Both the position numbers and the translations under genes were made by a program. Below are positions 1 to 61,935 of a stretch of 61,935 bases of DNA, one piece after another. Positions within the stretch are counted from its first letter, which is position 1. Every line of letters begins with the position of its first letter. This stretch comes from an uncultured Bacillota bacterium (lineage in GTDB: Bacteria; Bacillota_I; Bacilli_A; Erysipelotrichales; Erysipelotrichaceae): positions 1 to 61,935 of the forward strand of contig CASEQH010000031.1 of the NCBI GenBank assembly GCA_949290085.1. The letters run 5' to 3'. The notes under the pieces are model-generated. The model made no database searches. It was given only the letters and a program-made list of their open reading frames with translations, and had not been told where the DNA came from.

Positions 1-140
1 GTGGGTATCAGAACGAAGAAGTAAAAGACTTTAGAAAAGTTAGAGAGTGGGAATGCCCTAAGTGTCATACCAAACATGATAGAGATTACAATGCAAGTAT
101 CAATATCAAAAATGAGGGTATTCGATTAGCATTGGCATAA
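1..140 (+). CDS. tnpB: TnpB C-terminal fragment (IS200/IS605-type RNA-guided nuclease), cut by window edge
   Basis: Reading from base 3 gives about 45 codons ending in TAA at 138-140. The peptide contains [20 protein letters not shown], the second half of the TnpB zinc ribbon (CPxC) followed by the conserved D-R-D-x-N-A-S of the last RuvC motif. This is the 3' end of a tnpB gene whose start and first catalytic residues lie outside the window. TnpB proteins are RNA-guided nucleases of IS200/IS605 elements. Whether this copy is full length, and whether it has a tnpA partner, cannot be judged here. Confidence 0.85.
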
Positions 141-250
141 CTTTTTGTACATAGAACCGTGGGACACACGGGGATAGCTTGCTTATGCTTACAGTGTTAG
201 CTGTATCGAACAAGAAGCCCCCACTTCTGTCAGTGGCGGGAGTATGTCAC
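138..250 (+). ncRNA. Candidate omega RNA scaffold (guide RNA of TnpB)
   Basis: In TnpB systems the guide RNA is made from the 3' end of tnpB through the element's right end, and its guide is the flanking host DNA. The interval has hairpin-forming segments: CCGTGGGACACACGG near 158-172, AGCT-containing arms at 176-205, and the terminal CCCCCACT/AGTGGCGGG stem. The guide would start at about 251 and read into the 3' end of the flippase gene. Transcription and processing are inferred only. Confidence 0.5.
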
Positions 251-1878
251 GCTCTAAAGCGTCTAAATACTTTTAAGATATCCTTGCCCTTGACATGGAA
301 AATCGATTGCGGCAAATAGAAGAAATAAGTAATTACCAGATATAGTGAGCCAGATATTAAGGCATATACTATCATGAGTAAAAGACATATTAGTTTACTA
401 TCATAATTAAATGGCACAAAGAAACTGATGATTAAACTAGGTATCATACATAGAAATGAACTGATGAAGATAAACAATAATTTCTTCAAACAATTCTTTA
501 ATTTAAAATTGTAATTTTTCTTAAGGAAGACAAAACCAAAGACAATTACAACTAAGCTACATAATACTGAGCTATATATCATACCCGCATATCCTGTCAA
601 AGAGATAAATGGGAAGAAGCTAATAAATTTTATCGCAAAGCTGATACCCAAGATGCCAATAGCACTCTTACGATGACGCAAAGTAATCAAGATAGAGGAA
701 AGGATAGGCGCTATAGTATCTGTGATTGTCTGTAAATTAGAAATCATAAATACTTCACTGCCCAAATCAAGATTGGCATTGCCATACATGATGAAATATA
801 TCGCCTTGGCAAATAAGATGAAGGCCATGACAACAGGAATGAGTAGATAAAAGACGGTGTTGAAGATATCAGATAGTTGTCTTTGTAAAAGGCGATAATC
901 TTGTTTCTCCAAGGATTCAGTCAAATAAGGAACAAGCCCCGCACTGAAACCAAGAGTTAAAACTTGAGGTATAGCCGCAATCTTATTACAGTTTACTTGT
1001 AAGATACCAAGTACCAATAAGGCATCTTCATAAGCGATATTGGCAGTTGGTGCATAAGACATAAAGAAGTTAGAATTGACGATAGAACTCGAGGTGCCTA
1101 AAAAAGAAATAATTACATAAGGTATACCCAGAGAAATAAGTTCAATAAAAACTTCTTTTTGATTTTTACAACTAGTACTTTGACATTCAGCTAAAACGAT
1201 TACCTGGCGACTTTGTTTTCTGGTCATCACCAACATATAAATTATCGTGATAATAGCTGCAACACTAGCCGACAGCATCGCCATATAAATAGCCCAAATG
1301 CCATCAAAAGACAAGATTTGAACAAATATATAACCTAATGCAATAATACCAAATACGCGAACGAATTGTTCGATAACTTGCGAACTTGCGTAGACATCCA
1401 AACGCTTTAAACCTTGATAATAGCCTCTAATTGATGAAAGTAAAGGCACAAAGATGATGGCGATAGTCAATATTCTAAAAAGATTATATAGGGCATTGAC
1501 ATCTTCGACACTGGCTTCAACACCCATGGTTGATGTAGCTAAAGGCCTAGCAATCAGCAAGAAGATAACGGCGATTATAAAGCTACTTGCCATAATAAAG
1601 GAGGTTCCAAGCTTCCTAACTAATAAGACAGTCTTATAATCATTTCGACTGTAATATTTTGCAACTAATGCCGCAATAGCGAAAGGAATACCAGCTCCAC
1701 ATATTTTCAATAATAAATCGTAATAACTATAGGCAATACTATAGAATGCCATATTAGTTTCACCAGCGAATTGATTGAGGGGAACCACATAAAAAAGCCC
1801 TAAGGCTTTTGATAAAAAGACGCCGAAAGAACCTGCTAAAGCTCCCATCAATAAGGATTGTTTTTTCTTTTCACTCAT
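247..1878 (-). CDS. MOP-superfamily lipid flippase (YtgP/SpoVB type, possible MurJ)
   Basis: The 543-residue membrane protein has roughly 14 hydrophobic segments. Its start (SKALGLFYVVPL, then AGIPFAIAALVAKYY) and the RGYYQGLKRLDVYASSQV stretch match the YtgP/SpoVB branch of polysaccharide transporters. YtgP-type members flip lipid II across the membrane, so a cell-wall precursor role is likely; export of another lipid-linked sugar is possible. It lies 16 bases after the lipoprotein gene and is probably co-transcribed with it. The stop codon (247-249) lies inside the right end of the IS element, so the natural C-terminus was replaced. The length is still normal for the family, so few residues were lost. 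Confidence 0.85.
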   Translation of the reverse strand: MSEKKKQSLLMGALAGSFGVFLSKALGLFYVVPLNQFAGETNMAFYSIAYSYYDLLLKICGAGIPFAIAALVAKYYSRNDYKTVLLVRKLGTSFIMASSFIIAVIFLLIARPLATSTMGVEASVEDVNALYNLFRILTIAIIFVPLLSSIRGYYQGLKRLDVYASSQVIEQFVRVFGIIALGYIFVQILSFDGIWAIYMAMLSASVAAIITIIYMLVMTRKQSRQVIVLAECQSTSCKNQKEVFIELISLGIPYVIISFLGTSSSIVNSNFFMSYAPTANIAYEDALLVLGILQVNCNKIAAIPQVLTLGFSAGLVPYLTESLEKQDYRLLQRQLSDIFNTVFYLLIPVVMAFILFAKAIYFIMYGNANLDLGSEVFMISNLQTITDTIAPILSSILITLRHRKSAIGILGISFAIKFISFFPFISLTGYAGMIYSSVLCSLVVIVFGFVFLKKNYNFKLKNCLKKLLFIFISSFLCMIPSLIISFFVPFNYDSKLICLLLMIVYALISGSLYLVITYFFYLPQSIFHVKGKDILKVFRRFRA

Positions 1879-1894
1879 TTACTAAGTACCTGCA

Positions 1895-2383
1895 TCATAA
1901 ATCTATTTCGAAGAATTCGCGATATGTAGTATCACGATTTTTATTCTTCCATTGAACTAAGACATAGAGTGTCGGATTTTCAGTAGTAGTAAAACCACTG
2001 ATTGATACTCCTTTGACATATCCCAAATTGATGTCGCTCTGATTAGGGATCATATGATATTCATTACTTTCAAATATGCCGATATTGGCTGTCATCGTAT
2101 TTGAGTAATCTACTCCCTTTTCAATTGCGATAGCTTCAATATCATACATGGTAACTCTTGCATTGTCGATGAAGATATAGTAGCGATAACCACCATCTAT
2201 CTCAGATATTTCTCCGCTTATATCAAAGTAATTTGAGCTCGTACTAAAATTGGAATAAGAATTAATGAGCTCTATCATGTCATAATAACGAATGACATCA
2301 GCATCATTAGCACTTGTTCCACTATTACTACTACAAGCCGAAAGAGAAAATATCAAAATCAGAACTAAAAATAATTTCTTCAT
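1895..2383 (-). CDS. Small secreted lipoprotein of unknown function
   Basis: The 162-residue product starts with a lipoprotein signal peptide: two Lys, a hydrophobic run and the lipobox LSAC with Cys at residue 17, followed by a Ser/Asn-rich linker. The mature part is short, apparently beta-rich, and matches no family I recognise. It is predicted to be anchored on the outer face of the membrane. The flippase gene follows 16 bases downstream, suggesting one transcript and perhaps a shared envelope role. The start codon has no visible Shine-Dalgarno and sits 12 bases after a good -10 box, so the mRNA may be nearly leaderless. Confidence 0.75.
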   Translation of the reverse strand: MKKLFLVLILIFSLSACSSNSGTSANDADVIRYYDMIELINSYSNFSTSSNYFDISGEISEIDGGYRYYIFIDNARVTMYDIEAIAIEKGVDYSNTMTANIGIFESNEYHMIPNQSDINLGYVKGVSISGFTTTENPTLYVLVQWKNKNRDTTYREFFEIDL

Positions 2384-2395
2384 AAATACTTAAAC

Positions 2396-2424
2396 ATTAT
2401 ACAAAAAATAAGCACTCTGCACAA
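2396..2424 (-). promoter_or_regulatory. SigA-type promoter of the lipoprotein-flippase operon
   Basis: TTGTGC (2419-2424), a 17-base spacer and TATAAT (2396-2401) on the minus strand. Only 12 bases separate the -10 box from the ATG of the lipoprotein gene. Confidence 0.65.
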
Positions 2425-2435
2425 ATATAGAAAAG

Positions 2436-3665
2436 TTAATCTTTAAAACTTAAAGCGAAGTAGAATTTCTTTCCCTTCTTAATAATACTTAATTCTTTAT
2501 TAAAGGCATCTTCTTTATTTAATTTAAATTCGATGTCTGTAACCTTTTCACCATTGACGCTAATAGAAGAACCGCTGATCAAGTCTCTAGCCTCTCTTTT
2601 AGACTTACAAGCGCCAACTTGAACTAGGGCATCAATTAAAGTTAGGCCACTTTCAATTTCAGTCTTCTCCAAATCGCTGACGCCTTGTTTAAGCTCTTCG
2701 TAAGTGAGGTCACGAATATCGCCTTTAAAGAAAGTCTCAGCAATTTTAACTGCACTTTCATAAGCTTTTTCACCATGAAGGAAAGTAATTACTTCTCTAG
2801 CTAGCGCCTTATGAGCTAATCTTAAATGTGGCTCATTATTATTAGAATATTCTAATTTTTCTATCTCTTCTTTAGATAAGAAAGTTAAGAATTTTAAGTA
2901 ATCAATTACTTTATCATCTTCTGAATTGACAAAGAATTGATACATCTCATAAGCTGATGTCTTATTGATATCTAACCAGATAGCCTTACCGTTACTCTTG
3001 CCAAATTTGACACCATCACTCCTTGTCAAAAGAGGCATAGTAAAGGCATAAGCTTCTTTGTTTAATTTCTTTCTGATAAGTTCAATACCAGCTGTGATAT
3101 TACCCCATTGGTCTTGTCCTGCCACCTGCATAACACAATTTCTTGTCTCATATAGATGTAAGAAATCTAGAGCTTGTAATAACATATATGAAAATTCGGT
3201 ATATGTGATACCATCGTCTAAACGACGTTTGACAATATCTTTGTTGAGCATGTAGTTGATATTGAAATACTTACCATAATCTCTTAAAAAATCGATGGCA
3301 TAAATATCTTTAATCCAATCATAGTTATTGACTACTTCAAAACCAAAGATATCTTCAGCCTGTTTTTTTAGACAAGCGAAATTATGAGCTACTTCTTCTT
3401 TAGAAATAATAGGTCTTTCACTATCTGGTTTTGGATCACCGATTAAAGCTGTCCCTCCTCCTACTAGCAAGATTGGATTATGACCAGCTTCCTTTAATCT
3501 TTTTGAAATTAAAAAAGATGAAAAGTGACCGATGTGTAAACTGTCTCCAGTAGGATCAGTACCAATATAAAATGTCATACCACCATTGTTTAACTTCTCT
3601 TCTAGTTCTGGCGATGAGATATCTTTAATCAATCCACGCCACTTCAATTCATCATATATTTTCAT
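2436..3665 (-). CDS. tyrS: Tyrosyl-tRNA synthetase
   Basis: This class I synthetase attaches tyrosine to tRNA-Tyr. The 409-residue product has the signature HIGH near residues 44-47, a KFGKS loop near the middle (equivalent to KMSKS) and a C-terminal S4 RNA-binding domain (KSKREARDLISGSSISVNGE). An upstream in-frame extension exists, but it runs through the T-box terminator. The ATG at 3663-3665, preceded by GGGAGGAAAT, is therefore the start. The gene is controlled by the T-box leader immediately upstream and lies next to a ccpA-like gene, as in several Bacillota. Confidence 0.96.
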   Translation of the reverse strand: MKIYDELKWRGLIKDISSPELEEKLNNGGMTFYIGTDPTGDSLHIGHFSSFLISKRLKEAGHNPILLVGGGTALIGDPKPDSERPIISKEEVAHNFACLKKQAEDIFGFEVVNNYDWIKDIYAIDFLRDYGKYFNINYMLNKDIVKRRLDDGITYTEFSYMLLQALDFLHLYETRNCVMQVAGQDQWGNITAGIELIRKKLNKEAYAFTMPLLTRSDGVKFGKSNGKAIWLDINKTSAYEMYQFFVNSEDDKVIDYLKFLTFLSKEEIEKLEYSNNNEPHLRLAHKALAREVITFLHGEKAYESAVKIAETFFKGDIRDLTYEELKQGVSDLEKTEIESGLTLIDALVQVGACKSKREARDLISGSSISVNGEKVTDIEFKLNKEDAFNKELSIIKKGKKFYFALSFKD

Positions 3666-3670
3666 ATTTC

Positions 3671-3866
3671 CTCCCATTAAAAAAGGCGCTACCAAGGGCG
3701 CAATTAGCGCGGTACCACCTTCATTTATTACTCTGACTCTTAACGCGAGCGACGTCTTATTTTTGAATAAGAAGCTCCAAGATGTATTCACTTATCTGCA
3801 TAAATCATTTTCACCAGCCATGATCTCTCTACCTAATTCAATAAGCTACTAGTTCTCTTCTTAGCA
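3671..3866 (-). promoter_or_regulatory. Tyrosine T-box riboswitch
   Basis: The minus-strand leader of tyrS carries the T-box sequence GGTGGTACCGCG (3708-3719) and a terminator ending in a U run (about 3679-3710). A stem I specifier loop reads GTGAA-TAC-ATC, with TAC at 3784-3786. TAC encodes Tyr, agreeing with the downstream gene. Uncharged tRNA-Tyr should pair with the specifier and T-box and stabilise the antiterminator, allowing transcription of tyrS. Confidence 0.93.
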
Positions 3867-3871
3867 TATCA

Positions 3872-3900
3872 ATTCAATCATGTAAGTGCAAAAATGTCAA
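3872..3900 (-). promoter_or_regulatory. Promoter of the tyrS T-box transcript
   Basis: TTGACA (3895-3900), 17 bases, and TTGAAT (3872-3877) preceded by TGA as an extended -10. The -35 box overlaps the end of the upstream regulator gene. Confidence 0.65.
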
Positions 3901-4886
3901 TAAGTAGTCTCTCTAGCAGTAAAGAGATAGTTCAAACATTTCTCCTTATCTTCCACACCTTCACTCTGTAACATTTTAGTCATTAGACGCATACTTACAG
4001 CTCCTAAGTCATAAGATGGGATTGTAAAGGCCGAAATCTGTGGTCTTACCATTGAGTTATACTTGGTATCGATGACACAGACTAATTGCATATCCTCAGG
4101 AATCAAAATGCCATTCTCTCTAGCGGCATTGATAGTAGCCATAGCTTGTGAATCACGGTTGACAACTATCAATTGATGGCGGTGTTCAACGAAATATTTC
4201 TTTAAGAAGCGATATGAAGAACGCTCTTCCTTAGGTATGGAAATAAAACCATTAAATTCTTTACCCTTATCTTTGAAAGCACGAATAGCACCATTATGTA
4301 AGTCATTAGTACTATTCTCATTCTTTCTATCTTCCAAAATTGCAATATCTTCAATACCCTTATCTAGATATTCACTACATAACTCATAGATAGCTTTTTC
4401 AAAGTCGACATAAACTGAACATATACTTTGAGCTGACACTCTATTACCGATGACCACAATAGGAATATTATAATCATTTAGCATGGCCATCGACTCTTCA
4501 GTAATCTTATCCGTATAGATAATAGCTCCATCAACTCTTGATTTGATAACTACATCTACTATCATATCGACATCCGATATGCCTTCGGTAATGGTATGTA
4601 AGATAATATTATAGCCATAAATCTTAGCGACATCCAATAAGCCATTTATAATCATGCCTGTATAGGTAAAGCTAGCTTCAGGAATGACAAGACCAATGGT
4701 CGTAGTCTTTTGTAATGCTAAGCCTTGAGCGATAGCATTAGGCTTATAGCCAAGTTTTTTAATTGCCTCATCCACTCTTTGCTTAGTCTGTAATTTCACC
4801 ACATCAGATCCATTAATAACGCGGGAAACAGTTGCCAGTGATACATTTGCTTCTTTTGCTACATCATATATGGTGACTCTTTTCAT
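3897..4886 (-). CDS. ccpA: LacI-family regulator, probable CcpA
   Basis: The 329-residue product has a LacI-type HTH at residues 4-26 (TIYDVAKEANVSLATVSRVI) and a hinge helix near residue 50-60 (KPNAIAQGLA). A periplasmic-binding-protein-like sensor core follows, starting TTTIGLVIP. CcpA is the carbon-catabolite regulator that binds cre sites together with HPr-Ser-P. The assignment rests on HTH and hinge similarity and on its place after ytxG- and ytxH-like genes and beside tyrS, as in Bacillus. Its ATG overlaps the previous stop by one base (TAATG), so it belongs to that operon. Another LacI-family specificity is possible. Confidence 0.75.
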   Translation of the reverse strand: MKRVTIYDVAKEANVSLATVSRVINGSDVVKLQTKQRVDEAIKKLGYKPNAIAQGLALQKTTTIGLVIPEASFTYTGMIINGLLDVAKIYGYNIILHTITEGISDVDMIVDVVIKSRVDGAIIYTDKITEESMAMLNDYNIPIVVIGNRVSAQSICSVYVDFEKAIYELCSEYLDKGIEDIAILEDRKNENSTNDLHNGAIRAFKDKGKEFNGFISIPKEERSSYRFLKKYFVEHRHQLIVVNRDSQAMATINAARENGILIPEDMQLVCVIDTKYNSMVRPQISAFTIPSYDLGAVSMRLMTKMLQSEGVEDKEKCLNYLFTARETTY

Positions 4887-5518
4887 TAACTCTCTCCGTG
4901 CTTATCGTCACTACCTTCTTCTTCAGGTCTGAGCCACTTCTTAAGAGCATCCAAACCTTTTTCAGCTACATCGATAGTGATATCTTTAGCCCTTTCTATT
5001 TTTTCATTGACTTCTGGTTTACTCATAAAGTTATCAATGCCATCTTTGACATTAGTAATAGTCTTATTAGTAAAATCACCTACCGAATTTACAACGTTCA
5101 TAATGTCTTTATTTTCTTTAATCGCATCGATGCCATCATTGATTTTAGCACTTAATTTATCACTAGATTCTTTCACGAATTGTCCAGCGTCTTGTACAGT
5201 CTTTTGTACTTTAGGATCATTTTTAATCTCGTCAATCTTCTGTAATGTTGTATCAGCGATTTCTTTAGACTTAGTTGATACAAAATCTACTGCATTTTTA
5301 AGTTGCTCAGAATCTTTGACATCTTTAGCAACCTTAACTAATTTATCAGCAGCTTTAGACATTACATCAACTGCTTTAGAAGCGATTTCTTTAGCTTGTT
5401 TCTTTAAGTCTTTATCTTCGATTTCATCAGCTTTAGCCGTGATTTCATCAATTTTTCTCTTCATCTCTTCAACAGTTACTTCCACTGATTTTTCGATATC
5501 TTTGTTGTCATTATTCAT
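4886..5518 (-). CDS. YtxH-like amphipathic helical protein
   Basis: The 210-residue highly charged product is almost all helix, built from Lys/Glu/Asp/Ala-rich segments with V-x-x-x-A/K periodicity such as KSKEIADTTLQKIDEIK. It resembles apolipoprotein- or LEA-like amphipathic repeats and the low-complexity tails of YtxH proteins. There is no signal peptide or clear membrane span. It lies 1 base after the YtxG-like gene and overlaps the ccpA start by one base, so the three are one operon. The function is unknown; envelope association or stress protection are the usual suggestions for such proteins. Confidence 0.6.
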   Translation of the reverse strand: MNNDNKDIEKSVEVTVEEMKRKIDEITAKADEIEDKDLKKQAKEIASKAVDVMSKAADKLVKVAKDVKDSEQLKNAVDFVSTKSKEIADTTLQKIDEIKNDPKVQKTVQDAGQFVKESSDKLSAKINDGIDAIKENKDIMNVVNSVGDFTNKTITNVKDGIDNFMSKPEVNEKIERAKDITIDVAEKGLDALKKWLRPEEEGSDDKHGES

Positions 5519-5519
5519 A

Positions 5520-5918
5520 TTATTTTCCTCCTATAATATCTTCTGGGCTAGGTTCTTTCGGCTCTTTCTTAGTCTTTGATACCAAGGTATCTGCCACATC
5601 CTTAACCTTACTTTTGATATTTTCAGCATTTTTGCTTAAATATTCTTTAGTTTCTACAACAGCCTTTACTGTTGCGTCATGAGCTTTATCGACAGTATGT
5701 GATACCTTCACTACTGTATCGAGTGGTGCCTGTACTTTCGTAAGACTCTGATCAACTAAATCGATTGTGTTATCAGTTCTCTTGACTGTCGATTCCACCG
5801 TCTTTACTAGATTAATTAATTTTGCTAATAGAACGATTAGTATAATCAATACTGTAAGACCTAAAATAGGAATCAATTGTTTAGACAAATCGCTAGCTGT
5901 AACAATAAATGCGTCCAT
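5520..5918 (-). CDS. YtxG-like DUF948 membrane protein
   Basis: The 132-residue protein has one N-terminal membrane span (LIPILGLTVLIILIVLLAKLI, about residues 16-36). A helical coiled-coil-like tail and an acidic/proline end (KKEPKEPSPEDIIGGK) follow. This is the layout of DUF948/YtxG proteins. It is the first gene of the ytxG-ytxH-ccpA operon and has a GAGGTG ribosome site and a strong promoter. The biochemical role of the family is unknown. Confidence 0.65.
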   Translation of the reverse strand: MDAFIVTASDLSKQLIPILGLTVLIILIVLLAKLINLVKTVESTVKRTDNTIDLVDQSLTKVQAPLDTVVKVSHTVDKAHDATVKAVVETKEYLSKNAENIKSKVKDVADTLVSKTKKEPKEPSPEDIIGGK

Positions 5919-5938
5919 ACATAATCACCTCTTCTAAT

Positions 5939-5967
5939 ATTATAATGTAATATGAAAAATTTTTCAA
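5939..5967 (-). promoter_or_regulatory. Promoter of the ytxG-ytxH-ccpA operon
   Basis: TTGAAA (5962-5967), 17-base spacer, TATAAT (5939-5944), 21 bases before the first ATG on the minus strand. Confidence 0.75.
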
Positions 5968-5972
5968 ACGAT

Positions 5973-5988
5973 ATGATACCGCTTAAAT
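5973..5988 (-). promoter_or_regulatory. cre-like operator upstream of the ytxG-ytxH-ccpA promoter
   Basis: The minus-strand 16-mer ATTTAAGCGGTATCAT matches the CcpA cre consensus WTGNAANCGNWNNCAW at all but one fixed position (T for G at position 3). It lies 5 bases upstream of the -35 box. Control of ccpA by its own product is therefore plausible, though unproven. Confidence 0.45.
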
Positions 5989-6002
5989 GCTTTTTTGCCA
6001 AT

Positions 6003-6030
6003 AAAAAAATCTCTACATGATGTAGAGATT
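6003..6030 (-). terminator. Rho-independent terminator after rplA
   Basis: AATCTCTACAT / ATGTAGAGATT hairpin followed by a run of seven T on the minus strand. Confidence 0.88.
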
Positions 6031-6041
6031 AATTTAATGAA

Positions 6042-6725
6042 TTATTCAGCAGCTACCTTGATTCCAGGACCCATTGTGCTTGATAATGTGATTCCTTGGA
6101 TGTAGACACCTTTAACTGCAGCAGGACGAGCCTTAGCAATTGCACCATATAAAGCATCATAGTTTTCTTTTAATGCTTCTTCAGTGAATGAAGACTTACC
6201 AATCATGCAATTGATATTACCTTCTTTATCTACACGATATTCAATCTTACCTTTTTTGATTTCTTCAATAGCGTTAGCTACATTCATTGTAACAGTACCT
6301 GTCTTAGGGTTAGGCATTAATCCCTTAGGACCTAAAATCTTACCCAATTTACCTAATTCACCCATCATGTCAGGTGTAGCTACGATGACATCAAATTCGA
6401 ACCAACCCTTTTTGATATCTTCAAGGATTTCTTTTCCACCGACGAAATCAGCACCAGCCTTTTTTGCTTCTTCTTCTTTTGCGCCTTGAGTTACAACTAA
6501 AACCTTTTGGCTGCGTCCAGTACCATTAGGTAAAACCATAGCACCACGAATCTGTTGGTCAGCATGACGAGGGTCAACATTTAATTTGAATGATACATTA
6601 ATAGTAGTATCAAATTTTTCGAATGCAATCTTCTTAACTAGAGCTACAGCTTCACTAGCTGAGTATAATTTGCCCTTTTCAATAAGTTTAGAAGAGTTAA
6701 TATAATTCTTTCCGTGTTTTGGCAT
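6042..6725 (-). CDS. rplA: Ribosomal protein L1
   Basis: The 227-residue protein of the large-subunit L1 stalk is normal length. It includes the typical [12 protein letters not shown] and GKSSF segments, with the N-terminal MPKHGKNY start. It follows rplK by 2 bases and ends before a strong terminator, so rplK-rplA form a two-gene operon. In many bacteria L1 represses this operon by binding a leader that mimics its rRNA site; a candidate leader hairpin lies upstream of rplK. Confidence 0.97.
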
Positions 6726-6727
6726 AA

Positions 6728-7144
6728 TTACTCTCCTTCCACCTTGATGCCCATGTTTCTAGCTGTTCCTTCAACAATGCGCATAGCAGCTTCTACATCG
6801 TTAGCATTTAAATCTGGCATCTTGTATTCAGCGATTTCTCTCAATTGAGTCTTAGTAATAGTACCAGCGACAGTAGTCTTTGGATTACCAGCACCCTTAG
6901 AAACTTTTGCAGCTTTCTTTAATAAGCTTGGAACAGGAGATGTCTTTAATACGAAGTCAAATGACTTGTCTTCATAAGCAGTGATGATTACTGGAACGAT
7001 ATCACCCTTACGATCTTTTGTTGCATCATTGAATGCCGTACAGAATTGAGGCATGTTGATACCTGCTGATGCAAGTGCAGGTCCCGGTCTAGCACCACCG
7101 GCTTCAAATTGAAGTTTGCAGACTTTTGCAACTTTCTTTGCCAT
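6728..7144 (-). CDS. rplK: Ribosomal protein L11 with shortened thiostrepton loop
   Basis: The 138-residue L11 forms the GTPase-associated centre with 23S rRNA. The C-terminal RNA-binding part is standard ([29 protein letters not shown]). In the N-terminal domain the usual PAPPVGPALGQxG loop reads [14 protein letters not shown], about five residues shorter and without the first two conserved prolines. The loop contacts elongation factors and thiostrepton. A similar deletion occurs, from memory, in Mollicutes L11, so it is probably a lineage trait and not damage. Strong AGGAGG-type ribosome site. Confidence 0.96.
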
Positions 7145-7164
7145 AATTTTTCCTCCTTTATGGT

Positions 7165-7199
7165 CGTGGTCTTATTGGAGTAGTTGCACTCCTTCCACG
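7165..7199 (-). promoter_or_regulatory. Candidate L1-binding leader hairpin of rplK-rplA
   Basis: The minus-strand leader folds into nested stems: outer CGTGG/CCACG (7195-7199 with 7165-7169) and inner GGAGT/ACTCC around GCAACT. It lies between the promoter and the rplK ribosome site. L1-mimic leaders are known upstream of this operon; I cannot confirm the detailed L1 contact bases. Confidence 0.45.
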
Positions 7200-7208
7200 T
7201 GCTTAAAT

Positions 7209-7237
7209 ATTATATACGATAATAGCCTTATATGCAA
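7209..7237 (-). promoter_or_regulatory. Promoter of rplK-rplA
   Basis: TTGCAT (7232-7237), 17 bases, TATAAT (7209-7214) on the minus strand. Confidence 0.8.
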
Positions 7238-7258
7238 TAAATAATCGCTATTATCCAA

Positions 7259-7288
7259 AAGAAAGTGAGTCGTTTGACCCACTTAAAT
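7259..7288 (-). terminator. Terminator after nusG
   Basis: AGTGGGTC / GACTCACT hairpin with one G.U pair, followed by TTCTTTT on the minus strand, right after the nusG stop. Confidence 0.75.
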
Positions 7289-7828
7289 AACCTTTTCTAA
7301 ATCGATATAGTTAATATCTGTCGGTGTCTCTCTACCAAATAAGATAATTAATACAGTGGCAACCTGAGTTTGATCGTTCATTGAATCGACGATACCTTCC
7401 ATTCCAGAGAATGGTCCAGATAATATTTTTACTGTATCGCCAACCTTGAATTGAACTTCGACATTCTTGTCAGATTTGCCAATACGACGCAAGACATTCT
7501 CGATTTCGCTTTTAGCTACTGGGAATGGTTTTGCTCCACCACCTGATGAACCGATAAATCCAGTAACACCTGGAGTATTACGAACGACATACCAAGCTTC
7601 ATCAGTCATAATCATCTCTACAAAGACATAGCCGGGGAAGATATTCTTAACTACTTCCTTACTTTTTTTGTTCTTAACTTCAATCTGAGTCTCTTCAGCT
7701 ACGACAATTTGAAATAGATTGTCGGCAATACCCATTGTCTCAAGTCTTTTCTCTAGATAATCTTTTACGCGATTTTCATGGCCAGCATAGGTATTGACCA
7801 CATACCATTCTTTTTTCTCTTCTGCCAT
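7283..7828 (-). CDS. nusG: Transcription termination/antitermination factor NusG
   Basis: The 181-residue NusG binds RNA polymerase and promotes elongation and transcription-translation coupling. It has the N-terminal NGN domain (WYVVNTYAGHENRVKDYLEKR, FPGYVFVEM, NTPGVTGFIG) and a C-terminal KOW domain (VGDTVKILSGPFSGMEG). The ATG at 7826-7828 sits one base after the secE stop. A TTG four codons earlier overlaps secE and is a weaker alternative. It belongs to the conserved rpmG-secE-nusG cluster. Confidence 0.96.
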   Translation of the reverse strand: MAEEKKEWYVVNTYAGHENRVKDYLEKRLETMGIADNLFQIVVAEETQIEVKNKKSKEVVKNIFPGYVFVEMIMTDEAWYVVRNTPGVTGFIGSSGGGAKPFPVAKSEIENVLRRIGKSDKNVEVQFKVGDTVKILSGPFSGMEGIVDSMNDQTQVATVLIILFGRETPTDINYIDLEKVI

Positions 7829-7829
7829 A

Positions 7830-8012
7830 TTATCCAATAACCCCCAATAATCTCAGGAATAATGTAATGACAAATTCACAAGCGATAAAGAATATACCAA
7901 AGAATAAAGTAAAGATGATAACTTGCACAGAATTGGTTAGTAAGTCACCCTTTTGTGGCCACCTAATCTTTTTAATTTCCTTTGTGATTCCATTTAAACT
8001 AAACCAGCTCAT
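7830..8012 (-). CDS. secE: Preprotein translocase subunit SecE
   Basis: The 60-residue protein has the short cytosolic amphipathic helix (GITKEIKKIRWPQ) followed by one membrane span (VQVIIFTLFFGIFFIACEF). This is the standard short SecE of Gram-positive bacteria. It stabilises SecY in the translocon. It is flanked by rpmG and nusG, the classical arrangement. Confidence 0.94.
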   Translation of the reverse strand: MSWFSLNGITKEIKKIRWPQKGDLLTNSVQVIIFTLFFGIFFIACEFVITLFLRLLGVIG

Positions 8013-8022
8013 AGTTTTCCTC

Positions 8023-8178
8023 CTATTTTGTCTCTTTATGTAAAGTGTGCTTATTGCAACGTTTGCAGAACTTCATCAGTTCTAAACGCTCATTAGCATT
8101 TTTCTTATTCTTATGAGTAGAGTAATTGCGGGATAAACATTCAGTACATGTAAGTATAACGCGATCTTTATTTGCCAC
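8023..8178 (-). CDS. rpmG: Ribosomal protein L33 (zinc-ribbon form)
   Basis: The 51-residue product starts at GTG (8176-8178), six bases after AGGAGG. It keeps two CxxC pairs (CTEC and CKRC), so it is the zinc-binding form of L33. The upstream in-frame extension has no support. First gene of the rpmG-secE-nusG group. Confidence 0.94.
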
Positions 8179-8264
8179 AGTTTCCCTCCTAAATAAAAAA
8201 GTTATTAAAACTCGTCTAATAACAAATACATAATACCTAATCCTTCGACAATAGTCAAGGATAA

Positions 8265-8292
8265 TCAAAAAATAGACAGCTGAGCTGTCTAT
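8265..8292 (-). terminator. Terminator after the pyrophosphatase gene
   Basis: AATAGACAGCT / AGCTGTCTATT inverted repeat followed by TTTTTT on the minus strand, overlapping the stop codon region. Confidence 0.85.
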
Positions 8293-9911
8293 TGATTGAT
8301 TATCTCTGTTAGCATAGGTATCAGTTGTTGTTTACGCGAGATGATATTGTGGTCAAAACCAGAATGTTCATCAAAGATAGACTCGATGACATCCTTCATG
8401 ATGTATGACTTTGGACCATAGTATACAAACATAGTACCTTCACCCATGACATGAGTGAACATCATAATCATCAAATCATAGCCATTAGCTACCTGTTCTT
8501 CATCCATAGTCTTTTGAATCTCTTTTAGACGTAGTTGTATATCATCGATATTGCGATAATTAGTCTGGCCTACAGCTATTCTTGTCTTACCAAATTCATA
8601 ACGTTTCAAGTCTTTAGATATTAGTTCTCTCACATCAGCATCTTTAAGATTGACAGATGAATCTAATAATTCTTTCGCATAAGTATCTAAGTCTACTTCA
8701 GCTATCTTAGCTAACTGTTTGGCCGCTTCGATGTCTTCGCTTCTAGTAGTCTCAGACTTAAAATTCAAAGTGTCTGAAATAATAGCCGAAAGCATCATAC
8801 CGGCTATACTCTTACATGGCAATAAACCATTTTCCTTATACATTTGAAAGATGATGGTGCAAGTACAACCGCAACATTGATTGCGATAGTAAATAGGTTT
8901 ATTAGTTTCGATATTCCCAATGTGGTGATGGTCGATGATTTCTACTATCTCTGCTGAATCGATATTATCAATACTTTGAGCTTTCGAGGAGTGATCGACA
9001 AGAATGAGCTTCTTGCGTGGATATTTAAATAGATGATAGCGTGATACTGCCCCAAGTATTTTCTTGCCGTCTAAAACAGGATAACTTCTAAATCTCGTAT
9101 TCACTATCGATTTAGCGACATCATCGACATATTCATCCTTTTGATAAGTCTTGATATTAGTAGTCATGATGGAAGAGACAGGAATGGCTTCATAAATATT
9201 CATGGCGATATCCATGATTGAAGAATTAGTCTTGATGATAGATACATCATGACATATAGCTTCATCGATCAATTCTCTGGATAATTCATCACCATGGGCA
9301 AATATTAGACAAGCTGCCTTATTAGCGATAGCTTTATAAGCTAGTTCTTCATTGACAGGTAAAATGAATACACTATGAGAAACAACATCAAGATAGTCAA
9401 AAGTCGATATGCTAGCTACATTGACTATACCATTAGAGCTAAAATTCTCACTCTTATATACTAATTCACCATTTAAGTCATGACTAATCAATTCTAGATT
9501 AGTATTTTGAAATAAATGATCTCTTTTCTCTTTAGGCATTAGTCTAAGACTAGATAAGTCGCTGACTGAAGTAATACCTACTAATTCTTCATTATCATCG
9601 ACGACAAATAGCGTCTTATTGTTTGTTTGAATGACTTTCTTTAAAGCGTCATTACATGATTTTTTATAATGAATGAGTACTGGTTCATCCATCTTTATCT
9701 CCCCTAGAGTTTTTCTAGCGTCCTTGATTACATTAGGGGCATCAATATTAAAATAACGGGTTGCAAACTTGGTCTCTTCATTTAGAGTGCCTAATCTGCC
9801 AGCTATTGCATTAAATCCCAACTTCCTTTTGAGTTCTGCATAAGCTAGAGAACTAGCTATACTGTCAGTATCAGGATTTTTATGGCCAATAACGGTGATA
9901 CATTCTTCCAC
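8289..9911 (-). CDS. ppaC: Family II Mn-dependent inorganic pyrophosphatase with regulatory CBS/DRTGG insert
   Basis: The 540-residue DHH-superfamily enzyme hydrolyses pyrophosphate to phosphate. The N-terminal GHKNPDTDS motif and later DHSS and DHHH supply the metal centre, and the C-terminal [10 protein letters not shown] motif binds substrate. Between them, about residues 70-295, are two CBS segments around a DRTGG-like region, the form in which adenine nucleotides tune activity. Family II enzymes without the insert are about 310 residues. The start is GTG with an AGGAGA site nine bases away. Confidence 0.92.
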
Positions 9912-9946
9912 TGTAAAAAATCTCCTTTTATTAAATATATCATGAA

Positions 9947-10852
9947 TTAATTTTTTCGACTATGTGGATGAGCCTTAATGACCGCATTTTTTAATCTATC
10001 ATAGGTTAAATGAGTATAGATTTGCGTCGTCGATAAATTGGCGTGACCTAAAAGTTCTTGAACGACACGTAAGTCAGCACCATTATCTAATAGATGGGTG
10101 GCAAAAGAATGCCTCAACATATGGGGATGAATATTTACCTTAATAGGTAGACGATTTTGTACATCCTGTAACATGAGTTGTACAGAGCGTGAGGACATTT
10201 TACTACCACGTGTAGAGACAAAAAGATATGGGGAATCTTGACTAGCATAGATATCACGATATTCGAGTAAATATTTATCGATTAATTCTAAAAGACGAGG
10301 ATAAAATGGAATGATGCGTTCTTTGCTACCTTTACCCATAACTCTAATTATTAGATTATTATTATCAATATCAGTCAATTTGATATTTAGGCATTCCGAA
10401 ATTCTGAGTCCGCAAGCATATATAGTCTCTACTATCGTTCTATTTCTAAGTTCAATTGGTGAAGCGAGATCAAAAGAAGATAAGAGACTTTCCATCTCAT
10501 CAAAAGTCAAAACGTCAGGCAAGTGCTTTTTAACCTTAATATTCTGCAAGGATAAAAAGGGATTGTCATCAACTATCTCCTGAAGATTTAAATAGCGATA
10601 AAAAGACTTTAATGCCGACACATTTCTGGCGAAAGTTGCATTAGAAATCTTCTTTTTGGTAATCTTGCCACTGCGCAGAGCTTCAACATATTGATAGACG
10701 ATATCTTTATCGATATTTAAATCTTCAATGCCCTTGTCTTTCAAGAAAGTTAAAAAACGAGCGATGTCACGATAATAGGCGTCACTTGTGCATTTAGAAT
10801 TGGTATGGGTGACAGATAGATATTTGATAAATTCATCTAATTCTTGATACAA
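9947..10852 (-). CDS. xerC: Tyrosine recombinase XerC/XerD type
   Basis: The 301-residue recombinase has an N-terminal SAM-like core-binding domain and a C-terminal catalytic domain. The R-K-H-R-H-Y set is visible as CGLRISE, GKGSKER, HMLRHSFATHL, LLGHANLSTTQIY. It should act at dif to resolve chromosome dimers. Position after topA-trmFO favours XerC (CodV). It starts at TTG with AAGGAG eight bases upstream, overlapping the trmFO end by 16 bases. A paralogue or XerS-type role cannot be excluded. Confidence 0.9.
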   Translation of the reverse strand: MYQELDEFIKYLSVTHTNSKCTSDAYYRDIARFLTFLKDKGIEDLNIDKDIVYQYVEALRSGKITKKKISNATFARNVSALKSFYRYLNLQEIVDDNPFLSLQNIKVKKHLPDVLTFDEMESLLSSFDLASPIELRNRTIVETIYACGLRISECLNIKLTDIDNNNLIIRVMGKGSKERIIPFYPRLLELIDKYLLEYRDIYASQDSPYLFVSTRGSKMSSRSVQLMLQDVQNRLPIKVNIHPHMLRHSFATHLLDNGADLRVVQELLGHANLSTTQIYTHLTYDRLKNAVIKAHPHSRKN

Positions 10853-12144
10853 GTTAAATACTCCTTATAAGCATTTATTTCTCGAGTGGAAGCATTTATG
10901 AATACTTCTTTTTTATTTTGTTTATTATAGCTATCTTGACATTCAAAAATACCAAAATTAGCATTCATTGGTACTAGTTTTTCAATTGATGGATTAGATA
11001 TATATAAAGCCATAGCTCCCATCATCGTCGAAGCACTAAGATTTTTAACTTCTTTATCATTTAAATATTGATACATCGCTAATGCGCTATATAAGCCACT
11101 AGCTGCACTTTCGACATAGCCTTCTACGCCACTGATTTGTCCAGCGAAGAAGATGTTTGGATATTTAATTGACTGATAATGCTCATTTAAGACCTTAGGA
11201 GAGTTGATATAAGTATTTCTATGCATGACACCATATCGAACAATATTAACATTTCTTAAGGCTGGAATGAGGCTTAAAACTCTTTTTTGTTCACTGAAGG
11301 TCAAATGAGTTTGAAAGCCCACGATATTGTATAGAGTATCGATGGCATTATCTTTTCTAAGTTGAACTACGGCATAGGGCATAGTGCCATTATATCTTAA
11401 ACCAACAGGTTTCATCGGACCGAATAATAGGGTCTTAATTCCCCTTTTAGCCATGACTTCAAAAGGCATACAACCTTCAAAATATATCTCCTTGTCCATT
11501 TCTTTGACATCAATAGTCTTGGCATTAATAACTTCCTTATAGAAGATATTAAATTCTTCTTTAGTCAATGGGCAATTGATATAATCGCCCTTAGCATCAT
11601 CTTCCCATCTTGACTTATAGTAAGCATGATTAAAATCAATACTGCTTTTTTCTACTATTGGCGAAACAGCGTCATAGAAGTAGAGATAATCTTTATCACA
11701 TAGCTTTAAGATAGCCTTGGACAAGTCACCTTCACAAAGGGGACCGGCCGCAATGATGGTCGGTATATCATAATCGATATCAGTTACTTCCTCATCTATC
11801 ACCTTGATATTGGGATGATTTCTTATCGTTTCCGTAATATATTTTGAAAAGGCTAAGCGATCGACTGCCAAAGAAGAACCAGCTTCAACTCTAGTACTAT
11901 CAGCCGCTTTCATGATTAAAGAATCAAAGATACGCATCTCATTTTTTAATAGACCTACCGCATTTTCAATATTGTCACTTCGCAAGGAATTAGAACAGAT
12001 CAGTTCACCTAAAAGGTCAGTCTTAAAAGCTGCATGGCGCTTAACTTTCTTGCATTCATAAAGTTCAACTTCTATTCCTCGATTAGCTAATTGATAGCTG
12101 GCTTCACAACCAGCTAGTCCTCCACCTACTACTCTGACTTTCAT
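10837..12144 (-). CDS. trmFO: FADH2/folate-dependent tRNA U54 methyltransferase TrmFO
   Basis: The 435-residue flavoprotein makes 5-methyluridine at position 54 of tRNA using methylene-tetrahydrofolate. The N-terminal FAD fold is evident (VRVVGGGLAGCEASYQLA), with CSNSLRSD and the C-terminal FFAGQISGVEGYVESAASG. The ATG overlaps the topA stop by four bases, giving a topA-trmFO-xerC operon common in Bacillota. Confidence 0.96.
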   Translation of the reverse strand: MKVRVVGGGLAGCEASYQLANRGIEVELYECKKVKRHAAFKTDLLGELICSNSLRSDNIENAVGLLKNEMRIFDSLIMKAADSTRVEAGSSLAVDRLAFSKYITETIRNHPNIKVIDEEVTDIDYDIPTIIAAGPLCEGDLSKAILKLCDKDYLYFYDAVSPIVEKSSIDFNHAYYKSRWEDDAKGDYINCPLTKEEFNIFYKEVINAKTIDVKEMDKEIYFEGCMPFEVMAKRGIKTLLFGPMKPVGLRYNGTMPYAVVQLRKDNAIDTLYNIVGFQTHLTFSEQKRVLSLIPALRNVNIVRYGVMHRNTYINSPKVLNEHYQSIKYPNIFFAGQISGVEGYVESAASGLYSALAMYQYLNDKEVKNLSASTMMGAMALYISNPSIEKLVPMNANFGIFECQDSYNKQNKKEVFINASTREINAYKEYLTCIKN

Positions 12145-14168
12145 TTACTCTTCTTTTTACTACCTTTTTTTCTAATGAACTTAGGCTTTTCTTCGCCTTC
12201 GATATTTTCGATATGTTTACATTTTGGATAGTTGCTGCAACCCAAGAAAAAGTTGCCATAGCGACTTTTACGCTTCAATAATTCTCCACCACAATCTGGA
12301 CATACTTTTCCTGTATGTTCTGGTTCAAACTTATCTTCTGATTTAATGCTCTTAGTATAATGACACTTTGGATAGTTTATACAAGAGATAAACTTACCAT
12401 ATCTAGATTGACGATAAACTAATTCACCACCACATTCAGGACATAATTCACCTGTCTTTTCGGCTTCCTTTTTTTCCATATTGGCATAGGCATAATCAAC
12501 TAGAGGAATAAAGCGATCATAAAAATCTCTTAAGGCCCCTACATAATCTATCTGTTCCAAAGCTATCTCATCCAGTTCTTTTTCCATCTCAGCTGTATAT
12601 TTGATATTGATGACCGAAGAAAAGTATTCTCTTAACATCTCATCGGTCAAGATACCCTGTTCGGTAGGATAAAAGTACTTAGTCTTAGAATTTTCACTGG
12701 CCTTTTTATGTTCAACATAGGCTCTTTTGATTATCGTATCGATAACAGTAGCATAAGTTGATGGTCGGCCAACACCCTCTTCTTCTAAGGCCTTGATAAG
12801 TTTAGCTTCGGTATAACGGCTAGGAGCTTCCGTAAAATGCTGTTCATGCTCAATAGATTTATATGTGAGTTCTTCATTGAGCTCTAGTTCTGGCAAGTTT
12901 ACATCTTTAGAACTATCATAGTCTTTATATACCTTTAAAAAGCCATCAAAGGTCATGACACTTCCGTTAGCTGTAAATAATAAGTCATCATTCTTGAGAC
13001 TATAAGTCACTGTATCACTCTCTACTGGAGCCATTAGTGATGCCACTGTTCTGGCATAAATCAATTTATATAATTTATATTGGTCATTAGTTAAATATGG
13101 TTTAACCTTGGCAGGTGTATTTTCAATATTAGTAGGTCTGATGGCTTCGTGAGCATCTTGTGAACCAGCATCATTTTTAACTCGATATGAACCGACATAT
13201 CTTTTGCCATATTCATTTTCTATCATCTGTAAGGTATTTCTTACAAAGTCGTCTGATAGACGCGTCGAGTCCGTACGCATGTAAGAGATAAGACCCTGCG
13301 TCTCATCACCTAAATCAATACCTTCATAAAGAACTTGAGCTATCATCATAGTCTTTTTGGCTGAAAAGCCTAGTTTAGATGAAGCTTCTTGCTGAAGAGT
13401 CGAAGTGATAAAAGGAAGTCTAGAGAAGCGCTTTTTAACTTGTCTATCGATATTTTCAACGATGAAAGGATTATGAATTATGGCAAGAATATCATTTGCT
13501 TCGGTTTCGTTATTGATGATGGCCTTTTCACCATTGATTTTAGCTAAACTAGCCTTAAATTCTTCATTATCATGTTCAAAAATGGCATCTATTGTCCAAT
13601 ACTCCTTAGGTACAAAAGCTTGTATCTCTTTTTCCCTATCGCATATCAGACGCATAGCAATCGATTGTACACGACCTGCACTCTTAGATTTAATCTTATT
13701 CTGTAATAGTTTGGATAATTTAAAACCGATGATACGATCTAAGATACGACGAGTTTCTTGTGAATGAACTAGGCCCATATTGATAGGACGAGGATTCTTT
13801 AAAGCTTCAAGGACTGCTTTTTTAGTAATCTCATGGAATTCAATGCGATTAGCATCATTGATATCTAAGCCCAATACCTGTGATAAATGCCAAGAAATAG
13901 CTTCTCCTTCACGATCCGGGTCGGTAGCTAGATAAATATTAGATGCATCCTTTGCATTCTTCTTTAAATCAGATACTAATTGTTTTTTATCTTTTAAGAT
14001 AGCATAGTCAGGCTTAAAATTATTTTCTATATCGACACCAAGTCCACCCTTAGCCGTAGTCAAATCGCGGATATGACCAAGCGAAGATACAACTTTATAA
14101 TCTTTTCCTAAATATTTTTCTATCGTTTTCGATTTTGATGGCGACTCTACAATAACTAAATTCTTCAT
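12141..14168 (-). CDS. topA: DNA topoisomerase I
   Basis: The 675-residue type IA enzyme relaxes negative supercoils. It has the TOPRIM start (VIVESPSKSKTIEKYLG), the DPDREGEAISWHL acidic motif and the active-site region SYMRTDSTRLS (Tyr near residue 295). Two C-terminal zinc ribbons (CPECGGEL...CINYPKC and CPDCGGEL...CSNYPKC) are present, then a basic Lys tail. Length and domain order are normal. It overlaps trmFO by four bases. Confidence 0.97.
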   Translation of the reverse strand: MKNLVIVESPSKSKTIEKYLGKDYKVVSSLGHIRDLTTAKGGLGVDIENNFKPDYAILKDKKQLVSDLKKNAKDASNIYLATDPDREGEAISWHLSQVLGLDINDANRIEFHEITKKAVLEALKNPRPINMGLVHSQETRRILDRIIGFKLSKLLQNKIKSKSAGRVQSIAMRLICDREKEIQAFVPKEYWTIDAIFEHDNEEFKASLAKINGEKAIINNETEANDILAIIHNPFIVENIDRQVKKRFSRLPFITSTLQQEASSKLGFSAKKTMMIAQVLYEGIDLGDETQGLISYMRTDSTRLSDDFVRNTLQMIENEYGKRYVGSYRVKNDAGSQDAHEAIRPTNIENTPAKVKPYLTNDQYKLYKLIYARTVASLMAPVESDTVTYSLKNDDLLFTANGSVMTFDGFLKVYKDYDSSKDVNLPELELNEELTYKSIEHEQHFTEAPSRYTEAKLIKALEEEGVGRPSTYATVIDTIIKRAYVEHKKASENSKTKYFYPTEQGILTDEMLREYFSSVINIKYTAEMEKELDEIALEQIDYVGALRDFYDRFIPLVDYAYANMEKKEAEKTGELCPECGGELVYRQSRYGKFISCINYPKCHYTKSIKSEDKFEPEHTGKVCPDCGGELLKRKSRYGNFFLGCSNYPKCKHIENIEGEEKPKFIRKKGSKKKSK

Positions 14169-14225
14169 ATATTCTTCCTTTATTTTCTATATAAGCACTA
14201 TAGCTTATTTAATTTCATTATTCAA

Positions 14226-14945
14226 TTACAAAACAATCATTTGTGCTCCCTCTTGAATGAGCATATTACAAGCTTCTCCCTCTAAATCAAAGATGCGATA
14301 AGGTAAGGCATAGACATCTCTATTTAGGTCTATGGCATGTTTGACCGTGGTCATCGTACCACTTTTGACGCTCGCCTGCATGACATATAATTCCCTTCCT
14401 AAGGCAGCTATCATGCGATTGCGTATAGGAAAGTGATGTTTTAAAGGTGGGGTTAAACCAGGATATTCAGATAGTATCAAATGTTTCTTTGAACATTCCT
14501 CAATTAGTTTTTCATTTTGTCTTGGATAACAATAATCAATACCAGAACCCAAGATGCCAATAGTCCTTTTGGCATGAAAATGAGCGATGGCATCAATACC
14601 TAAGGCTAAGCCAGAAATAATAACTAAGTTTTGTTCATTTAATTTTGCAGTTAATTTGATGGTTGCTTCTTTAGCATAATCTGAGGCGATTCTTGATCCG
14701 ACAATAGCCACTTTATCCTCTTTTAATAATGACAAATCCCCCTTGTAGTAGATGACCAAAGGAGGATAGTGGAGCAATGAGAGTTCTTTTGGATATTCAG
14801 CATCTAAGATGGTTAGACAATTATGGATACCAAGGCTTTTATAGTCTTCATCATCTCTAATAGCTTTAATTATCCTAGCGTACTCTCCCTTATATTTATA
14901 ACTATAATATATGATTTGTTCACGCATTAATGGATATTTCATCAC
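14226..14945 (-). CDS. dprA: DNA processing protein DprA/Smf (short form)
   Basis: The 239-residue Rossmann-like protein has the DprA signature (VAIVGSR, ISGLALGIDAIAH, GILGSGIDYCYP, FPIRNRMIAALGRELYVMQA). DprA loads RecA on incoming single-stranded DNA during transformation. Other than a short N-terminal part, the core domain alone is present: the C-terminal winged-helix (DML1) of longer homologues is absent, as in many low-GC species. The gene sits between rnhB and topA, its usual place. Presence alone does not show competence. Confidence 0.92.
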   Translation of the reverse strand: MMKYPLMREQIIYYSYKYKGEYARIIKAIRDDEDYKSLGIHNCLTILDAEYPKELSLLHYPPLVIYYKGDLSLLKEDKVAIVGSRIASDYAKEATIKLTAKLNEQNLVIISGLALGIDAIAHFHAKRTIGILGSGIDYCYPRQNEKLIEECSKKHLILSEYPGLTPPLKHHFPIRNRMIAALGRELYVMQASVKSGTMTTVKHAIDLNRDVYALPYRIFDLEGEACNMLIQEGAQMIVL

Positions 14946-14974
14946 TATATCATTGTAAGTGATAATCCGAAATC

Positions 14975-15562
14975 CTATAAATTAATGAATTTTTTGCAAG
15001 GATTATAAGATAAGCGATAAATATCTAATAAACCATATTCTTCTAATAGTTCAAGATGTCTTTTAGTAGGATAGCCCTTGTGTTTATTAAACTCATATTG
15101 AGGATAGAGAATATGATAACCTTCCATGATACTATCGCGTAAAACCTTAGCTAGAATACTAGCGGCCGCAATAGAAATGCTCAAAGCGTCACCCTTGATG
15201 ATGGGATGAGTTTCCTTATTAACTTCTATAGGCATGGCATCAGTCAAAATGATATCAGCTTCAAAAGACTCTGCTAATTCCCTCATCGCTTTTTTAGTAG
15301 CTTGATAGATATTTAGTTTATCTATCTCCTTAGGTGATACTATTTTAAACTCATAATGAATGGCATTATCGATTATCTCTTTAAAAAGACGTTTACGCTT
15401 AGAAGCTGATAATTTCTTAGAATCATTAATCTCTTCATTTGCATAATAAGGCTTAAGAACACAAGAAGCGACAACTAAAGGACCGCATAAAGGCCCTCTT
15501 CCTGCCTCATCGATACCCATAACGAGCTTAGGCCAAGACTTATTTTCAAATTCATTCAACAT
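14975..15562 (-). CDS. rnhB: Ribonuclease HII
   Basis: The 195-residue nuclease removes ribonucleotides embedded in DNA. The GIDEAGRGPLCGPLVVA motif gives the first acidic residues; DSKKLSASKR, ILTDAMP, KGDALSISIAAASILAKVLRD complete the active site. It overlaps rbgA by 11 bases. Confidence 0.95.
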   Translation of the reverse strand: MLNEFENKSWPKLVMGIDEAGRGPLCGPLVVASCVLKPYYANEEINDSKKLSASKRKRLFKEIIDNAIHYEFKIVSPKEIDKLNIYQATKKAMRELAESFEADIILTDAMPIEVNKETHPIIKGDALSISIAAASILAKVLRDSIMEGYHILYPQYEFNKHKGYPTKRHLELLEEYGLLDIYRLSYNPCKKFINL

Positions 15563-16421
15563 AGTCCCAAGTAATCTTCCCTATATTATTGTTGCGCACA
15601 TCTGCTAAAAACATATCATAAGTTTTATCATAATCTATCTCGCCACCACTTTTTAACCACTTTTTAGACAAAGCTATCTCATCTATGAGTTTGATGACTC
15701 TTTTATCCTCTATCTTGATGTCATAACGTTTTTCTAACAATTCAGGATAGTAGTTTTTTAAATAATCTAAGCCAAAGATAGTAATAGCTTCTTTATCGAG
15801 TATGCGATCGCTGATGGATGCTAAAAGAGCCAAACGATATGCGACATCTTGATCTTCAAACTTAGGCCATAATACACCCGGAGTATCTAATAATTCTAAG
15901 TCCTCATGAATTCTTATCCATTGCAAACTCTTGGTGACTCCAGGTCTATTTTCTACCTTGGCTGTCTTCTTTTTCGTGATGGCATTGATGAGAGTTGACT
16001 TACCGACATTAGGTATGCCACAGACTAGGGCTCTAAGCATCTTCTTACGAATACCTCTAGCCTTAGCTCTTTCTATTTTGGCCTTTAAAATTTCTTTAAC
16101 CTCATTGACGATTTGATTGCTGGCATTCTTATCAAAACTATTGATGGCAATAGTCTTAGTCTCTTCATTTAAGACTCTTAGCCACTTATCCGTCATCGTC
16201 TCATCACTCAAGTCTTTCTTAGTTAAGACAATGAGGCGAGGTTTCCCCTGTCCCAAACTTTTCAGTAGAGGATTAGCACTAGAAAAAGGCATGCGCGCAT
16301 CACGCAATTCAATAATGATATCGACAAGTTTGAGCTGTTCCTGCATCTGGCGTTTAGCCTTTTCCATATGACCTGGATACCAGTTAATATTCACTGTTTG
16401 TTTCTGCATCTCTTTTTCCAT
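15552..16421 (-). CDS. rbgA: Ribosome biogenesis GTPase RbgA (YlqF)
   Basis: The 289-residue circularly permuted GTPase shows NWYPGHMEKAKRQM at the start, G4 (LTKKD) before G1 (GIPNVGKSTLIN) and G3 (LDTPGVLWP). RbgA is needed for late assembly of the 50S subunit, including L16 incorporation. The start ATG follows GAGGTG. It lies between lepB and rnhB as in Bacillus. Confidence 0.96.
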   Translation of the reverse strand: MEKEMQKQTVNINWYPGHMEKAKRQMQEQLKLVDIIIELRDARMPFSSANPLLKSLGQGKPRLIVLTKKDLSDETMTDKWLRVLNEETKTIAINSFDKNASNQIVNEVKEILKAKIERAKARGIRKKMLRALVCGIPNVGKSTLINAITKKKTAKVENRPGVTKSLQWIRIHEDLELLDTPGVLWPKFEDQDVAYRLALLASISDRILDKEAITIFGLDYLKNYYPELLEKRYDIKIEDKRVIKLIDEIALSKKWLKSGGEIDYDKTYDMFLADVRNNNIGKITWDYVE

Positions 16422-16450
16422 GCTTTCACCTCTTTTCCTATTTCAATATT

Positions 16451-16960
16451 TTATTTCATACCAAAATGGCTAAATGGCCATATGACAAATACATGACTAG
16501 AAACAAAGTCATCAAGACTAAATGTTCCATAGTAGCGAGAATCCTTAGACACTTCTCTATTATCACCTAAGACAAAATATTCATCATCTTTTAAAGTATA
16601 AGTAAAATCAGGGGTCAATGTATTCTCATCCAAGAATTCTTCTTCTACCGCCTCACCATTGACATAGAGAACATTATCATAGTATTCTATCGTCTCATTA
16701 GGCAAACCGATAACCCTTTTTACTAAACGATTTTGACTCTTCTCACTATCTATTACGACAATATCAAAACGATTGATGCCCATATTCTTGCTGATGACAA
16801 AGCTAAAACCAAAGTCGCCATCATTGAGATTCGGCTCCATCGAAGTGCCCTCTACTTTGACTGATATGAAGACAAATTGCATTATAATGAATACAATAAT
16901 CGCACTTATGATGATAGTCTCTAATACATCAATCACAATACTTTTGATGTCATTTTTCAT
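16451..16960 (-). CDS. lepB: Signal peptidase I
   Basis: The 169-residue membrane protease cleaves Sec and Tat signal peptides on the outer face. One N-terminal span (about residues 13-34) is followed by the catalytic Ser40 (VEGTSMEPN) and Lys81 (NRLVKRVIGLP). The later boxes GDNREVSKDSR and G-x-F are also present. The gene follows rplS across a terminator, so read-through or a separate promoter must drive it. Confidence 0.95.
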   Translation of the reverse strand: MKNDIKSIVIDVLETIIISAIIVFIIMQFVFISVKVEGTSMEPNLNDGDFGFSFVISKNMGINRFDIVVIDSEKSQNRLVKRVIGLPNETIEYYDNVLYVNGEAVEEEFLDENTLTPDFTYTLKDDEYFVLGDNREVSKDSRYYGTFSLDDFVSSHVFVIWPFSHFGMK

Positions 16961-16973
16961 AATTTCTCCTTAT

Positions 16974-17000
16974 AATAAAAGCCGCTTTCACGGCTTTTAA
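16974..17000 (-). terminator. Terminator between rplS and lepB
   Basis: AAAAGCCG TGAAAG CGGCTTTT hairpin followed by ATTAT on the minus strand, directly after the rplS stop. The U tract is short, so partial read-through into lepB is likely. Confidence 0.75.
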
Positions 17001-17002
17001 CA

Positions 17003-17353
17003 TTATTTACGAATTTCTTTAATACGAGCTGCCTTACCAGAAAGACCTCTTAAGTAATATAGTCTAGCTCTGCGTACTTTACCATGTCTTAAGATAGTAA
17101 CTGAATCGATAATTGGTGAGTTAACTGGGAATGTTCTCTCTACGCCAATACCATTAGAAATCTTACGAACAGTAAATGTTTGGCCGATTCCAGAGCCTTG
17201 AACTCGAATAACTAAGCCTTCGAATGCCTGTATACGTGACTTGTCACCTTCTTTAATTCTAACATCGACACGAACAGTGCAACCAGGGCGAATGTCTGGC
17301 ATGTCATTGCGCAACTGTGATTTAGTAATTTCTTTAACTAAATTTAAATTCAT
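17003..17353 (-). CDS. rplS: Ribosomal protein L19
   Basis: The 116-residue protein sits at the subunit interface. It starts [15 protein letters not shown], with AAAGGAG nine bases upstream; a longer in-frame start is just leader sequence. [12 protein letters not shown] and [12 protein letters not shown] are typical. It has its own promoter and a structured leader. Confidence 0.97.
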
Positions 17354-17382
17354 CTTTCTATTCTCCTTTAACAATTATATTA

Positions 17383-17433
17383 ATCAATCTTCATAAGCAC
17401 GAAGCAAAGCGGAACATTGATGCACAAGTGCTT
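17383..17433 (-). promoter_or_regulatory. Possible pseudoknotted leader of rplS
   Basis: In the 5' UTR two six-base pairings interleave: AAGCAC (17428-17433) with GTGCTT (17395-17400), and ATCAAT (17416-17421) with ATTGAT (17383-17388), as read on the minus strand. Crossing arms would give a pseudoknot. L19 leaders are known in Bacillota, but I cannot match this one to the family model. Confidence 0.4.
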
Positions 17434-17437
17434 TAAA

Positions 17438-17466
17438 ATATTATCATATCTTCTCATAAAATGCAA
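17438..17466 (-). promoter_or_regulatory. Promoter of rplS
   Basis: TTGCAT (17461-17466), 17 bases, TAATAT (17438-17443) with an upstream TGA, on the minus strand. Confidence 0.75.
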
Positions 17467-17467
17467 A

Positions 17468-18280
17468 TTAAATAAAACCGTACTTCTTAAAGAAATAATA
17501 TATACCTTCTTCAGCCACATCATCTGTTTCATATTGAGCATACTTCTTCACATGGTCATTGGCATTACCCATAGCCACCCCAATGCTTTCTTTAAACATA
17601 GGAATATCATTTTCTTCATCGCCAAAAGAAATGATATCGTTCTTATTTAGTTTTAGTTTCTCTTTTAAGATACTACAAGCCTTACCCTTGCTGATATCTT
17701 TAGGAACTATTTCTAAAAGATGAGTATTAGAAAAGAATAAATCATACTTGTCACTATTAATCGTCTTAATCTTTTCTTGGATAGATAAATAACCATCTTT
17801 ATCTATCATGCCCAGTAGTTTTGGAGCGGTCATATCAAGAGTACTAAAATCAACTATTTCAACATCTAATTGGCGTGATTTCTTATATCTTTCAATAAAA
17901 TCTTTGTCAATTAACTTATTCATATAGACAAGTTTTGGTGTCAAGATAGATATAGCTATAGGCTCATCGATAAAAGTCTCTGAGACCTCCTTGATAATAT
18001 CTTTATCAAGATAGGATATGAGCTCATATTCATCTTTTTTTACATCGATAAATTCAGCACCATTACAACCAAAGATATAATCGAATAATCCAGTAATATC
18101 ATAAAGATCTAATACTTTTAAAGTTAAAAAGTGTGGGCGGCCACTATTGACGCATAACTTATAGCCTTTTTCTTTTAATATAGTCAAAGTTTCTATCACC
18201 AAGTTGTCGACAAAACAACCATTTTGAATAATTGTGCCATCTAGGTCAAACATTAATACTTTAGCTTCTTTCAAATTCAT
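17468..18280 (-). CDS. Cof-type HAD-superfamily phosphatase
   Basis: The 270-residue haloacid-dehalogenase hydrolase has motif I MFDLDGTIIQNG, motif II NSGRP and motif IV SFGDEENDIPMF, with a C2-type cap between. Cof-type members dephosphorylate sugar phosphates, flavin or nucleotide substrates; the substrate here cannot be read from sequence. It overlaps trmD by 20 bases and is the last gene of the rimM-trmD operon. It has no established role in tRNA modification, so the linkage may be only transcriptional. Confidence 0.88.
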   Translation of the reverse strand: MNLKEAKVLMFDLDGTIIQNGCFVDNLVIETLTILKEKGYKLCVNSGRPHFLTLKVLDLYDITGLFDYIFGCNGAEFIDVKKDEYELISYLDKDIIKEVSETFIDEPIAISILTPKLVYMNKLIDKDFIERYKKSRQLDVEIVDFSTLDMTAPKLLGMIDKDGYLSIQEKIKTINSDKYDLFFSNTHLLEIVPKDISKGKACSILKEKLKLNKNDIISFGDEENDIPMFKESIGVAMGNANDHVKKYAQYETDDVAEEGIYYFFKKYGFI

Positions 18281-18989
18281 CGACTATCTCCTTTATTATC
18301 GCTTTTTCTTCTTTAGTAAACTTTCTATTTTTTAGTAAGTCTTTGCGATAGATAAATGTCTCAAGTAGGGACATCTTTAAACGATAGCGACGTATCTTTT
18401 CATGGTGTCCTGACAAGAGTATATCTGGAACCTTATGACTCATAAAGTCATAGGGCCTAGTATATTGTGGATATTCTAATAGACCATCGGTATAGCTTTC
18501 ATCTTCTAGACTATCTTTAGATATGGCATTGTCTAATAATCTGATGATACTATCCATGACGACCATCGAAGGAAGTTCACCTCCGGTCAAGACATAATCG
18601 CCAATAGATATCTTTTCATCTGCCAACATCTCCACTCTAGCATCAACACCTTCATAATGACCGCAGATGATGATGATATGTTCCTTCTTTGCTAATTCGA
18701 CGGCCTTTTCTTGCGTAAAAGGATTAGCCTTAGGTGATGTAAGCAGAATGTGGGCATTGGGATCATAATTAGCTTTAAGCGCCTCATAGATAGGTTTAAC
18801 GCTCATTAGCATGCCTGCCCCGCCACCATAAGGAGTATCATCGACATGGCCATAGGCATCAAGGGGATAATCGCGAATATTGACAAGCTTTACTTCGACT
18901 ATCCCTTTTTTAATCGCCTTAGCGATGATAGAAGTATTTAAAAAACCATCATACATGTCTTTAAATAATGTAAGTATCGTAAATTTCAT
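18261..18989 (-). CDS. trmD: tRNA (guanine-37-N1)-methyltransferase
   Basis: The 242-residue SPOUT enzyme methylates G37 of tRNAs to prevent frameshifting. The N-terminal DDTPYGGGAGMLM and the knot region CGHYEGVDARV...SIGDYVLTGGELPSMV are diagnostic. The ATG overlaps the rimM stop by four bases. Confidence 0.97.
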   Translation of the reverse strand: MKFTILTLFKDMYDGFLNTSIIAKAIKKGIVEVKLVNIRDYPLDAYGHVDDTPYGGGAGMLMSVKPIYEALKANYDPNAHILLTSPKANPFTQEKAVELAKKEHIIIICGHYEGVDARVEMLADEKISIGDYVLTGGELPSMVVMDSIIRLLDNAISKDSLEDESYTDGLLEYPQYTRPYDFMSHKVPDILLSGHHEKIRRYRLKMSLLETFIYRKDLLKNRKFTKEEKAIIKEIVDEFERS

Positions 18990-19489
18990 AAAAGTCCCTC
19001 GATATGATTGATATCTATCCTCTTATCCTCTAAATCAACTTTACTTATAAAATTATCGATAAAAGGCACTAATGAACTTGAACCATCTTCTTTAATAACT
19101 CGTAAATAATTATATTTGGGTCCTTCTTCAACTTTTAATACCTTTCCTACTTTAATATCTTTCACAAAAACATCTAAATCACATAGATCACTAAAGTAGT
19201 ACTCGCCCTTTTTTAGCGGCTTGATATCAGCCTTATTCTTATAGATATCTAAGTTTTTTAAATCTTCGATTAAATTTATATCTTCATAATCTTTTAAAGT
19301 CAATAATAGTTGTCCCTTATGCATGCGATATTTAGCGACTTGATAAGGTATATAATTATTGTCTTTTAATATATAGACAAAAGAATCGCGCATAAAGCGT
19401 TCTTTGATAAAGTCAGTATAAACATCTATTTTCATTTCGCCTTTTAGACCAAAAGGTTTAATTATCTTCCCAATCTTAATAAATTCCAT
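18986..19489 (-). CDS. rimM: Ribosome maturation factor RimM
   Basis: The 167-residue factor assists 30S head assembly through S19. It has the N-terminal beta-barrel (IGKIIKPFGLKGEMKIDVYTD) and a C-terminal PRC barrel (YYFSDLCDLDVF...VPFIDNFISKVDLEDKRI). It is followed by trmD in the usual rpsP-khpA-rimM-trmD order. Confidence 0.94.
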   Translation of the reverse strand: MEFIKIGKIIKPFGLKGEMKIDVYTDFIKERFMRDSFVYILKDNNYIPYQVAKYRMHKGQLLLTLKDYEDINLIEDLKNLDIYKNKADIKPLKKGEYYFSDLCDLDVFVKDIKVGKVLKVEEGPKYNYLRVIKEDGSSSLVPFIDNFISKVDLEDKRIDINHIEGLL

Positions 19490-19507
19490 CTTAAAAACCT
19501 ATGCTAA

Positions 19508-19548
19508 GTAGAATAAAGAGAATGAAAAAATCATTCTCTTTATAAAGC
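19508..19548 (-). terminator. Hairpin between khpA and rimM
   Basis: AAAGAGAATGA / TCATTCTCTTT inverted repeat on the minus strand, followed by only ATTCT. The weak U tract suggests an attenuator or processing site, with read-through into rimM. Confidence 0.55.
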
Positions 19549-19788
19549 TTCAAATTTTATTACAATCTTTTTATTTTCAATCTTGGCAGCCACTTGTAAC
19601 ATCTGTCTAATTGAATTAGCCATCATGCCTTGACGGCCAATAAGTCTAGCGATGTCTTCACTTGGCGCATAAACGTAGAGTATTACCTCATTTTCTTGTA
19701 AACTTTGCATTTGTTTAACCATGACGCCATCTGGATCATTACAAATGGGTTTTACAAGGTCTAATAATACTTTTTCAATATCGACCAT
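19540..19788 (-). CDS. khpA: KH-domain RNA-binding protein KhpA
   Basis: The 82-residue protein is a single KH domain with the GxxG loop as GRQGMMA (RLIGRQGMMANSIRQML). KhpA pairs with KhpB/Jag to bind RNA and affects cell length in Gram-positive cocci. Its ATG shares one base with the rpsP stop (TAATG), so the two are translationally coupled. Confidence 0.92.
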   Translation of the reverse strand: MVDIEKVLLDLVKPICNDPDGVMVKQMQSLQENEVILYVYAPSEDIARLIGRQGMMANSIRQMLQVAAKIENKKIVIKFEAL

Positions 19789-20057
19789 TATTTAGCCTTT
19801 TTAGCGTCTTGGCATTTTTTGATGATTCCTTCTTTAGAAAGAATAGAACGTACAGTATCAGTAGCTACAGCACCATTATTTAACCATTTAATAGCTTTTT
19901 CTTCATCGATAGTAATAATAGCTGGTTCTTTAGTAGGATTGTAAGTACCGATTACTTCGATAAATCTACCATCACGTGGTGAACGTGAATCAGCAGCAAC
20001 TATACGATAAAATGGAGCTTTCTTGGCACCCATACGATTTAATCTTAATTTAACCAT
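19788..20057 (-). CDS. rpsP: Ribosomal protein S16
   Basis: The 89-residue protein of the 30S body begins [20 protein letters not shown] and contains [13 protein letters not shown], both diagnostic. The ATG is preceded by GAGGAGG; the longer in-frame start is leader. First gene of the operon with khpA. Confidence 0.97.
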
Positions 20058-20085
20058 ATTTAATTCCTCCTCAAATTCCTTACTA

Positions 20086-20114
20086 ATACTAATAAAAAGA
20101 AGAAGTTGTGTCAA
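20086..20114 (-). promoter_or_regulatory. Promoter of rpsP-khpA
   Basis: TTGACA (20109-20114), 17 bases, TAGTAT (20086-20091) on the minus strand. Confidence 0.75.
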
Positions 20115-20124
20115 GTAAAAATAC

Positions 20125-21147
20125 TTAACTTATATAATTTTTAATCAATTGATAAGTATTTGTCACTGCCTTGATATGTGATCTTTCCATGCCATGTGAA
20201 GCGCTGACACCAGGACCAATCAAAGCGCCGCGTATATCACTACCTCCTCTTAGAGCACTAGAGACATCTGAACCATAATAAGGATAGATATCAATGGCAA
20301 AACTTAAATTATTTTCTTTAGCTACATCAATTAAATCATTAGTCAATTGATAGTCATATGGGCCGCTAGAATCCTTAGCACAGATAGATACATCATATTC
20401 TGTACAATTTAAATCTAAACCTATACAACCCATATCAACCGCAATTAATGATGAAATATCCTTTGGTATCCAACTACAGCCGTGGCCTACTTCTTCATAT
20501 GTCGATATTAAAAAATAGATTTTCTTATTAATCTTTATATCGCCTCTAGATATGGCGTGCAAGATCTCAAGTAATATAGCTACAGATAACTTATCATCCA
20601 AAAATCTACTCTTGATAAAGCCACTTTCGGTGATGACGGTCTTAGGATCATAGGCAATAAAATCGCCTGAATTAATACCTAACTTTAAGACATCTTCCTT
20701 ATTTTTAACCTCTTCATCTAGACGGATAGACATATTTTCATCATTGCGTTCTAGTTTGTCTGCATCTTTATAGACATGCGCCGCTGGTGAATTAGCGATA
20801 ATAGTGCCAGTATACACTCTATTATCACGGGTATAGACCTTACAATATTCACCATCTAGGGTCGGCAAAAGAGGTCCTCCAACCTTAGTGATGGCTAGGC
20901 TACCATCACTTTTAATTGAGCGTACCATCAAGCCTAGCGTATCGACATGACTACAAAAACCAATAGCCTTTTTTCCTTCGCCAACTTCAATAATTAGATT
21001 TCCTTTATTGCTGAGAGAAGTTTTAAAACCTAAGTCTTCAACTTCTTTTTTCACTTCAGTAATAATCTTAGATGTAAAGCCACTTGGCGAATCGATAGCC
21101 ATCAATTTCTTCAGGTGTTCAATAATATTCTTTTCTATCTCGCTCAT
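20125..21147 (-). CDS. M42-family metallo-aminopeptidase
   Basis: The 340-residue enzyme carries the two-metal aminopeptidase centre: [30 protein letters not shown] and the late His in [11 protein letters not shown]42 enzymes (glutamyl/deblocking aminopeptidases, CelM/FrvX) form tetrahedral dodecamers that trim peptides in the cytosol. The ATG overlaps the ffh stop by four bases. Substrate preference is not predictable. Confidence 0.88.
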
Positions 21148-22460
21148 AGTTTAAATAAACCTTTCATCATCGAAAACTGTTTCATCATCTTCTTCATTCT
21201 ATCGTATTGATTCATCAATTTATTGACATCATTTACTGTCGTACCACTTCCAGCAGCAATTCTTCTTTTATGAGAAGAACGAATGATAGAAGGATCTTCT
21301 CTTTCTAATGGTGTCATTGATTGAATGATGGCCTTTGTCTTTTTAAGAGCAGCATCGGCATCGACATCTTCTAATTGCTTAGAGATATCATTCATACCTG
21401 GAAGCATCTTTACTACGCTAGCTAAAGGTCCCATCTTTTGTGATTGCTCAATTTGAGTCAACAAGTCATCCATAGTAAACTTGCCTTCCATCATTCTGCG
21501 AGCACTCTTTTCTGCTAGTTCAGTGTCCATCTTCTCCTGAGCTTTTTCAACTAATGATACTACATCGCCCATACCCAGTATTCTTTGGGCTAGTCTTTCA
21601 GGATAGAATACTTCTAAGTCTTCAATCTTTTCACCAACACCAGTATATTTAATCGGTACTCCTGTGATAGCTTTAACCGACAAGACGCCACCGCCCTTAG
21701 AATCACCATCAAACTTAGTGACAATCAAACCTGTGACATCTAGTTGTTCATGGAATGACTTAGCAACATTGGCAATGTCTTGACCAGTGAGGGCATCGAC
21801 AGTCAATAAGATTTCATCAGGTTTTACTAAATTTTTAATATTTACTAGCTCTTGCATCAAGACTTCATCAATCTGTAGACGACCAGCTGTATCGATTAAA
21901 ACCGTATCATATGCCTTAGATTTCGCATAGTTCATACCATCTTCAACTGTCTTTAAGACTGGTGTATCGATACCTTCGGAGAAAACTTCCACATCGATGC
22001 TTTGACCGAGAGTCTTTAATTGATCTATGGCCGCAAGACGAATAATGTCACCAGCGATAATCATCGGCTTACGTCCTTGTTTCTTCATTAAGTTTGCAAT
22101 CTTAGCGACATGAGTAGTCTTACCAGTACCCTGCAAACCGACAACCATTATGGTTGTGATGCCATGTTCTTTATAATTTATTCCTTCTTGATTGCCACCT
22201 AATAAGTCGATGATTTCATCATTGACTATCTTGATTAATAGTTCACTAGGATTGATTGAATTGAGAACATCTTGACCGATAGACTTCTCTTGAACATTCT
22301 TGAGGAAATTTTTAACTACGCCATAATTAACATCGGCTTCTAGTAAGGCAACTCTAATCTCCTTTAATGTGTCCTCCATATTCTTTTCAGTAAGTTTTCC
22401 CTTACCTTGAATATTGCGGAACGATTTAGTTATTTTTTCTTGTAATGAATCAAATGCCAT
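21144..22460 (-). CDS. ffh: Signal recognition particle protein Ffh
   Basis: The 438-residue SRP54 GTPase has the N domain, G1 GLQGTGKTTHVAKIA, DTAGRLQ, TKFDGDSKGG, and the methionine-rich M domain (RMMEGKFTMDDLL, MLPGMN, SSHKRRIAAGSGT). It binds signal sequences and SRP RNA at the ribosome. No ylxM gene precedes it; an SSB gene does. Confidence 0.97.
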   Translation of the reverse strand: MAFDSLQEKITKSFRNIQGKGKLTEKNMEDTLKEIRVALLEADVNYGVVKNFLKNVQEKSIGQDVLNSINPSELLIKIVNDEIIDLLGGNQEGINYKEHGITTIMVVGLQGTGKTTHVAKIANLMKKQGRKPMIIAGDIIRLAAIDQLKTLGQSIDVEVFSEGIDTPVLKTVEDGMNYAKSKAYDTVLIDTAGRLQIDEVLMQELVNIKNLVKPDEILLTVDALTGQDIANVAKSFHEQLDVTGLIVTKFDGDSKGGGVLSVKAITGVPIKYTGVGEKIEDLEVFYPERLAQRILGMGDVVSLVEKAQEKMDTELAEKSARRMMEGKFTMDDLLTQIEQSQKMGPLASVVKMLPGMNDISKQLEDVDADAALKKTKAIIQSMTPLEREDPSIIRSSHKRRIAAGSGTTVNDVNKLMNQYDRMKKMMKQFSMMKGLFKL

Positions 22461-22510
22461 AATATTTCACCTACCATATTCTTTGTAACAGTATAATGAT
22501 AACACACAAA

Positions 22511-22532
22511 AAGAAAGGATAAACCTTTCTTA
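22511..22532 (-). terminator. Terminator at the end of the SSB gene
   Basis: AAGAAAGG / CCTTTCTT hairpin followed by TTT on the minus strand; its 5' arm includes the SSB stop codon. Confidence 0.7.
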
Positions 22533-22838
22533 TGCAAGAGCTGATACTTTTTCGCCGACAATTTCGAAGCGATATAGTATCTCACCATCTCTTTCGTAAT
22601 TGTTGGATTGTAAGCGACCACGAATGACTAGCATCTGTCCTACCTCAATAGTCTTAACGCATTCATCAGCCATCTGATTCCATAGATTGACTACAAATGT
22701 GTCGCTGTCATAATTGCCCTCCGCATTCTTATAGGGGCGATTTACATCCAAATGGATTTGAGTTAGACGATTGCCATTGCTGGTCTCTTTGATTTTAGGT
22801 TCATCCTTTACATAACCGATTAAAATACACTGATTCAT
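22530..22838 (-). CDS. Short single-stranded-DNA-binding protein
   Basis: The 102-residue OB-fold protein begins MNQCILIGYVKDEPKIKET and contains WNQMADECVKTIEVGQMLVIRGRL, matching the SSB core. It ends right after the fold (VGEKVSALA), without the Gly/Gln-rich linker and acidic DDDIPF tip that recruits repair proteins. It resembles SsbB/YwpH-type short SSBs that serve DNA uptake. The presence of dprA nearby fits, but the two are in separate transcripts. Confidence 0.8.
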   Translation of the reverse strand: MNQCILIGYVKDEPKIKETSNGNRLTQIHLDVNRPYKNAEGNYDSDTFVVNLWNQMADECVKTIEVGQMLVIRGRLQSNNYERDGEILYRFEIVGEKVSALA

Positions 22839-22864
22839 ATTCCTCCTTTGTTACTTGCAAGTTA

Positions 22865-22893
22865 ATGATATTAACAAAGTTTAGAAATGACAA
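22865..22893 (-). promoter_or_regulatory. Promoter of the short SSB gene
   Basis: TTGTCA (22888-22893), 17 bases, TATCAT (22865-22870) on the minus strand; GGAGG site follows before the ATG. Confidence 0.6.
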
Positions 22894-22954
22894 ATCGGCA
22901 TATTTGTATATTATCAATCAAAATAAGCAGTTTTAATAATACATATTTGTATTT

Positions 22955-24229
22955 TTAATTATTATTCGGCAAAATTGATACCAAAGAATAATTATCATAA
23001 TTAAATGAATTATATACTTCAAATATATAATCAAGGCTTAAACTATTGATTGCCTCGATAGTATCAAAGATATCAATGCCACCTAAGATATCACGCACAT
23101 AAGATAGATTGAATGAATCGATGTCATTAAAGGCATTAAAAGCCATACCTAAAAATCTTCTTTTAATTTGTGTAAGGATATCTTCATTCAATATTTTCTC
23201 TTTAAGACTACTATCAATCAATTCCTTTAGTTGGGCTTTGGTTCTACCTTCAGCATAGAAGAGAATATAAGCTGCATTGATATCAAAGTCTACCTCATAG
23301 CCGAAATAATCATTGATGAGCTTATTGTCCATCCATACTTGATATTCTGGATTTAAAGTGGAGAAATGGGTCTCTAAAAGAATTCTCATAGCCCATTCCT
23401 TGCGCAAAGCATCCTTAGCATCTTTAAAGTCGGATTTTAGTTTAATCGCATAGACATGCTTAGGGGCAAAGATATTGAATTTGACATCAACATCGCTATT
23501 AACTACTTCAGATGGTTCTTCATCAAAGATAACTTCAGGTATATCCTTGCGCACAAAGTCTTTAGAATCTTGATTTTTCTTGATGATGTCAAGAATATAT
23601 GACGGCTTTAAGTAAGTACTGATCACCAAGTACATATTTGATGGATGATAGTTGATGTAGTAACAAGTCTCCAACTCTTCTTTAGTTATCGCATTGACAC
23701 TCTCTTCATCACCTCCTATATCATACTTGATAGGATATTTATGATATAAAGCTTTAAATGTCTCATTTAAAAGCTTTGTATCAGGCATAGTCATATACAT
23801 CTTTAATTCTTGATTGATGATGCCCTTTTCTTTTTCTACCGATTCATGCGTGATATTTAGATTTTGAACGAAGTCCAGTAGTAAATTTAAAGGTATATCG
23901 ATATTATCGCCTGTCATATTAAAATAGTAGACAGTCTCGCGATATGACGTAAACGCATTGACGCTAGCGCCCATCGAAAAGAAATCATTCATGACATCTC
24001 CATGGTCTGATTCAAATAATTTATGTTCCAGAAAATGGGCTATACCAGGATGAAAATTATATTCTTTACCTTGCGATCTTTCTTTGATATCAAAGGCTCC
24101 ATATGGCGTGCCAAAGGCACAAGAAGTCATATGAAAATCTTTCTTATGAAAGATAATAACTTTTAAGCCATTAGCCAATTCTTCTTCATAATATGTCTCA
24201 TCTAGTAATTCGTTATAATGTTTCTTCAT
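22955..24229 (-). CDS. M16-family zinc peptidase, catalytic partner (YmfH-like)
   Basis: The 424-residue protein has the inverted zinc motif HFLEH (GIAHFLEHKLFE, about residues 63-72) with a downstream Glu (EKGIINQELKMY). The following domain repeats the fold. Together with the adjacent gene it forms a YmfF/YmfH-type pair, in which one subunit carries the zinc site. Such pairs are thought to degrade small peptides or process secreted peptides. The ATG overlaps the upstream partner by 17 bases. Confidence 0.88.
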   Translation of the reverse strand: MKKHYNELLDETYYEEELANGLKVIIFHKKDFHMTSCAFGTPYGAFDIKERSQGKEYNFHPGIAHFLEHKLFESDHGDVMNDFFSMGASVNAFTSYRETVYYFNMTGDNIDIPLNLLLDFVQNLNITHESVEKEKGIINQELKMYMTMPDTKLLNETFKALYHKYPIKYDIGGDEESVNAITKEELETCYYINYHPSNMYLVISTYLKPSYILDIIKKNQDSKDFVRKDIPEVIFDEEPSEVVNSDVDVKFNIFAPKHVYAIKLKSDFKDAKDALRKEWAMRILLETHFSTLNPEYQVWMDNKLINDYFGYEVDFDINAAYILFYAEGRTKAQLKELIDSSLKEKILNEDILTQIKRRFLGMAFNAFNDIDSFNLSYVRDILGGIDIFDTIEAINSLSLDYIFEVYNSFNYDNYSLVSILPNNN

Positions 24230-25433
24230 TATTAATACCTCTTAAAAAATGACACAAGTAAGGCTTATAGTTTGAAGCCACTCTTTGAATATCTTTCTTT
24301 GAAACAGCCATTATTTTCTCTTTATACTCGTCGATATCAAAAGGATAATAACTGAGTAAATTATTGTAGAGGAAATCGATATAATCATCTAAATCATCGC
24401 TGATTGAATCAATATTATTCAACATGAGTCGCTTAGAACTGTCAATTAATGCTTGATCAAAATCCCCATCTCTAAGTCTTTTTAGCTGCCTGTCAATCTC
24501 TTGCCTTGCCTCATCGAATTTATCTTTATCTATCCCTGTTGTCACTCTAACTAAACCTAAGTTTCGATTAGGAATGGTATCAATAAAGTAACATAGACTT
24601 CTTTTTTCTCTTACTTCTTGAAAGAGTAAAGATAATGGACTACCACCAAATAACATATTAGTTAATACAAAGGCAAAGTAATCTTCATGGCTTCTAGTAT
24701 ATGGACTTTGATAGACGATAGATAGATATGATTGGTCAGCTATTGTATCTTCAATGATATCTTCTCTAACTTTCAAGTCATAGATAGTATCTTTTTCTTT
24801 ACATTCTTTATTACTTAATAAGTAAGTGCTTAGATAATCAACTAATTCGTCATCATATTCACCAACAACGAAGATATCTTTCTTATAATCAGTAAATAAG
24901 TCAGCATAAACCTTTTTTAATTCATCGATAGTAACTTTCTCTAGATCGGAAATGATATCCTTTTTATAATTACTGAACTCTTTGATATCTTCACTTATCA
25001 AATCATGTATTCTCTCTAATTCTTGATTTCTTGGCTTTTCTAAAGAACGCTTGATATCTGATATAAGATTGTTTCTTGCCTCCTCAAATAACGTTTCACT
25101 GATAAAAGGATGTTTGAGACACTCATCAATAAAAGCGATGTAATCATTCATTTTTACATCAGTGAGAAATTTAGGATTGACAAATTGAAAACGAATAAAC
25201 ATCAACCCCAAACTATTATTAAAGCGCACTTTAGAACCAGCTTTAATTCCATATAATAAATCTCTTACCTTAGTCATGCTGACCTTGTCAGGATACTTTT
25301 CAGAATAGATACATAATAATCTTGATAAGAGAATTAATCTCGCCTTAGAGAAGGAATCAAATTCTTTGGCAAAACGAAATTCAACAGTAATAGTTTTAAA
25401 CTTTTTAGTATTGATCAGATGTAAATTTTCCAT
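24213..25433 (-). CDS. M16-family peptidase-like protein, non-catalytic partner (YmfF-like)
   Basis: The 406-residue product has the M16 fold features (FRFAKEFDSFSKARLILLSRLL; GGSPLSLLFQEVREKRSLCYFID) and the R/Y substrate-binding signature of the C-terminal half. It has no HxxEH zinc motif. It is predicted to form a heterodimer with the next gene. Placed after a nucleoside ABC importer, with a terminator in between. Confidence 0.85.
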   Translation of the reverse strand: MENLHLINTKKFKTITVEFRFAKEFDSFSKARLILLSRLLCIYSEKYPDKVSMTKVRDLLYGIKAGSKVRFNNSLGLMFIRFQFVNPKFLTDVKMNDYIAFIDECLKHPFISETLFEEARNNLISDIKRSLEKPRNQELERIHDLISEDIKEFSNYKKDIISDLEKVTIDELKKVYADLFTDYKKDIFVVGEYDDELVDYLSTYLLSNKECKEKDTIYDLKVREDIIEDTIADQSYLSIVYQSPYTRSHEDYFAFVLTNMLFGGSPLSLLFQEVREKRSLCYFIDTIPNRNLGLVRVTTGIDKDKFDEARQEIDRQLKRLRDGDFDQALIDSSKRLMLNNIDSISDDLDDYIDFLYNNLLSYYPFDIDEYKEKIMAVSKKDIQRVASNYKPYLCHFLRGINNEETL

Positions 25434-25447
25434 AGTTATATTTAAGC

Positions 25448-25478
25448 ATAAATAAAGCTCCGTTTCAAACGGAGCTAT
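25448..25478 (-). terminator. Terminator of the nucleoside ABC operon
   Basis: AGCTCCGTTT GA AACGGAGCT hairpin followed by TTATTTAT on the minus strand, right after the second permease gene. Confidence 0.85.
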
Positions 25479-25483
25479 AAAGT

Positions 25484-26422
25484 CTATCTCTTCGATTTGT
25501 CGTAAGGTATTCCCTCGGCCTTTGGGGCTCGAGAATGTTTGGATGTAAGTGCCAATACAATCAAAGAAATGATGTATGGAAGCATATTATATACTGTTCC
25601 AGGTATATTCAAACTCATTAAGAAATCAAAGCCGAAGTAGACGTTAGATAGAGCTCTAAAGAAGCCAAATAATAAGGCAGCAAGAGCTATCTTAGTAGGT
25701 TTCCACTGACCGAAGATCATAACGGCCAAAGCTAAGAAGCCAAAGCCAGCTACACCATTTTCAAACTTCCATTCTGAAACGCCAGCCAAGATGTAACAGA
25801 TACCACCAAGTCCACCATATAAACCAGAAATAAGTACACCAGCCCAACGCATCTTGATGACATTGATACCAACTGAATCAGCAGCCGATGGATGTTCACC
25901 ACAAGCCATTAAACGTAAACCGAATCTTGTCTTATATAAAACAATATAAGCGATGACTAAAGCGACAACGGCAATAACCATGAACCAGTTAAATTCAAAG
26001 TTACCAAAGTAAATTAAGAAATTCTTCTTTTGTTCAACATATTGAATAGTAGAAGATACATCATTTGGATTGATGCTGGCATTCATAGCTTTTACAAAGA
26101 CTGTAGCAGCTGCCGTAGCCAACATATTCATCGCTGTTCCAACTATCGTCTGGTCGGCTTTAAAGTTGATACAGGCAAGTCCCAATAGTGCAGAATATAT
26201 GAGCCCAAATAACATAGCTCCCAAAACGACAGCTAGAATCATTAGTGGCGCAGACAGATTAGGCATAAAGCGCATAACCAAGGCTCCACCCAAAGAACCC
26301 ATAACCATGATACCTTCAAGGCCAAGATTTATTACTCCAGAATGTTCAGAGAAACATCCACCCAAAGCAACTAGTAATAGTACAGAAGCAAAGATTAATG
26401 TGTATTGTATTAATAATGACAT
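25484..26422 (-). CDS. Nucleoside ABC transporter permease (NupQ/YufQ type)
   Basis: The 312-residue BPD_transp_2 permease has about 8-10 spans and segments typical of the family (GVINLGLEGIMVMGSLGGAL, ACINFKADQTIVGTAMNML, GEHPSAADSVGI). It is the second permease of a BmpA-type nucleoside importer. The ATG shares one base with the previous stop. Confidence 0.9.
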   Translation of the reverse strand: MSLLIQYTLIFASVLLLVALGGCFSEHSGVINLGLEGIMVMGSLGGALVMRFMPNLSAPLMILAVVLGAMLFGLIYSALLGLACINFKADQTIVGTAMNMLATAAATVFVKAMNASINPNDVSSTIQYVEQKKNFLIYFGNFEFNWFMVIAVVALVIAYIVLYKTRFGLRLMACGEHPSAADSVGINVIKMRWAGVLISGLYGGLGGICYILAGVSEWKFENGVAGFGFLALAVMIFGQWKPTKIALAALLFGFFRALSNVYFGFDFLMSLNIPGTVYNMLPYIISLIVLALTSKHSRAPKAEGIPYDKSKR

Positions 26423-27543
26423 TATTCCTTTTCTCCTTTCTTACTGTTTTCTAATTTCTTTTGTTCGTGTTTGGCAATCGCATTATTCATCATTATCTTA
26501 ACGAAGAATACGAATCCACATAGATAAATAATAACTGCGGCAATCAAATCAGAAATCTGAGATGCGTAGATAGATTTATCGACATAAGCACCACCAGAAG
26601 AAATATGTTCAATGAAGAATGAAGAGAAAATAGCACCAATTGGATTTAATCCGCCCAAGAAGGCAGCTGCGATACCATTAAATCCCATCGTTGGAACCGA
26701 AGAAGATGTTACGATATATTCTTCAAAACCAGTCTGATATAAGAATGAAGCACCTAAACCAGCTAAGGCACCGGCGATAGCTAGAGTCATGATGATATTT
26801 TTCTTCTCGGCCATACCCGCATATTTAGCAGCTGATTTATTAAATCCAGTAGCTTTAATTTCATAACCTAATCTTGTCTTATCTAAAATGATATAGATGA
26901 CAATAGCTATGATAATAGCAGCAGGAATGGCGATAGTAGCATATTGGTTATTGTTGAAGAGTTGCTCCATGCCAAAAGTAGGTAAGATGGCATCAGGATT
27001 TGTACTTTTAAGTGTCAATGTATAAGGGCTACTAGAGTCTTTAACATTGCTCAAAACCATATTAGTAAAATATAGACCTATCCAGTTAAACATGATACCG
27101 GAAATGACCTCATTCACATTAAAATATGCCTTAAATATGCCTACCAATGCACCATAGATGCAACCAGCGACGATAGCTAGTATCATGCAAGGAAGCCAAC
27201 CCCAACCCCAAGCTAGAGCTGCATATAAACATGCACAAATACCGACACAGTATTGTCCAGCTGCGCCAATATTGAATAGACCTGCCTTATAGGCAAATAG
27301 GATAGACAATGAACACATCAATAACGGTATAGTCTTTACGACAGTATTACCAAAATAACGCATCTGTGCTTCTGGCCTAGAATAAGTCATAAAGTTCTTT
27401 AATACTGCGACGATAGCATCAAATGCACCAGCAGGATTAATAACTAATAATACGATATATCCGACAAGAACTCCGACAATAACACAAATAATAGAAGCTA
27501 TTATGGCCTGAACACCTTCATTTTTTAGTATATTCTTCTTCAT
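26422..27543 (-). CDS. Nucleoside ABC transporter permease (NupP/YufP type)
   Basis: The 373-residue permease has about 9-10 spans, with LFNIGAAGQYCVGI, FNVNEVISGIMFNWI and GYEIKATGFNKSAAKYAGM, the hallmarks of the first permease in BmpA-type importers. The ATG overlaps the ATPase stop by four bases, so subunit synthesis is coupled. Confidence 0.9.
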   Translation of the reverse strand: MKKNILKNEGVQAIIASIICVIVGVLVGYIVLLVINPAGAFDAIVAVLKNFMTYSRPEAQMRYFGNTVVKTIPLLMCSLSILFAYKAGLFNIGAAGQYCVGICACLYAALAWGWGWLPCMILAIVAGCIYGALVGIFKAYFNVNEVISGIMFNWIGLYFTNMVLSNVKDSSSPYTLTLKSTNPDAILPTFGMEQLFNNNQYATIAIPAAIIIAIVIYIILDKTRLGYEIKATGFNKSAAKYAGMAEKKNIIMTLAIAGALAGLGASFLYQTGFEEYIVTSSSVPTMGFNGIAAAFLGGLNPIGAIFSSFFIEHISSGGAYVDKSIYASQISDLIAAVIIYLCGFVFFVKIMMNNAIAKHEQKKLENSKKGEKE

Positions 27544-29081
27544 GATCTTACCTCACTGCGCTTAGCGCCGGCCATATATAAGCCAAGTTCTTCTTCGGTA
27601 ACTTCTTTAGGATTAACTTCGGCAACAATTTCTCCCTCATAAATTACCAAAATACGGTCAGAGACATCGAGTACTTCTTCAAGTTCTAAAGATACCAACA
27701 AGACAGCCTTGCCATGGTCTCTTTGATTAATCAGCTGTGAATGGATATATTCAATAGCGCCAACATCTAATCCTCTAGTTGGTTGGACTGCAATCAATAG
27801 TTCAGGGTCACGGTCAATCTCACGTCCAACGATAGCTTTTTGTTGGTTACCACCAGACATCGACCTAACGATAGTGATAGGACCCTGTCCAGAACGAACG
27901 TCATATTTCTCAATGATGTGCTCTGCATTCTTACGAATATTATCTCTCTTCATAAAACCGAAGAATTTAGATGAAAATTCTGGGGCAAAATAATTCTGCA
28001 AGACAAAATTATCTTCTAGACTAAAGTCGAGTACCAAACCATGTTTATGTCTATCTTCAGGAATATGTGCCATACCCTTTAAAGTTTTTTGACGAATACT
28101 AGCATTAGTAATATCTTCATCAAATAGCTTAATCTTGCCAGATTTAATTGGTTCTAGACCAGTTAAACCATATACTAACTCAGTTTGACCATTGCCATCG
28201 ATACCAGCAATACATACTATCTCTCCAGCTTTTACATTAAATGAGACATTCTTAACCGCATCATTTTTATGGCGATTAGAAGCTACAGTTAAATTCTCAA
28301 CAGTCAATACGACATCACCAGGTTTTGAATCCTTCTTGTTGACATGGAAATTGACATCACGACCAACCATCATCGATGAAAGTTCTTCTGCTGATGTATC
28401 GCAAGTATTGACGGTACCCACATATTTACCCCTTCTTAGTACTGTGCATCTGTCTGATACTTCCATGATTTCATTTAATTTATGCGAAATAAATAAGATT
28501 GATTTACCTTCGGCTTTTAAGTTGCGCATAATATCCATCAATTCTTTTATTTCTTGTGGTGTGAGTACTGCTGTAGGTTCATCAAAAATTAAAATTTCAT
28601 TATCGCGATATAGCATCTTTAAAATTTCTGTTCTCTGTTGCATACCCACAGTAATGTCTTCCACAATTGCATCAGGTTCAATAGATAAACCATACTTAGT
28701 AGATAAGTCCATTACTTTTTTACGAGCTTCATCTTTTTTTAAGAAACCATTCTTAACTGGCTCAGCCCCTAAAATAATGTTATCTAGCACGCTAAAACAC
28801 TCAACTAACTTAAAGTGTTGATGTACCATACCTATTCCTAAATCATTGGCATCATTAGGGTCATTGATGCTAACTTCAACACCATCCTTTTTAATAATGC
28901 CCTCTTCTGGCTTATATAAGCCAAAAAGGACAGACATCAGTGTCGATTTACCAGCACCATTCTCTCCCAACAATGCATGAATCTCTCCCTTTTTCAAACG
29001 GAGAGTTACATCATCATTAGCAATAATTCCAGGGAACTTTTTGGTAATATGCAACATCTCAACAGCATATGTTTCTTCCAA
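27540..29081 (-). CDS. Nucleoside ABC transporter ATPase (NupO/YufO type, two ABC domains)
   Basis: The 513-residue protein has two ATPase halves. The first has a full Walker A (LLGENGAGKSTLMSVLFG) and ILIFDEPTAVLTP. The second has IAGIDGNGQTELVYGLTG, with a degenerate Walker A, and LLIAVQPTRGLDVG. This duplicated layout is standard for BMP-family nucleoside importers. The start is TTG, eight bases after GGGAGG. Confidence 0.92.
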   Translation of the reverse strand: MEETYAVEMLHITKKFPGIIANDDVTLRLKKGEIHALLGENGAGKSTLMSVLFGLYKPEEGIIKKDGVEVSINDPNDANDLGIGMVHQHFKLVECFSVLDNIILGAEPVKNGFLKKDEARKKVMDLSTKYGLSIEPDAIVEDITVGMQQRTEILKMLYRDNEILIFDEPTAVLTPQEIKELMDIMRNLKAEGKSILFISHKLNEIMEVSDRCTVLRRGKYVGTVNTCDTSAEELSSMMVGRDVNFHVNKKDSKPGDVVLTVENLTVASNRHKNDAVKNVSFNVKAGEIVCIAGIDGNGQTELVYGLTGLEPIKSGKIKLFDEDITNASIRQKTLKGMAHIPEDRHKHGLVLDFSLEDNFVLQNYFAPEFSSKFFGFMKRDNIRKNAEHIIEKYDVRSGQGPITIVRSMSGGNQQKAIVGREIDRDPELLIAVQPTRGLDVGAIEYIHSQLINQRDHGKAVLLVSLELEEVLDVSDRILVIYEGEIVAEVNPKEVTEEELGLYMAGAKRSEVRS

Positions 29082-29186
29082 AATACATTCCTCCCTCTAA
29101 TTTGAATACGCTTACGCATTACTAACTTAATTTTAACATAAGACAAAATAATTTTTCTATCTATCTTAATGTAAATATATATAAGG

Positions 29187-29223
29187 CCATAAAAAAGACA
29201 AACCATAAAATGATTTGTCTTCT
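29187..29223 (-). terminator. Terminator between bmpA and the ABC ATPase gene
   Basis: AAGACAAATCA TTTTA TGGTTTGTCTT hairpin with one G.U pair and a run of six T on the minus strand. It should allow much higher levels of the binding protein than of the membrane components. Confidence 0.88.
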
Positions 29224-29247
29224 TAATTTAAATTTAAAATAAATTAA

Positions 29248-30414
29248 TTATTTTAAGTTTCCTTGATTTACTACATTTAAGTTTGGTGTTTCAGGGAATA
29301 CTTCTGGATCAGCTGCGTCGCTAACTTGTATGTTACCAGCATGCATGTCACTTACAAGAGTTAAGTAGTCTTCTTGAGTGAATGTATCTGACCATTGAGT
29401 TGTTTCCATAGGAATACCAACGTAGTTTAATGTAGGGTCGTCAGAAACGATACCTAATGTATCAATCTTACCAACTAGAGATTCCCAGTTGTTGTCGACG
29501 CAAATTGTAGTTAATGCAGTAATAGTTGAAGCGTAAAGACCTTTTTGAGCAGATGTAACTGTCATATCTTCACCATAAGCTGCATCGATAATTGGAGCTT
29601 GGTCAACGTCAACACCAATTACTTTACCGCCAACTTTAGCAGCAGCTTCTGCAGCAGAAGTATAGATACCACCACCACAAGCGAATACTACTTGAGTACC
29701 ATTTCCATACCAAGTATCCATAACAGCAGTGATATCAGCATCACCAAAGAATTGGTTGCCATATGCATAGTTTACATTAACAGTAACACCTAATTCAGCA
29801 GCGGCTGCATCAGCACCTTGTAAGAAACCATAACCGTAACGGATAACAGCAGGAACAGCCATACCACCTAAGAAACCTAATTCAGTATAACCTAACTTAA
29901 CTGCTGCATAACCAGCCATGTAACCACAAAGTTCTTCTTGGTAAACCATTGAGTAAACATTTGTTTGCATGAAATCTAAGTTTTCAGCACCGCCGTCATA
30001 GAAGTCACTTTCAGCAACGTCAAGAGCGACGAATTTAACATCTGGATATAATGGAGCTACTTCTACTAGAGCACCACCGAATGCATAACCAGGAGTAACG
30101 ATAACATTGTAACCTTCATCGATTGCAGATTCAATCATTGCAACACGTTCAGGTGTAGAGTCACCAGCAGGTTTGAAATAGTTGAATTCAATACCGTTAT
30201 CTTCTGCGAAATCACGGCAAGCTTCATAAGTAGATTGGTTGAAAGACTGGTCAGTGATGTCACCATAGTCAGTAACCATCGCAATCTTGTATTCACTTTC
30301 AGTTGCAGGTGTTTCTGTACTTGGAGTATCAGTTGTAGCAGGAGTAGATGAATTACATCCAACTAAACCGAAAGTGACAAAACCAGCTAATAAAATTGTA
30401 AGTAATTTTTTCAT
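29248..30414 (-). CDS. BmpA-type nucleoside-binding lipoprotein
   Basis: The 388-residue solute-binding protein starts with a lipoprotein signal (MKKLLTILLAGFVTFGLVGC, Cys at residue 20), then a Ser/Thr/Pro linker. The PnrA/BmpA fold follows: VTDYGDITDQSFNQSTYEA, VTPGYAFGGALVEVAP, GFLGGMAVPAV, VFACGGGIYTSA, VIGVDVDQAP. It captures purine or other nucleosides for the ABC importer downstream. The ATG with AAAGGTG upstream is preferred over a longer in-frame start. Confidence 0.92.
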   Translation of the reverse strand: MKKLLTILLAGFVTFGLVGCNSSTPATTDTPSTETPATESEYKIAMVTDYGDITDQSFNQSTYEACRDFAEDNGIEFNYFKPAGDSTPERVAMIESAIDEGYNVIVTPGYAFGGALVEVAPLYPDVKFVALDVAESDFYDGGAENLDFMQTNVYSMVYQEELCGYMAGYAAVKLGYTELGFLGGMAVPAVIRYGYGFLQGADAAAAELGVTVNVNYAYGNQFFGDADITAVMDTWYGNGTQVVFACGGGIYTSAAEAAAKVGGKVIGVDVDQAPIIDAAYGEDMTVTSAQKGLYASTITALTTICVDNNWESLVGKIDTLGIVSDDPTLNYVGIPMETTQWSDTFTQEDYLTLVSDMHAGNIQVSDAADPEVFPETPNLNVVNQGNLK

Positions 30415-30449
30415 GTTTTTCACCTTTCTGTAGTCAATACTACGTACAT

Positions 30450-30478
30450 ATTTTAGCACAGTTACATGTACATTTAAA
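30450..30478 (-). promoter_or_regulatory. Probable promoter of bmpA
   Basis: TTTAAA (30473-30478), 17 bases, TAAAAT (30450-30455) on the minus strand; the -35 box is weak. No purine riboswitch fold was recognised in the short leader. Confidence 0.5.
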
Positions 30479-30510
30479 TTTATTTTTACAAAGATTTAAT
30501 ATTTTACCGT

Positions 30511-31851
30511 TTACTTCTCAGCATCTTCGAACATTTTAGCGATACTTGGGGCATTCTTTGTCAACTTCTTTATTGATAAATCATCAGCTTTATTATTAGC
30601 TAGACGCAAGTTATTTTCTGAAGATAAGAGAGCCTCTTTTATCTTATTTAAATGTTGAATAGTCTTATCTATCTCATCGATAGCTGTCTTAAATTTGTCA
30701 CTAGCTATGCGATAATTGCGTCCAAATGCTTCTTTAAAAGCATTCATATTCTCTTCAAAATTTAGAATATCTAATTGTTGATGCTTATAAGTCTCTAACT
30801 CTAATTGATACTTTAAAGAATTTAAAGCGGCATTTCTTAATAATGTAATTATCGGAATAAAGAATTGGGGACGCACGACATACATCTTTTCATACTTATA
30901 AGAGACATCGACAATGCCATTGTTATAGAAGTCATTATCTATTTCAAGCAGTGAGACAAGGACAGCATACTCACAATTCTTCAATTTTCTATCCTTATCT
31001 AATTCTTTGAAGAAATCTTCGTTTTTATGCTTAGAAGCAGTCGCATCAGCTTCGTTTTTCATCTCAAACATGATAGATATATATTCCATGCCATCTTTAT
31101 AGTCACGGAAGATGAAATCACCCTTACTCCCTTGCTTAACTTCATTATCCTTTTCAAAATAAGCATCTGGAAAGGCCGTCATGCGCAAAGAATTAAATTC
31201 ATTGAGACAGTGCTGCTCTAGACTTTCACCTATCATCTTGGTCGATTGGCGAGCTTTGAAGTCTTTGTAATACTCTATCTGCTCATCCTTGAGCTTTAAT
31301 TCTTTTTCAAATTCTCGTTTAAGATTTTGTTTAGTCAATTCATTTTCACTCTGAGAATTGCTAAGTTTGTTTTTTAAATCATTAATCGTGATGAGCTTCT
31401 CATTTAATTCTTTATCTTTTTGATTTTCAAGATTAGATATAGCTAGTTTCTTTTCATTTTCACTATTTAATAATTTAGCTTTTAATTCCTCAATAAGCTC
31501 ATTCTTTTTAATCAGTTCATTGTCCTTTTGGTCGACAATAGATTTAATTTCCTTATCTTTATTATTTGCTGCCTCATTTACTGCTAATTTAATAGCTGCA
31601 TCATGCAGAGACATCTTATTTTCTAAATCTTTGATTAAATTGTTCTTTTGAGCCAACTCCTTTTCAAAATCTTCTTTTTGCCGCATAGACAAAACTTCGA
31701 TTTCACGATTTTTAATCGTCTCTAGATCAATCTTCTTTTGGTCGATTTCTCTTAGAAATTCCTTATCTCTTACTTGTTTAAGAATCTGATTATAGTCGCT
31801 TTCATCGACTTTAAATACTTCGCCACAATTTGGACATTTAATCTCTGCCAT
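30511..31851 (-). CDS. DUF2130 coiled-coil protein with zinc-finger-like start
   Basis: The 446-residue protein begins MAEIKCPNCGEVFKV, a CxxC half-finger. A long coiled coil follows (about residues 35-195), then the DUF2130 domain (KGDFIFRDYKDGMEYISIMFEMKNE...HKNEDFFKELDKDRKLKNCEYAVLVS). The D-x(n)-E-x-K layout resembles a PD-(D/E)xK nuclease core, but activity is not established for the family. It follows ftsK after one base and is probably co-transcribed. A GTG four codons upstream is an alternative start. Confidence 0.75.
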   Translation of the reverse strand: MAEIKCPNCGEVFKVDESDYNQILKQVRDKEFLREIDQKKIDLETIKNREIEVLSMRQKEDFEKELAQKNNLIKDLENKMSLHDAAIKLAVNEAANNKDKEIKSIVDQKDNELIKKNELIEELKAKLLNSENEKKLAISNLENQKDKELNEKLITINDLKNKLSNSQSENELTKQNLKREFEKELKLKDEQIEYYKDFKARQSTKMIGESLEQHCLNEFNSLRMTAFPDAYFEKDNEVKQGSKGDFIFRDYKDGMEYISIMFEMKNEADATASKHKNEDFFKELDKDRKLKNCEYAVLVSLLEIDNDFYNNGIVDVSYKYEKMYVVRPQFFIPIITLLRNAALNSLKYQLELETYKHQQLDILNFEENMNAFKEAFGRNYRIASDKFKTAIDEIDKTIQHLNKIKEALLSSENNLRLANNKADDLSIKKLTKNAPSIAKMFEDAEK

Positions 31852-31852
31852 T

Positions 31853-34114
31853 TTATTCTTCACTTTCTTTTTTCAGATATACTTCTCTTGGCTTAGAGCC
31901 CTGAGCTGGCCCTACAATACCTCTATCCTCCAAGGTTTCGATTATTCTGGCTGCTCGATTATAACCAATGCCAAAGCGACGTTGTAGAAGAGATGTCGAT
32001 GCCTTTTGCACGTCGACGACATAGTCAATGACATCATTCAACAAGCTATCTTCTTCCTTAGAAGCTAGAGTGCTATTAGCAGAATTATTATTGATATTCA
32101 AGAATTCAAAATAAGAATCTTCATAGATAGGCTTTTGTTGCTTCTTAGCATAATTGGTGATAGATTTAATCTCTTCATCTGTCACATAGACGCCTTGGAT
32201 ACGAATAGGAGAATTTTCACCCTGTGGTGCATATAACATATCACCATTGCCGAGCAATCTCTCTGCACCTGTCTGGTCTAAAATAGTTCGTGAGTCAATA
32301 GAACTAGCGACTGCGAAAGATATGCGAGATGGAATATTGGACTTAATAATACCTGTGATGACATCAGTACTAGGTCTTTGTGTCGCAACTACCAGATGTA
32401 TACCGCTAGCTCTGGCTAATTGGGTAATTCTTTGAATAGACAATTCGACTTCTTTACCGGCGATGGCCATTAAATCAGCCAACTCATCGATGATGACAAC
32501 GATGTATGGCATATGTTCCATCGGCCTTTCTTCTTCTTTTAAATTCGCATTATGATTAGCTACTAGCTCATTGAAGGCTTTAATATTTCTAACACCAACA
32601 TCCGCAAAAGCTTCATACCTTTCTTCCATGATGACTACTATCTTTTTGAGCATATTACTAGCCATGACAGGATCAGTGATAACTGGCCATAATAGATGAG
32701 GGATGTCATGATATGGTGTAAATTCAACCTTTTTAGGATCGATTAAAACTAGTCTTACATCCTTAGGATAACTATGCATTAAAAAGGAAGTAATTATGGT
32801 ATTGATACATACGGACTTACCCGAACCAGTAGCACCAGCGATTAATAGATGTGGCATCTTATCTAATTCACAATAGATATTATTGCCTAATAAGTCTTTT
32901 CCTAGGGCAAATATCAATTTAGAAGTCTTGGAATCATTAGGCATCTTGCTAACTAGTTCACGCATTCTGACCATAGTTGGCTCCACATTTGGTATTTCAA
33001 TACCAACGGCATTTCTACCAGGAATAGGTGCCTCAATACGAATATCCTTTGCCGCCAATTCCATCTTGATATTGTCACTGATCGATTGTATCTTAGTAAC
33101 TTTAACACTACTATCAGGTTTGATTTCAAATTTAGTTACACTAGGTCCTACATGCGTATTGACAAGGCTTGCCTCTATTCCAAAATTCTTTAGTATCTCT
33201 ATAACTTTCTGTCCCTTGATATTAGCAGAAGTCCTATTTACATTAGAGCTCTTAGATGCGATATTATCAAGTAGTGAGATGGGTGGAAGTTCATATTTCA
33301 CATTGCCTTGTTCAGCTTGTAGAATCCTTGGCTCACTCTCTTTGATCTCTACCTCATTTTGAGTAGTGTTATCAATAATTTCATGAGGACTAATACTTTT
33401 TTCCTTCGGCTCGTCGACATCGATAAAAAAGGCCGATTTGCCAACCGATGGAGTCTTCTCCTCTTCTTCTTGGCTGAGTGTAATATTTTGGAAGGAAGTC
33501 TTATTTTCTTCTTCTATGGCCTTTAATTCTCTTTTCTCTTTATTTCGCTTTTTAGCTTCTATAACATTTTCTTTAGCTTCTAAGAAGATATTCTTATATA
33601 CACTCATTGGTACAATCAGCAACATAGCAATGATGAATAATACCGCAATGATGATATAGGACCCAACTTCTGCAAATAATATATAGAAAACAGAATAGAT
33701 AGAAATACCAATAAGTCCTGCATTAAAGACTTGATTAGCTCCCATGGTTATTTTAGAAAACTCTTGGCTCACCAAAGCTACAAAGGCATCCATACTGCCG
33801 ATATGTCGAGCCCTTATAGAAGCGACAAAAGTATTTAAGACAATGTTTAATAAGATAATACCGATGATGACCTTTAATTCTGCCTCACCCTTTTTATGGG
33901 CATAGACATAATAGATTCCCATAGCTACAATCGATAAGAGATTAAGCCAATATAAATCGCCCAATACAAAAGCAAGAACATTGGAAATAAATGTTCCTAC
34001 TACACCAAATTTAAATACAGAAACCACAAAGAGAGCAGATATGACAATTGAAGTGATAATCCACCAAAGTGATGAATTATCTTTTGAAGCAGATTTTTTT
34101 CTCTTTTTAGCCAT
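31853..34114 (-). CDS. ftsK: DNA translocase FtsK/SpoIIIE
   Basis: The 753-residue ATPase pumps chromosomal DNA through the closing septum. Four or five N-terminal membrane spans (to about residue 175) are followed by a charged linker. The motor begins near residue 290, with Walker A GATGSGKS at about 427-434 and Walker B VVIIDELADL. The C-terminal winged-helix gamma domain (LLQRRFGIGYNRAARIIETLEDRGIVGP) recognises KOPS/SRS polarity sites. Confidence 0.95.
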   Translation of the reverse strand: MAKKRKKSASKDNSSLWWIITSIVISALFVVSVFKFGVVGTFISNVLAFVLGDLYWLNLLSIVAMGIYYVYAHKKGEAELKVIIGIILLNIVLNTFVASIRARHIGSMDAFVALVSQEFSKITMGANQVFNAGLIGISIYSVFYILFAEVGSYIIIAVLFIIAMLLIVPMSVYKNIFLEAKENVIEAKKRNKEKRELKAIEEENKTSFQNITLSQEEEEKTPSVGKSAFFIDVDEPKEKSISPHEIIDNTTQNEVEIKESEPRILQAEQGNVKYELPPISLLDNIASKSSNVNRTSANIKGQKVIEILKNFGIEASLVNTHVGPSVTKFEIKPDSSVKVTKIQSISDNIKMELAAKDIRIEAPIPGRNAVGIEIPNVEPTMVRMRELVSKMPNDSKTSKLIFALGKDLLGNNIYCELDKMPHLLIAGATGSGKSVCINTIITSFLMHSYPKDVRLVLIDPKKVEFTPYHDIPHLLWPVITDPVMASNMLKKIVVIMEERYEAFADVGVRNIKAFNELVANHNANLKEEERPMEHMPYIVVIIDELADLMAIAGKEVELSIQRITQLARASGIHLVVATQRPSTDVITGIIKSNIPSRISFAVASSIDSRTILDQTGAERLLGNGDMLYAPQGENSPIRIQGVYVTDEEIKSITNYAKKQQKPIYEDSYFEFLNINNNSANSTLASKEEDSLLNDVIDYVVDVQKASTSLLQRRFGIGYNRAARIIETLEDRGIVGPAQGSKPREVYLKKESEE

Positions 34115-34116
34115 AT

Positions 34117-35784
34117 CTATGCCTCAATATTGATTTCGACAATGGCTGGCAAAACCATAGGTCTTTTACCAGTTTCTTTTAAGATATATCGTGATATCTT
34201 TTCTTTTGCCTCGGTACGAATCTGCATATTTTCGTAACGTTTTTCTTCAACTGCTTCAGTGATAGTTCTAATTAAAATATTACCTATTTCTTGAATGATA
34301 TGGTCAGCATCTTTCAAATAGATGACACCTCTTGATTGAACATCTGGTCCCCCTATTATCTCTTTAGTCTTAAAGTTTAAGACGACACCTACTACAATAG
34401 CTCCGTCAGTTGATAGAGTCTCACGATCTTTTAGCACCATACCTGATACATCTAATTTATCCTTACCATCGATCAAAGTATCTTTTAAAGGTATAGTTTC
34501 TCTAGTTGATTTTAGATGCCCATCAACAAAATAGGCAAATTGACCATTGTCCAAAATAATAATCTTATCTGGTCTATAGCCCATCGATTGAGCGATATCT
34601 GCATTAGCAACTAAAGAGGCATACTCGCCATGGATAGGAATATAATAGCGTGGCTTCAATAGATATAGCATCATCTTCAAGTCTTCAATCGATGCATGCA
34701 TCGATAATACTTCTTTAGAATTAACACGTTTGACATTGACGCCAGCTTTATATAAGTCATTTTCCATATTAGATGCTTCTTTTTCTGTACCAGGAATAAT
34801 AGGCGAAGCAATTATAACTGTATCATCACTTCTAAGTTCAATTAATCTATCTTCCCCGATGGCAATCTTGTTGATAAGGCGGAATACCTCATTGCCACTG
34901 CCAGATACAATACAGACGATATCCTTGATGTCATTATTAAAATCCTTATGGGAAACAATTAAGTCTCTTGGGGTCTTATAGTAACCAAGTTCTTCGACAT
35001 AATCGAGGAAGCGTAATTGTTCATCGTCATATAGCATAATTTTACGCTTATATTTCTTACATAGATCAATGACTTCCATAACTCTGTACAAGTTTTGTTT
35101 ATATAGAGATATGATTAAACGCTCGTCCTTGGCCGCTTCAAAGTAAGGTTCGATATTGCTGGCGATATGATGATGAGGTGCTGTATAGCCTTCTCTTGTC
35201 GCTCCGACCGATTCAGCTAGTAGCGCAAATACTTTCTTTTCGCCAAGCTCTGCAAAATAAGAAATATCCATAGAGAAAGCATCAGTATTAAAACTATTAT
35301 CAATAACAAATTCACTAGTGTAGACAATCGAGCCATAATCTGTATCAAAAGTTAAACCTATTGAATCAGGAATCGATTGAAGGACAGGAAATGCATGTAT
35401 ATGATGACCAGCTATCGTCAAATCACTATTTCTCTTGATGACATTAATCTTCTTTTTAAGATTCAATTTCTTAAAATTGCGCTCTAAGAGCTTAGCAGTT
35501 AATGCGGTTGCATAGACATCGATATCTATCTCTTTTAGTAAGTGACCGACAGCGGCCATGACATCATCATGTCCATGAGTGATAAAGACGGCTTTAATTC
35601 TCTCTTTGTGTGCGTGGAGATACGAAAAATCAGGGATGATATACTCAATACCTAACTGTTCATTTTCGTTAGGATATTTAAGACCAGCATCGACGATAAA
35701 GATGTCATCATCAATTTCGATGATGTACATATTCTTACCATCTTCATCAAGTCCGCCTAAAGCCATTAAACGAATTTCTTGCAC
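34117..35784 (-). CDS. RNase J-family protein with degenerate active site (J2-like)
   Basis: The 555-residue metallo-beta-lactamase/beta-CASP protein aligns along its whole length with RNase J, from ALGGLDEDGKNMYIIE to the PIHGEY motif and the C-terminal domain. Several metal ligands are replaced: HGHDDV has Val75 where the HxHxDH motif needs His, VLQSIPD has Gln136 where His is usual, and TSEF has Glu158 where Asp is usual. This suggests weak or no nuclease activity and a structural role beside an RNase J1 encoded elsewhere, as for Bacillus RNase J2. It starts at GTG after GGAGG and is 2 bases from ftsK. Confidence 0.85.
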   Translation of the reverse strand: MQEIRLMALGGLDEDGKNMYIIEIDDDIFIVDAGLKYPNENEQLGIEYIIPDFSYLHAHKERIKAVFITHGHDDVMAAVGHLLKEIDIDVYATALTAKLLERNFKKLNLKKKINVIKRNSDLTIAGHHIHAFPVLQSIPDSIGLTFDTDYGSIVYTSEFVIDNSFNTDAFSMDISYFAELGEKKVFALLAESVGATREGYTAPHHHIASNIEPYFEAAKDERLIISLYKQNLYRVMEVIDLCKKYKRKIMLYDDEQLRFLDYVEELGYYKTPRDLIVSHKDFNNDIKDIVCIVSGSGNEVFRLINKIAIGEDRLIELRSDDTVIIASPIIPGTEKEASNMENDLYKAGVNVKRVNSKEVLSMHASIEDLKMMLYLLKPRYYIPIHGEYASLVANADIAQSMGYRPDKIIILDNGQFAYFVDGHLKSTRETIPLKDTLIDGKDKLDVSGMVLKDRETLSTDGAIVVGVVLNFKTKEIIGGPDVQSRGVIYLKDADHIIQEIGNILIRTITEAVEEKRYENMQIRTEAKEKISRYILKETGKRPMVLPAIVEINIEA

Positions 35785-35796
35785 AAATAAACCTCC

Positions 35797-37236
35797 TTAT
35801 TCTTCTACTAATTCTCCATTTAGCGAAAAACTCATAGCTTTGGTAATTTTGACATTAACCAAATCACCAACATTTACATTTTTGCCAGTAAAATTAACTA
35901 GTTTATTCTCTTTGGTATAACCAGAATAAACTTTTTTATTACGTTTTGATTCACCGTCGACTAAAACTTCGACTACTTGGCCTTCAAAAGCCTTATTGTG
36001 CATAAGGGCATATTCAGCCACTTTCGCATTCAAGATTTGTAATCTTTCCTCTTTTACTTCTGCGCTGATTGAATCTTCCATTGAATAGGCAGGGGTTCCT
36101 TCGCGAGGTGAAAAGATAAAGGTGAAGGCATTGTCAAATTTGCAATAATCTACAACATCTAGTGTATCCTTAAAAGCTTCATCTGACTCATTAGGGAAAC
36201 CTACAATAATATCTGTAGTAAAGGCACAATTTTTGATTTTAGCCTTTAGTTTATCAAATAATTTCAAATAATCTTCTTTAGTATAACGACGATTCATGCG
36301 TCTTAATATCTCATCGTTACCCGATTGTAGAGGCAAGTGAATATAAGGCATGATATTAGGATATTTAGCGATGACATCGATAGTTTCGTCATCGAAGTTC
36401 CATGGATGAGAAGTCATAAAGCGAACTCTATCAATACCTGTTTTAGCCACTTCTTCAAGTAAAGTCGCAAAACCATTTTCTAGCTTTAAATCACGACCAT
36501 AGGCATTAACATTTTGTCCTAATAGACAAACTTCCTTATAACCTTCATCAACTAACTGCCTAACTTCTGAAACAATATCTTCGACTAATCTTGAACGCTC
36601 TTTACCTCTAGTATAAGGTACGATGCAATATGTACAAAACTTATCACAACCATAGGCTATATTGACCCAAGCCTTATGTTTGAGAAAGCGCGTAGTTGGA
36701 AGTGATTCATAAATTTCTCCCTGTTTGGAGAATACTTCAACGACTTTTTCTTTAGCCATCAAAGCTTCAAATAATAACTTAGGTAAATTATATATGTTAT
36801 GAGTGCCAAAAATCAAATCAACTTGCGGATATTGTGCAAGTAATTTATTAACTACACCTTCTTCTTGAGCCATACAACCACTAACAGCGATGATGAGATC
36901 AGGATTTTCTCTCTTTAGTTTTTTTAAGGCACCTATTTCACCAAAGACTTTATCTTCAGCATTCTTACGAATAGCACAAGTGTTGAGCAAAATTAAATCA
37001 GCTTCATTTATATTGTCTGAAGCTGTATAAGCTAATTCATCTAGTATACCGGCGATGGTTTCTGAATCTCGCTGATTAGCTTGGCAACCGTAAGTTCTTA
37101 AATAATACTTACGTCCATAACCAATATTGCGACATTCATCAGGTATTTCAAAAAGTCCTCTTTCGATAGCAGCTCGATTTTTATCTCTTTTGCGTGCCTG
37201 CTCTATCGATGGTAATTCATATTCATTCTTTTTCAT
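35797..37236 (-). CDS. miaB: tRNA methylthiotransferase MiaB
   Basis: The 479-residue radical-SAM enzyme adds the 2-methylthio group to i6A37 of tRNA. It has the N-terminal cluster-binding part (RTYGCQANQRDSETIAG, CAIRKNAEDKVFG, SGCMAQEE), the radical-SAM motif CDKFCTYC, and a C-terminal TRAM domain. The upstream part of the longest frame lies inside the ferredoxin terminator, so the ATG at 37234-37236 is preferred. Confidence 0.94.
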   Translation of the reverse strand: MKKNEYELPSIEQARKRDKNRAAIERGLFEIPDECRNIGYGRKYYLRTYGCQANQRDSETIAGILDELAYTASDNINEADLILLNTCAIRKNAEDKVFGEIGALKKLKRENPDLIIAVSGCMAQEEGVVNKLLAQYPQVDLIFGTHNIYNLPKLLFEALMAKEKVVEVFSKQGEIYESLPTTRFLKHKAWVNIAYGCDKFCTYCIVPYTRGKERSRLVEDIVSEVRQLVDEGYKEVCLLGQNVNAYGRDLKLENGFATLLEEVAKTGIDRVRFMTSHPWNFDDETIDVIAKYPNIMPYIHLPLQSGNDEILRRMNRRYTKEDYLKLFDKLKAKIKNCAFTTDIIVGFPNESDEAFKDTLDVVDYCKFDNAFTFIFSPREGTPAYSMEDSISAEVKEERLQILNAKVAEYALMHNKAFEGQVVEVLVDGESKRNKKVYSGYTKENKLVNFTGKNVNVGDLVNVKITKAMSFSLNGELVEE

Positions 37237-37251
37237 TCTTATCTTTAGCCA

Positions 37252-37277
37252 GAAAAAAACCAAGTGTACCTTGGTTT
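37252..37277 (-). terminator. Terminator after the ferredoxin gene
   Basis: AACCAAG / CTTGGTT hairpin followed by seven T on the minus strand; it overlaps the ferredoxin stop codon. Confidence 0.85.
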
Positions 37278-37449
37278 ATTGAGTAATAGCTCCTACTGGA
37301 CAAGTTCCAACGCAAGCTCCGCAATCGATGCAAGTATCTTCGTTGCAAACTGATTTTCCTTCTTCATTTAAAGTTAATGAACTAGTAGGGCAAACACCTG
37401 TACAAGCACCACATCCGATGCATGTATCATGATCAACTTTTACTGGCAT
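37276..37449 (-). CDS. Small 2[4Fe-4S] ferredoxin
   Basis: The 57-residue electron carrier reads MPVKVDHDTCIGCGACTGVC at the start, then a second CIDCGACVGTCP motif. The eight Cys are arranged as two CxxCxxCxxxCP sets, the pattern of clostridial-type ferredoxins. It has its own strong promoter and terminator, so it is monocistronic. It likely serves as an electron donor for radical-SAM or fermentative enzymes; the partner is not shown here. Confidence 0.93.
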   Translation of the reverse strand: MPVKVDHDTCIGCGACTGVCPTSSLTLNEEGKSVCNEDTCIDCGACVGTCPVGAITQ

Positions 37450-37473
37450 TTTGTTCCTCCTTGATACGTATCC

Positions 37474-37502
37474 ATTATAACACTCATATCTGGCATTCTC
37501 AA
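37474..37502 (-). promoter_or_regulatory. Promoter of the ferredoxin gene
   Basis: TTGAGA (37497-37502), 17 bases, TATAAT (37474-37479) on the minus strand; AAGGAGG lies just before the ATG. Confidence 0.8.
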
Positions 37503-37509
37503 TAATGAA

Positions 37510-38238
37510 TTAATATCTTATCTTGTCTAAAAATTGTTTAGTTCTTTCCATTTTAGGATTATTGAAGAAATCCTCCGGATTATTCTCTTCAATAATTTTT
37601 CCATCTTCTAAAAAGATGATACGAGAAGCTACATTCTTAGCAAAATTCATCTCATGAGTGACTATTAGCATGGTCATGCCCTTATCACCAAGTTCCTTAA
37701 TAACCATTAATACTTCTTTTACCATCTCTGGGTCAAGAGCGCTAGTAGGTTCATCAAATAACATGATTTCTGGGTTCATCATCAAAGACCTAGCGATGGC
37801 CACACGCTGTTTCTGACCACCTGATAGTTCGTTTGGAAAACTATCAAATTTATCTTGCAGCCCCACTTTAGTCAAAAGTTCTAAGGCTTGATCAGTAGCT
37901 TCTTTCTCATCCATTTTAAGAACTTTCAAAGGAGCTAGTAACATATTTTGCTTAACACTTAAATGAGGGAATAAATTGAAGTGTTGAAATACAAAACCAA
38001 TCTTAGCATAGACATATGCAGTATCATCTGGATTATTAAAATCAATAGCTCTATCATCATAAAATAACTTTCCACTATCGACTATTTCTAAGCCGCAAAG
38101 AGCCCGACAAAGAGTTGATTTGCCGCTGCCCGAAGGCCCAATAAGACAAACAACTTCTCCCTTGTCTATTTCAAAATCAATATTGTCCAAAGCCTTTGTC
38201 TTACCGAATGTCTTGAGCAATTTTTCCGCTTTAATCAT
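37510..38238 (-). CDS. Polar amino-acid ABC transporter ATPase (GlnQ/ArtP/YqiZ type)
   Basis: The 242-residue ATPase has Walker [19 protein letters not shown]-loop [10 protein letters not shown], signature [14 protein letters not shown] and Walker [17 protein letters not shown]. It is the third gene of a binding protein-permease-ATPase operon and overlaps the permease by four bases. The operon's T-box suggests arginine or threonine as substrate. Confidence 0.93.
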
Positions 38239-38906
38239 ATTGTCAGCTTCCTTTCAATCTTATTGGCAAAATATGAAATGACTATAGTCATTATCAAGTA
38301 GTAAGCACTAGCCATGAGTAGAGGTATCAAATAGTTAAAGTAATGTGAACCGATGAGACGAGCCTGTTGCAGAAGTTCCACGACACCTATAGTTCCCAAT
38401 AAGGATGAATCTTTGATGAGCATGATGAACTCTGATACAAATGGTGCAACTAGTCTTCTTAAAGCTTGAGGTAAAATTACATAGCGCATCGTCTGATACT
38501 CGCTTAATCCAAGAGTCTTACTAGCTTCATACTGTCCCTTATCGATATTAATGATTTGCGACCTGATGAGTTCAGCACAATAAGCACCAGAGTTGATACT
38601 CAGGGCAACAATGCCACAAATATAGATATCAACACGCAAGTAGGAGCCTGTAATCATCTGATATAGTACGGGGAAACCCAAGAAAAAGAACAAGATTTGT
38701 AGTAACATCGGCGTGCCTCTGATGAGTTCGACATAGATATTGCCAAAAGCTTTTAAGATAAAATTCTTCGATAATTTGCAAAAGGCGATAACTATACCTA
38801 TCAAGGCGCCAAAGATAGCACTGACTAGTGCTATCCCTAAGCTCATTAAAGCGGCTTTAAATAAGATGATGAAGTTTCCTGCAGTTAAGATTGATGATAT
38901 ATCCAT
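38235..38906 (-). CDS. Polar amino-acid ABC transporter permease
   Basis: The 223-residue protein of the His/Glu/Gln/Arg permease family has about five spans. It carries the motifs [18 protein letters not shown] and [25 protein letters not shown]. The ATG shares one base with the binding-protein stop (TAATG); a GTG four codons earlier is possible. As the only permease, it probably forms a homodimer. Confidence 0.92.
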
Positions 38907-39694
38907 TACATTCCCCACTTAGTTAATAATTCTTGATATGCGTCAGTACTCATATATTCTTCTAACAACTCATTGATTTTAGCGATTAATAAATCATTGT
39001 CAGTACTTGTGATTAGACCATATGAGTCACTAGCTAATTCTTCATCTAAGACAGCTAGAGAATCATCAGCATTTACATAATTTATAGCTACCGATGTATC
39101 CAAGCAGACACCATCATAAGCCCCAGTCTTTAATGCTTCAACTAATACCTTGGCATCCGTAGCTGTCACAACTTCAGCGCCTTCAATGCTTTGAGCTAGC
39201 TCAACACAAGTAGTACCAATTTGAGCGGCGATTAATTTACCATTTAAATCTTCAGCAGTATGGATGCCACTATCAGCCTTTACTAGTACTGTTTGACCAG
39301 CATCATAGTAGATATCTGAGAATAGCACTTGTTTTTCTGGATCATAGCTAAACCCTGATACACCTAGATCAACTTGTTTAAGTTGAACAGCAGATACGAT
39401 GGTATCGAATTCCATTTGTCTCCATTCAATAGTATAGCCATCTAACTGTTCGACAATGGCATTCATCAAATCGATTTCAAAGCCAATCAATTCACCAGTT
39501 TCACTATCGATTGATTCATAAGGTGGATAGTCAGGTGATGTAGCGATAATAATGGTATTATCACTTAATAATTCGCTTTCAAAAGTCTCTTCAGTTTGAG
39601 CAGTTTCTGTATTTTCAGTATCAGTAGGTGTTTGAGTAGATGAACATGCCACCAGCATGAACACAGCGATCAATAATAAAATAATTTTTTTCAT
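38906..39694 (-). CDS. Amino-acid-binding lipoprotein of ABC importer
   Basis: The 262-residue family 3 solute-binding protein has a lipobox near residue 17 (MLVACSS), a Thr/Glu-rich linker, then IIIATSPDYPPYESID...LIGFEIDLMNAIVEQL. The ATG follows AAGGAG; a longer frame reaches the T-box leader and is rejected. Specificity is not readable from the pocket by eye. The T-box hints at arginine (YqiX/ArtJ-like) or threonine. Confidence 0.9.
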   Translation of the reverse strand: MKKIILLLIAVFMLVACSSTQTPTDTENTETAQTEETFESELLSDNTIIIATSPDYPPYESIDSETGELIGFEIDLMNAIVEQLDGYTIEWRQMEFDTIVSAVQLKQVDLGVSGFSYDPEKQVLFSDIYYDAGQTVLVKADSGIHTAEDLNGKLIAAQIGTTCVELAQSIEGAEVVTATDAKVLVEALKTGAYDGVCLDTSVAINYVNADDSLAVLDEELASDSYGLITSTDNDLLIAKINELLEEYMSTDAYQELLTKWGM

Positions 39695-39780
39695 TTGTCT
39701 GTTCTCCTTCTTTTTATATTTTTGAATCATTTTTTTATTTTTACTTCGTCGATCACTTTCACTCATATCATCACCTCCCA

Positions 39781-40008
39781 AATAAAAATGTCGTCTTTAA
39801 ACATAAAGACGACATGAATCGCGGTACCACTTTATTTGTCCTCAAGTATTGAGAACCCCTCTAACCATAACGCCAGTCTTGCGTCATCCCTACTACTAGT
39901 TCAGGACGATATCTCCCAAATGCGTTTCACTGTCGATTACTAGTCTGCTTCCACCGGCCAGACTCGCTTTTTAGCATCCTTTACAGCTACTACCTTTGTT
40001 CATTGATA
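39781..40008 (-). promoter_or_regulatory. T-box riboswitch upstream of the amino-acid ABC operon
   Basis: The minus-strand leader has the T-box AAAGTGGTACCGCGA (about 39819-39833). A 12-bp terminator follows (ATGTCGTCTTTA / TAAAGACGACAT, 39788-39815) with a T tract. In stem I the specifier region reads GTGAAACGCATTTGG. Either CGC (Arg, 39922-39924) or ACG (Thr, 39923-39925) could be the specifier. CGC is favoured by the C-ending codon and following purine, ACG by exact spacing relative to the Tyr T-box of this genome. Starvation for the cognate amino acid should induce the importer. Confidence 0.9.
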
Positions 40009-40013
40009 ACTAT

Positions 40014-40041
40014 ATCTTACTTAAATCTCAATCAATGTCAA
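40014..40041 (-). promoter_or_regulatory. Promoter of the T-box ABC operon
   Basis: TTGACA (40036-40041), 16 bases, TAAGAT (40014-40019) on the minus strand. Confidence 0.7.
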
Positions 40042-40079
40042 TAGAAAATTGAAAGTTTTCATGAAAATTTTATGAAAAA

Positions 40080-43000
40080 TTATTCATGGCTGCTGAAGAA
40101 TGGATTGATAACTTTACCTAGTAAATCCTTTTCTTCAATCTGGCGACGTTTTTCTTCAAGATTTTCATTGATACTATTTTCTGTCTTGACACATTCGGCA
40201 AGGAAGTCGTTATATAATTCTTCGATTGACTTACGATATTCTTCATTACAATCATCGATATTTTGGCGTAAAGACTTTAACTTATCTACCTCTTCATCTT
40301 TGATAATAGTTAAATTGTTCATCTTTTCTTCGAATTGTCTAGTCTCATCTTGCATCTTTTCTTGAAGTTTTAATTTGTTAGTCTCAAAATCACTATTTAA
40401 AGCGACGATGAGATCTTGATATTCACTTTCCATATTAGCTTCTTCAATTGAACTATTTTCGATGACACGGTCAAAATTGCGCTTATCTTCTTCGATGCCA
40501 AGCAGAGTCAGAGATTGTTTTGTCGCTTCTTCGGCTTTGAGATTAGCGAATTTTTCGTTGATGTTAATTAATTCGTTTTCACATTTACTAATCTCTGCGT
40601 TCTTATCCTCAAGAATATTTTCCATCTGCTTTTTAATTTCATCGACAAAATCTTTTTGCTGTTTAGTCAGTTCTTCGATTGTCTCTACATTAGCCCTTCT
40701 CAAATCTTCCATCTGTTCTTGATAGTTTTGACGATATGCATTCATCATATCTTCAAACTTTTGATATTCGCTATTAAATATCAATGGCTTATCTTCAAAA
40801 ACCTTCTTAATCTCTTCGTTGATGCGATCAAAGACAGCTTCTTGTTCTTGGGCCTTAGTCTCAAAATTAGTGACGACTGCATCTATCTCACTTTGCAGTA
40901 GAGCTAGCTCTTCATTTTTCTTGGCCTTAATCAATGATATTTCATTGGCAAAGCTATCTTTCTCTAAAGCTTTTTGCTCGCGATATGCGACAATAGTCAT
41001 ATTTTCAAAAGCTATCTTCTTTTTTAGTTCATCAATTTCTGCTACTAATTTTTGTCTATCTTCTTCTTTTTGAGCAAGACTGTTTTGATAATTGTTCAAG
41101 TACTCATCTAAGCTACTTTGATAGCCCTGTTTAAGACTTTCGATTTCCTTATCTATTTCATTTTGACGATAAGATAAGCGTTGTTTAATCTCAAATATTT
41201 CTTTGCCTTGGTCGCGCTTTAAGTCTTCGAACTCTTTTTGTAAGCTCAAGGTCTTATCTATCTCTTTACGATACTCAGCACTTTGCTTTTCGTATGTCTC
41301 TTCTTGAGTCTTGTTCAAATTAGATATCTGCTCATCTAGACTAGCAATCTTTTGATTGTATTCACTTGTCAATGCTTCATTTTCTAAATCTATCGTATTT
41401 TGAAGACGGGCTATTTCTAAGGCGTATGCGTCATCTCTAGCTTTGATAGAAGCAGCTAGAGATGATTGAAATTGAGCTAGTTCTTCTGCGCGTTGTTTGC
41501 GATAGAGAACTAATTCTTCATCTTTATTTCTAATAACTCTATCTAAATTTAAACGAGCTTTTTCCAGCTTTTCATTCAATTCCTTATCTTTTTCTTCATT
41601 GGACTTAGTGATATCTTCATTCTTCTTTTTGAGATTGTCGATTTGCATATCTAAATCGAATATCTCTTCATTGGCACTTTGACGGTAGTCGTCAAGCTTT
41701 TTATCCATAGCTATTACTTCGGCACTGTAATCAGTTTTGAGCTTGTATAAATCAGCTTGTATCCTTTCAAATTCATTAAGGAGTTCTTTTCTTTCGTCAC
41801 TATATTTTAAAGTCATCGCATCGCTATCTTGAATCAGCTTTTTCTGTCTTGTCTCAAAATCACTATAGAGATGTAAGACGCTTTGGTGATGACGTTTCTC
41901 TTCTTCTAAGCGCTTAGCTTCTAAGCTTGCTAAATCATCATCAAATTCTTGATCCTTTTTAGCAATTTTTGCTAGTATCTCTTCACTTAGTGAATTTTGC
42001 TTATCAAGTTTGATACTATACTCATTATTAATTGCTTCGATTTCTTGATTGATAGCTATCTTTTTAGCTTCTAGCTCTTTTTGTTTTTCATCTAGAGTTC
42101 TAGCCATTTCTTCTTTTTTATGCTCATGTTTTTTCATGACTTCATCAAGCTTTTCAGCATTTTGCATAGCTAAGTTATCTAAACTTTGATGGTAGTCATC
42201 ATCAATCTTTTGTCTAGCTAGACTATGATTATTATCAATCGATGCAATCTCAGCATTAAAAGACTCTAATGCCTTAGCTTTTTCTTCCTCTATAGTCTTA
42301 ATTTTAGTTTCGTAGTCAAGCTTAATATTCTCGCCATATTTAAGTAATTCTTCTTGACGATGCAAAAAGCCATCTCTTTCCGAATTTAGATTATCGATCT
42401 TCGAACTTAAATCATTTTTAGCTTTTTCATAATCATAATTTAGCTTTGAAAGCTTGTCTTCATAATCACAAGTCTCTACAGATATTTCATTTTTAAGATT
42501 ATAGATAGCTTCTTTTTCACTCTTAATCTCTTTTAGTAGATCTTCTTTCTTCTGATCCCACTCATTCTTTAAATCTTGTAGCTTGCTAGCGGCTCTACTA
42601 GCATTTTCTTGATATTCTAGCTCATTTTGTTTCTTGCTATAAGATAGATTATCTTTAAGCTCTTCTAACTTAGAATGATGTTCTTCCTTCTTAGCTTTTA
42701 ATTTTTGATGATATTCTTCTTGTATTAGTTTTAAATCAGCTAGTTGTTTTTCATAAGAACTTATAAGTTCATTCTTATTTTCTTCTAAAGATATATTTTG
42801 TTTATTTAGTTCCTCGATATGCAAGTCAAATTCTGTTTGAAGTGCATTAATCTTATCTTCATTATCTTTTTTCTGCTTAGCTAATACTTCATCATATTCC
42901 TTAATCTTAGAGAAGTAAGTGGCTTTGAGACTCTCGTTTAACGCTTCATAAACTTCGCTATACTCTTTATTCTTATTTTCTTTTTTGATGCGTAAGGCTT

Positions 43001-43994
43001 CATAATAATCACTCAGTTCCTTATTCTTATTAGCTAATTCATCTTGAAGCTTAAGTACTAATTCATCATATTGATTTTGCTTATATAAATATTCATCTTC
43101 TGCATGTTTACGCTTTTCCATCGCTTGACTTTGAGCTTGTTTTAAGGACCACATATCATTATCAAAGTCTTTTTTAAGATTTTCTTCTTTGAGATTAAAT
43201 TGTCTTATAGCATCTTCTAGTTGTTTGCTCAAAGCTTCTTTTTCTCTATTTAGGGCTATGAGTTCATTCTTTAATATGCCAATATTTGTCGAAGAACTAT
43301 TATTTAACTCTTCTAGAGCATTAGTATTATCTATCTGAATAAGGGATAGGGATTTTTCATGATTATCTTTTTCCGCTTGGATTTCATCTTCAAGTTCTTT
43401 GACTTTAGAATTAAAAACATCTTCAACTTCAATACTTTCTTCTTTTAGTGAAGCGATGATAGAAGCTTGTTGGTTCTTGATATCTTCATATTGCGTTTTA
43501 ATCACATCGATATCATCTTCATATTGCGACAAAACCTCTGCTTTATGTTTTTTAATATCTTCTATCTTATTTTCTAATTCATTTTTTACTTTTAGATATT
43601 CTTCATTTAGATTATTTTTTTCATCGCTGAAAAATGAATCTCGTTCACTTTTAAGTTTAACTAATTCTTCGTCAATTTTAGCGATTTCATTTTTATATCT
43701 GCTCGAGATTACCGCTTGTTTATTATCTAATTCTATCGATTGCTTAGTGATATTGTCTAAATCATTTCTAACGCCCTTTAAGTATTCTTCCTTAAATTTC
43801 TCACGCTTTGTTTTTTGTTCACCATATTCACTATTCAAATTCTCAGTGGCAGCTAGTGCCTCTTCAATTCTCTTTTGGATATCGACAATTTCTCTTTTAT
43901 GCTTTGTGATTTCTTTAGATAATTCCTCACTATCGAGTTTATCAATCTTTTTACGATATAGATATGTATCAAATTGTTCTTTTATTTTCACCAT
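40080..43994 (-). CDS. Giant cytoplasmic coiled-coil rod protein, function unknown
   Basis: The 1,304-residue protein is predicted to be one almost continuous coiled coil. It is dominated by Glu, Lys, Leu, Asn, Gln and regularly spaced Tyr. It has no signal peptide, membrane span, Walker motif or globular head. The first proline is near residue 1,070 (EDKPLIF); the only other is in the C-terminal tip VINPFFSSHE. Such composition recalls cytoskeletal rods (FilP/crescentin-like) and the arms of SMC proteins, but there is no ATPase or hinge. It starts 8 bases after gdhA with GGGG before the ATG, so the two are likely co-transcribed. I do not recognise the family. Confidence 0.8.
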   Translation of the reverse strand: MVKIKEQFDTYLYRKKIDKLDSEELSKEITKHKREIVDIQKRIEEALAATENLNSEYGEQKTKREKFKEEYLKGVRNDLDNITKQSIELDNKQAVISSRYKNEIAKIDEELVKLKSERDSFFSDEKNNLNEEYLKVKNELENKIEDIKKHKAEVLSQYEDDIDVIKTQYEDIKNQQASIIASLKEESIEVEDVFNSKVKELEDEIQAEKDNHEKSLSLIQIDNTNALEELNNSSSTNIGILKNELIALNREKEALSKQLEDAIRQFNLKEENLKKDFDNDMWSLKQAQSQAMEKRKHAEDEYLYKQNQYDELVLKLQDELANKNKELSDYYEALRIKKENKNKEYSEVYEALNESLKATYFSKIKEYDEVLAKQKKDNEDKINALQTEFDLHIEELNKQNISLEENKNELISSYEKQLADLKLIQEEYHQKLKAKKEEHHSKLEELKDNLSYSKKQNELEYQENASRAASKLQDLKNEWDQKKEDLLKEIKSEKEAIYNLKNEISVETCDYEDKLSKLNYDYEKAKNDLSSKIDNLNSERDGFLHRQEELLKYGENIKLDYETKIKTIEEEKAKALESFNAEIASIDNNHSLARQKIDDDYHQSLDNLAMQNAEKLDEVMKKHEHKKEEMARTLDEKQKELEAKKIAINQEIEAINNEYSIKLDKQNSLSEEILAKIAKKDQEFDDDLASLEAKRLEEEKRHHQSVLHLYSDFETRQKKLIQDSDAMTLKYSDERKELLNEFERIQADLYKLKTDYSAEVIAMDKKLDDYRQSANEEIFDLDMQIDNLKKKNEDITKSNEEKDKELNEKLEKARLNLDRVIRNKDEELVLYRKQRAEELAQFQSSLAASIKARDDAYALEIARLQNTIDLENEALTSEYNQKIASLDEQISNLNKTQEETYEKQSAEYRKEIDKTLSLQKEFEDLKRDQGKEIFEIKQRLSYRQNEIDKEIESLKQGYQSSLDEYLNNYQNSLAQKEEDRQKLVAEIDELKKKIAFENMTIVAYREQKALEKDSFANEISLIKAKKNEELALLQSEIDAVVTNFETKAQEQEAVFDRINEEIKKVFEDKPLIFNSEYQKFEDMMNAYRQNYQEQMEDLRRANVETIEELTKQQKDFVDEIKKQMENILEDKNAEISKCENELININEKFANLKAEEATKQSLTLLGIEEDKRNFDRVIENSSIEEANMESEYQDLIVALNSDFETNKLKLQEKMQDETRQFEEKMNNLTIIKDEEVDKLKSLRQNIDDCNEEYRKSIEELYNDFLAECVKTENSINENLEEKRRQIEEKDLLGKVINPFFSSHE

Positions 43995-44002
43995 AAAACC
44001 CC

Positions 44003-45346
<1,344 letters not shown>

Positions 45347-45381
45347 TCACTTAATAATTATAGTCTAATCCAAAATAAATT

Positions 45382-45411
45382 AAAAATTCTATGAGGAAAA
45401 TTCATAGAATT
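45382..45411 (-). terminator. Terminator after the lipoprotein hydrolase gene
   Basis: AATTCTATGA ATTTTCC TCATAGAATT hairpin followed by TTTAATTTATTTT on the minus strand. Confidence 0.8.
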
Positions 45412-46675
45412 ACTGAAGATTATTGATAAAGTCTACGATATCTTCTATCACTTCATCGTCAACTTTGGCCTTATTCATATAAACATTTGGACCCATTTCT
45501 CTTTTACCTTCAGTAAAGATATGGGTGAGCCCAGGATAAGATTTGAAGGTGGCATTAGGAAGATTTTCTTTCCATATCGCAAAGTCTTCCATACTTACTT
45601 GATAGTCTTCTTCTCCTTGTAGAAAAAGTTGTGGAATATCTAAGTTCTTAGCTTCTTCAACTTGATTATAGTTTAATAAGTCTAACCAATATGTCTTATA
45701 AGCACCTAACAAGAAATCATCTTCGCTTAGATTATCCAGTTCTTTTAAACGGGCAATCTCATTTTTATATTGACTGAGGTCACTCTCTTTGACAGTTTCA
45801 AGATAATTAATCTGCTCCTCGAGTAGATCAACAAAATCTCTTGCAGGAGCTGCAAGATAAATTAGTCCATCTACTTCTATTTCTTGTGCTACTAGTGGCA
45901 AAATTTGACCACCTAAGCTATGACCGAGAATATATATAGCACTCACATCATCACGCTCTGAAATAAAATTATAGGCTGCTATAGTATCTTCGATATATTC
46001 ATCTTCTAGTGTAAAATAAATATCTTTGGCACATTCAATAGGATATGAGTAAGTTCGCTTATCAAAGCGCAAACTAGCAATACCATTTTTAGCTAAGCCA
46101 TTAGCGATATCTTCTAAGGGTTTATTAGGCCCTATTGTTTCATCTCTATCATTAGGACCACTGCCACTCAACAAGATTACATAAGGAAATGGTCCTCCAA
46201 TTTTAGGTGTTGTAAGCGTGCCATTAATTAGATATTCATCGCCGAAAGAGATCTCTTCATTATTTAAAAAAGTGAGGTCACTAGCCTCACTATTAGAATA
46301 ATTGCCCATAACGATACCAGCGATTTTGCCATCTTGGTCGATACTGATGACTAAATCGAAATTTTGATAAGTATGTCTACAAGGAACGCTATATACAGTA
46401 TAACCCTGTGCTTCAGTCACTTTAACTTCTTCGATGACCTCTAAATCACCTAAGGCTTCTAGTTGCACACTGATGAGTTGTAAACCACTATCACCCAATG
46501 CATCCTTCAACTCTTCGGTAAATTCATATTTGTCATAAAGAGATGATGCATCCCCTTGAAGTAGGGTCTCAGTAAAAGCTTTGGCATCAAAACTAGATGA
46601 TGACGTTTCTTCACTTGCACAAGCAGTGAGCGATAAAAACAAAAGTCCAATCAATAAAAATCTAAAATATTTCAT
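45410..46675 (-). CDS. Lipoprotein alpha/beta-hydrolase
   Basis: The 421-residue protein has a lipoprotein signal (LLFLSLTAC, Cys near residue 19). A DUF3887-like domain (about residues 28-130, LLQGDASSLYDKYEFTEELK) is followed by an alpha/beta-hydrolase. The catalytic triad is visible: nucleophile Ser in GHSLGG, Asp in LQGEEDYQV, His in PGLTHIFTEGKR, with LLSGSGPNDRD as the oxyanion side. It is displayed on the cell surface and likely cleaves an ester, acyl or antibiotic-like substrate; the true substrate is unknown. It follows argS by 7 bases. Confidence 0.85.
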   Translation of the reverse strand: MKYFRFLLIGLLFLSLTACASEETSSSSFDAKAFTETLLQGDASSLYDKYEFTEELKDALGDSGLQLISVQLEALGDLEVIEEVKVTEAQGYTVYSVPCRHTYQNFDLVISIDQDGKIAGIVMGNYSNSEASDLTFLNNEEISFGDEYLINGTLTTPKIGGPFPYVILLSGSGPNDRDETIGPNKPLEDIANGLAKNGIASLRFDKRTYSYPIECAKDIYFTLEDEYIEDTIAAYNFISERDDVSAIYILGHSLGGQILPLVAQEIEVDGLIYLAAPARDFVDLLEEQINYLETVKESDLSQYKNEIARLKELDNLSEDDFLLGAYKTYWLDLLNYNQVEEAKNLDIPQLFLQGEEDYQVSMEDFAIWKENLPNATFKSYPGLTHIFTEGKREMGPNVYMNKAKVDDEVIEDIVDFINNLQ

Positions 46676-46682
46676 ACATCCT

Positions 46683-48323
46683 CTACATCTTTTCTGGTGA
46701 ATCGACCCCTAGATAATTTAAAGCATTCTTTAAAGTTATTTTAGTTGCACTCAATAAGGCTAAACGCTCGTTAGTCAGTTCTATATTATTGTCATCGATA
46801 ACACGGTTTGAGCTGTAGAAAGAGTGGAAGTATTGTGCTAATTTTTGAATATAGTTACAAATCTTATTTGGACTACGATTTAATGCACCATCAGCGACCA
46901 CTGATGGGAATTCACTGATGTGTTTAAGAAGTATTGTCTCCTTATCATCAGTGAGTAAAGCATAACTATCCTGTCTTTTAAATTCCTTGGCCTGACGAAG
47001 GATAGAACATATTCTCGCATAGGCATATTGAGCATAGTAAACAGGATTTTCATTGGTCTTTTGTCTTGCTAAATTGAGGTCGAAATCCATATGAGTATCT
47101 AGCGCTTTTGACAAAAAGAAATATCTAGCAGCATCGACGCCGATATCATCACACAACTCTCTAATGGTAACAGCATTGCCAGTTCGCTTAGACATTTTGA
47201 CTTCTTCGCCATTTTCAACTAGACGAACCATTTGAATGATATCTATTTCTAGACTGTCACGATTATAGCCCATGCTTTCGATAGCTGCCTTCATTCTGGC
47301 GATATAGCCATGATGGTCTGCACCCAAAAAGTCTACTAATAGCTCATAACCTCTTTCAAGTTTATACATATGATAAGCAATATCTGGAGTCAAATAAGTA
47401 TAGAAACCATCACTCTTCTTTAAAACTCTATCTTTATCATCACCATATTGGCTCGATTTAAACCAAACAGCTCCTTCGCTTTCATAAGTTAAGCCCTTAT
47501 CAGTCATATCTTTCATGACTTTATTGACGCGATCTTCATCAACTATCTTCTGTTCGCTAACCCAAGAGTCAAATTCACAACGATAGTAGTCTAAATCATT
47601 TTTAATTCTTTCTATCTCAAGGCGACGACCTTCTTCTTTCATGAAAGAAAGAGCTTCTTCCTTAGATACATTTAACCATTTATCACCATAGTTCTTTTTA
47701 ATTTCAAGAGCTATATTTTTAACATCTTGACCATGATATCCATCATCAGGAAGTTTAAAATCTAAGCCAAAAGCTTCTTTATAACGCTCATATAATGACA
47801 ATGCCAACATATTCATCTGATTGCCAGCATCATTAATATAATATTCTCTTGTGACATCATAATTAGAGTCCTTCATAAGTCTCGCAACACTATCGCCCCA
47901 GGCTGCACCTCTTGCATGTCCTAAATGAAGTATGCCAGTCGGATTAGCTGAAACATATTCTAAAAGTACCCTCTTATGATTACCACTATTATTTTCACCA
48001 TAGTGTTCATCAGCATCTAGCACTAGATTGATGACATCAGCTAAGGCATCTTTTTTCATCCAAAAATTGATGAAACCAGGCATAGCAACTTCTATTTTAT
48101 CTACACTTTCGCACTTGAGCTCATTTACTAGGCTATTAGCGATATCGATAGGTTTCATTTTTAGCTGTTTAGCAAGGCGCATAGAAATATTTGTCGAATA
48201 GTCACCTTTAGTTTGATCTTTAGGAATTTCAACCATGACTAAGCTATCAATGTCTTCTAAATGATAAACCTTATCAACAGCATCTTTGATGGCTTGAATT
48301 AAAATATTTTCTATATGGCTCAT
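46683..48323 (-). CDS. argS: Arginyl-tRNA synthetase
   Basis: The 546-residue class I synthetase charges tRNA-Arg. It has the ArgRS N-terminal additional domain, the HIGH motif as HLGHARGA (with SANPTG just before) and KMSKRTGNAVT. The C-terminal anticodon-binding DALR domain carries YAQYAYARICSIL. No T-box precedes it; a normal promoter lies in the gap shared with the tRNA array. Confidence 0.96.
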   Translation of the reverse strand: MSHIENILIQAIKDAVDKVYHLEDIDSLVMVEIPKDQTKGDYSTNISMRLAKQLKMKPIDIANSLVNELKCESVDKIEVAMPGFINFWMKKDALADVINLVLDADEHYGENNSGNHKRVLLEYVSANPTGILHLGHARGAAWGDSVARLMKDSNYDVTREYYINDAGNQMNMLALSLYERYKEAFGLDFKLPDDGYHGQDVKNIALEIKKNYGDKWLNVSKEEALSFMKEEGRRLEIERIKNDLDYYRCEFDSWVSEQKIVDEDRVNKVMKDMTDKGLTYESEGAVWFKSSQYGDDKDRVLKKSDGFYTYLTPDIAYHMYKLERGYELLVDFLGADHHGYIARMKAAIESMGYNRDSLEIDIIQMVRLVENGEEVKMSKRTGNAVTIRELCDDIGVDAARYFFLSKALDTHMDFDLNLARQKTNENPVYYAQYAYARICSILRQAKEFKRQDSYALLTDDKETILLKHISEFPSVVADGALNRSPNKICNYIQKLAQYFHSFYSSNRVIDDNNIELTNERLALLSATKITLKNALNYLGVDSPEKM

Positions 48324-48358
48324 AATTATACATCCATCCCTTCAAATTTACATATAAT

Positions 48359-48387
48359 AGAATAGCAAATTAATGTTTAAGTAACAA
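48359..48387 (-). promoter_or_regulatory. Promoter of argS
   Basis: TTGTTA (48382-48387), 17 bases, TATTCT (48359-48364) on the minus strand. Confidence 0.65.
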
Positions 48388-48427
48388 GCGATAAGCGGGA
48401 ATAATATTCTTTTTTATGATTTAAGTA

Positions 48428-48456
48428 TTGCAATTCAAAATATGATTTGATAATAT
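48428..48456 (+). promoter_or_regulatory. Promoter of the tRNA array
   Basis: TTGCAA (48428-48433), 17 bases, TAATAT (48451-48456), about 28 bases upstream of the first mature tRNA start. Confidence 0.75.
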
Positions 48457-48490
48457 AAATAGGCACAGATTGCAAAAGACATCAATAAGC

Positions 48491-48564
48491 GGTTCCTTAG
48501 CCAAGTGGTAAGGCAATAGACTGCAACTCTGTGATCGCCAGTTCGAATCTGGCAGGAACCTCCA
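48491..48564 (+). tRNA. tRNA-Cys (GCA)
   Basis: GGTTCCT/AGGAACC acceptor stem, anticodon loop CTGCAAC with GCA, discriminator T, CCA encoded. All stems pair. Confidence 0.96.
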
Positions 48565-48569
48565 AATGT

Positions 48570-48655
48570 GGGGATATGGCGGAATGGTAGACGCGTCGGA
48601 CTTAAAATCCGGCGGCAGCAATGCCGTAAGGGTTCAAGTCCCTTTATCCCCACCA
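48570..48655 (+). tRNA. tRNA-Leu (TAA)
   Basis: GGGGATA/TATCCCC acceptor, anticodon loop CTTAAAA with TAA, long class II variable arm (GGCGGCAGCAATGCCGT), AAGGG/CCCTT T-stem, CCA encoded. Confidence 0.97.
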
Positions 48656-48663
48656 CTTATTTT

Positions 48664-48740
48664 GCGCCCATAGCTCAACTGGATAGAGCGTTTGACTACG
48701 GATCAAAAGGTTGCGGGTTCAAGTCCTACTGGGCGCGCCA
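48664..48740 (+). tRNA. tRNA-Arg (ACG)
   Basis: GCGCCCA/TGGGCGC acceptor, anticodon loop CTACGGA with ACG (normally deaminated to ICG), CCA encoded. The T-stem GCGGG/CCTAC has a C.A mismatch at 50:64 and a G.U at 51:63. Confidence 0.96.
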
Positions 48741-48753
48741 TTTGTATATTTAT

Positions 48754-48830
48754 CGGGATGTAGCACAGCTTGGTAGTGCACTTGATTTGGGATCAAGGGG
48801 TCGCAGGTTCAAATCCTGTCATCCCGACCA
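48754..48830 (+). tRNA. tRNA-Pro (TGG)
   Basis: CGGGATG/CATCCCG acceptor, anticodon loop TTTGGGA with TGG, CCA encoded. Confidence 0.97.
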
Positions 48831-48848
48831 TTTAATTTAAAGAAATAT

Positions 48849-48925
48849 GGCGAGGTAGCTTAGTTGGCTAGAGCGCTCGGTTCATACCCGGGAGGTCGTG
48901 GGTTCGAGTCCCACCCTCGCTACCA
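48849..48925 (+). tRNA. tRNA-Met (CAT), elongator
   Basis: GGCGAGG/CCTCGCT acceptor with G.U at 1:72, anticodon loop TTCATAC, CCA encoded. The overall sequence follows the Bacillus elongator tRNA-Met pattern. Confidence 0.9.
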
Positions 48926-48929
48926 GATT

Positions 48930-49006
48930 GGACCCTTAGCTCAGTTGGTCAGAGCTACCGGCTCATAACCGGTTGGTCGTAGGTTCGAGTCCTACAGGGT
49001 CCACCA
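48930..49006 (+). tRNA. tRNA-Ile2 (CAT, lysidine type)
   Basis: GGACCCT/AGGGTCC acceptor, ACCGG CTCATAA CCGGT anticodon arm, CCA encoded. It closely resembles the Bacillus CAU tRNA that TilS converts to read AUA. The Ile identity is inferred; tRNA-Met is the alternative. Confidence 0.8.
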
Positions 49007-49022
49007 ACTTTATAAAACTTAT

Positions 49023-49113
49023 GGAGGAATACCCAAGTGGCTGAAGGGTCCGGTCTTGAAAACCGGTAGGTCGGGAAACCGGCGCCTGGGTTCGAATCCC
49101 AGTTCCTCCGCCA
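49023..49113 (+). tRNA. tRNA-Ser (TGA)
   Basis: GGAGGAA/TTCCTCC acceptor, anticodon loop CTTGAAA with TGA, class II variable arm, CTGGG/CCCAG T-stem, CCA encoded. Confidence 0.97.
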
Positions 49114-49159
49114 TTTACAAAAGACTTATATAATGCTAGAATATATAAGCAAATAACAT

Positions 49160-49237
49160 CGCGAGGTAGAGCAGTCTGGTTAGCTCGTCGGGCTCATAAC
49201 CCGGAGGTCGTTGGTTCAAATCCTTCCCTCGCAACCA
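49160..49237 (+). tRNA. Initiator tRNA-fMet (CAT) with mismatched T-stem
   Basis: The C1.A72 mismatch (CGCGAGG/CCTCGCA) and the three G-C pairs of the anticodon stem (TCGGG CTCATAA CCCGG) identify the initiator. CCA is encoded. The T-stem GTTGG/CCTTC carries T.T mismatches at 50:64 and 51:63, and the D-loop is one base longer than in the Bacillus initiator. Confidence 0.92.
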
Positions 49238-49239
49238 AT

Positions 49240-49315
49240 GGTTCTGTAGCTCAGTCGGTAGAGCATCGGACTGAAAATCCGTGTGTCGCCAGTTCAATTC
49301 TGGCCGGAACCACCA
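49240..49315 (+). tRNA. tRNA-Phe (GAA)
   Basis: GGTTCTG/CGGAACC acceptor, anticodon loop CTGAAAA with GAA, GCCAG/CTGGC T-stem, CCA encoded. Last gene of the array. Confidence 0.96.
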
Positions 49316-49325
49316 TTTGAAAATT

Positions 49326-49351
49326 AAGAGTTAACTGCTAACTCTTTTTTA
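49326..49351 (+). terminator. Terminator of the tRNA array
   Basis: AAGAGTTA ACTGC TAACTCTT hairpin followed by TTTT on the plus strand, 10 bases after tRNA-Phe. Confidence 0.88.
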
Positions 49352-49359
49352 TTTAAAGA

Positions 49360-49394
49360 CAAAGGTGAACTTAATTATCAGTTCACCTTTTTAA
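49360..49394 (-). terminator. Hairpin terminator after the phosphoesterase gene, usable in both directions
   Basis: AAAGGTGAACT / AGTTCACCTTT inverted repeat. T-rich sequence follows on both strands (TTTGTCTTTAA on minus, TTTTTAAAT on plus), so it can also back up the tRNA terminator. Confidence 0.75.
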
Positions 49395-50125
49395 ATATAA
49401 TATTCCCTTTTATCTTCCAATCTTATACAGCCCAATTTATAACCAAAGACCTTACCACAATCGATAAAGATCCTCTTTGGTATATTGATTATCTCGGCGT
49501 TATTGCCCTTAACTACAGCCTCTTTAAGTATTTCTTCATTATAAATTTCTTTATCATAATCCTTTAATAAGATAGCTTTTTCAATATAGGGAACTAGTGC
49601 CTTAGTTGGCATATGCCCCATAACTAAAGTCTTGTCTTGATATCCCTTTTCAAAGTAGGGCCCTCTAAACCACAATACATCTTCTACTTCGCATTCTTCT
49701 ATATTTTGATGGTAATTGGTATTGATGCCACCATGGACCAAAAGAAATTTTTCACCATTTACTTCAAGCTCTTGATATATTCTTAAACTCTTAAGATAAT
49801 CGACTAATGATATAAAATCATTATCACTAAGTTTCAAACATTCCCTGAATGTCGTATCTCCTCCATTATGTTTCCACAGAGAAGACATAAATCTTTTGGC
49901 AGGATTATTAATTAAGCTATCAAAAGCCATCAATTCATGATTGCCCATCAAAAGATTAATATTTGACCTATGGCGAATATAATCAATTATCTCAAGGGAT
50001 TTATCACCTCTATCGATGACATCGCCAATGATATATAATACATCTTCATCGCTAAAGCAAATGAGTTCCAAGAGTTTCAAGAAATCATCGAAGCAACCAT
50101 GAATATCACTAATACAATAATGCAT
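49391..50125 (-). CDS. Calcineurin-type metallophosphoesterase
   Basis: The 244-residue enzyme has the motifs SDIHGCFDDF, GDVIDRGDKS, MGNHE, VHGGINT and MGHMPT, which bind two metals. It resembles PrpE/ApaH-type Ser/Thr protein phosphatases or dinucleoside-tetraphosphate hydrolases; substrate cannot be decided. It starts adjacent to the divIB stop and closes the murG-murB-divIB operon. Confidence 0.88.
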   Translation of the reverse strand: MHYCISDIHGCFDDFLKLLELICFSDEDVLYIIGDVIDRGDKSLEIIDYIRHRSNINLLMGNHELMAFDSLINNPAKRFMSSLWKHNGGDTTFRECLKLSDNDFISLVDYLKSLRIYQELEVNGEKFLLVHGGINTNYHQNIEECEVEDVLWFRGPYFEKGYQDKTLVMGHMPTKALVPYIEKAILLKDYDKEIYNEEILKEAVVKGNNAEIINIPKRIFIDCGKVFGYKLGCIRLEDKREYYI

Positions 50126-50949
50126 TAAGATACCTCTTCTTGAATATCATCTTCTTCTGTCTGTACTTCGCTTTCACTAGACCATGGACAAGCAGAACTA
50201 TAACCACTATTAGTAACTTCATCAAGATAGATACAATAACCTGGAGTATTAGAAATACTAGAGACAACCGTATAATACTGATTTAAAAGATTTAAACCAT
50301 AGGATGATACAAAGACATAGTTACCATCTTTCATAATCACTTCTAACATATTTTCGTCATAGGAAAAAGGATAACGATGAATCTCTGATATCTGATTTAA
50401 TAAATCTTGGTCTAAATCATTAAATCCCTTGATTATCTCTTCTAGTTGTTCACTAGTAAAGCCTTCTATTAAAGGAACATTGCTTAGCAGATGAATATTA
50501 CTATCATCAATTAAAATGCAACTATTATCTTCTAATAAATAATAAGCTTCACCATTTTCATTGATATAACCAAGTATCTTCTTTTCAATGACGTTTACCT
50601 TTACAAGACGATAAGATTCAAGACTCACATCAACCGATTTAATCAAAGGATTTTCTTTAATCTTATTTTCCACTCTATTAGGAAAGGTAAAGATAAAAAT
50701 AGAATTATTATCAATACCACTTAATTCCCTTATCTTTTCATCACTCAAGTAGATATTGCCATCAACACTAACCTTATACACTCTAGAAATATCCAAACAG
50801 AAATAAGTGGCAATAACTATAGCTAAACCGATAATTATTCCTAGAATAAAATAGCGGTGCTTGGTCCCATAGAACTTTTTCTTTAGATGACTGTCACCAC
50901 GTTTTTTATAAAAATAGCTACGTTTGATTATCTTTTCATTCTCTAGCAA
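50125..50949 (-). CDS. divIB: Cell-division protein DivIB/FtsQ
   Basis: The 274-residue protein has a basic cytosolic tail and one span (about residues 30-50, YFILGIIIGLAIVIATYF). The POTRA domain (YKVSVDGNIYLSDEKIRELSGI, FPNRVENKIKENPLIKSVDVS) and the beta domain follow. With DivIC and FtsL it regulates septal wall synthesis. It starts at TTG with GTGGAG eight bases before, overlapping murB by 7 bases. Confidence 0.92.
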   Translation of the reverse strand: MLENEKIIKRSYFYKKRGDSHLKKKFYGTKHRYFILGIIIGLAIVIATYFCLDISRVYKVSVDGNIYLSDEKIRELSGIDNNSIFIFTFPNRVENKIKENPLIKSVDVSLESYRLVKVNVIEKKILGYINENGEAYYLLEDNSCILIDDSNIHLLSNVPLIEGFTSEQLEEIIKGFNDLDQDLLNQISEIHRYPFSYDENMLEVIMKDGNYVFVSSYGLNLLNQYYTVVSSISNTPGYCIYLDEVTNSGYSSACPWSSESEVQTEEDDIQEEVS

Positions 50950-51842
50950 TTAAATAACTCCACTTCCATAATAAGGTCAATACCAAAATTATCTTTAACT
51001 TTTAATCTGATGAGATTGGTAGTTGAAATAAAATCATTAGCAGTTGCATTTTCAACATTTAGGATAAAGTTAGGATGTTTAGATGATACTTCTATCCCAT
51101 TGTAGCGATAACCTCTAAAACCACAGGCATCAATTAAACGCCACGCAAAGTCATTTTCAGGATTTCTAAAACAACTGCCTGCACTAGGTTTCTCTAGTGG
51201 TTGCGTAGCTCTTCTACGCTTTAAACGATCGGCAATTAAATCTTTGATGACATCAGATTTTTCTCTAGTCACCATAATACGACAAGCTAATATAATCCAA
51301 TCAGGATGTTTCTGAAAGATAGATGTTCGATAAGCATAGCCCAATTCATCCTTATTCATCCAGACAAATTCATCATCCTTTAAGACGAGAACCTGAGTGA
51401 CAATATCGCTCATCGATCTTTTATATGCCCCAGCATTCATATAGACTAATCCGCCCATAGTCCCAGGTATGCCACTGGCGAATTCTAATCCACTCAAACC
51501 CTGTGAAGCCATGACATTGGCAAGTCTAGGGGCCGTTACTCCAGCTTCGACATAGAGAGTATCATCATCTTCGAAATGATATTGATTTAAATGATCAAGA
51601 CGAATGACACAACCATCATAATCATCTTCGCCACAAATAATATTTGAGCCACGTCCTAATATTTTATAAGGAATGTCTTCTTCCTTTAAAAATTTAATGA
51701 TTAAAGTTAGACGATTCATATCATACGGTGAAACGAGGTAAGCTATCTTACCTCCCATCCTAATCGTCGTAATCTCTTTAAATCTCGCATCTGTTCTAAC
51801 ATCACCATGTGATGATAAAAAACTCAGTATTTCTCTACTCAT
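50943..51842 (-). CDS. murB: UDP-N-acetylenolpyruvoylglucosamine reductase
   Basis: The 299-residue FAD enzyme makes UDP-MurNAc. It has TTIRMGGKIAYLV, LGRGSNIICGEDDYDG and GLEFASGIPGTMGGLVYMNAGAY. The catalytic motif is GSCFRNP, with Cys where most enzymes have Ser or Val next to the Phe. The type II pattern fits Bacillota. The ATG overlaps the murG stop by four bases. Confidence 0.95.
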   Translation of the reverse strand: MSREILSFLSSHGDVRTDARFKEITTIRMGGKIAYLVSPYDMNRLTLIIKFLKEEDIPYKILGRGSNIICGEDDYDGCVIRLDHLNQYHFEDDDTLYVEAGVTAPRLANVMASQGLSGLEFASGIPGTMGGLVYMNAGAYKRSMSDIVTQVLVLKDDEFVWMNKDELGYAYRTSIFQKHPDWIILACRIMVTREKSDVIKDLIADRLKRRRATQPLEKPSAGSCFRNPENDFAWRLIDACGFRGYRYNGIEVSSKHPNFILNVENATANDFISTTNLIRLKVKDNFGIDLIMEVELFNC

Positions 51843-52897
51843 AAATTCTCTAACCTAGAAATAATATCTTCAACTACATTAGTATTCGCTTCTTTAAGGG
51901 CATTAAAAGCTAATTCTTGACGCAAAGCATCATCTTTCATACACATATCAATCTTCTCTAATAAGACTTTGGCACTTAAATCTTTCTCTTCTATCATGAG
52001 GGCAGCACCCTTATCAACCAAAGCCTTGGCATTATAAAATTGATGATTATTAGGAACATAGGGCGAAGGTATCAATATACTTGGCATGCCTATCGCAGTA
52101 ATTTCGGCCAAGGTAGTAGCTCCTGCTCTTGAAAGCAGAAGAGTTGATGTCTTCATCGCCTTTATACCATCAATGCGTTCTACAACTTTAATGTAGTCAT
52201 TACCATATTCTTTAGCTCTATCATAGTGCTTTGTTCCTGTCGCATAAAGAATCTGATAAGAACCATCAGTCAGTTTAAAGTAATCAAGAATTTGTTTCAT
52301 GACACTCTCAGAACCTAGAGAACCCATAAAGATAACCAGGGTCTTTTTATTTGGATCTAAGTCAAAAGTCTTTAAATATTCTTCGTCTTTAGGTGCCTTG
52401 ATTGCTACAGATGATTGGGGGTTACCAATTATTGTGAGGTTCTTATTTTTGAACTGTTTAAGATTTTCTTCATAGGAACCGATGACCAAATCAACTTTTT
52501 CATCCAAGAAGCGATTTGCCCTTCCGACATATGAATTCTGTTCATGAATTACAGTTTTAATCTTTAAAGCGCGAGCAGCTAATAAGACAGGAACTGAAAT
52601 ATAATTACCAAAACCAATCACGATATCGACATCATCTTCTTTTAATATCTTCTTAGCTTTAAAATAGCTGCTAACTAAAGATAGGGCACTTTTAACTTTT
52701 TGTAAAAAGCCACCTCTGGTAGTCTTCATATCTAAACCGATAAATCTAAAGCCACTAGTCGGTATGACTTCCTTCTCCATTCTATCATTGGCCCCGATAA
52801 AAAAGACATCGTGGCCCTTGTCTATACATTCTCTAGCCAGAGTTAAAGCGGGATAAATATGTCCTCCACTACCTCCGGCGACCATTACAATTTTCAT
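51839..52897 (-). CDS. murG: Lipid II synthase MurG (GT28 glycosyltransferase)
   Basis: The 352-residue membrane-associated enzyme adds GlcNAc to lipid I. It has VAGGSGGHIYPALTLA, GFGNYISVPVLLAA and the UDP-GlcNAc site LLSRAGATTLAEITAIGMPSILIP. First gene of the murG-murB-divIB group, an incomplete dcw cluster; mraY, murD and ftsZ are not here. Confidence 0.96.
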   Translation of the reverse strand: MKIVMVAGGSGGHIYPALTLARECIDKGHDVFFIGANDRMEKEVIPTSGFRFIGLDMKTTRGGFLQKVKSALSLVSSYFKAKKILKEDDVDIVIGFGNYISVPVLLAARALKIKTVIHEQNSYVGRANRFLDEKVDLVIGSYEENLKQFKNKNLTIIGNPQSSVAIKAPKDEEYLKTFDLDPNKKTLVIFMGSLGSESVMKQILDYFKLTDGSYQILYATGTKHYDRAKEYGNDYIKVVERIDGIKAMKTSTLLLSRAGATTLAEITAIGMPSILIPSPYVPNNHQFYNAKALVDKGAALMIEEKDLSAKVLLEKIDMCMKDDALRQELAFNALKEANTNVVEDIISRLENL

Positions 52898-52929
52898 GTT
52901 TTAATTCTACCATAAATTCAAAAGATATT

Positions 52930-53196
52930 TTATAAGTCAACATCCTTTTTAAGATCCGCTTCTATTCCCTCTTCAACTTTGAGGCCATATATCTTAAAAG
53001 GTATTTTTTCTCCTATTAAATAAGTTAAAAGAGGATCGATAACAATTAAAAATAAAATATTAATTATCCATTTAGGAGTCGAGCTCAGAGTAAACAATTC
53101 GATAAAAGAGCCAATTAAAATAAATTCCAAAATAAATAGAATTAAATATATAAGAATGATAGAAAATAAATAAGCTATCTTTTGTCTAAATCGCAT
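52930..53196 (-). CDS. Small membrane protein, unknown
   Basis: The 88-residue frame starts MRFRQKIAYLF and has two hydrophobic segments (FSIILIYLILFILEFILIGSF and WIINILFLIVIDPLLTYLI), then a charged tail. Its topology recalls RDD-like membrane fragments, but I recognise no family. There is no convincing ribosome site. A longer frame would overlap the dtxR-like gene start and is not preferred. Confidence 0.45.
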   Translation of the reverse strand: MRFRQKIAYLFSIILIYLILFILEFILIGSFIELFTLSSTPKWIINILFLIVIDPLLTYLIGEKIPFKIYGLKVEEGIEADLKKDVDL

Positions 53197-53259
53197 ATAT
53201 AAATAATACTTAAAGGCATTAAATATATCAATACGTTTAAAACATGTTAAAATTGAAGT

Positions 53260-53634
53260 ATGAATAAAGCGGAAACAAGGCAAAACTATCTAGAAGCTAT
53301 CTATATCATTTTTAAACAAAAGGGATATGTCAGAGCGATAGATATCGCTGAATACTTAGGCTTTTCTCGACCTACAGTATCTATCGCCATCAGGCAATTT
53401 AAAGAAGAAGGCTATATTGATGCGACAACTAATGAAATAAAACTGAGTGAAAAAGGAATAATGGAAGCTAAAAAGATGTATGAGCGACACGAACTAATCG
53501 CTGATATCTTGATGAAACTCGGCGTAGAAAAAGATATAGCATATCAAGATTCCTGTTTGATTGAACATGATTTGAGTGATGAAAGTTTTGCCGCTATTAA
53601 AAATTTCTACAACAAGATGAAGGAGACATTATGA
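53260..53634 (+). CDS. DtxR/MntR-family metal-dependent repressor-like protein
   Basis: The 124-residue protein has the winged HTH (NYLEAIYIIFKQKGYVRAIDIAEYLGFSRPTVSIAIRQ) and the dimerisation/metal segment (ERHELIADIL...YQDSCLIEHDLSDE). Likely ligands are His of ERHE, then Cys, Glu and His in CxxEH. That resembles DtxR, where Cys102-Glu105-His106 bind iron, more than MntR, which has Glu in place of Cys. The first ligand position (Asp8/Met10) is Asn. No SH3 domain is present. It overlaps the GatZ-like gene by four bases, an unusual partner for a metal regulator. Confidence 0.85.
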   Translation: MNKAETRQNYLEAIYIIFKQKGYVRAIDIAEYLGFSRPTVSIAIRQFKEEGYIDATTNEIKLSEKGIMEAKKMYERHELIADILMKLGVEKDIAYQDSCLIEHDLSDESFAAIKNFYNKMKETL

Positions 53635-54944
53635 AAACAAACCCTTTAAAAAAATTAGTCACGGCACAAAAAAGTGGTAAGGCCCTTGGTATCTACTCTG
53701 CTTGTAGCGCCAACAGATTCGTTATTAAAGCAGTAATCAGAAAAGCAATTGAAGATAATTCCTGTGCCCTAATTGAAAGTACAGCGAATCAATGTGACCA
53801 ATTTGGTGGCTATACCGGCATGAAGCCCCAAGACTTCAAAGATTATGTCTATGCGATAGCTAAAGAGGAAGGTATAGACACTTCTAGAATATTCCTAGGT
53901 GGTGACCATTTAGGCCCACTAACTTGGACTCATTTAAGTGAAGAAGAAGCGATGAAAAATGCCGAAGATTTGATTCGTGCTTACGTATTGGCTGGCTTTA
54001 GTAAAATTCATATCGATACTAGTATGAAAGTAGCTAGCGATGATGTGAGTACCCGTCTATCTGATGAGACTATCGCCGCTCGCGGTGTTCGTTTAGCTAA
54101 AGTAGCTCAAGAGGCTTTTGAAGAATATGCTGCTGCGCACGAAGATGCATATGAACCAGTCTATATCGTCGGAAGTGAAGTACCTATTCCTGGTGGTTCA
54201 ACTAGTGCAGTAGATACTGGAGTTCAAGTAACTAAAGTTGAAGATTTTAAAAATACGGTCGCTACTTTTGAAAATGCTTTTATGGATGCGGGTTTGTCTA
54301 AAGCTTGGGAAAGAGTTATAGCCATTGTCGTTCAACCAGGAGTTGAAGAAAAAGATTCTGGTTGCACTGAATATGATAGAACTAAAGCTGTAGATTTATG
54401 TAAAGCTATCAAAGAATATCCTAATCTAATATTTGAAGGTCATTCTACTGACTATCAGACTAAGATTAAATTAAGAGAATTAGTCGAAGATGGAATTGGC
54501 ATTTTAAAGGTTGGACCTGCTCTAAGCTTTGCTGCTAGAGAAGGATTATACGCTTTAGCTTATGCTGAAAAGGAAGCAATAGAAGCTTCTAAACAAAGCA
54601 ATTTCATCGAAGTATTAGATAATGCCATGTTAGAAAGTGATAAAAATTGGAAGAAGCACTACCATGGAAGTGAAAAAGAAATAGCTTTTAAACGCAAGTG
54701 GTCATTCTCAGATCGCTCTAGATATTATATGCAAACTAAAAATGTTGAAGCCGCCATCGCTAAACTAATGGACAACTTCAAAGATGGTGTTCCATTAAAT
54801 CTCTTAAGCCAATTCATGCCTATGCAATATACTAAAGTTAGAGAAGGCTTATTAGTTAATGACCCTGAATTATTAGTAGAAGATCGCGTAGCTAATACTA
54901 TCGAAGAATATCTATATGCTACCCATCAAAAAGACTTATTCTAG
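53631..54944 (+). CDS. GatZ/KbaZ-family tagatose-bisphosphate aldolase subunit or tagatose epimerase-like enzyme
   Basis: The 437-residue TIM-barrel protein has the hallmarks of the GatZ/KbaZ family: GIYSACSANRFVIKAVI, LIESTANQCDQFGGYTGM, FLGGDHLGP, KIHIDTSMKVASD, FEGHSTDYQT and KVGPALSFAAREGLYAL. In enterobacteria the family stabilises the catalytic aldolase GatY/KbaY. Some stand-alone members act as ketose 4-epimerases or have been proposed as tagatose-6-phosphate kinases. No GatY/KbaY is in this window. Overlap with the DtxR-like gene suggests joint regulation. Metal-binding His and Asp in GGDHLGP and EGHSTDY are kept. Confidence 0.88.
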   Translation: MKTNPLKKLVTAQKSGKALGIYSACSANRFVIKAVIRKAIEDNSCALIESTANQCDQFGGYTGMKPQDFKDYVYAIAKEEGIDTSRIFLGGDHLGPLTWTHLSEEEAMKNAEDLIRAYVLAGFSKIHIDTSMKVASDDVSTRLSDETIAARGVRLAKVAQEAFEEYAAAHEDAYEPVYIVGSEVPIPGGSTSAVDTGVQVTKVEDFKNTVATFENAFMDAGLSKAWERVIAIVVQPGVEEKDSGCTEYDRTKAVDLCKAIKEYPNLIFEGHSTDYQTKIKLRELVEDGIGILKVGPALSFAAREGLYALAYAEKEAIEASKQSNFIEVLDNAMLESDKNWKKHYHGSEKEIAFKRKWSFSDRSRYYMQTKNVEAAIAKLMDNFKDGVPLNLLSQFMPMQYTKVREGLLVNDPELLVEDRVANTIEEYLYATHQKDLF

Positions 54945-54961
54945 TCATTAATCCTTAAAAA

Positions 54962-55013
54962 TAAAAAGGCAAATTTAATTCAAAAAACTTATATTTGCCT
55001 TTTATTATATTTA
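54962..55013. terminator. Bidirectional terminator between converging genes
   Basis: AAAAGGCAAAT and ATTTGCCTTTT arms with about 20 bases between, T-rich on both strands; it lies between GatZ-like (plus) and the TM-helical protein gene (minus). Confidence 0.7.
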
Positions 55014-55018
55014 GAAGC

Positions 55019-55675
55019 TTATTTCTTTTTCTTTTCTTCTTCCTTATGTTTCTTGGCGATTTGCTTATCTAATAGCTTCATGTGTTCTTTAGCCTTAGCT
55101 AAATATTCTTTAGCCATTTGGCTATCTCCCTTATTTTCATACATCTTAGATATCATAAATTCGTTGACACCCTTGTATGTATCTTCAAGGTCTTCTGTTT
55201 CGGCTATTATCTCATCTAAATACTGATATCCTTTTAAAATATAGGTATCGTAGACGATATTAGTCTCTTTTTTCATTTGCTCATTATCTAATCCTTGAAT
55301 GAGATCATGATATTTCTTAGCTTTGTCCTTATTTTCAGTTGAAATATAATAATTAAAGCCCTTCATATAGATATCTTCTTTTTGTTTATTATTCAACCTA
55401 CGTTTATCAAATACTTCAAAAGCAGCATCTATCTCTTTAGGTTTAGCCGAAACAATGGCTTTATTCAATTTAATATATTCAATCTGATAAGGAACAAATA
55501 AGAACCTGGTCATCTTATCTTCGATGATGCGATTAAAATTCTCATCATCATTATTCTCAATACAATTAATAATCTCTAAATATACTTTATTCTTTTTCTT
55601 ATTAACAAAATAAGGTACTACTAATGCAGCAATAAGAAAAAGAATAACTAATATAATCAAACTAGGTGAAGGCAT
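55019..55675 (-). CDS. Membrane-anchored helical repeat protein, unknown
   Basis: The 218-residue protein has one N-terminal span (LIILVILFLIAALVVPYFV) and then helical pairs with TPR-like spacing (FEVFDKRRLNNKQKEDIYMKGFNYYISTENKDKAKKYHDLI; YENKGDSQMAKEYLAKAKEH). It ends in a Lys/Glu-rich tail. No enzyme motif is seen; a scaffold role is likely. It is monocistronic, between two terminators. Confidence 0.65.
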   Translation of the reverse strand: MPSPSLIILVILFLIAALVVPYFVNKKKNKVYLEIINCIENNDDENFNRIIEDKMTRFLFVPYQIEYIKLNKAIVSAKPKEIDAAFEVFDKRRLNNKQKEDIYMKGFNYYISTENKDKAKKYHDLIQGLDNEQMKKETNIVYDTYILKGYQYLDEIIAETEDLEDTYKGVNEFMISKMYENKGDSQMAKEYLAKAKEHMKLLDKQIAKKHKEEEKKKK

Positions 55676-55723
55676 ATCATTAAACTCCTTTTTAATTATT
55701 ATAACATTACACGCCTTAAACTA

Positions 55724-55755
55724 AGAAAGGGAATGCATAAGAGCACTCCCTTTAG
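55724..55755 (-). terminator. Terminator of the PTS operon
   Basis: AAAGGGAGTGC TCTTAT GCATTCCCTTT hairpin followed by CTTAGTTT on the minus strand. Confidence 0.7.
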
Positions 55756-55786
55756 AAATAGCAACAATACTAATGTATTATATCTA

Positions 55787-56662
55787 TTATGCGTGCCAAG
55801 GAACTGGAACTAATGAATCATATGTTCCTGCAGCTCCGCCGAAGATACCGAAGATACAACCAACAATACCGATTACAAGAAGCAATAGAATACATTTAGT
55901 TGCAGACCAGTTCTTCTTCTTAATTAACCAGTAACAAAGCATAGTCACTGCTAATGATAATAATCCAGGAAGGATATTATCTAACATTTGTTGAAGGTTA
56001 ATTACTGATTCACCATTTGGAATTTCCATACCTAATGAAACGTTAGCGTAGTTACAAGTTAATGCACCAACGATGAAGATACCTAACATAGATGCAGCAC
56101 GAGTAAATTCTTTTGCATTCTTAGTTAGTACACCGATAGCACTTGTACCTAAACGGTAAGACCAATTCATTAGGAAGTAACGTAATGCCATTTGGAAACC
56201 AAAGATAACTACAAAGTATAAGATTACACCAAGTATATTCTTATCAATAGCCATTGTAGCTGTAATACCTGCTACGATTGGATATAAAGCGAACCAGAAA
56301 ATTGCGTCACCAATACCGCCAAGAGGACCCATAGCTGCAACACGTACAGAACGGATAGTCTGGATATCAGCTTTTTGTTGTTCAAGCGATAATACAATAC
56401 CCATAACGAATGTTACTAAGAATGGGTGAGTATTAAAGAAGTCAAGGTTGTGAGACATTGAAGCACTTAAGTCTTCTTTGTTAGTGTGAATTTTTTCTAG
56501 GCCTGGAAGTATAGACCATAACCAACCGCCAGCTTGCATTCTTTCATAGTTGAATGAAGCTTGAAGCATGGTTGATCTCCAAACCATTTTACTGATAGTC
56601 TTTTTGTCTAAAGGTTTAGCAGGAGTAAGATCCTTATAAGTAGTCATTGTACTAGATTCCAT
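55787..56662 (-). CDS. PTS mannose-family component IID
   Basis: The 291-residue subunit has the typical IID start (TISKMVWRSTMLQASFNYERMQAGGWLWSILPGL), FFNTHPFLVTFVMGI, MGPLGGIGDAIFWF and a hydrophobic C-terminus. With IIC it forms the sugar channel. The ATG at 56660-56662 follows GGAGGT by seven bases and overlaps IIC by 11; a longer start exists but lacks a site. Subfamily features resemble AgaD/AgaE. Confidence 0.93.
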   Translation of the reverse strand: MESSTMTTYKDLTPAKPLDKKTISKMVWRSTMLQASFNYERMQAGGWLWSILPGLEKIHTNKEDLSASMSHNLDFFNTHPFLVTFVMGIVLSLEQQKADIQTIRSVRVAAMGPLGGIGDAIFWFALYPIVAGITATMAIDKNILGVILYFVVIFGFQMALRYFLMNWSYRLGTSAIGVLTKNAKEFTRAASMLGIFIVGALTCNYANVSLGMEIPNGESVINLQQMLDNILPGLLSLAVTMLCYWLIKKKNWSATKCILLLLVIGIVGCIFGIFGGAAGTYDSLVPVPWHA

Positions 56663-57452
56663 CACCCATACCTCCATTTCCAGAGCCAACAAGATTCTTT
56701 AGCTTGATATTCATAGTGAAATCGTAAATTGCAATTGCGATACCAACAAAAGCAATTAGAATCAAAGCAGAAGATTTTGTTGCATCGATATTACCGAATA
56801 ATGCTGCTGCAGCGAAACCTGCAAGGTAGATACCCCAGAATTCGTTAGACATCATAATCTTCAATAATACAGCGAAACCTACATTACGCATCATACCACC
56901 AGCGGCACCTAAACCACCCATGATCCATGAGAAGTTTTCATTAATGTTTTCAAGAACTGGAACCATTAATTCACCACCGACATAAGCGACAACTGCCATT
57001 AAAGCAAATAATGAACCTAGAATTGCACAAGAGATAACATTAACTTGTGTGATACCGGCAGGGTTTGCTTCAGCTGCAGCTTTATCTGCCTTAGGCATTA
57101 AAGTTGACATAACTGTGAATGTCAATGTTACAGCGTATTGGCCGAACAATGAGAAGATAACTGCTGTACCAAGAGCTGCATCTACGCCCATCTCGCTTCT
57201 AACAGCGAATACCATGGCAACAACTGCACCTAGTACAACGTTTGGTGGTTGAGCGCCACCGACAGGCATGTTACCGACCATCATCAATTCGTAAGTACCA
57301 CCAACTACTAGACCAGTCTCAACATCACCTAGTACAAGACCGATGAGTGGACAAGCTACCATTGGACGATACAAAACTTCAGTTAATGAAAATTGGTCAA
57401 TAGCAAGGATAAATGTTACGATTGCTAATAAAACAATTTGAATTACATCCAT
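56652..57452 (-). CDS. PTS mannose-family component IIC
   Basis: The 266-residue multispan protein shows VLYRPMVACPLIGLVLGDVETGLVVGGTYELMMVG and GAQPPNVVLGAVVAMVFAV, typical of IIC of the mannose/N-acetylgalactosamine (AgaC/AgaW) group. It translocates the sugar while IIB phosphorylates it. Confidence 0.93.
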   Translation of the reverse strand: MDVIQIVLLAIVTFILAIDQFSLTEVLYRPMVACPLIGLVLGDVETGLVVGGTYELMMVGNMPVGGAQPPNVVLGAVVAMVFAVRSEMGVDAALGTAVIFSLFGQYAVTLTFTVMSTLMPKADKAAAEANPAGITQVNVISCAILGSLFALMAVVAYVGGELMVPVLENINENFSWIMGGLGAAGGMMRNVGFAVLLKIMMSNEFWGIYLAGFAAAALFGNIDATKSSALILIAFVGIAIAIYDFTMNIKLKNLVGSGNGGMGDGI

Positions 57453-57490
57453 TTGATATAATCCCCCTTTCCTTTTAAATGTATGTTTTA

Positions 57491-57967
57491 TTATTTAAAT
57501 AGTACTTCTGGATCTTCTTTTGCAATATCAGGAGTTCTCTGAATGAAGATTTCTACTCCTAAATCGCGAAGTTTTCTAAATGCTTCAGCATCTGCGTCAT
57601 CGATAGCTACGCTAGTTGCAACTTGGCGTTTGCCTTCTGACATATGCATATTACCGACATTTAATTGTTTGATAGGAACCCCACCTTCAACCAATTTGAG
57701 GACATCTTGAGGATTATCAACAATAATAAATATCTTCTGTGCATCACTTGCACGATGAATATTATTTATTGTCTTTTCGATAGTCCAATAACGTGTACCT
57801 GCATATGAAGGCGCTGCCATATCCATTAAACCCTGACGCATAGGATTAGAAGCAACTTCGTCATTAGCCACAAGAATCAAGTTAATTCCAATAGCACCAG
57901 ACCATTGAGTAGCAACTTGTCCATGAATAAGACGATTGTCTATCCTAGTCAAAATAATATTAGGCAT
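57491..57967 (-). CDS. PTS mannose-family component IIB
   Basis: The 158-residue cytosolic subunit carries the phosphorylated His in RIDNRLIHGQVATQW (His15). It has FIIVDNPQDVLKLVEGGVPIKQLNVGNMH. First gene of the IIB-IIC-IID operon, with AAGGAGG before the ATG. The operon is divergent from the AraC gene and probably activated by it. Confidence 0.94.
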   Translation of the reverse strand: MPNIILTRIDNRLIHGQVATQWSGAIGINLILVANDEVASNPMRQGLMDMAAPSYAGTRYWTIEKTINNIHRASDAQKIFIIVDNPQDVLKLVEGGVPIKQLNVGNMHMSEGKRQVATSVAIDDADAEAFRKLRDLGVEIFIQRTPDIAKEDPEVLFK

Positions 57968-58016
57968 TGTTTACCTCCTTTCCTTGAAACAAGAAAGAAT
58001 GAACTTATCTCTGTTT

Positions 58017-58045
58017 ATATTATATCCAAATGTGAAGCAAACAAA
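58017..58045 (-). promoter_or_regulatory. Promoter of the PTS IIB-IIC-IID operon
   Basis: TTTGTT (58040-58045), 17 bases, TAATAT (58017-58022); TATAAT two bases downstream is an alternative -10. The poor -35 fits an activator-dependent promoter. Confidence 0.6.
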
Positions 58046-58079
58046 TTTGCACTTTTTATGATAGTATTTATACTTTTTA
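58045..58079 (-). promoter_or_regulatory. Paired direct repeats, candidate AraC-family activator site
   Basis: Two copies of a 14-mer on the minus strand, TAAAAAGTATAAAT (58066-58079) and TAAAAAGTGCAAAT (58045-58058), are 21 bp apart. The nearer one touches the PTS -35 box. This is the geometry used by AraC at araI1-araI2. Confidence 0.65.
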
Positions 58080-58086
58080 ATAATTA

Positions 58087-58100
58087 TGTGATTTATCACA
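58087..58100. repeat. Palindrome TGTGATTTATCACA
   Basis: Arms TGTGAT and ATCACA around TT. The 11-mer AATTATGTGAT containing its left arm (58082-58092) recurs inverted as ATCACATAATT at 58170-58180, so a dimeric regulator may bind at both places. Confidence 0.5.
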
Positions 58101-58185
58101 ATTTCTTTTTACCCATTTTTGCCCTATTAATGCCTTTTTTGAAGCGCCTTTAAAGTTCTTTCATTTTTTATCACATAATTCAACA

Positions 58186-58199
58186 TATTGTACTTTTTA
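58186..58199 (-). promoter_or_regulatory. Third copy of the AraC-type motif
   Basis: TAAAAAGTACAATA on the minus strand, 120 bp from the first of the paired repeats and 7 bp upstream of a possible -35 (TTAACA, 58207-58212; -10 TAAAAT, 58230-58235) of the AraC gene. It suggests autoregulation or looping. Confidence 0.55.
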
Positions 58200-58252
58200 A
58201 TTATTATTAACATTTTTTACTAAAAAAGGTAAAATAAAGGCAGGTAGTTATT

Positions 58253-59419
58253 ATGTTTTCCAAAACAACAAGCAATAATTTTAAGAAGTACGGTCAAACT
58301 TTTAGAGAATCTAGTCCCAGAAAGTCACACAAGCGAAACAATCAATTAATTGTGATTGATAACAAAACCATCGATGGCCTCCTTTATGCGAATGATGATA
58401 TCTATTTTCGCGTCGAAGAGGGAATAGTCTTATTACTAATAGCTAATGAAAGTGATTTCAATTCCATCGAAGCCTTCGTAGCTCATCAAGTGGTTCAAAT
58501 ATACAAGGGACGCTACTACAACTTTATTTCCATTACTAATAGAGCCAAGATGGAACTATCTTCGCTTAAAAGTATTGACCAAAAATTACATACATTAGAA
58601 AAACCATATATCTATAAACCTATTACTTCTGATGTTTTCATCGATGAGATATATAGCTATTACTATGTCGTTAGAAGTACTAATTATTACTTTCCTGGTG
58701 AAACTCATGACTACTTTGAACTCACTATGGTTGATAATGGAGTCCTTTATACAAAGATTGATGGCAAGCGATATACTCTGCATAAAAACGATATCATCAT
58801 CTATGCACCTAAACAGTTTCATACTCAATATACTGATGATGAAAATTCTTGTTCCTATTTAACCATTGTCTTTGACATGCGTGTAAATGATATGGAGCCA
58901 TTCAAGAATAATGTCTTTAGGGCTGATAGAGAGATTTATAATGTCATTGAAGAATTCATCAAGGGTACAAAAGATAAAGAGAAATACTATCATGACTTAT
59001 TAGTTGTCAACTTACAAAAAATTATTATTTCTCTTTTAAGAAATAAATATAACGATAGTCATCCATTGGCTACAACTCCTATGCAACAAAAATTTGAAAG
59101 CGAACTGCTAGATGGTATACTCAATTACATCAACGAAAATATCTACTCGCCACTTACCATTGAAGAACTCTGCAAACGTTTCTCTGTCTCTAGGTCATCT
59201 CTACAAGTCTTATTTAAGAAGAATCTAAATGTCGCTCCTAAACAATATATATCGACGGTAAAACTAGAATATTCTAAGAAGTTAATCAAAGAGAGTAAGT
59301 ATACTATCTCAGAGATTGCAGCTATCTGTGGTTTCAATTCCATTCATTACTTCTCTCGAAAATTTAAAAAAGAATTTGGCATCGCTCCTATCGTCTATGC
59401 CAAATCCTTTATCTCATAA
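58253..59419 (+). CDS. AraC-family regulator of the amino-sugar PTS
   Basis: The 388-residue regulator has an unassigned N-terminal part (about 1-125), a cupin sensor (about 140-210; PGETHDYFELTMVDNGVLYTKIDG, LHKNDIIIYAPKQFH) and a C-terminal double HTH (about 285-385). The latter reads LTIEELCKRFSVSRSSLQVLFKK and ISEIAAICGFNSIHYFSRKFKKEFG. The extra N-terminal domain is longer than in simple AraC proteins. It is divergent from PTS IIB-IIC-IID and convergent with agaS-IIA, so it likely activates this locus in response to the sugar or its phosphate. Confidence 0.9.
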   Translation: MFSKTTSNNFKKYGQTFRESSPRKSHKRNNQLIVIDNKTIDGLLYANDDIYFRVEEGIVLLLIANESDFNSIEAFVAHQVVQIYKGRYYNFISITNRAKMELSSLKSIDQKLHTLEKPYIYKPITSDVFIDEIYSYYYVVRSTNYYFPGETHDYFELTMVDNGVLYTKIDGKRYTLHKNDIIIYAPKQFHTQYTDDENSCSYLTIVFDMRVNDMEPFKNNVFRADREIYNVIEEFIKGTKDKEKYYHDLLVVNLQKIIISLLRNKYNDSHPLATTPMQQKFESELLDGILNYINENIYSPLTIEELCKRFSVSRSSLQVLFKKNLNVAPKQYISTVKLEYSKKLIKESKYTISEIAAICGFNSIHYFSRKFKKEFGIAPIVYAKSFIS

Positions 59420-59422
59420 TCT

Positions 59423-59450
59423 AAAGGCGCCAAAAGGCGCCTTTAATTAA
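59423..59450. terminator. Bidirectional terminator between araC-like and IIA genes
   Basis: AAAGGCGCC AAAA GGCGCCTTT, a perfect stem between converging genes; T tracts are short on both strands. Confidence 0.75.
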
Positions 59451-59456
59451 TAAAAT

Positions 59457-59891
59457 TTAGATTCCGTCATCTTCACTATCGTCATGACTTGTAACACCAC
59501 TTAGTTTAAATTCAACTACTTGGTCTTTACCAGTATTCAAAGCCATTTCTACTAGTGATTCAACATCTTCGACAAATTGTCTAGCCATGCTGATTTCACA
59601 TAACATAGGTAGATTAGTACCACCCAATACGTGAACTTTTTCATAGTTACCAACAGCTACTTCAACAGCTGTCTTAAATGGAGATCCTCCGGGCAAATCA
59701 GAGAAGACGATGATGCCATCGCATTCTTTTAAGCTTTCATATGCTTCTTTTAAATCTTTCGCCAAAGTTTCTGTTGTGTCTCCTTTGAAATCAACTGCAC
59801 AATAATTCTTTTGTGGACCAGCAATTAAATCTAGAGCTGCGGTTAAACCAGTTGCAAATAAACCATGTCCCGTAACAACAATTCCAACCAT
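59457..59891 (-). CDS. PTS mannose-family component IIA
   Basis: The 144-residue cytosolic phosphocarrier has the active His in VTGHGLFATGL (His9) and FSDLPGGSPFKTA. It ends in an acidic tail. It receives phosphate from HPr and passes it to IIB. Unlike most operons of this family, IIA is separated from IIB-IIC-IID by the AraC gene and follows agaS by 11 bases. Confidence 0.93.
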   Translation of the reverse strand: MVGIVVTGHGLFATGLTAALDLIAGPQKNYCAVDFKGDTTETLAKDLKEAYESLKECDGIIVFSDLPGGSPFKTAVEVAVGNYEKVHVLGGTNLPMLCEISMARQFVEDVESLVEMALNTGKDQVVEFKLSGVTSHDDSEDDGI

Positions 59892-59902
59892 CTTTAATTC
59901 TC

Positions 59903-61078
59903 CTATCTCTTTTTATATTGATATATGATAACACCTTGAACCACACGATTCACCTCGCCACTTGGACAAGGATTGTCAGGTGTAATACCCATCTTAATTG
60001 ATTTAAATAAAGCTAATGTCTGAGCAACAGTGATATATTCTAAGCCAAGATAGATATTATTTAGTCGCACATCATTATCAAATGAAATAAATAAATCGAC
60101 AAGCTCACTAATTTTTTCATCAATATAAGAGCCAACAGCAACTATCTTATTGCCATTTCTTTGTGTTGACATCTCTTTGATGATATCATATTCATATTGT
60201 CTAGTATATTCATCATCGCTCAAATATACGACTGTCAATGTCTCAGGATTAATTACTGATTTAGGACCGTGTCTAAAGCCCATTGGTGTATCAAAATTAG
60301 TATCAATAATACCCTTGGTCAATTCACATAATTTTAATGAAGACTCTTGAGCTACACCCTTATTAGTATTAGAACCTAAATAGACGATGCGTTTAAAATC
60401 AAAGTCATCGATTAATTTAACTACATCTGTATACTTTTCATCTAAGAATACTTGAGCTTTTTTGGCGATTTCATCTACTGTATCTTTAAGTGTATCTAAT
60501 GAATCTAGATTGAATGATAAAACAGTAGCTAGATACATATTAGAGAAAGAAGATGTCATTGCAAAGCTTTGGTCATGAGTCTCCTCAGTCAAATTAATGG
60601 CATAACAATTATCTTTGCCAATAGCATATTTTGATAAGGCTCCCTCATGATTACAAGTTACAAAGAGATGATAAACTTCATCACAAACCTCATTAGCACA
60701 TTCAACAGCAGCTACAGATTCAGGTGAATTGCCTGAGCGAGCAAATGAAACTAAGAGAGTTGGTTTAGTTCTTGACAGATAGTTTTCTGGGCAAGCGACA
60801 ATATCTGTAGTCGCATATGATTTAGCCTTATAATCAGTCAAAGTATTTAAATAAGAATAAACAGCATTACCTACAAATTCGCTAGTTCCTGCTCCTGTCA
60901 AAATGATATCGTAATCTTGTCTAGAAGTTACTTTTTTTATTAGTGCAGCAATAGCTTCAGATTCATTACAGACTTGTCTGTAAGTCTTGAGCCAAGTACT
61001 TGGTTGTTGGTATATTTCTTTTGATGTCCAATAGGCATTCAAGTCTTTCCAAGACTGCTCATCTTTTGCGAAAATCAT
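59903..61078 (-). CDS. agaS: AgaS-family SIS sugar isomerase/deaminase
   Basis: The 391-residue protein has two SIS domains (ILTGAGTSEFVGNAVYSYL; VSFARSGNSPESVAA; then IVYLGSNTNKGVAQESSLKLCELT). The C-terminal signatures GFRHGPKSV and NPCPSGEVNRVVQGV are typical of AgaS. AgaS deaminates galactosamine-6-phosphate to tagatose-6-phosphate. Co-transcription with PTS IIA and the nearby GatZ-like gene support an amino-sugar route. No deacetylase gene is present in the window. Confidence 0.9.
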   Translation of the reverse strand: MIFAKDEQSWKDLNAYWTSKEIYQQPSTWLKTYRQVCNESEAIAALIKKVTSRQDYDIILTGAGTSEFVGNAVYSYLNTLTDYKAKSYATTDIVACPENYLSRTKPTLLVSFARSGNSPESVAAVECANEVCDEVYHLFVTCNHEGALSKYAIGKDNCYAINLTEETHDQSFAMTSSFSNMYLATVLSFNLDSLDTLKDTVDEIAKKAQVFLDEKYTDVVKLIDDFDFKRIVYLGSNTNKGVAQESSLKLCELTKGIIDTNFDTPMGFRHGPKSVINPETLTVVYLSDDEYTRQYEYDIIKEMSTQRNGNKIVAVGSYIDEKISELVDLFISFDNDVRLNNIYLGLEYITVAQTLALFKSIKMGITPDNPCPSGEVNRVVQGVIIYQYKKR

Positions 61079-61162
61079 ATATTTTCCTCCTTTTTCTCTT
61101 CAAGAAACATTATATATTTTTTTATATACAAGACTAGTAGATTGCTAAATAATACAAATATT

Positions 61163-61192
61163 TTGTTAATTTGTGTTGCTATCTGTTATACT
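61163..61192 (+). promoter_or_regulatory. Promoter of the membrane-protein gene
   Basis: TTGTTA (61163-61168), 18 bases, TATACT (61187-61192), followed by AGGAAG before the ATG at 61213. Confidence 0.55.
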
Positions 61193-61212
61193 TTATTTAG
61201 GAAGTATCTGCT

Positions 61213-61743
61213 ATGAAGAAACAAAATATATTACTCGAAGGTCGCAACATCTTCACTGACCGTCAAGGAAGACCGGTCTATTATGTCAAATCTAAAAAAA
61301 GAGGATATCGCATATCTAAAAATCTCGAAAATTCTTTTAAAACCTATTATTCTCGTTATATTTTAACGATATTAGTATTCATATTTTTATATATAATATT
61401 CAAACTCAACATTTATATTTCTATCGCCTTAAGCTTAGCTGCTTTTGCCTTCATGGAATATAAATTTAGAAAATTATTGAATAATTGCACAATAATCGAA
61501 AATTATGAACCTCATAAAGAAGATAAAAGAGCCCTATCTTTATCTACTCCTCTATCGGGATTGATATTAAGATTTATCTTATATCTAGCTTGTGGCATAT
61601 TACTACTAGTTAATGCCTATATCTCTTCTGATATTCAAGGGCAACCCATCTTACTAGGTTTTTCATGGGCAGTATCATGTGTCATGATATATTTCTCTAT
61701 CCGTTATTTATTAATCATCATTCAAAAACTTAAAGAAAAATAA
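61213..61743 (+). CDS. Four-span membrane protein, unknown
   Basis: The 176-residue protein has a basic cytosolic start (LEGRNIFTDRQGRPVYYVKSKKRGYRI) and four hydrophobic segments in two pairs (about residues 49-63, 66-80, 118-134, 145-165). A polar linker ENYEPHKEDKRALSLSTP separates the pairs. No family recognised. AGGAAG ribosome site. It is followed by a hairpin at 61,765. Confidence 0.6.
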   Translation: MKKQNILLEGRNIFTDRQGRPVYYVKSKKRGYRISKNLENSFKTYYSRYILTILVFIFLYIIFKLNIYISIALSLAAFAFMEYKFRKLLNNCTIIENYEPHKEDKRALSLSTPLSGLILRFILYLACGILLLVNAYISSDIQGQPILLGFSWAVSCVMIYFSIRYLLIIIQKLKEK

Positions 61744-61762
61744 TCTATTTTACACAATAAAA

Positions 61763-61800
61763 ATAAAGGTGGTATGAACATTAATTTTCGTACCACCTAT
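61763..61800 (+). terminator. Hairpin after the membrane-protein gene
   Basis: AGGTGGTATG / CGTACCACCT arms around a 12-base loop, followed by ATTTACAT. The T tract is weak, so termination efficiency is uncertain. Confidence 0.6.
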
Positions 61801-61887
61801 TTACATAATGTCCACCGATTCTTAAAGGGCAAGATTTTAAACTATAAAGTAATTTAGATTATAATCTTTAATTTATTTAGCTACATC

Positions 61888-61935
61888 TCATTCACTTTCT
61901 AAATAATAACGATGAGGATTTTCTTCATCTCTTAT
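61888..61935 (-). CDS. Possible 3' end of a gene running off the window
   Basis: On the minus strand the frame entering at the right edge reads IRDEENPHRYYLESE and stops at TGA (61888-61890). Composition looks coding, but 15 codons cannot be assigned to a family. Confidence 0.35.
   Translation of the reverse strand: MRDEENPHRYYLESE

Follow-up and report, generated by a model that had tools for sequence, protein, structure and literature searches.

The locus: an initiator tRNA gene with two adjacent U·U pairs

The window, a stretch of 61,935 nucleotides from an uncultured Bacillota bacterium of what we take to be the family Erysipelotrichaceae (order Erysipelotrichales), carries a cluster of tRNA genes on the forward strand, within which the gene studied here is the last but one. 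The following features are referred to below.

48491-49315, plus strand: tRNA cluster, Cys-Leu-Arg-Pro-Met-Met-Ser-fMet-Phe, containing the initiator (ARAGORN)
49160-49237, plus strand: initiator tRNA gene (tRNA-fMet, CAU) with encoded CCA (ARAGORN, Rfam)
49195-49197, plus strand: CAU anticodon; its arm has the three G-C pairs that characterise initiators (sequence, ARAGORN)
49203-49207, plus strand: GGAGG (tRNA positions 42-46), complementary to CCTTC (61-65) in a competing fold (in silico folding)
49210-49214, plus strand: T-stem 5' strand GTTGG (49-53), with U50 at 49211 and U51 at 49212 (sequence; 17-base pattern at 49210-49226)
49222-49226, plus strand: T-stem 3' strand CCTTC (61-65), with U63 at 49224 and U64 at 49225 (sequence, 17-base pattern)

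ARAGORN called tRNA-Met(cat) at 49160-49237, and the Rfam tRNA model scored the same gene at 56.7 bits (gathering cut-off 29). Its letters divide as CGCGAGG TA GAGC AGTCTGGTTA GCTC G TCGGG CTCATAA CCCGG AGGTC GTTGG TTCAAAT CCTTC CCTCGCA ACCA, so that the T-stem RNA is GUUGG/CCUUC, with G49-C65, U50·U64 (49211/49225), U51·U63 (49212/49224), G52-C62 and G53-C61. The acceptor, D and anticodon stems are intact, U27·G43 being a wobble; the mismatch at 1:72 is C1·A72, usual for initiators, the D-stem GAGC/GCTC has A11-U24, and the anticodon stem combines CAU with three G-C pairs at 29-31:39-41 (GGG...CCC). An earlier note had described both the double U·U and the otherwise intact initiator framework, and the letters agree with it. 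By every sequence feature tested this is a bacterial initiator tRNA gene; judged on its sequence, its product is a working initiator in which two adjacent U·U pairs replace Watson-Crick pairs at 50:64 and 51:63. The order of genes in the cluster is identical in one relative (G003, locus L038), and a second (G032, L035) has a partial cluster of matching order, Arg-Pro-Met-Met-Ser-fMet-Phe. Two T-box leaders lie on the minus strand of the window, at 3691-3871 and 39802-40012.

The E. coli initiator has the T-stem GUCGG/CCGGC, with C51-G63. The gene described here shares with E. coli tRNA-fMet the C1·A72 mismatch, A11-U24, three anticodon-stem G-C pairs, CAU, the encoded CCA and a weak 50:64, whereas E. 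coli combines U50·G64 with C51-G63 and the present gene has U·U at both positions. The weak U50·G64 to which the earlier note had pointed is the G64:U50 wobble named in PMC8887418. No description of U·U at 50:64 or 51:63 in bacterial initiators was found in the open-licence literature, subscription journals lying outside the scope of that search.

Copy number, formyltransferase and other tRNAs of the genome

The genome is a 1.12-Mb draft in 72 contigs, estimated to be 93% complete. The earlier note had proposed looking for another fMet gene; a search of this 93% complete draft returned one initiator gene, that at 49160-49237, and no second. Methionyl-tRNA formyltransferase (fmt) is encoded (TIGR00460, 298.8 bits) and scored above cut-off in 56 of 60 relatives; since fmt is present, loss of formylation was rejected as a driver of the U·U pairs.

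When the 32 distinct tRNAs of the genome were scored, the initiator alone had a tandem T-stem mismatch. Two elongators had a single 50:64 mismatch, namely tRNA-Arg(UCU) with U50·U64 and tRNA-Arg(ACG) with C50·A64. The latter gene, at 48664-48740, also has G51·U63, and C·A at 50:64 was seen in 6 of 25 distinct Arg(ACG) genes.

Conservation within the order

Relatives carry the same stem, as the earlier note had suggested checking: GTTGGTTCRANTCCTTC occurred in 44 of 295 genomes of the phylum and its reversed control in none of the 295. The double U·U was present in 30 of the 39 genera of the order sampled for an fmt tree and in 28 of 36 order genomes of one phylum draw; among the matches listed for the phylum sample, 24 of 29 order genomes had both U·U pairs. 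Cultured species of Holdemanella, Holdemania and Allobaculum have the same T-stem, among them Holdemanella biformis DSM 3989 (G308). In three relatives assembled as single contigs (G032, G037 and G041), the U·U form was the only initiator form found, so no normal second gene is hidden there. The double U·U is thus an old, order-wide feature, the product of neither chance nor error. Neither of the outcomes that the earlier note had named as refuting its reading, a sequencing error or a second normal initiator gene, was borne out by the relatives or by the search of the 93% complete draft. In the family member G022 the initiator lies at 28854-28930 of a 91,524-base contig, as it does in G308.

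The other nine of the 39 genera differ from the double U·U, and an antideterminant kept clade-wide is therefore not what was found. In five of the nine (G009, G010, G011, G013 and G034), 50:64 and 51:63 are each either canonical or G·U. By pair type, the deviating initiators of the order have U50·U64 with A51-U63 (G006, G024), U50·G64 (G011, G013, G028), paired T-stems (G009, with G50·U64; G010; G034; G066), U50·C64 (G005) or A51·C63 (G027).

Pair types in initiators and in other tRNAs

Pair types were tallied in at least 231 distinct initiator genes from two phylum draws, which are not phylogenetically independent. Among the matches listed, every 50:64 mismatch was U·U (68 of 68), and initiators with U50·U64 had U-A, A-U, G-C or U·U at 51:63. 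U·U at 51:63 occurred in 37 of these initiator genes, always alongside U50·U64, and A·C at that position once (again among the matches listed). U50·C64 was seen outside the two phylum samples, in G005 and in one of three copies at L089.

Among 445 distinct non-initiator tRNAs near the loci, 50:64 was mismatched in 20 (CA 8, AC 7, UU 3, UC 1, CU 1), and a tandem T-stem mismatch was present in a single one, a CAU tRNA of a Helicobacter. The tandem U·U is therefore almost confined to initiators. These counts of mismatch types, together with the rarity of tandem mismatches elsewhere, indicate that U·U in initiators behaves as an allowed pair and is not a sign of decay. Across the 295 genomes the 17-base pattern matched mainly initiators; its non-initiator matches in G032, G493 and G606 were checked and are not tRNA genes. 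The Helicobacter gene (Helicobacter sp. 15-1451, L161:3141-3216) has the same tandem U·U, along with U1-A72, U73 and an extra D-arm base.

Recurrence in other lineages

A species genome scan found the same T-stem in at least 119 stretches. The matches listed comprised Clostridia (56), Erysipelotrichia (16), other Bacillota (23), Mollicutes (6), Desulfobacteria (9), Bacteroidota (4), Campylobacterota (3), Cyanobacteriota (1) and Betaproteobacteria (1), to be read with the caution that many of the stretches come from metagenome-assembled genomes whose taxon labels may be wrong. The stem sits within unrelated initiator bodies in Clostridia, Desulfobacteria, Campylobacterota and Bacteroidota and has thus arisen more than once, and these bodies look like those of their own lineages, with U1·U72 in Desulfobacula and Bacteroidales and CGCGGAA acceptors in Sulfurovum. 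Among relatives of Desulfobacula and Sulfurovum within their orders (Desulfobacterales and Campylobacterales), most have GTTGG/CCAGC or paired stems, so the U·U pairs arose separately there. One Campylobacteraceae metagenome-assembled genome (L089) has three tandem initiator genes, one of them with U50·C64.

Rates of change and comparison with tRNA-Arg(UCU)

Changes were counted on the fmt tree of 39 genera, which has a total length of 33 changes per column. Positions 50:64 and 51:63 of the initiator changed 7 times each, and the free acceptor pairs 5:68 and 7:66 of the same tRNA changed 6 and 7 times, from which it follows that the stem is held to a few pair types but turns over at an ordinary rate. 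Slow evolution was accordingly rejected as proof of selection, the rate at the U·U positions being close to that of the two acceptor pairs.

The elongator tRNA-Arg(UCU) (G000:C52:37063-37138 in this genome, and its relatives) has a fast-changing 50:64, with C·U, U·C, U·U and A·C, and changed there 14 times on only 30 rows of the tree. It thus shares a non-canonical 50:64 with the initiator of the same genomes, U·U being found in G000 (the present genome) and G001, but differs from it in having mixed mismatch types and a 51:63 that is paired in all but one genome.

Predicted stability and a competing fold

By nearest-neighbour energies, UU/UU is the most stable of the all-pyrimidine double mismatches, an estimate that does not fit the earlier note's description of the tandem as an "extreme" device. 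The energy model nonetheless puts the UU/UU T-stem several kcal/mol short of the stability of paired stems. In silico, a competing 42-46:61-65 fold of the present initiator lay about 1.1 kcal/mol below the cloverleaf, and in all GUUGG/CCUUC genes tested the minimum free energy structure used this pairing, at 1.1-2.1 kcal/mol below the cloverleaf; the same folding gave a gap of 0 for the E. coli initiator. Given the weaker predicted T-stem and the competing pairing, the tandem U·U may carry a real stability cost, although the folding model takes no account of modification or of tertiary contacts in the tRNA, which makes the meaning of the competing pairing doubtful.

Interpretation of the tandem U·U

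In bacteria, the formyl group and C1·A72 are the features credited with barring the initiator from elongation. The strength of EF-Tu binding is adjusted through pairs 49:65, 50:64 and 51:63 (PMC11231383), in agreement with the role that the earlier note had given them. The reading we favour, to which we give slightly better than even chances, is that an initiator that bypasses EF-Tu drifts among geometry-compatible pairs, tandem U·U included, and that any lowering of EF-Tu affinity comes as a by-product or poses a minor extra barrier. The initiator reaches the ribosome with IF2 and has no need of EF-Tu, so that its T-stem would be free of the tuning by which the T-stems of elongators stay paired, and might shift among Watson-Crick, G·U and U·U pairs. 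The U·U pairs, presumably with two hydrogen bonds each, would leave the helix continuous yet weaker. As a U·U pair can become canonical by transversion only, it could persist without positive selection. Any weakening of EF-Tu binding would add at most slightly to what the formyl group and C1·A72 already provide. A purely permissive account alone explains neither the retention of both U·U pairs in 24 of the 29 order genomes, among the matches listed, nor why U·U was gained separately so many times. The tandem U·U may be either harmless or of help in keeping the initiator out of elongation.

The main rival to this permissive account is selection for an antideterminant, in which tandem U·U would lower affinity for EF-Tu·GTP and bar unformylated Met-tRNA-fMet from elongation, by analogy with the eukaryotic A50-U64/U51-A63 block. 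In eukaryotic initiators the same two pairs serve as a mark, A50-U64 and U51-A63, alongside A1-U72, A54 and A60 (PMC4425011). The present initiator thus resembles the eukaryotic cytosolic one in having pairs peculiar to initiators at precisely 50:64 and 51:63, but its pairs there are U·U rather than Watson-Crick, and it has C1·A72 and U54. The earlier note's proposal of a device for exclusion from elongation stands in part: the mismatches do fall on EF-Tu-tuning positions, the tandem form is almost initiator-only and it has been gained recurrently across several phyla. Against such a device, neither fmt nor C1·A72 has been lost, some relatives have paired stems (G010, G034, G066) and the elongator tRNA-Arg(UCU) also has single 50:64 mismatches. 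A segment of EF-Tu, REGGRTVG, presumably faces the T-stem. It is unchanged in 27 of 30 relatives, the present genome included, and an altered contact segment, as far as REGGRTVG is concerned, was thus not seen in these 27. Exclusion from EF-Tu by the tandem U·U is possible, but we regard a selected antideterminant as rather unlikely, and a shade less likely again the broader claim that bacteria repeatedly evolved tandem U·U as an initiator-specific counterpart of the eukaryotic block.

A mutational origin was also considered, whereby CCTTC (61-65) perfects an inverted repeat with GAAGG or GGAGG (42-46), template switching in the course of replication would write TT at 63-64 time and again, and the result would have no function. 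The two segments pair at five of five positions in most U·U genes among the matches listed, and in G005 the CCTCC strand is the exact complement of its GGAGG. In Clostridia, however, genes with U50·U64 and A63 or C63, in which the repeat is incomplete (10 genes), are at least as numerous as those with U63 (6 genes) among the matches listed, and the retention of U·U is left unexplained; we consider this origin improbable. Still less credible, and given very little weight, is a role for the weak T-stem as a switch in regulation or maturation, worked by the competing 42-46:61-65 pairing or by slow RNase P processing: the competing fold is favoured in every GUUGG/CCUUC gene tested and has no advantage in E. 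coli, but the gap is small, and the initiators of G011 and G034, which lack the mismatch, show gaps of 1.7 as well. An error in sequencing or assembly, or decay of this copy next to a normal initiator gene, would fit a fragmented draft, but the cultured species, the single-contig relatives and the lone initiator of the present genome make its chance negligible, and for the clade it is already refuted.

The permissive account and its main rival concern a change that is U·U-only, repeatedly gained and initiator-biased, and which provides a natural test of whether bacterial initiators, too, use the T-stem. Any scoring of initiator genes has to admit U·U as an allowed pair.

A separate substitution was seen in the anticodon loop of some initiators of the order, where C33 replaces the near-universal U33 (GGGCCCATAACCC) at L035, L038, L269 and L073/L262 (G032, G003, G072 and G041, respectively). 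These C33 initiators belong to two of the order's families; elsewhere, C33 is known from the initiators of some eukaryotes.
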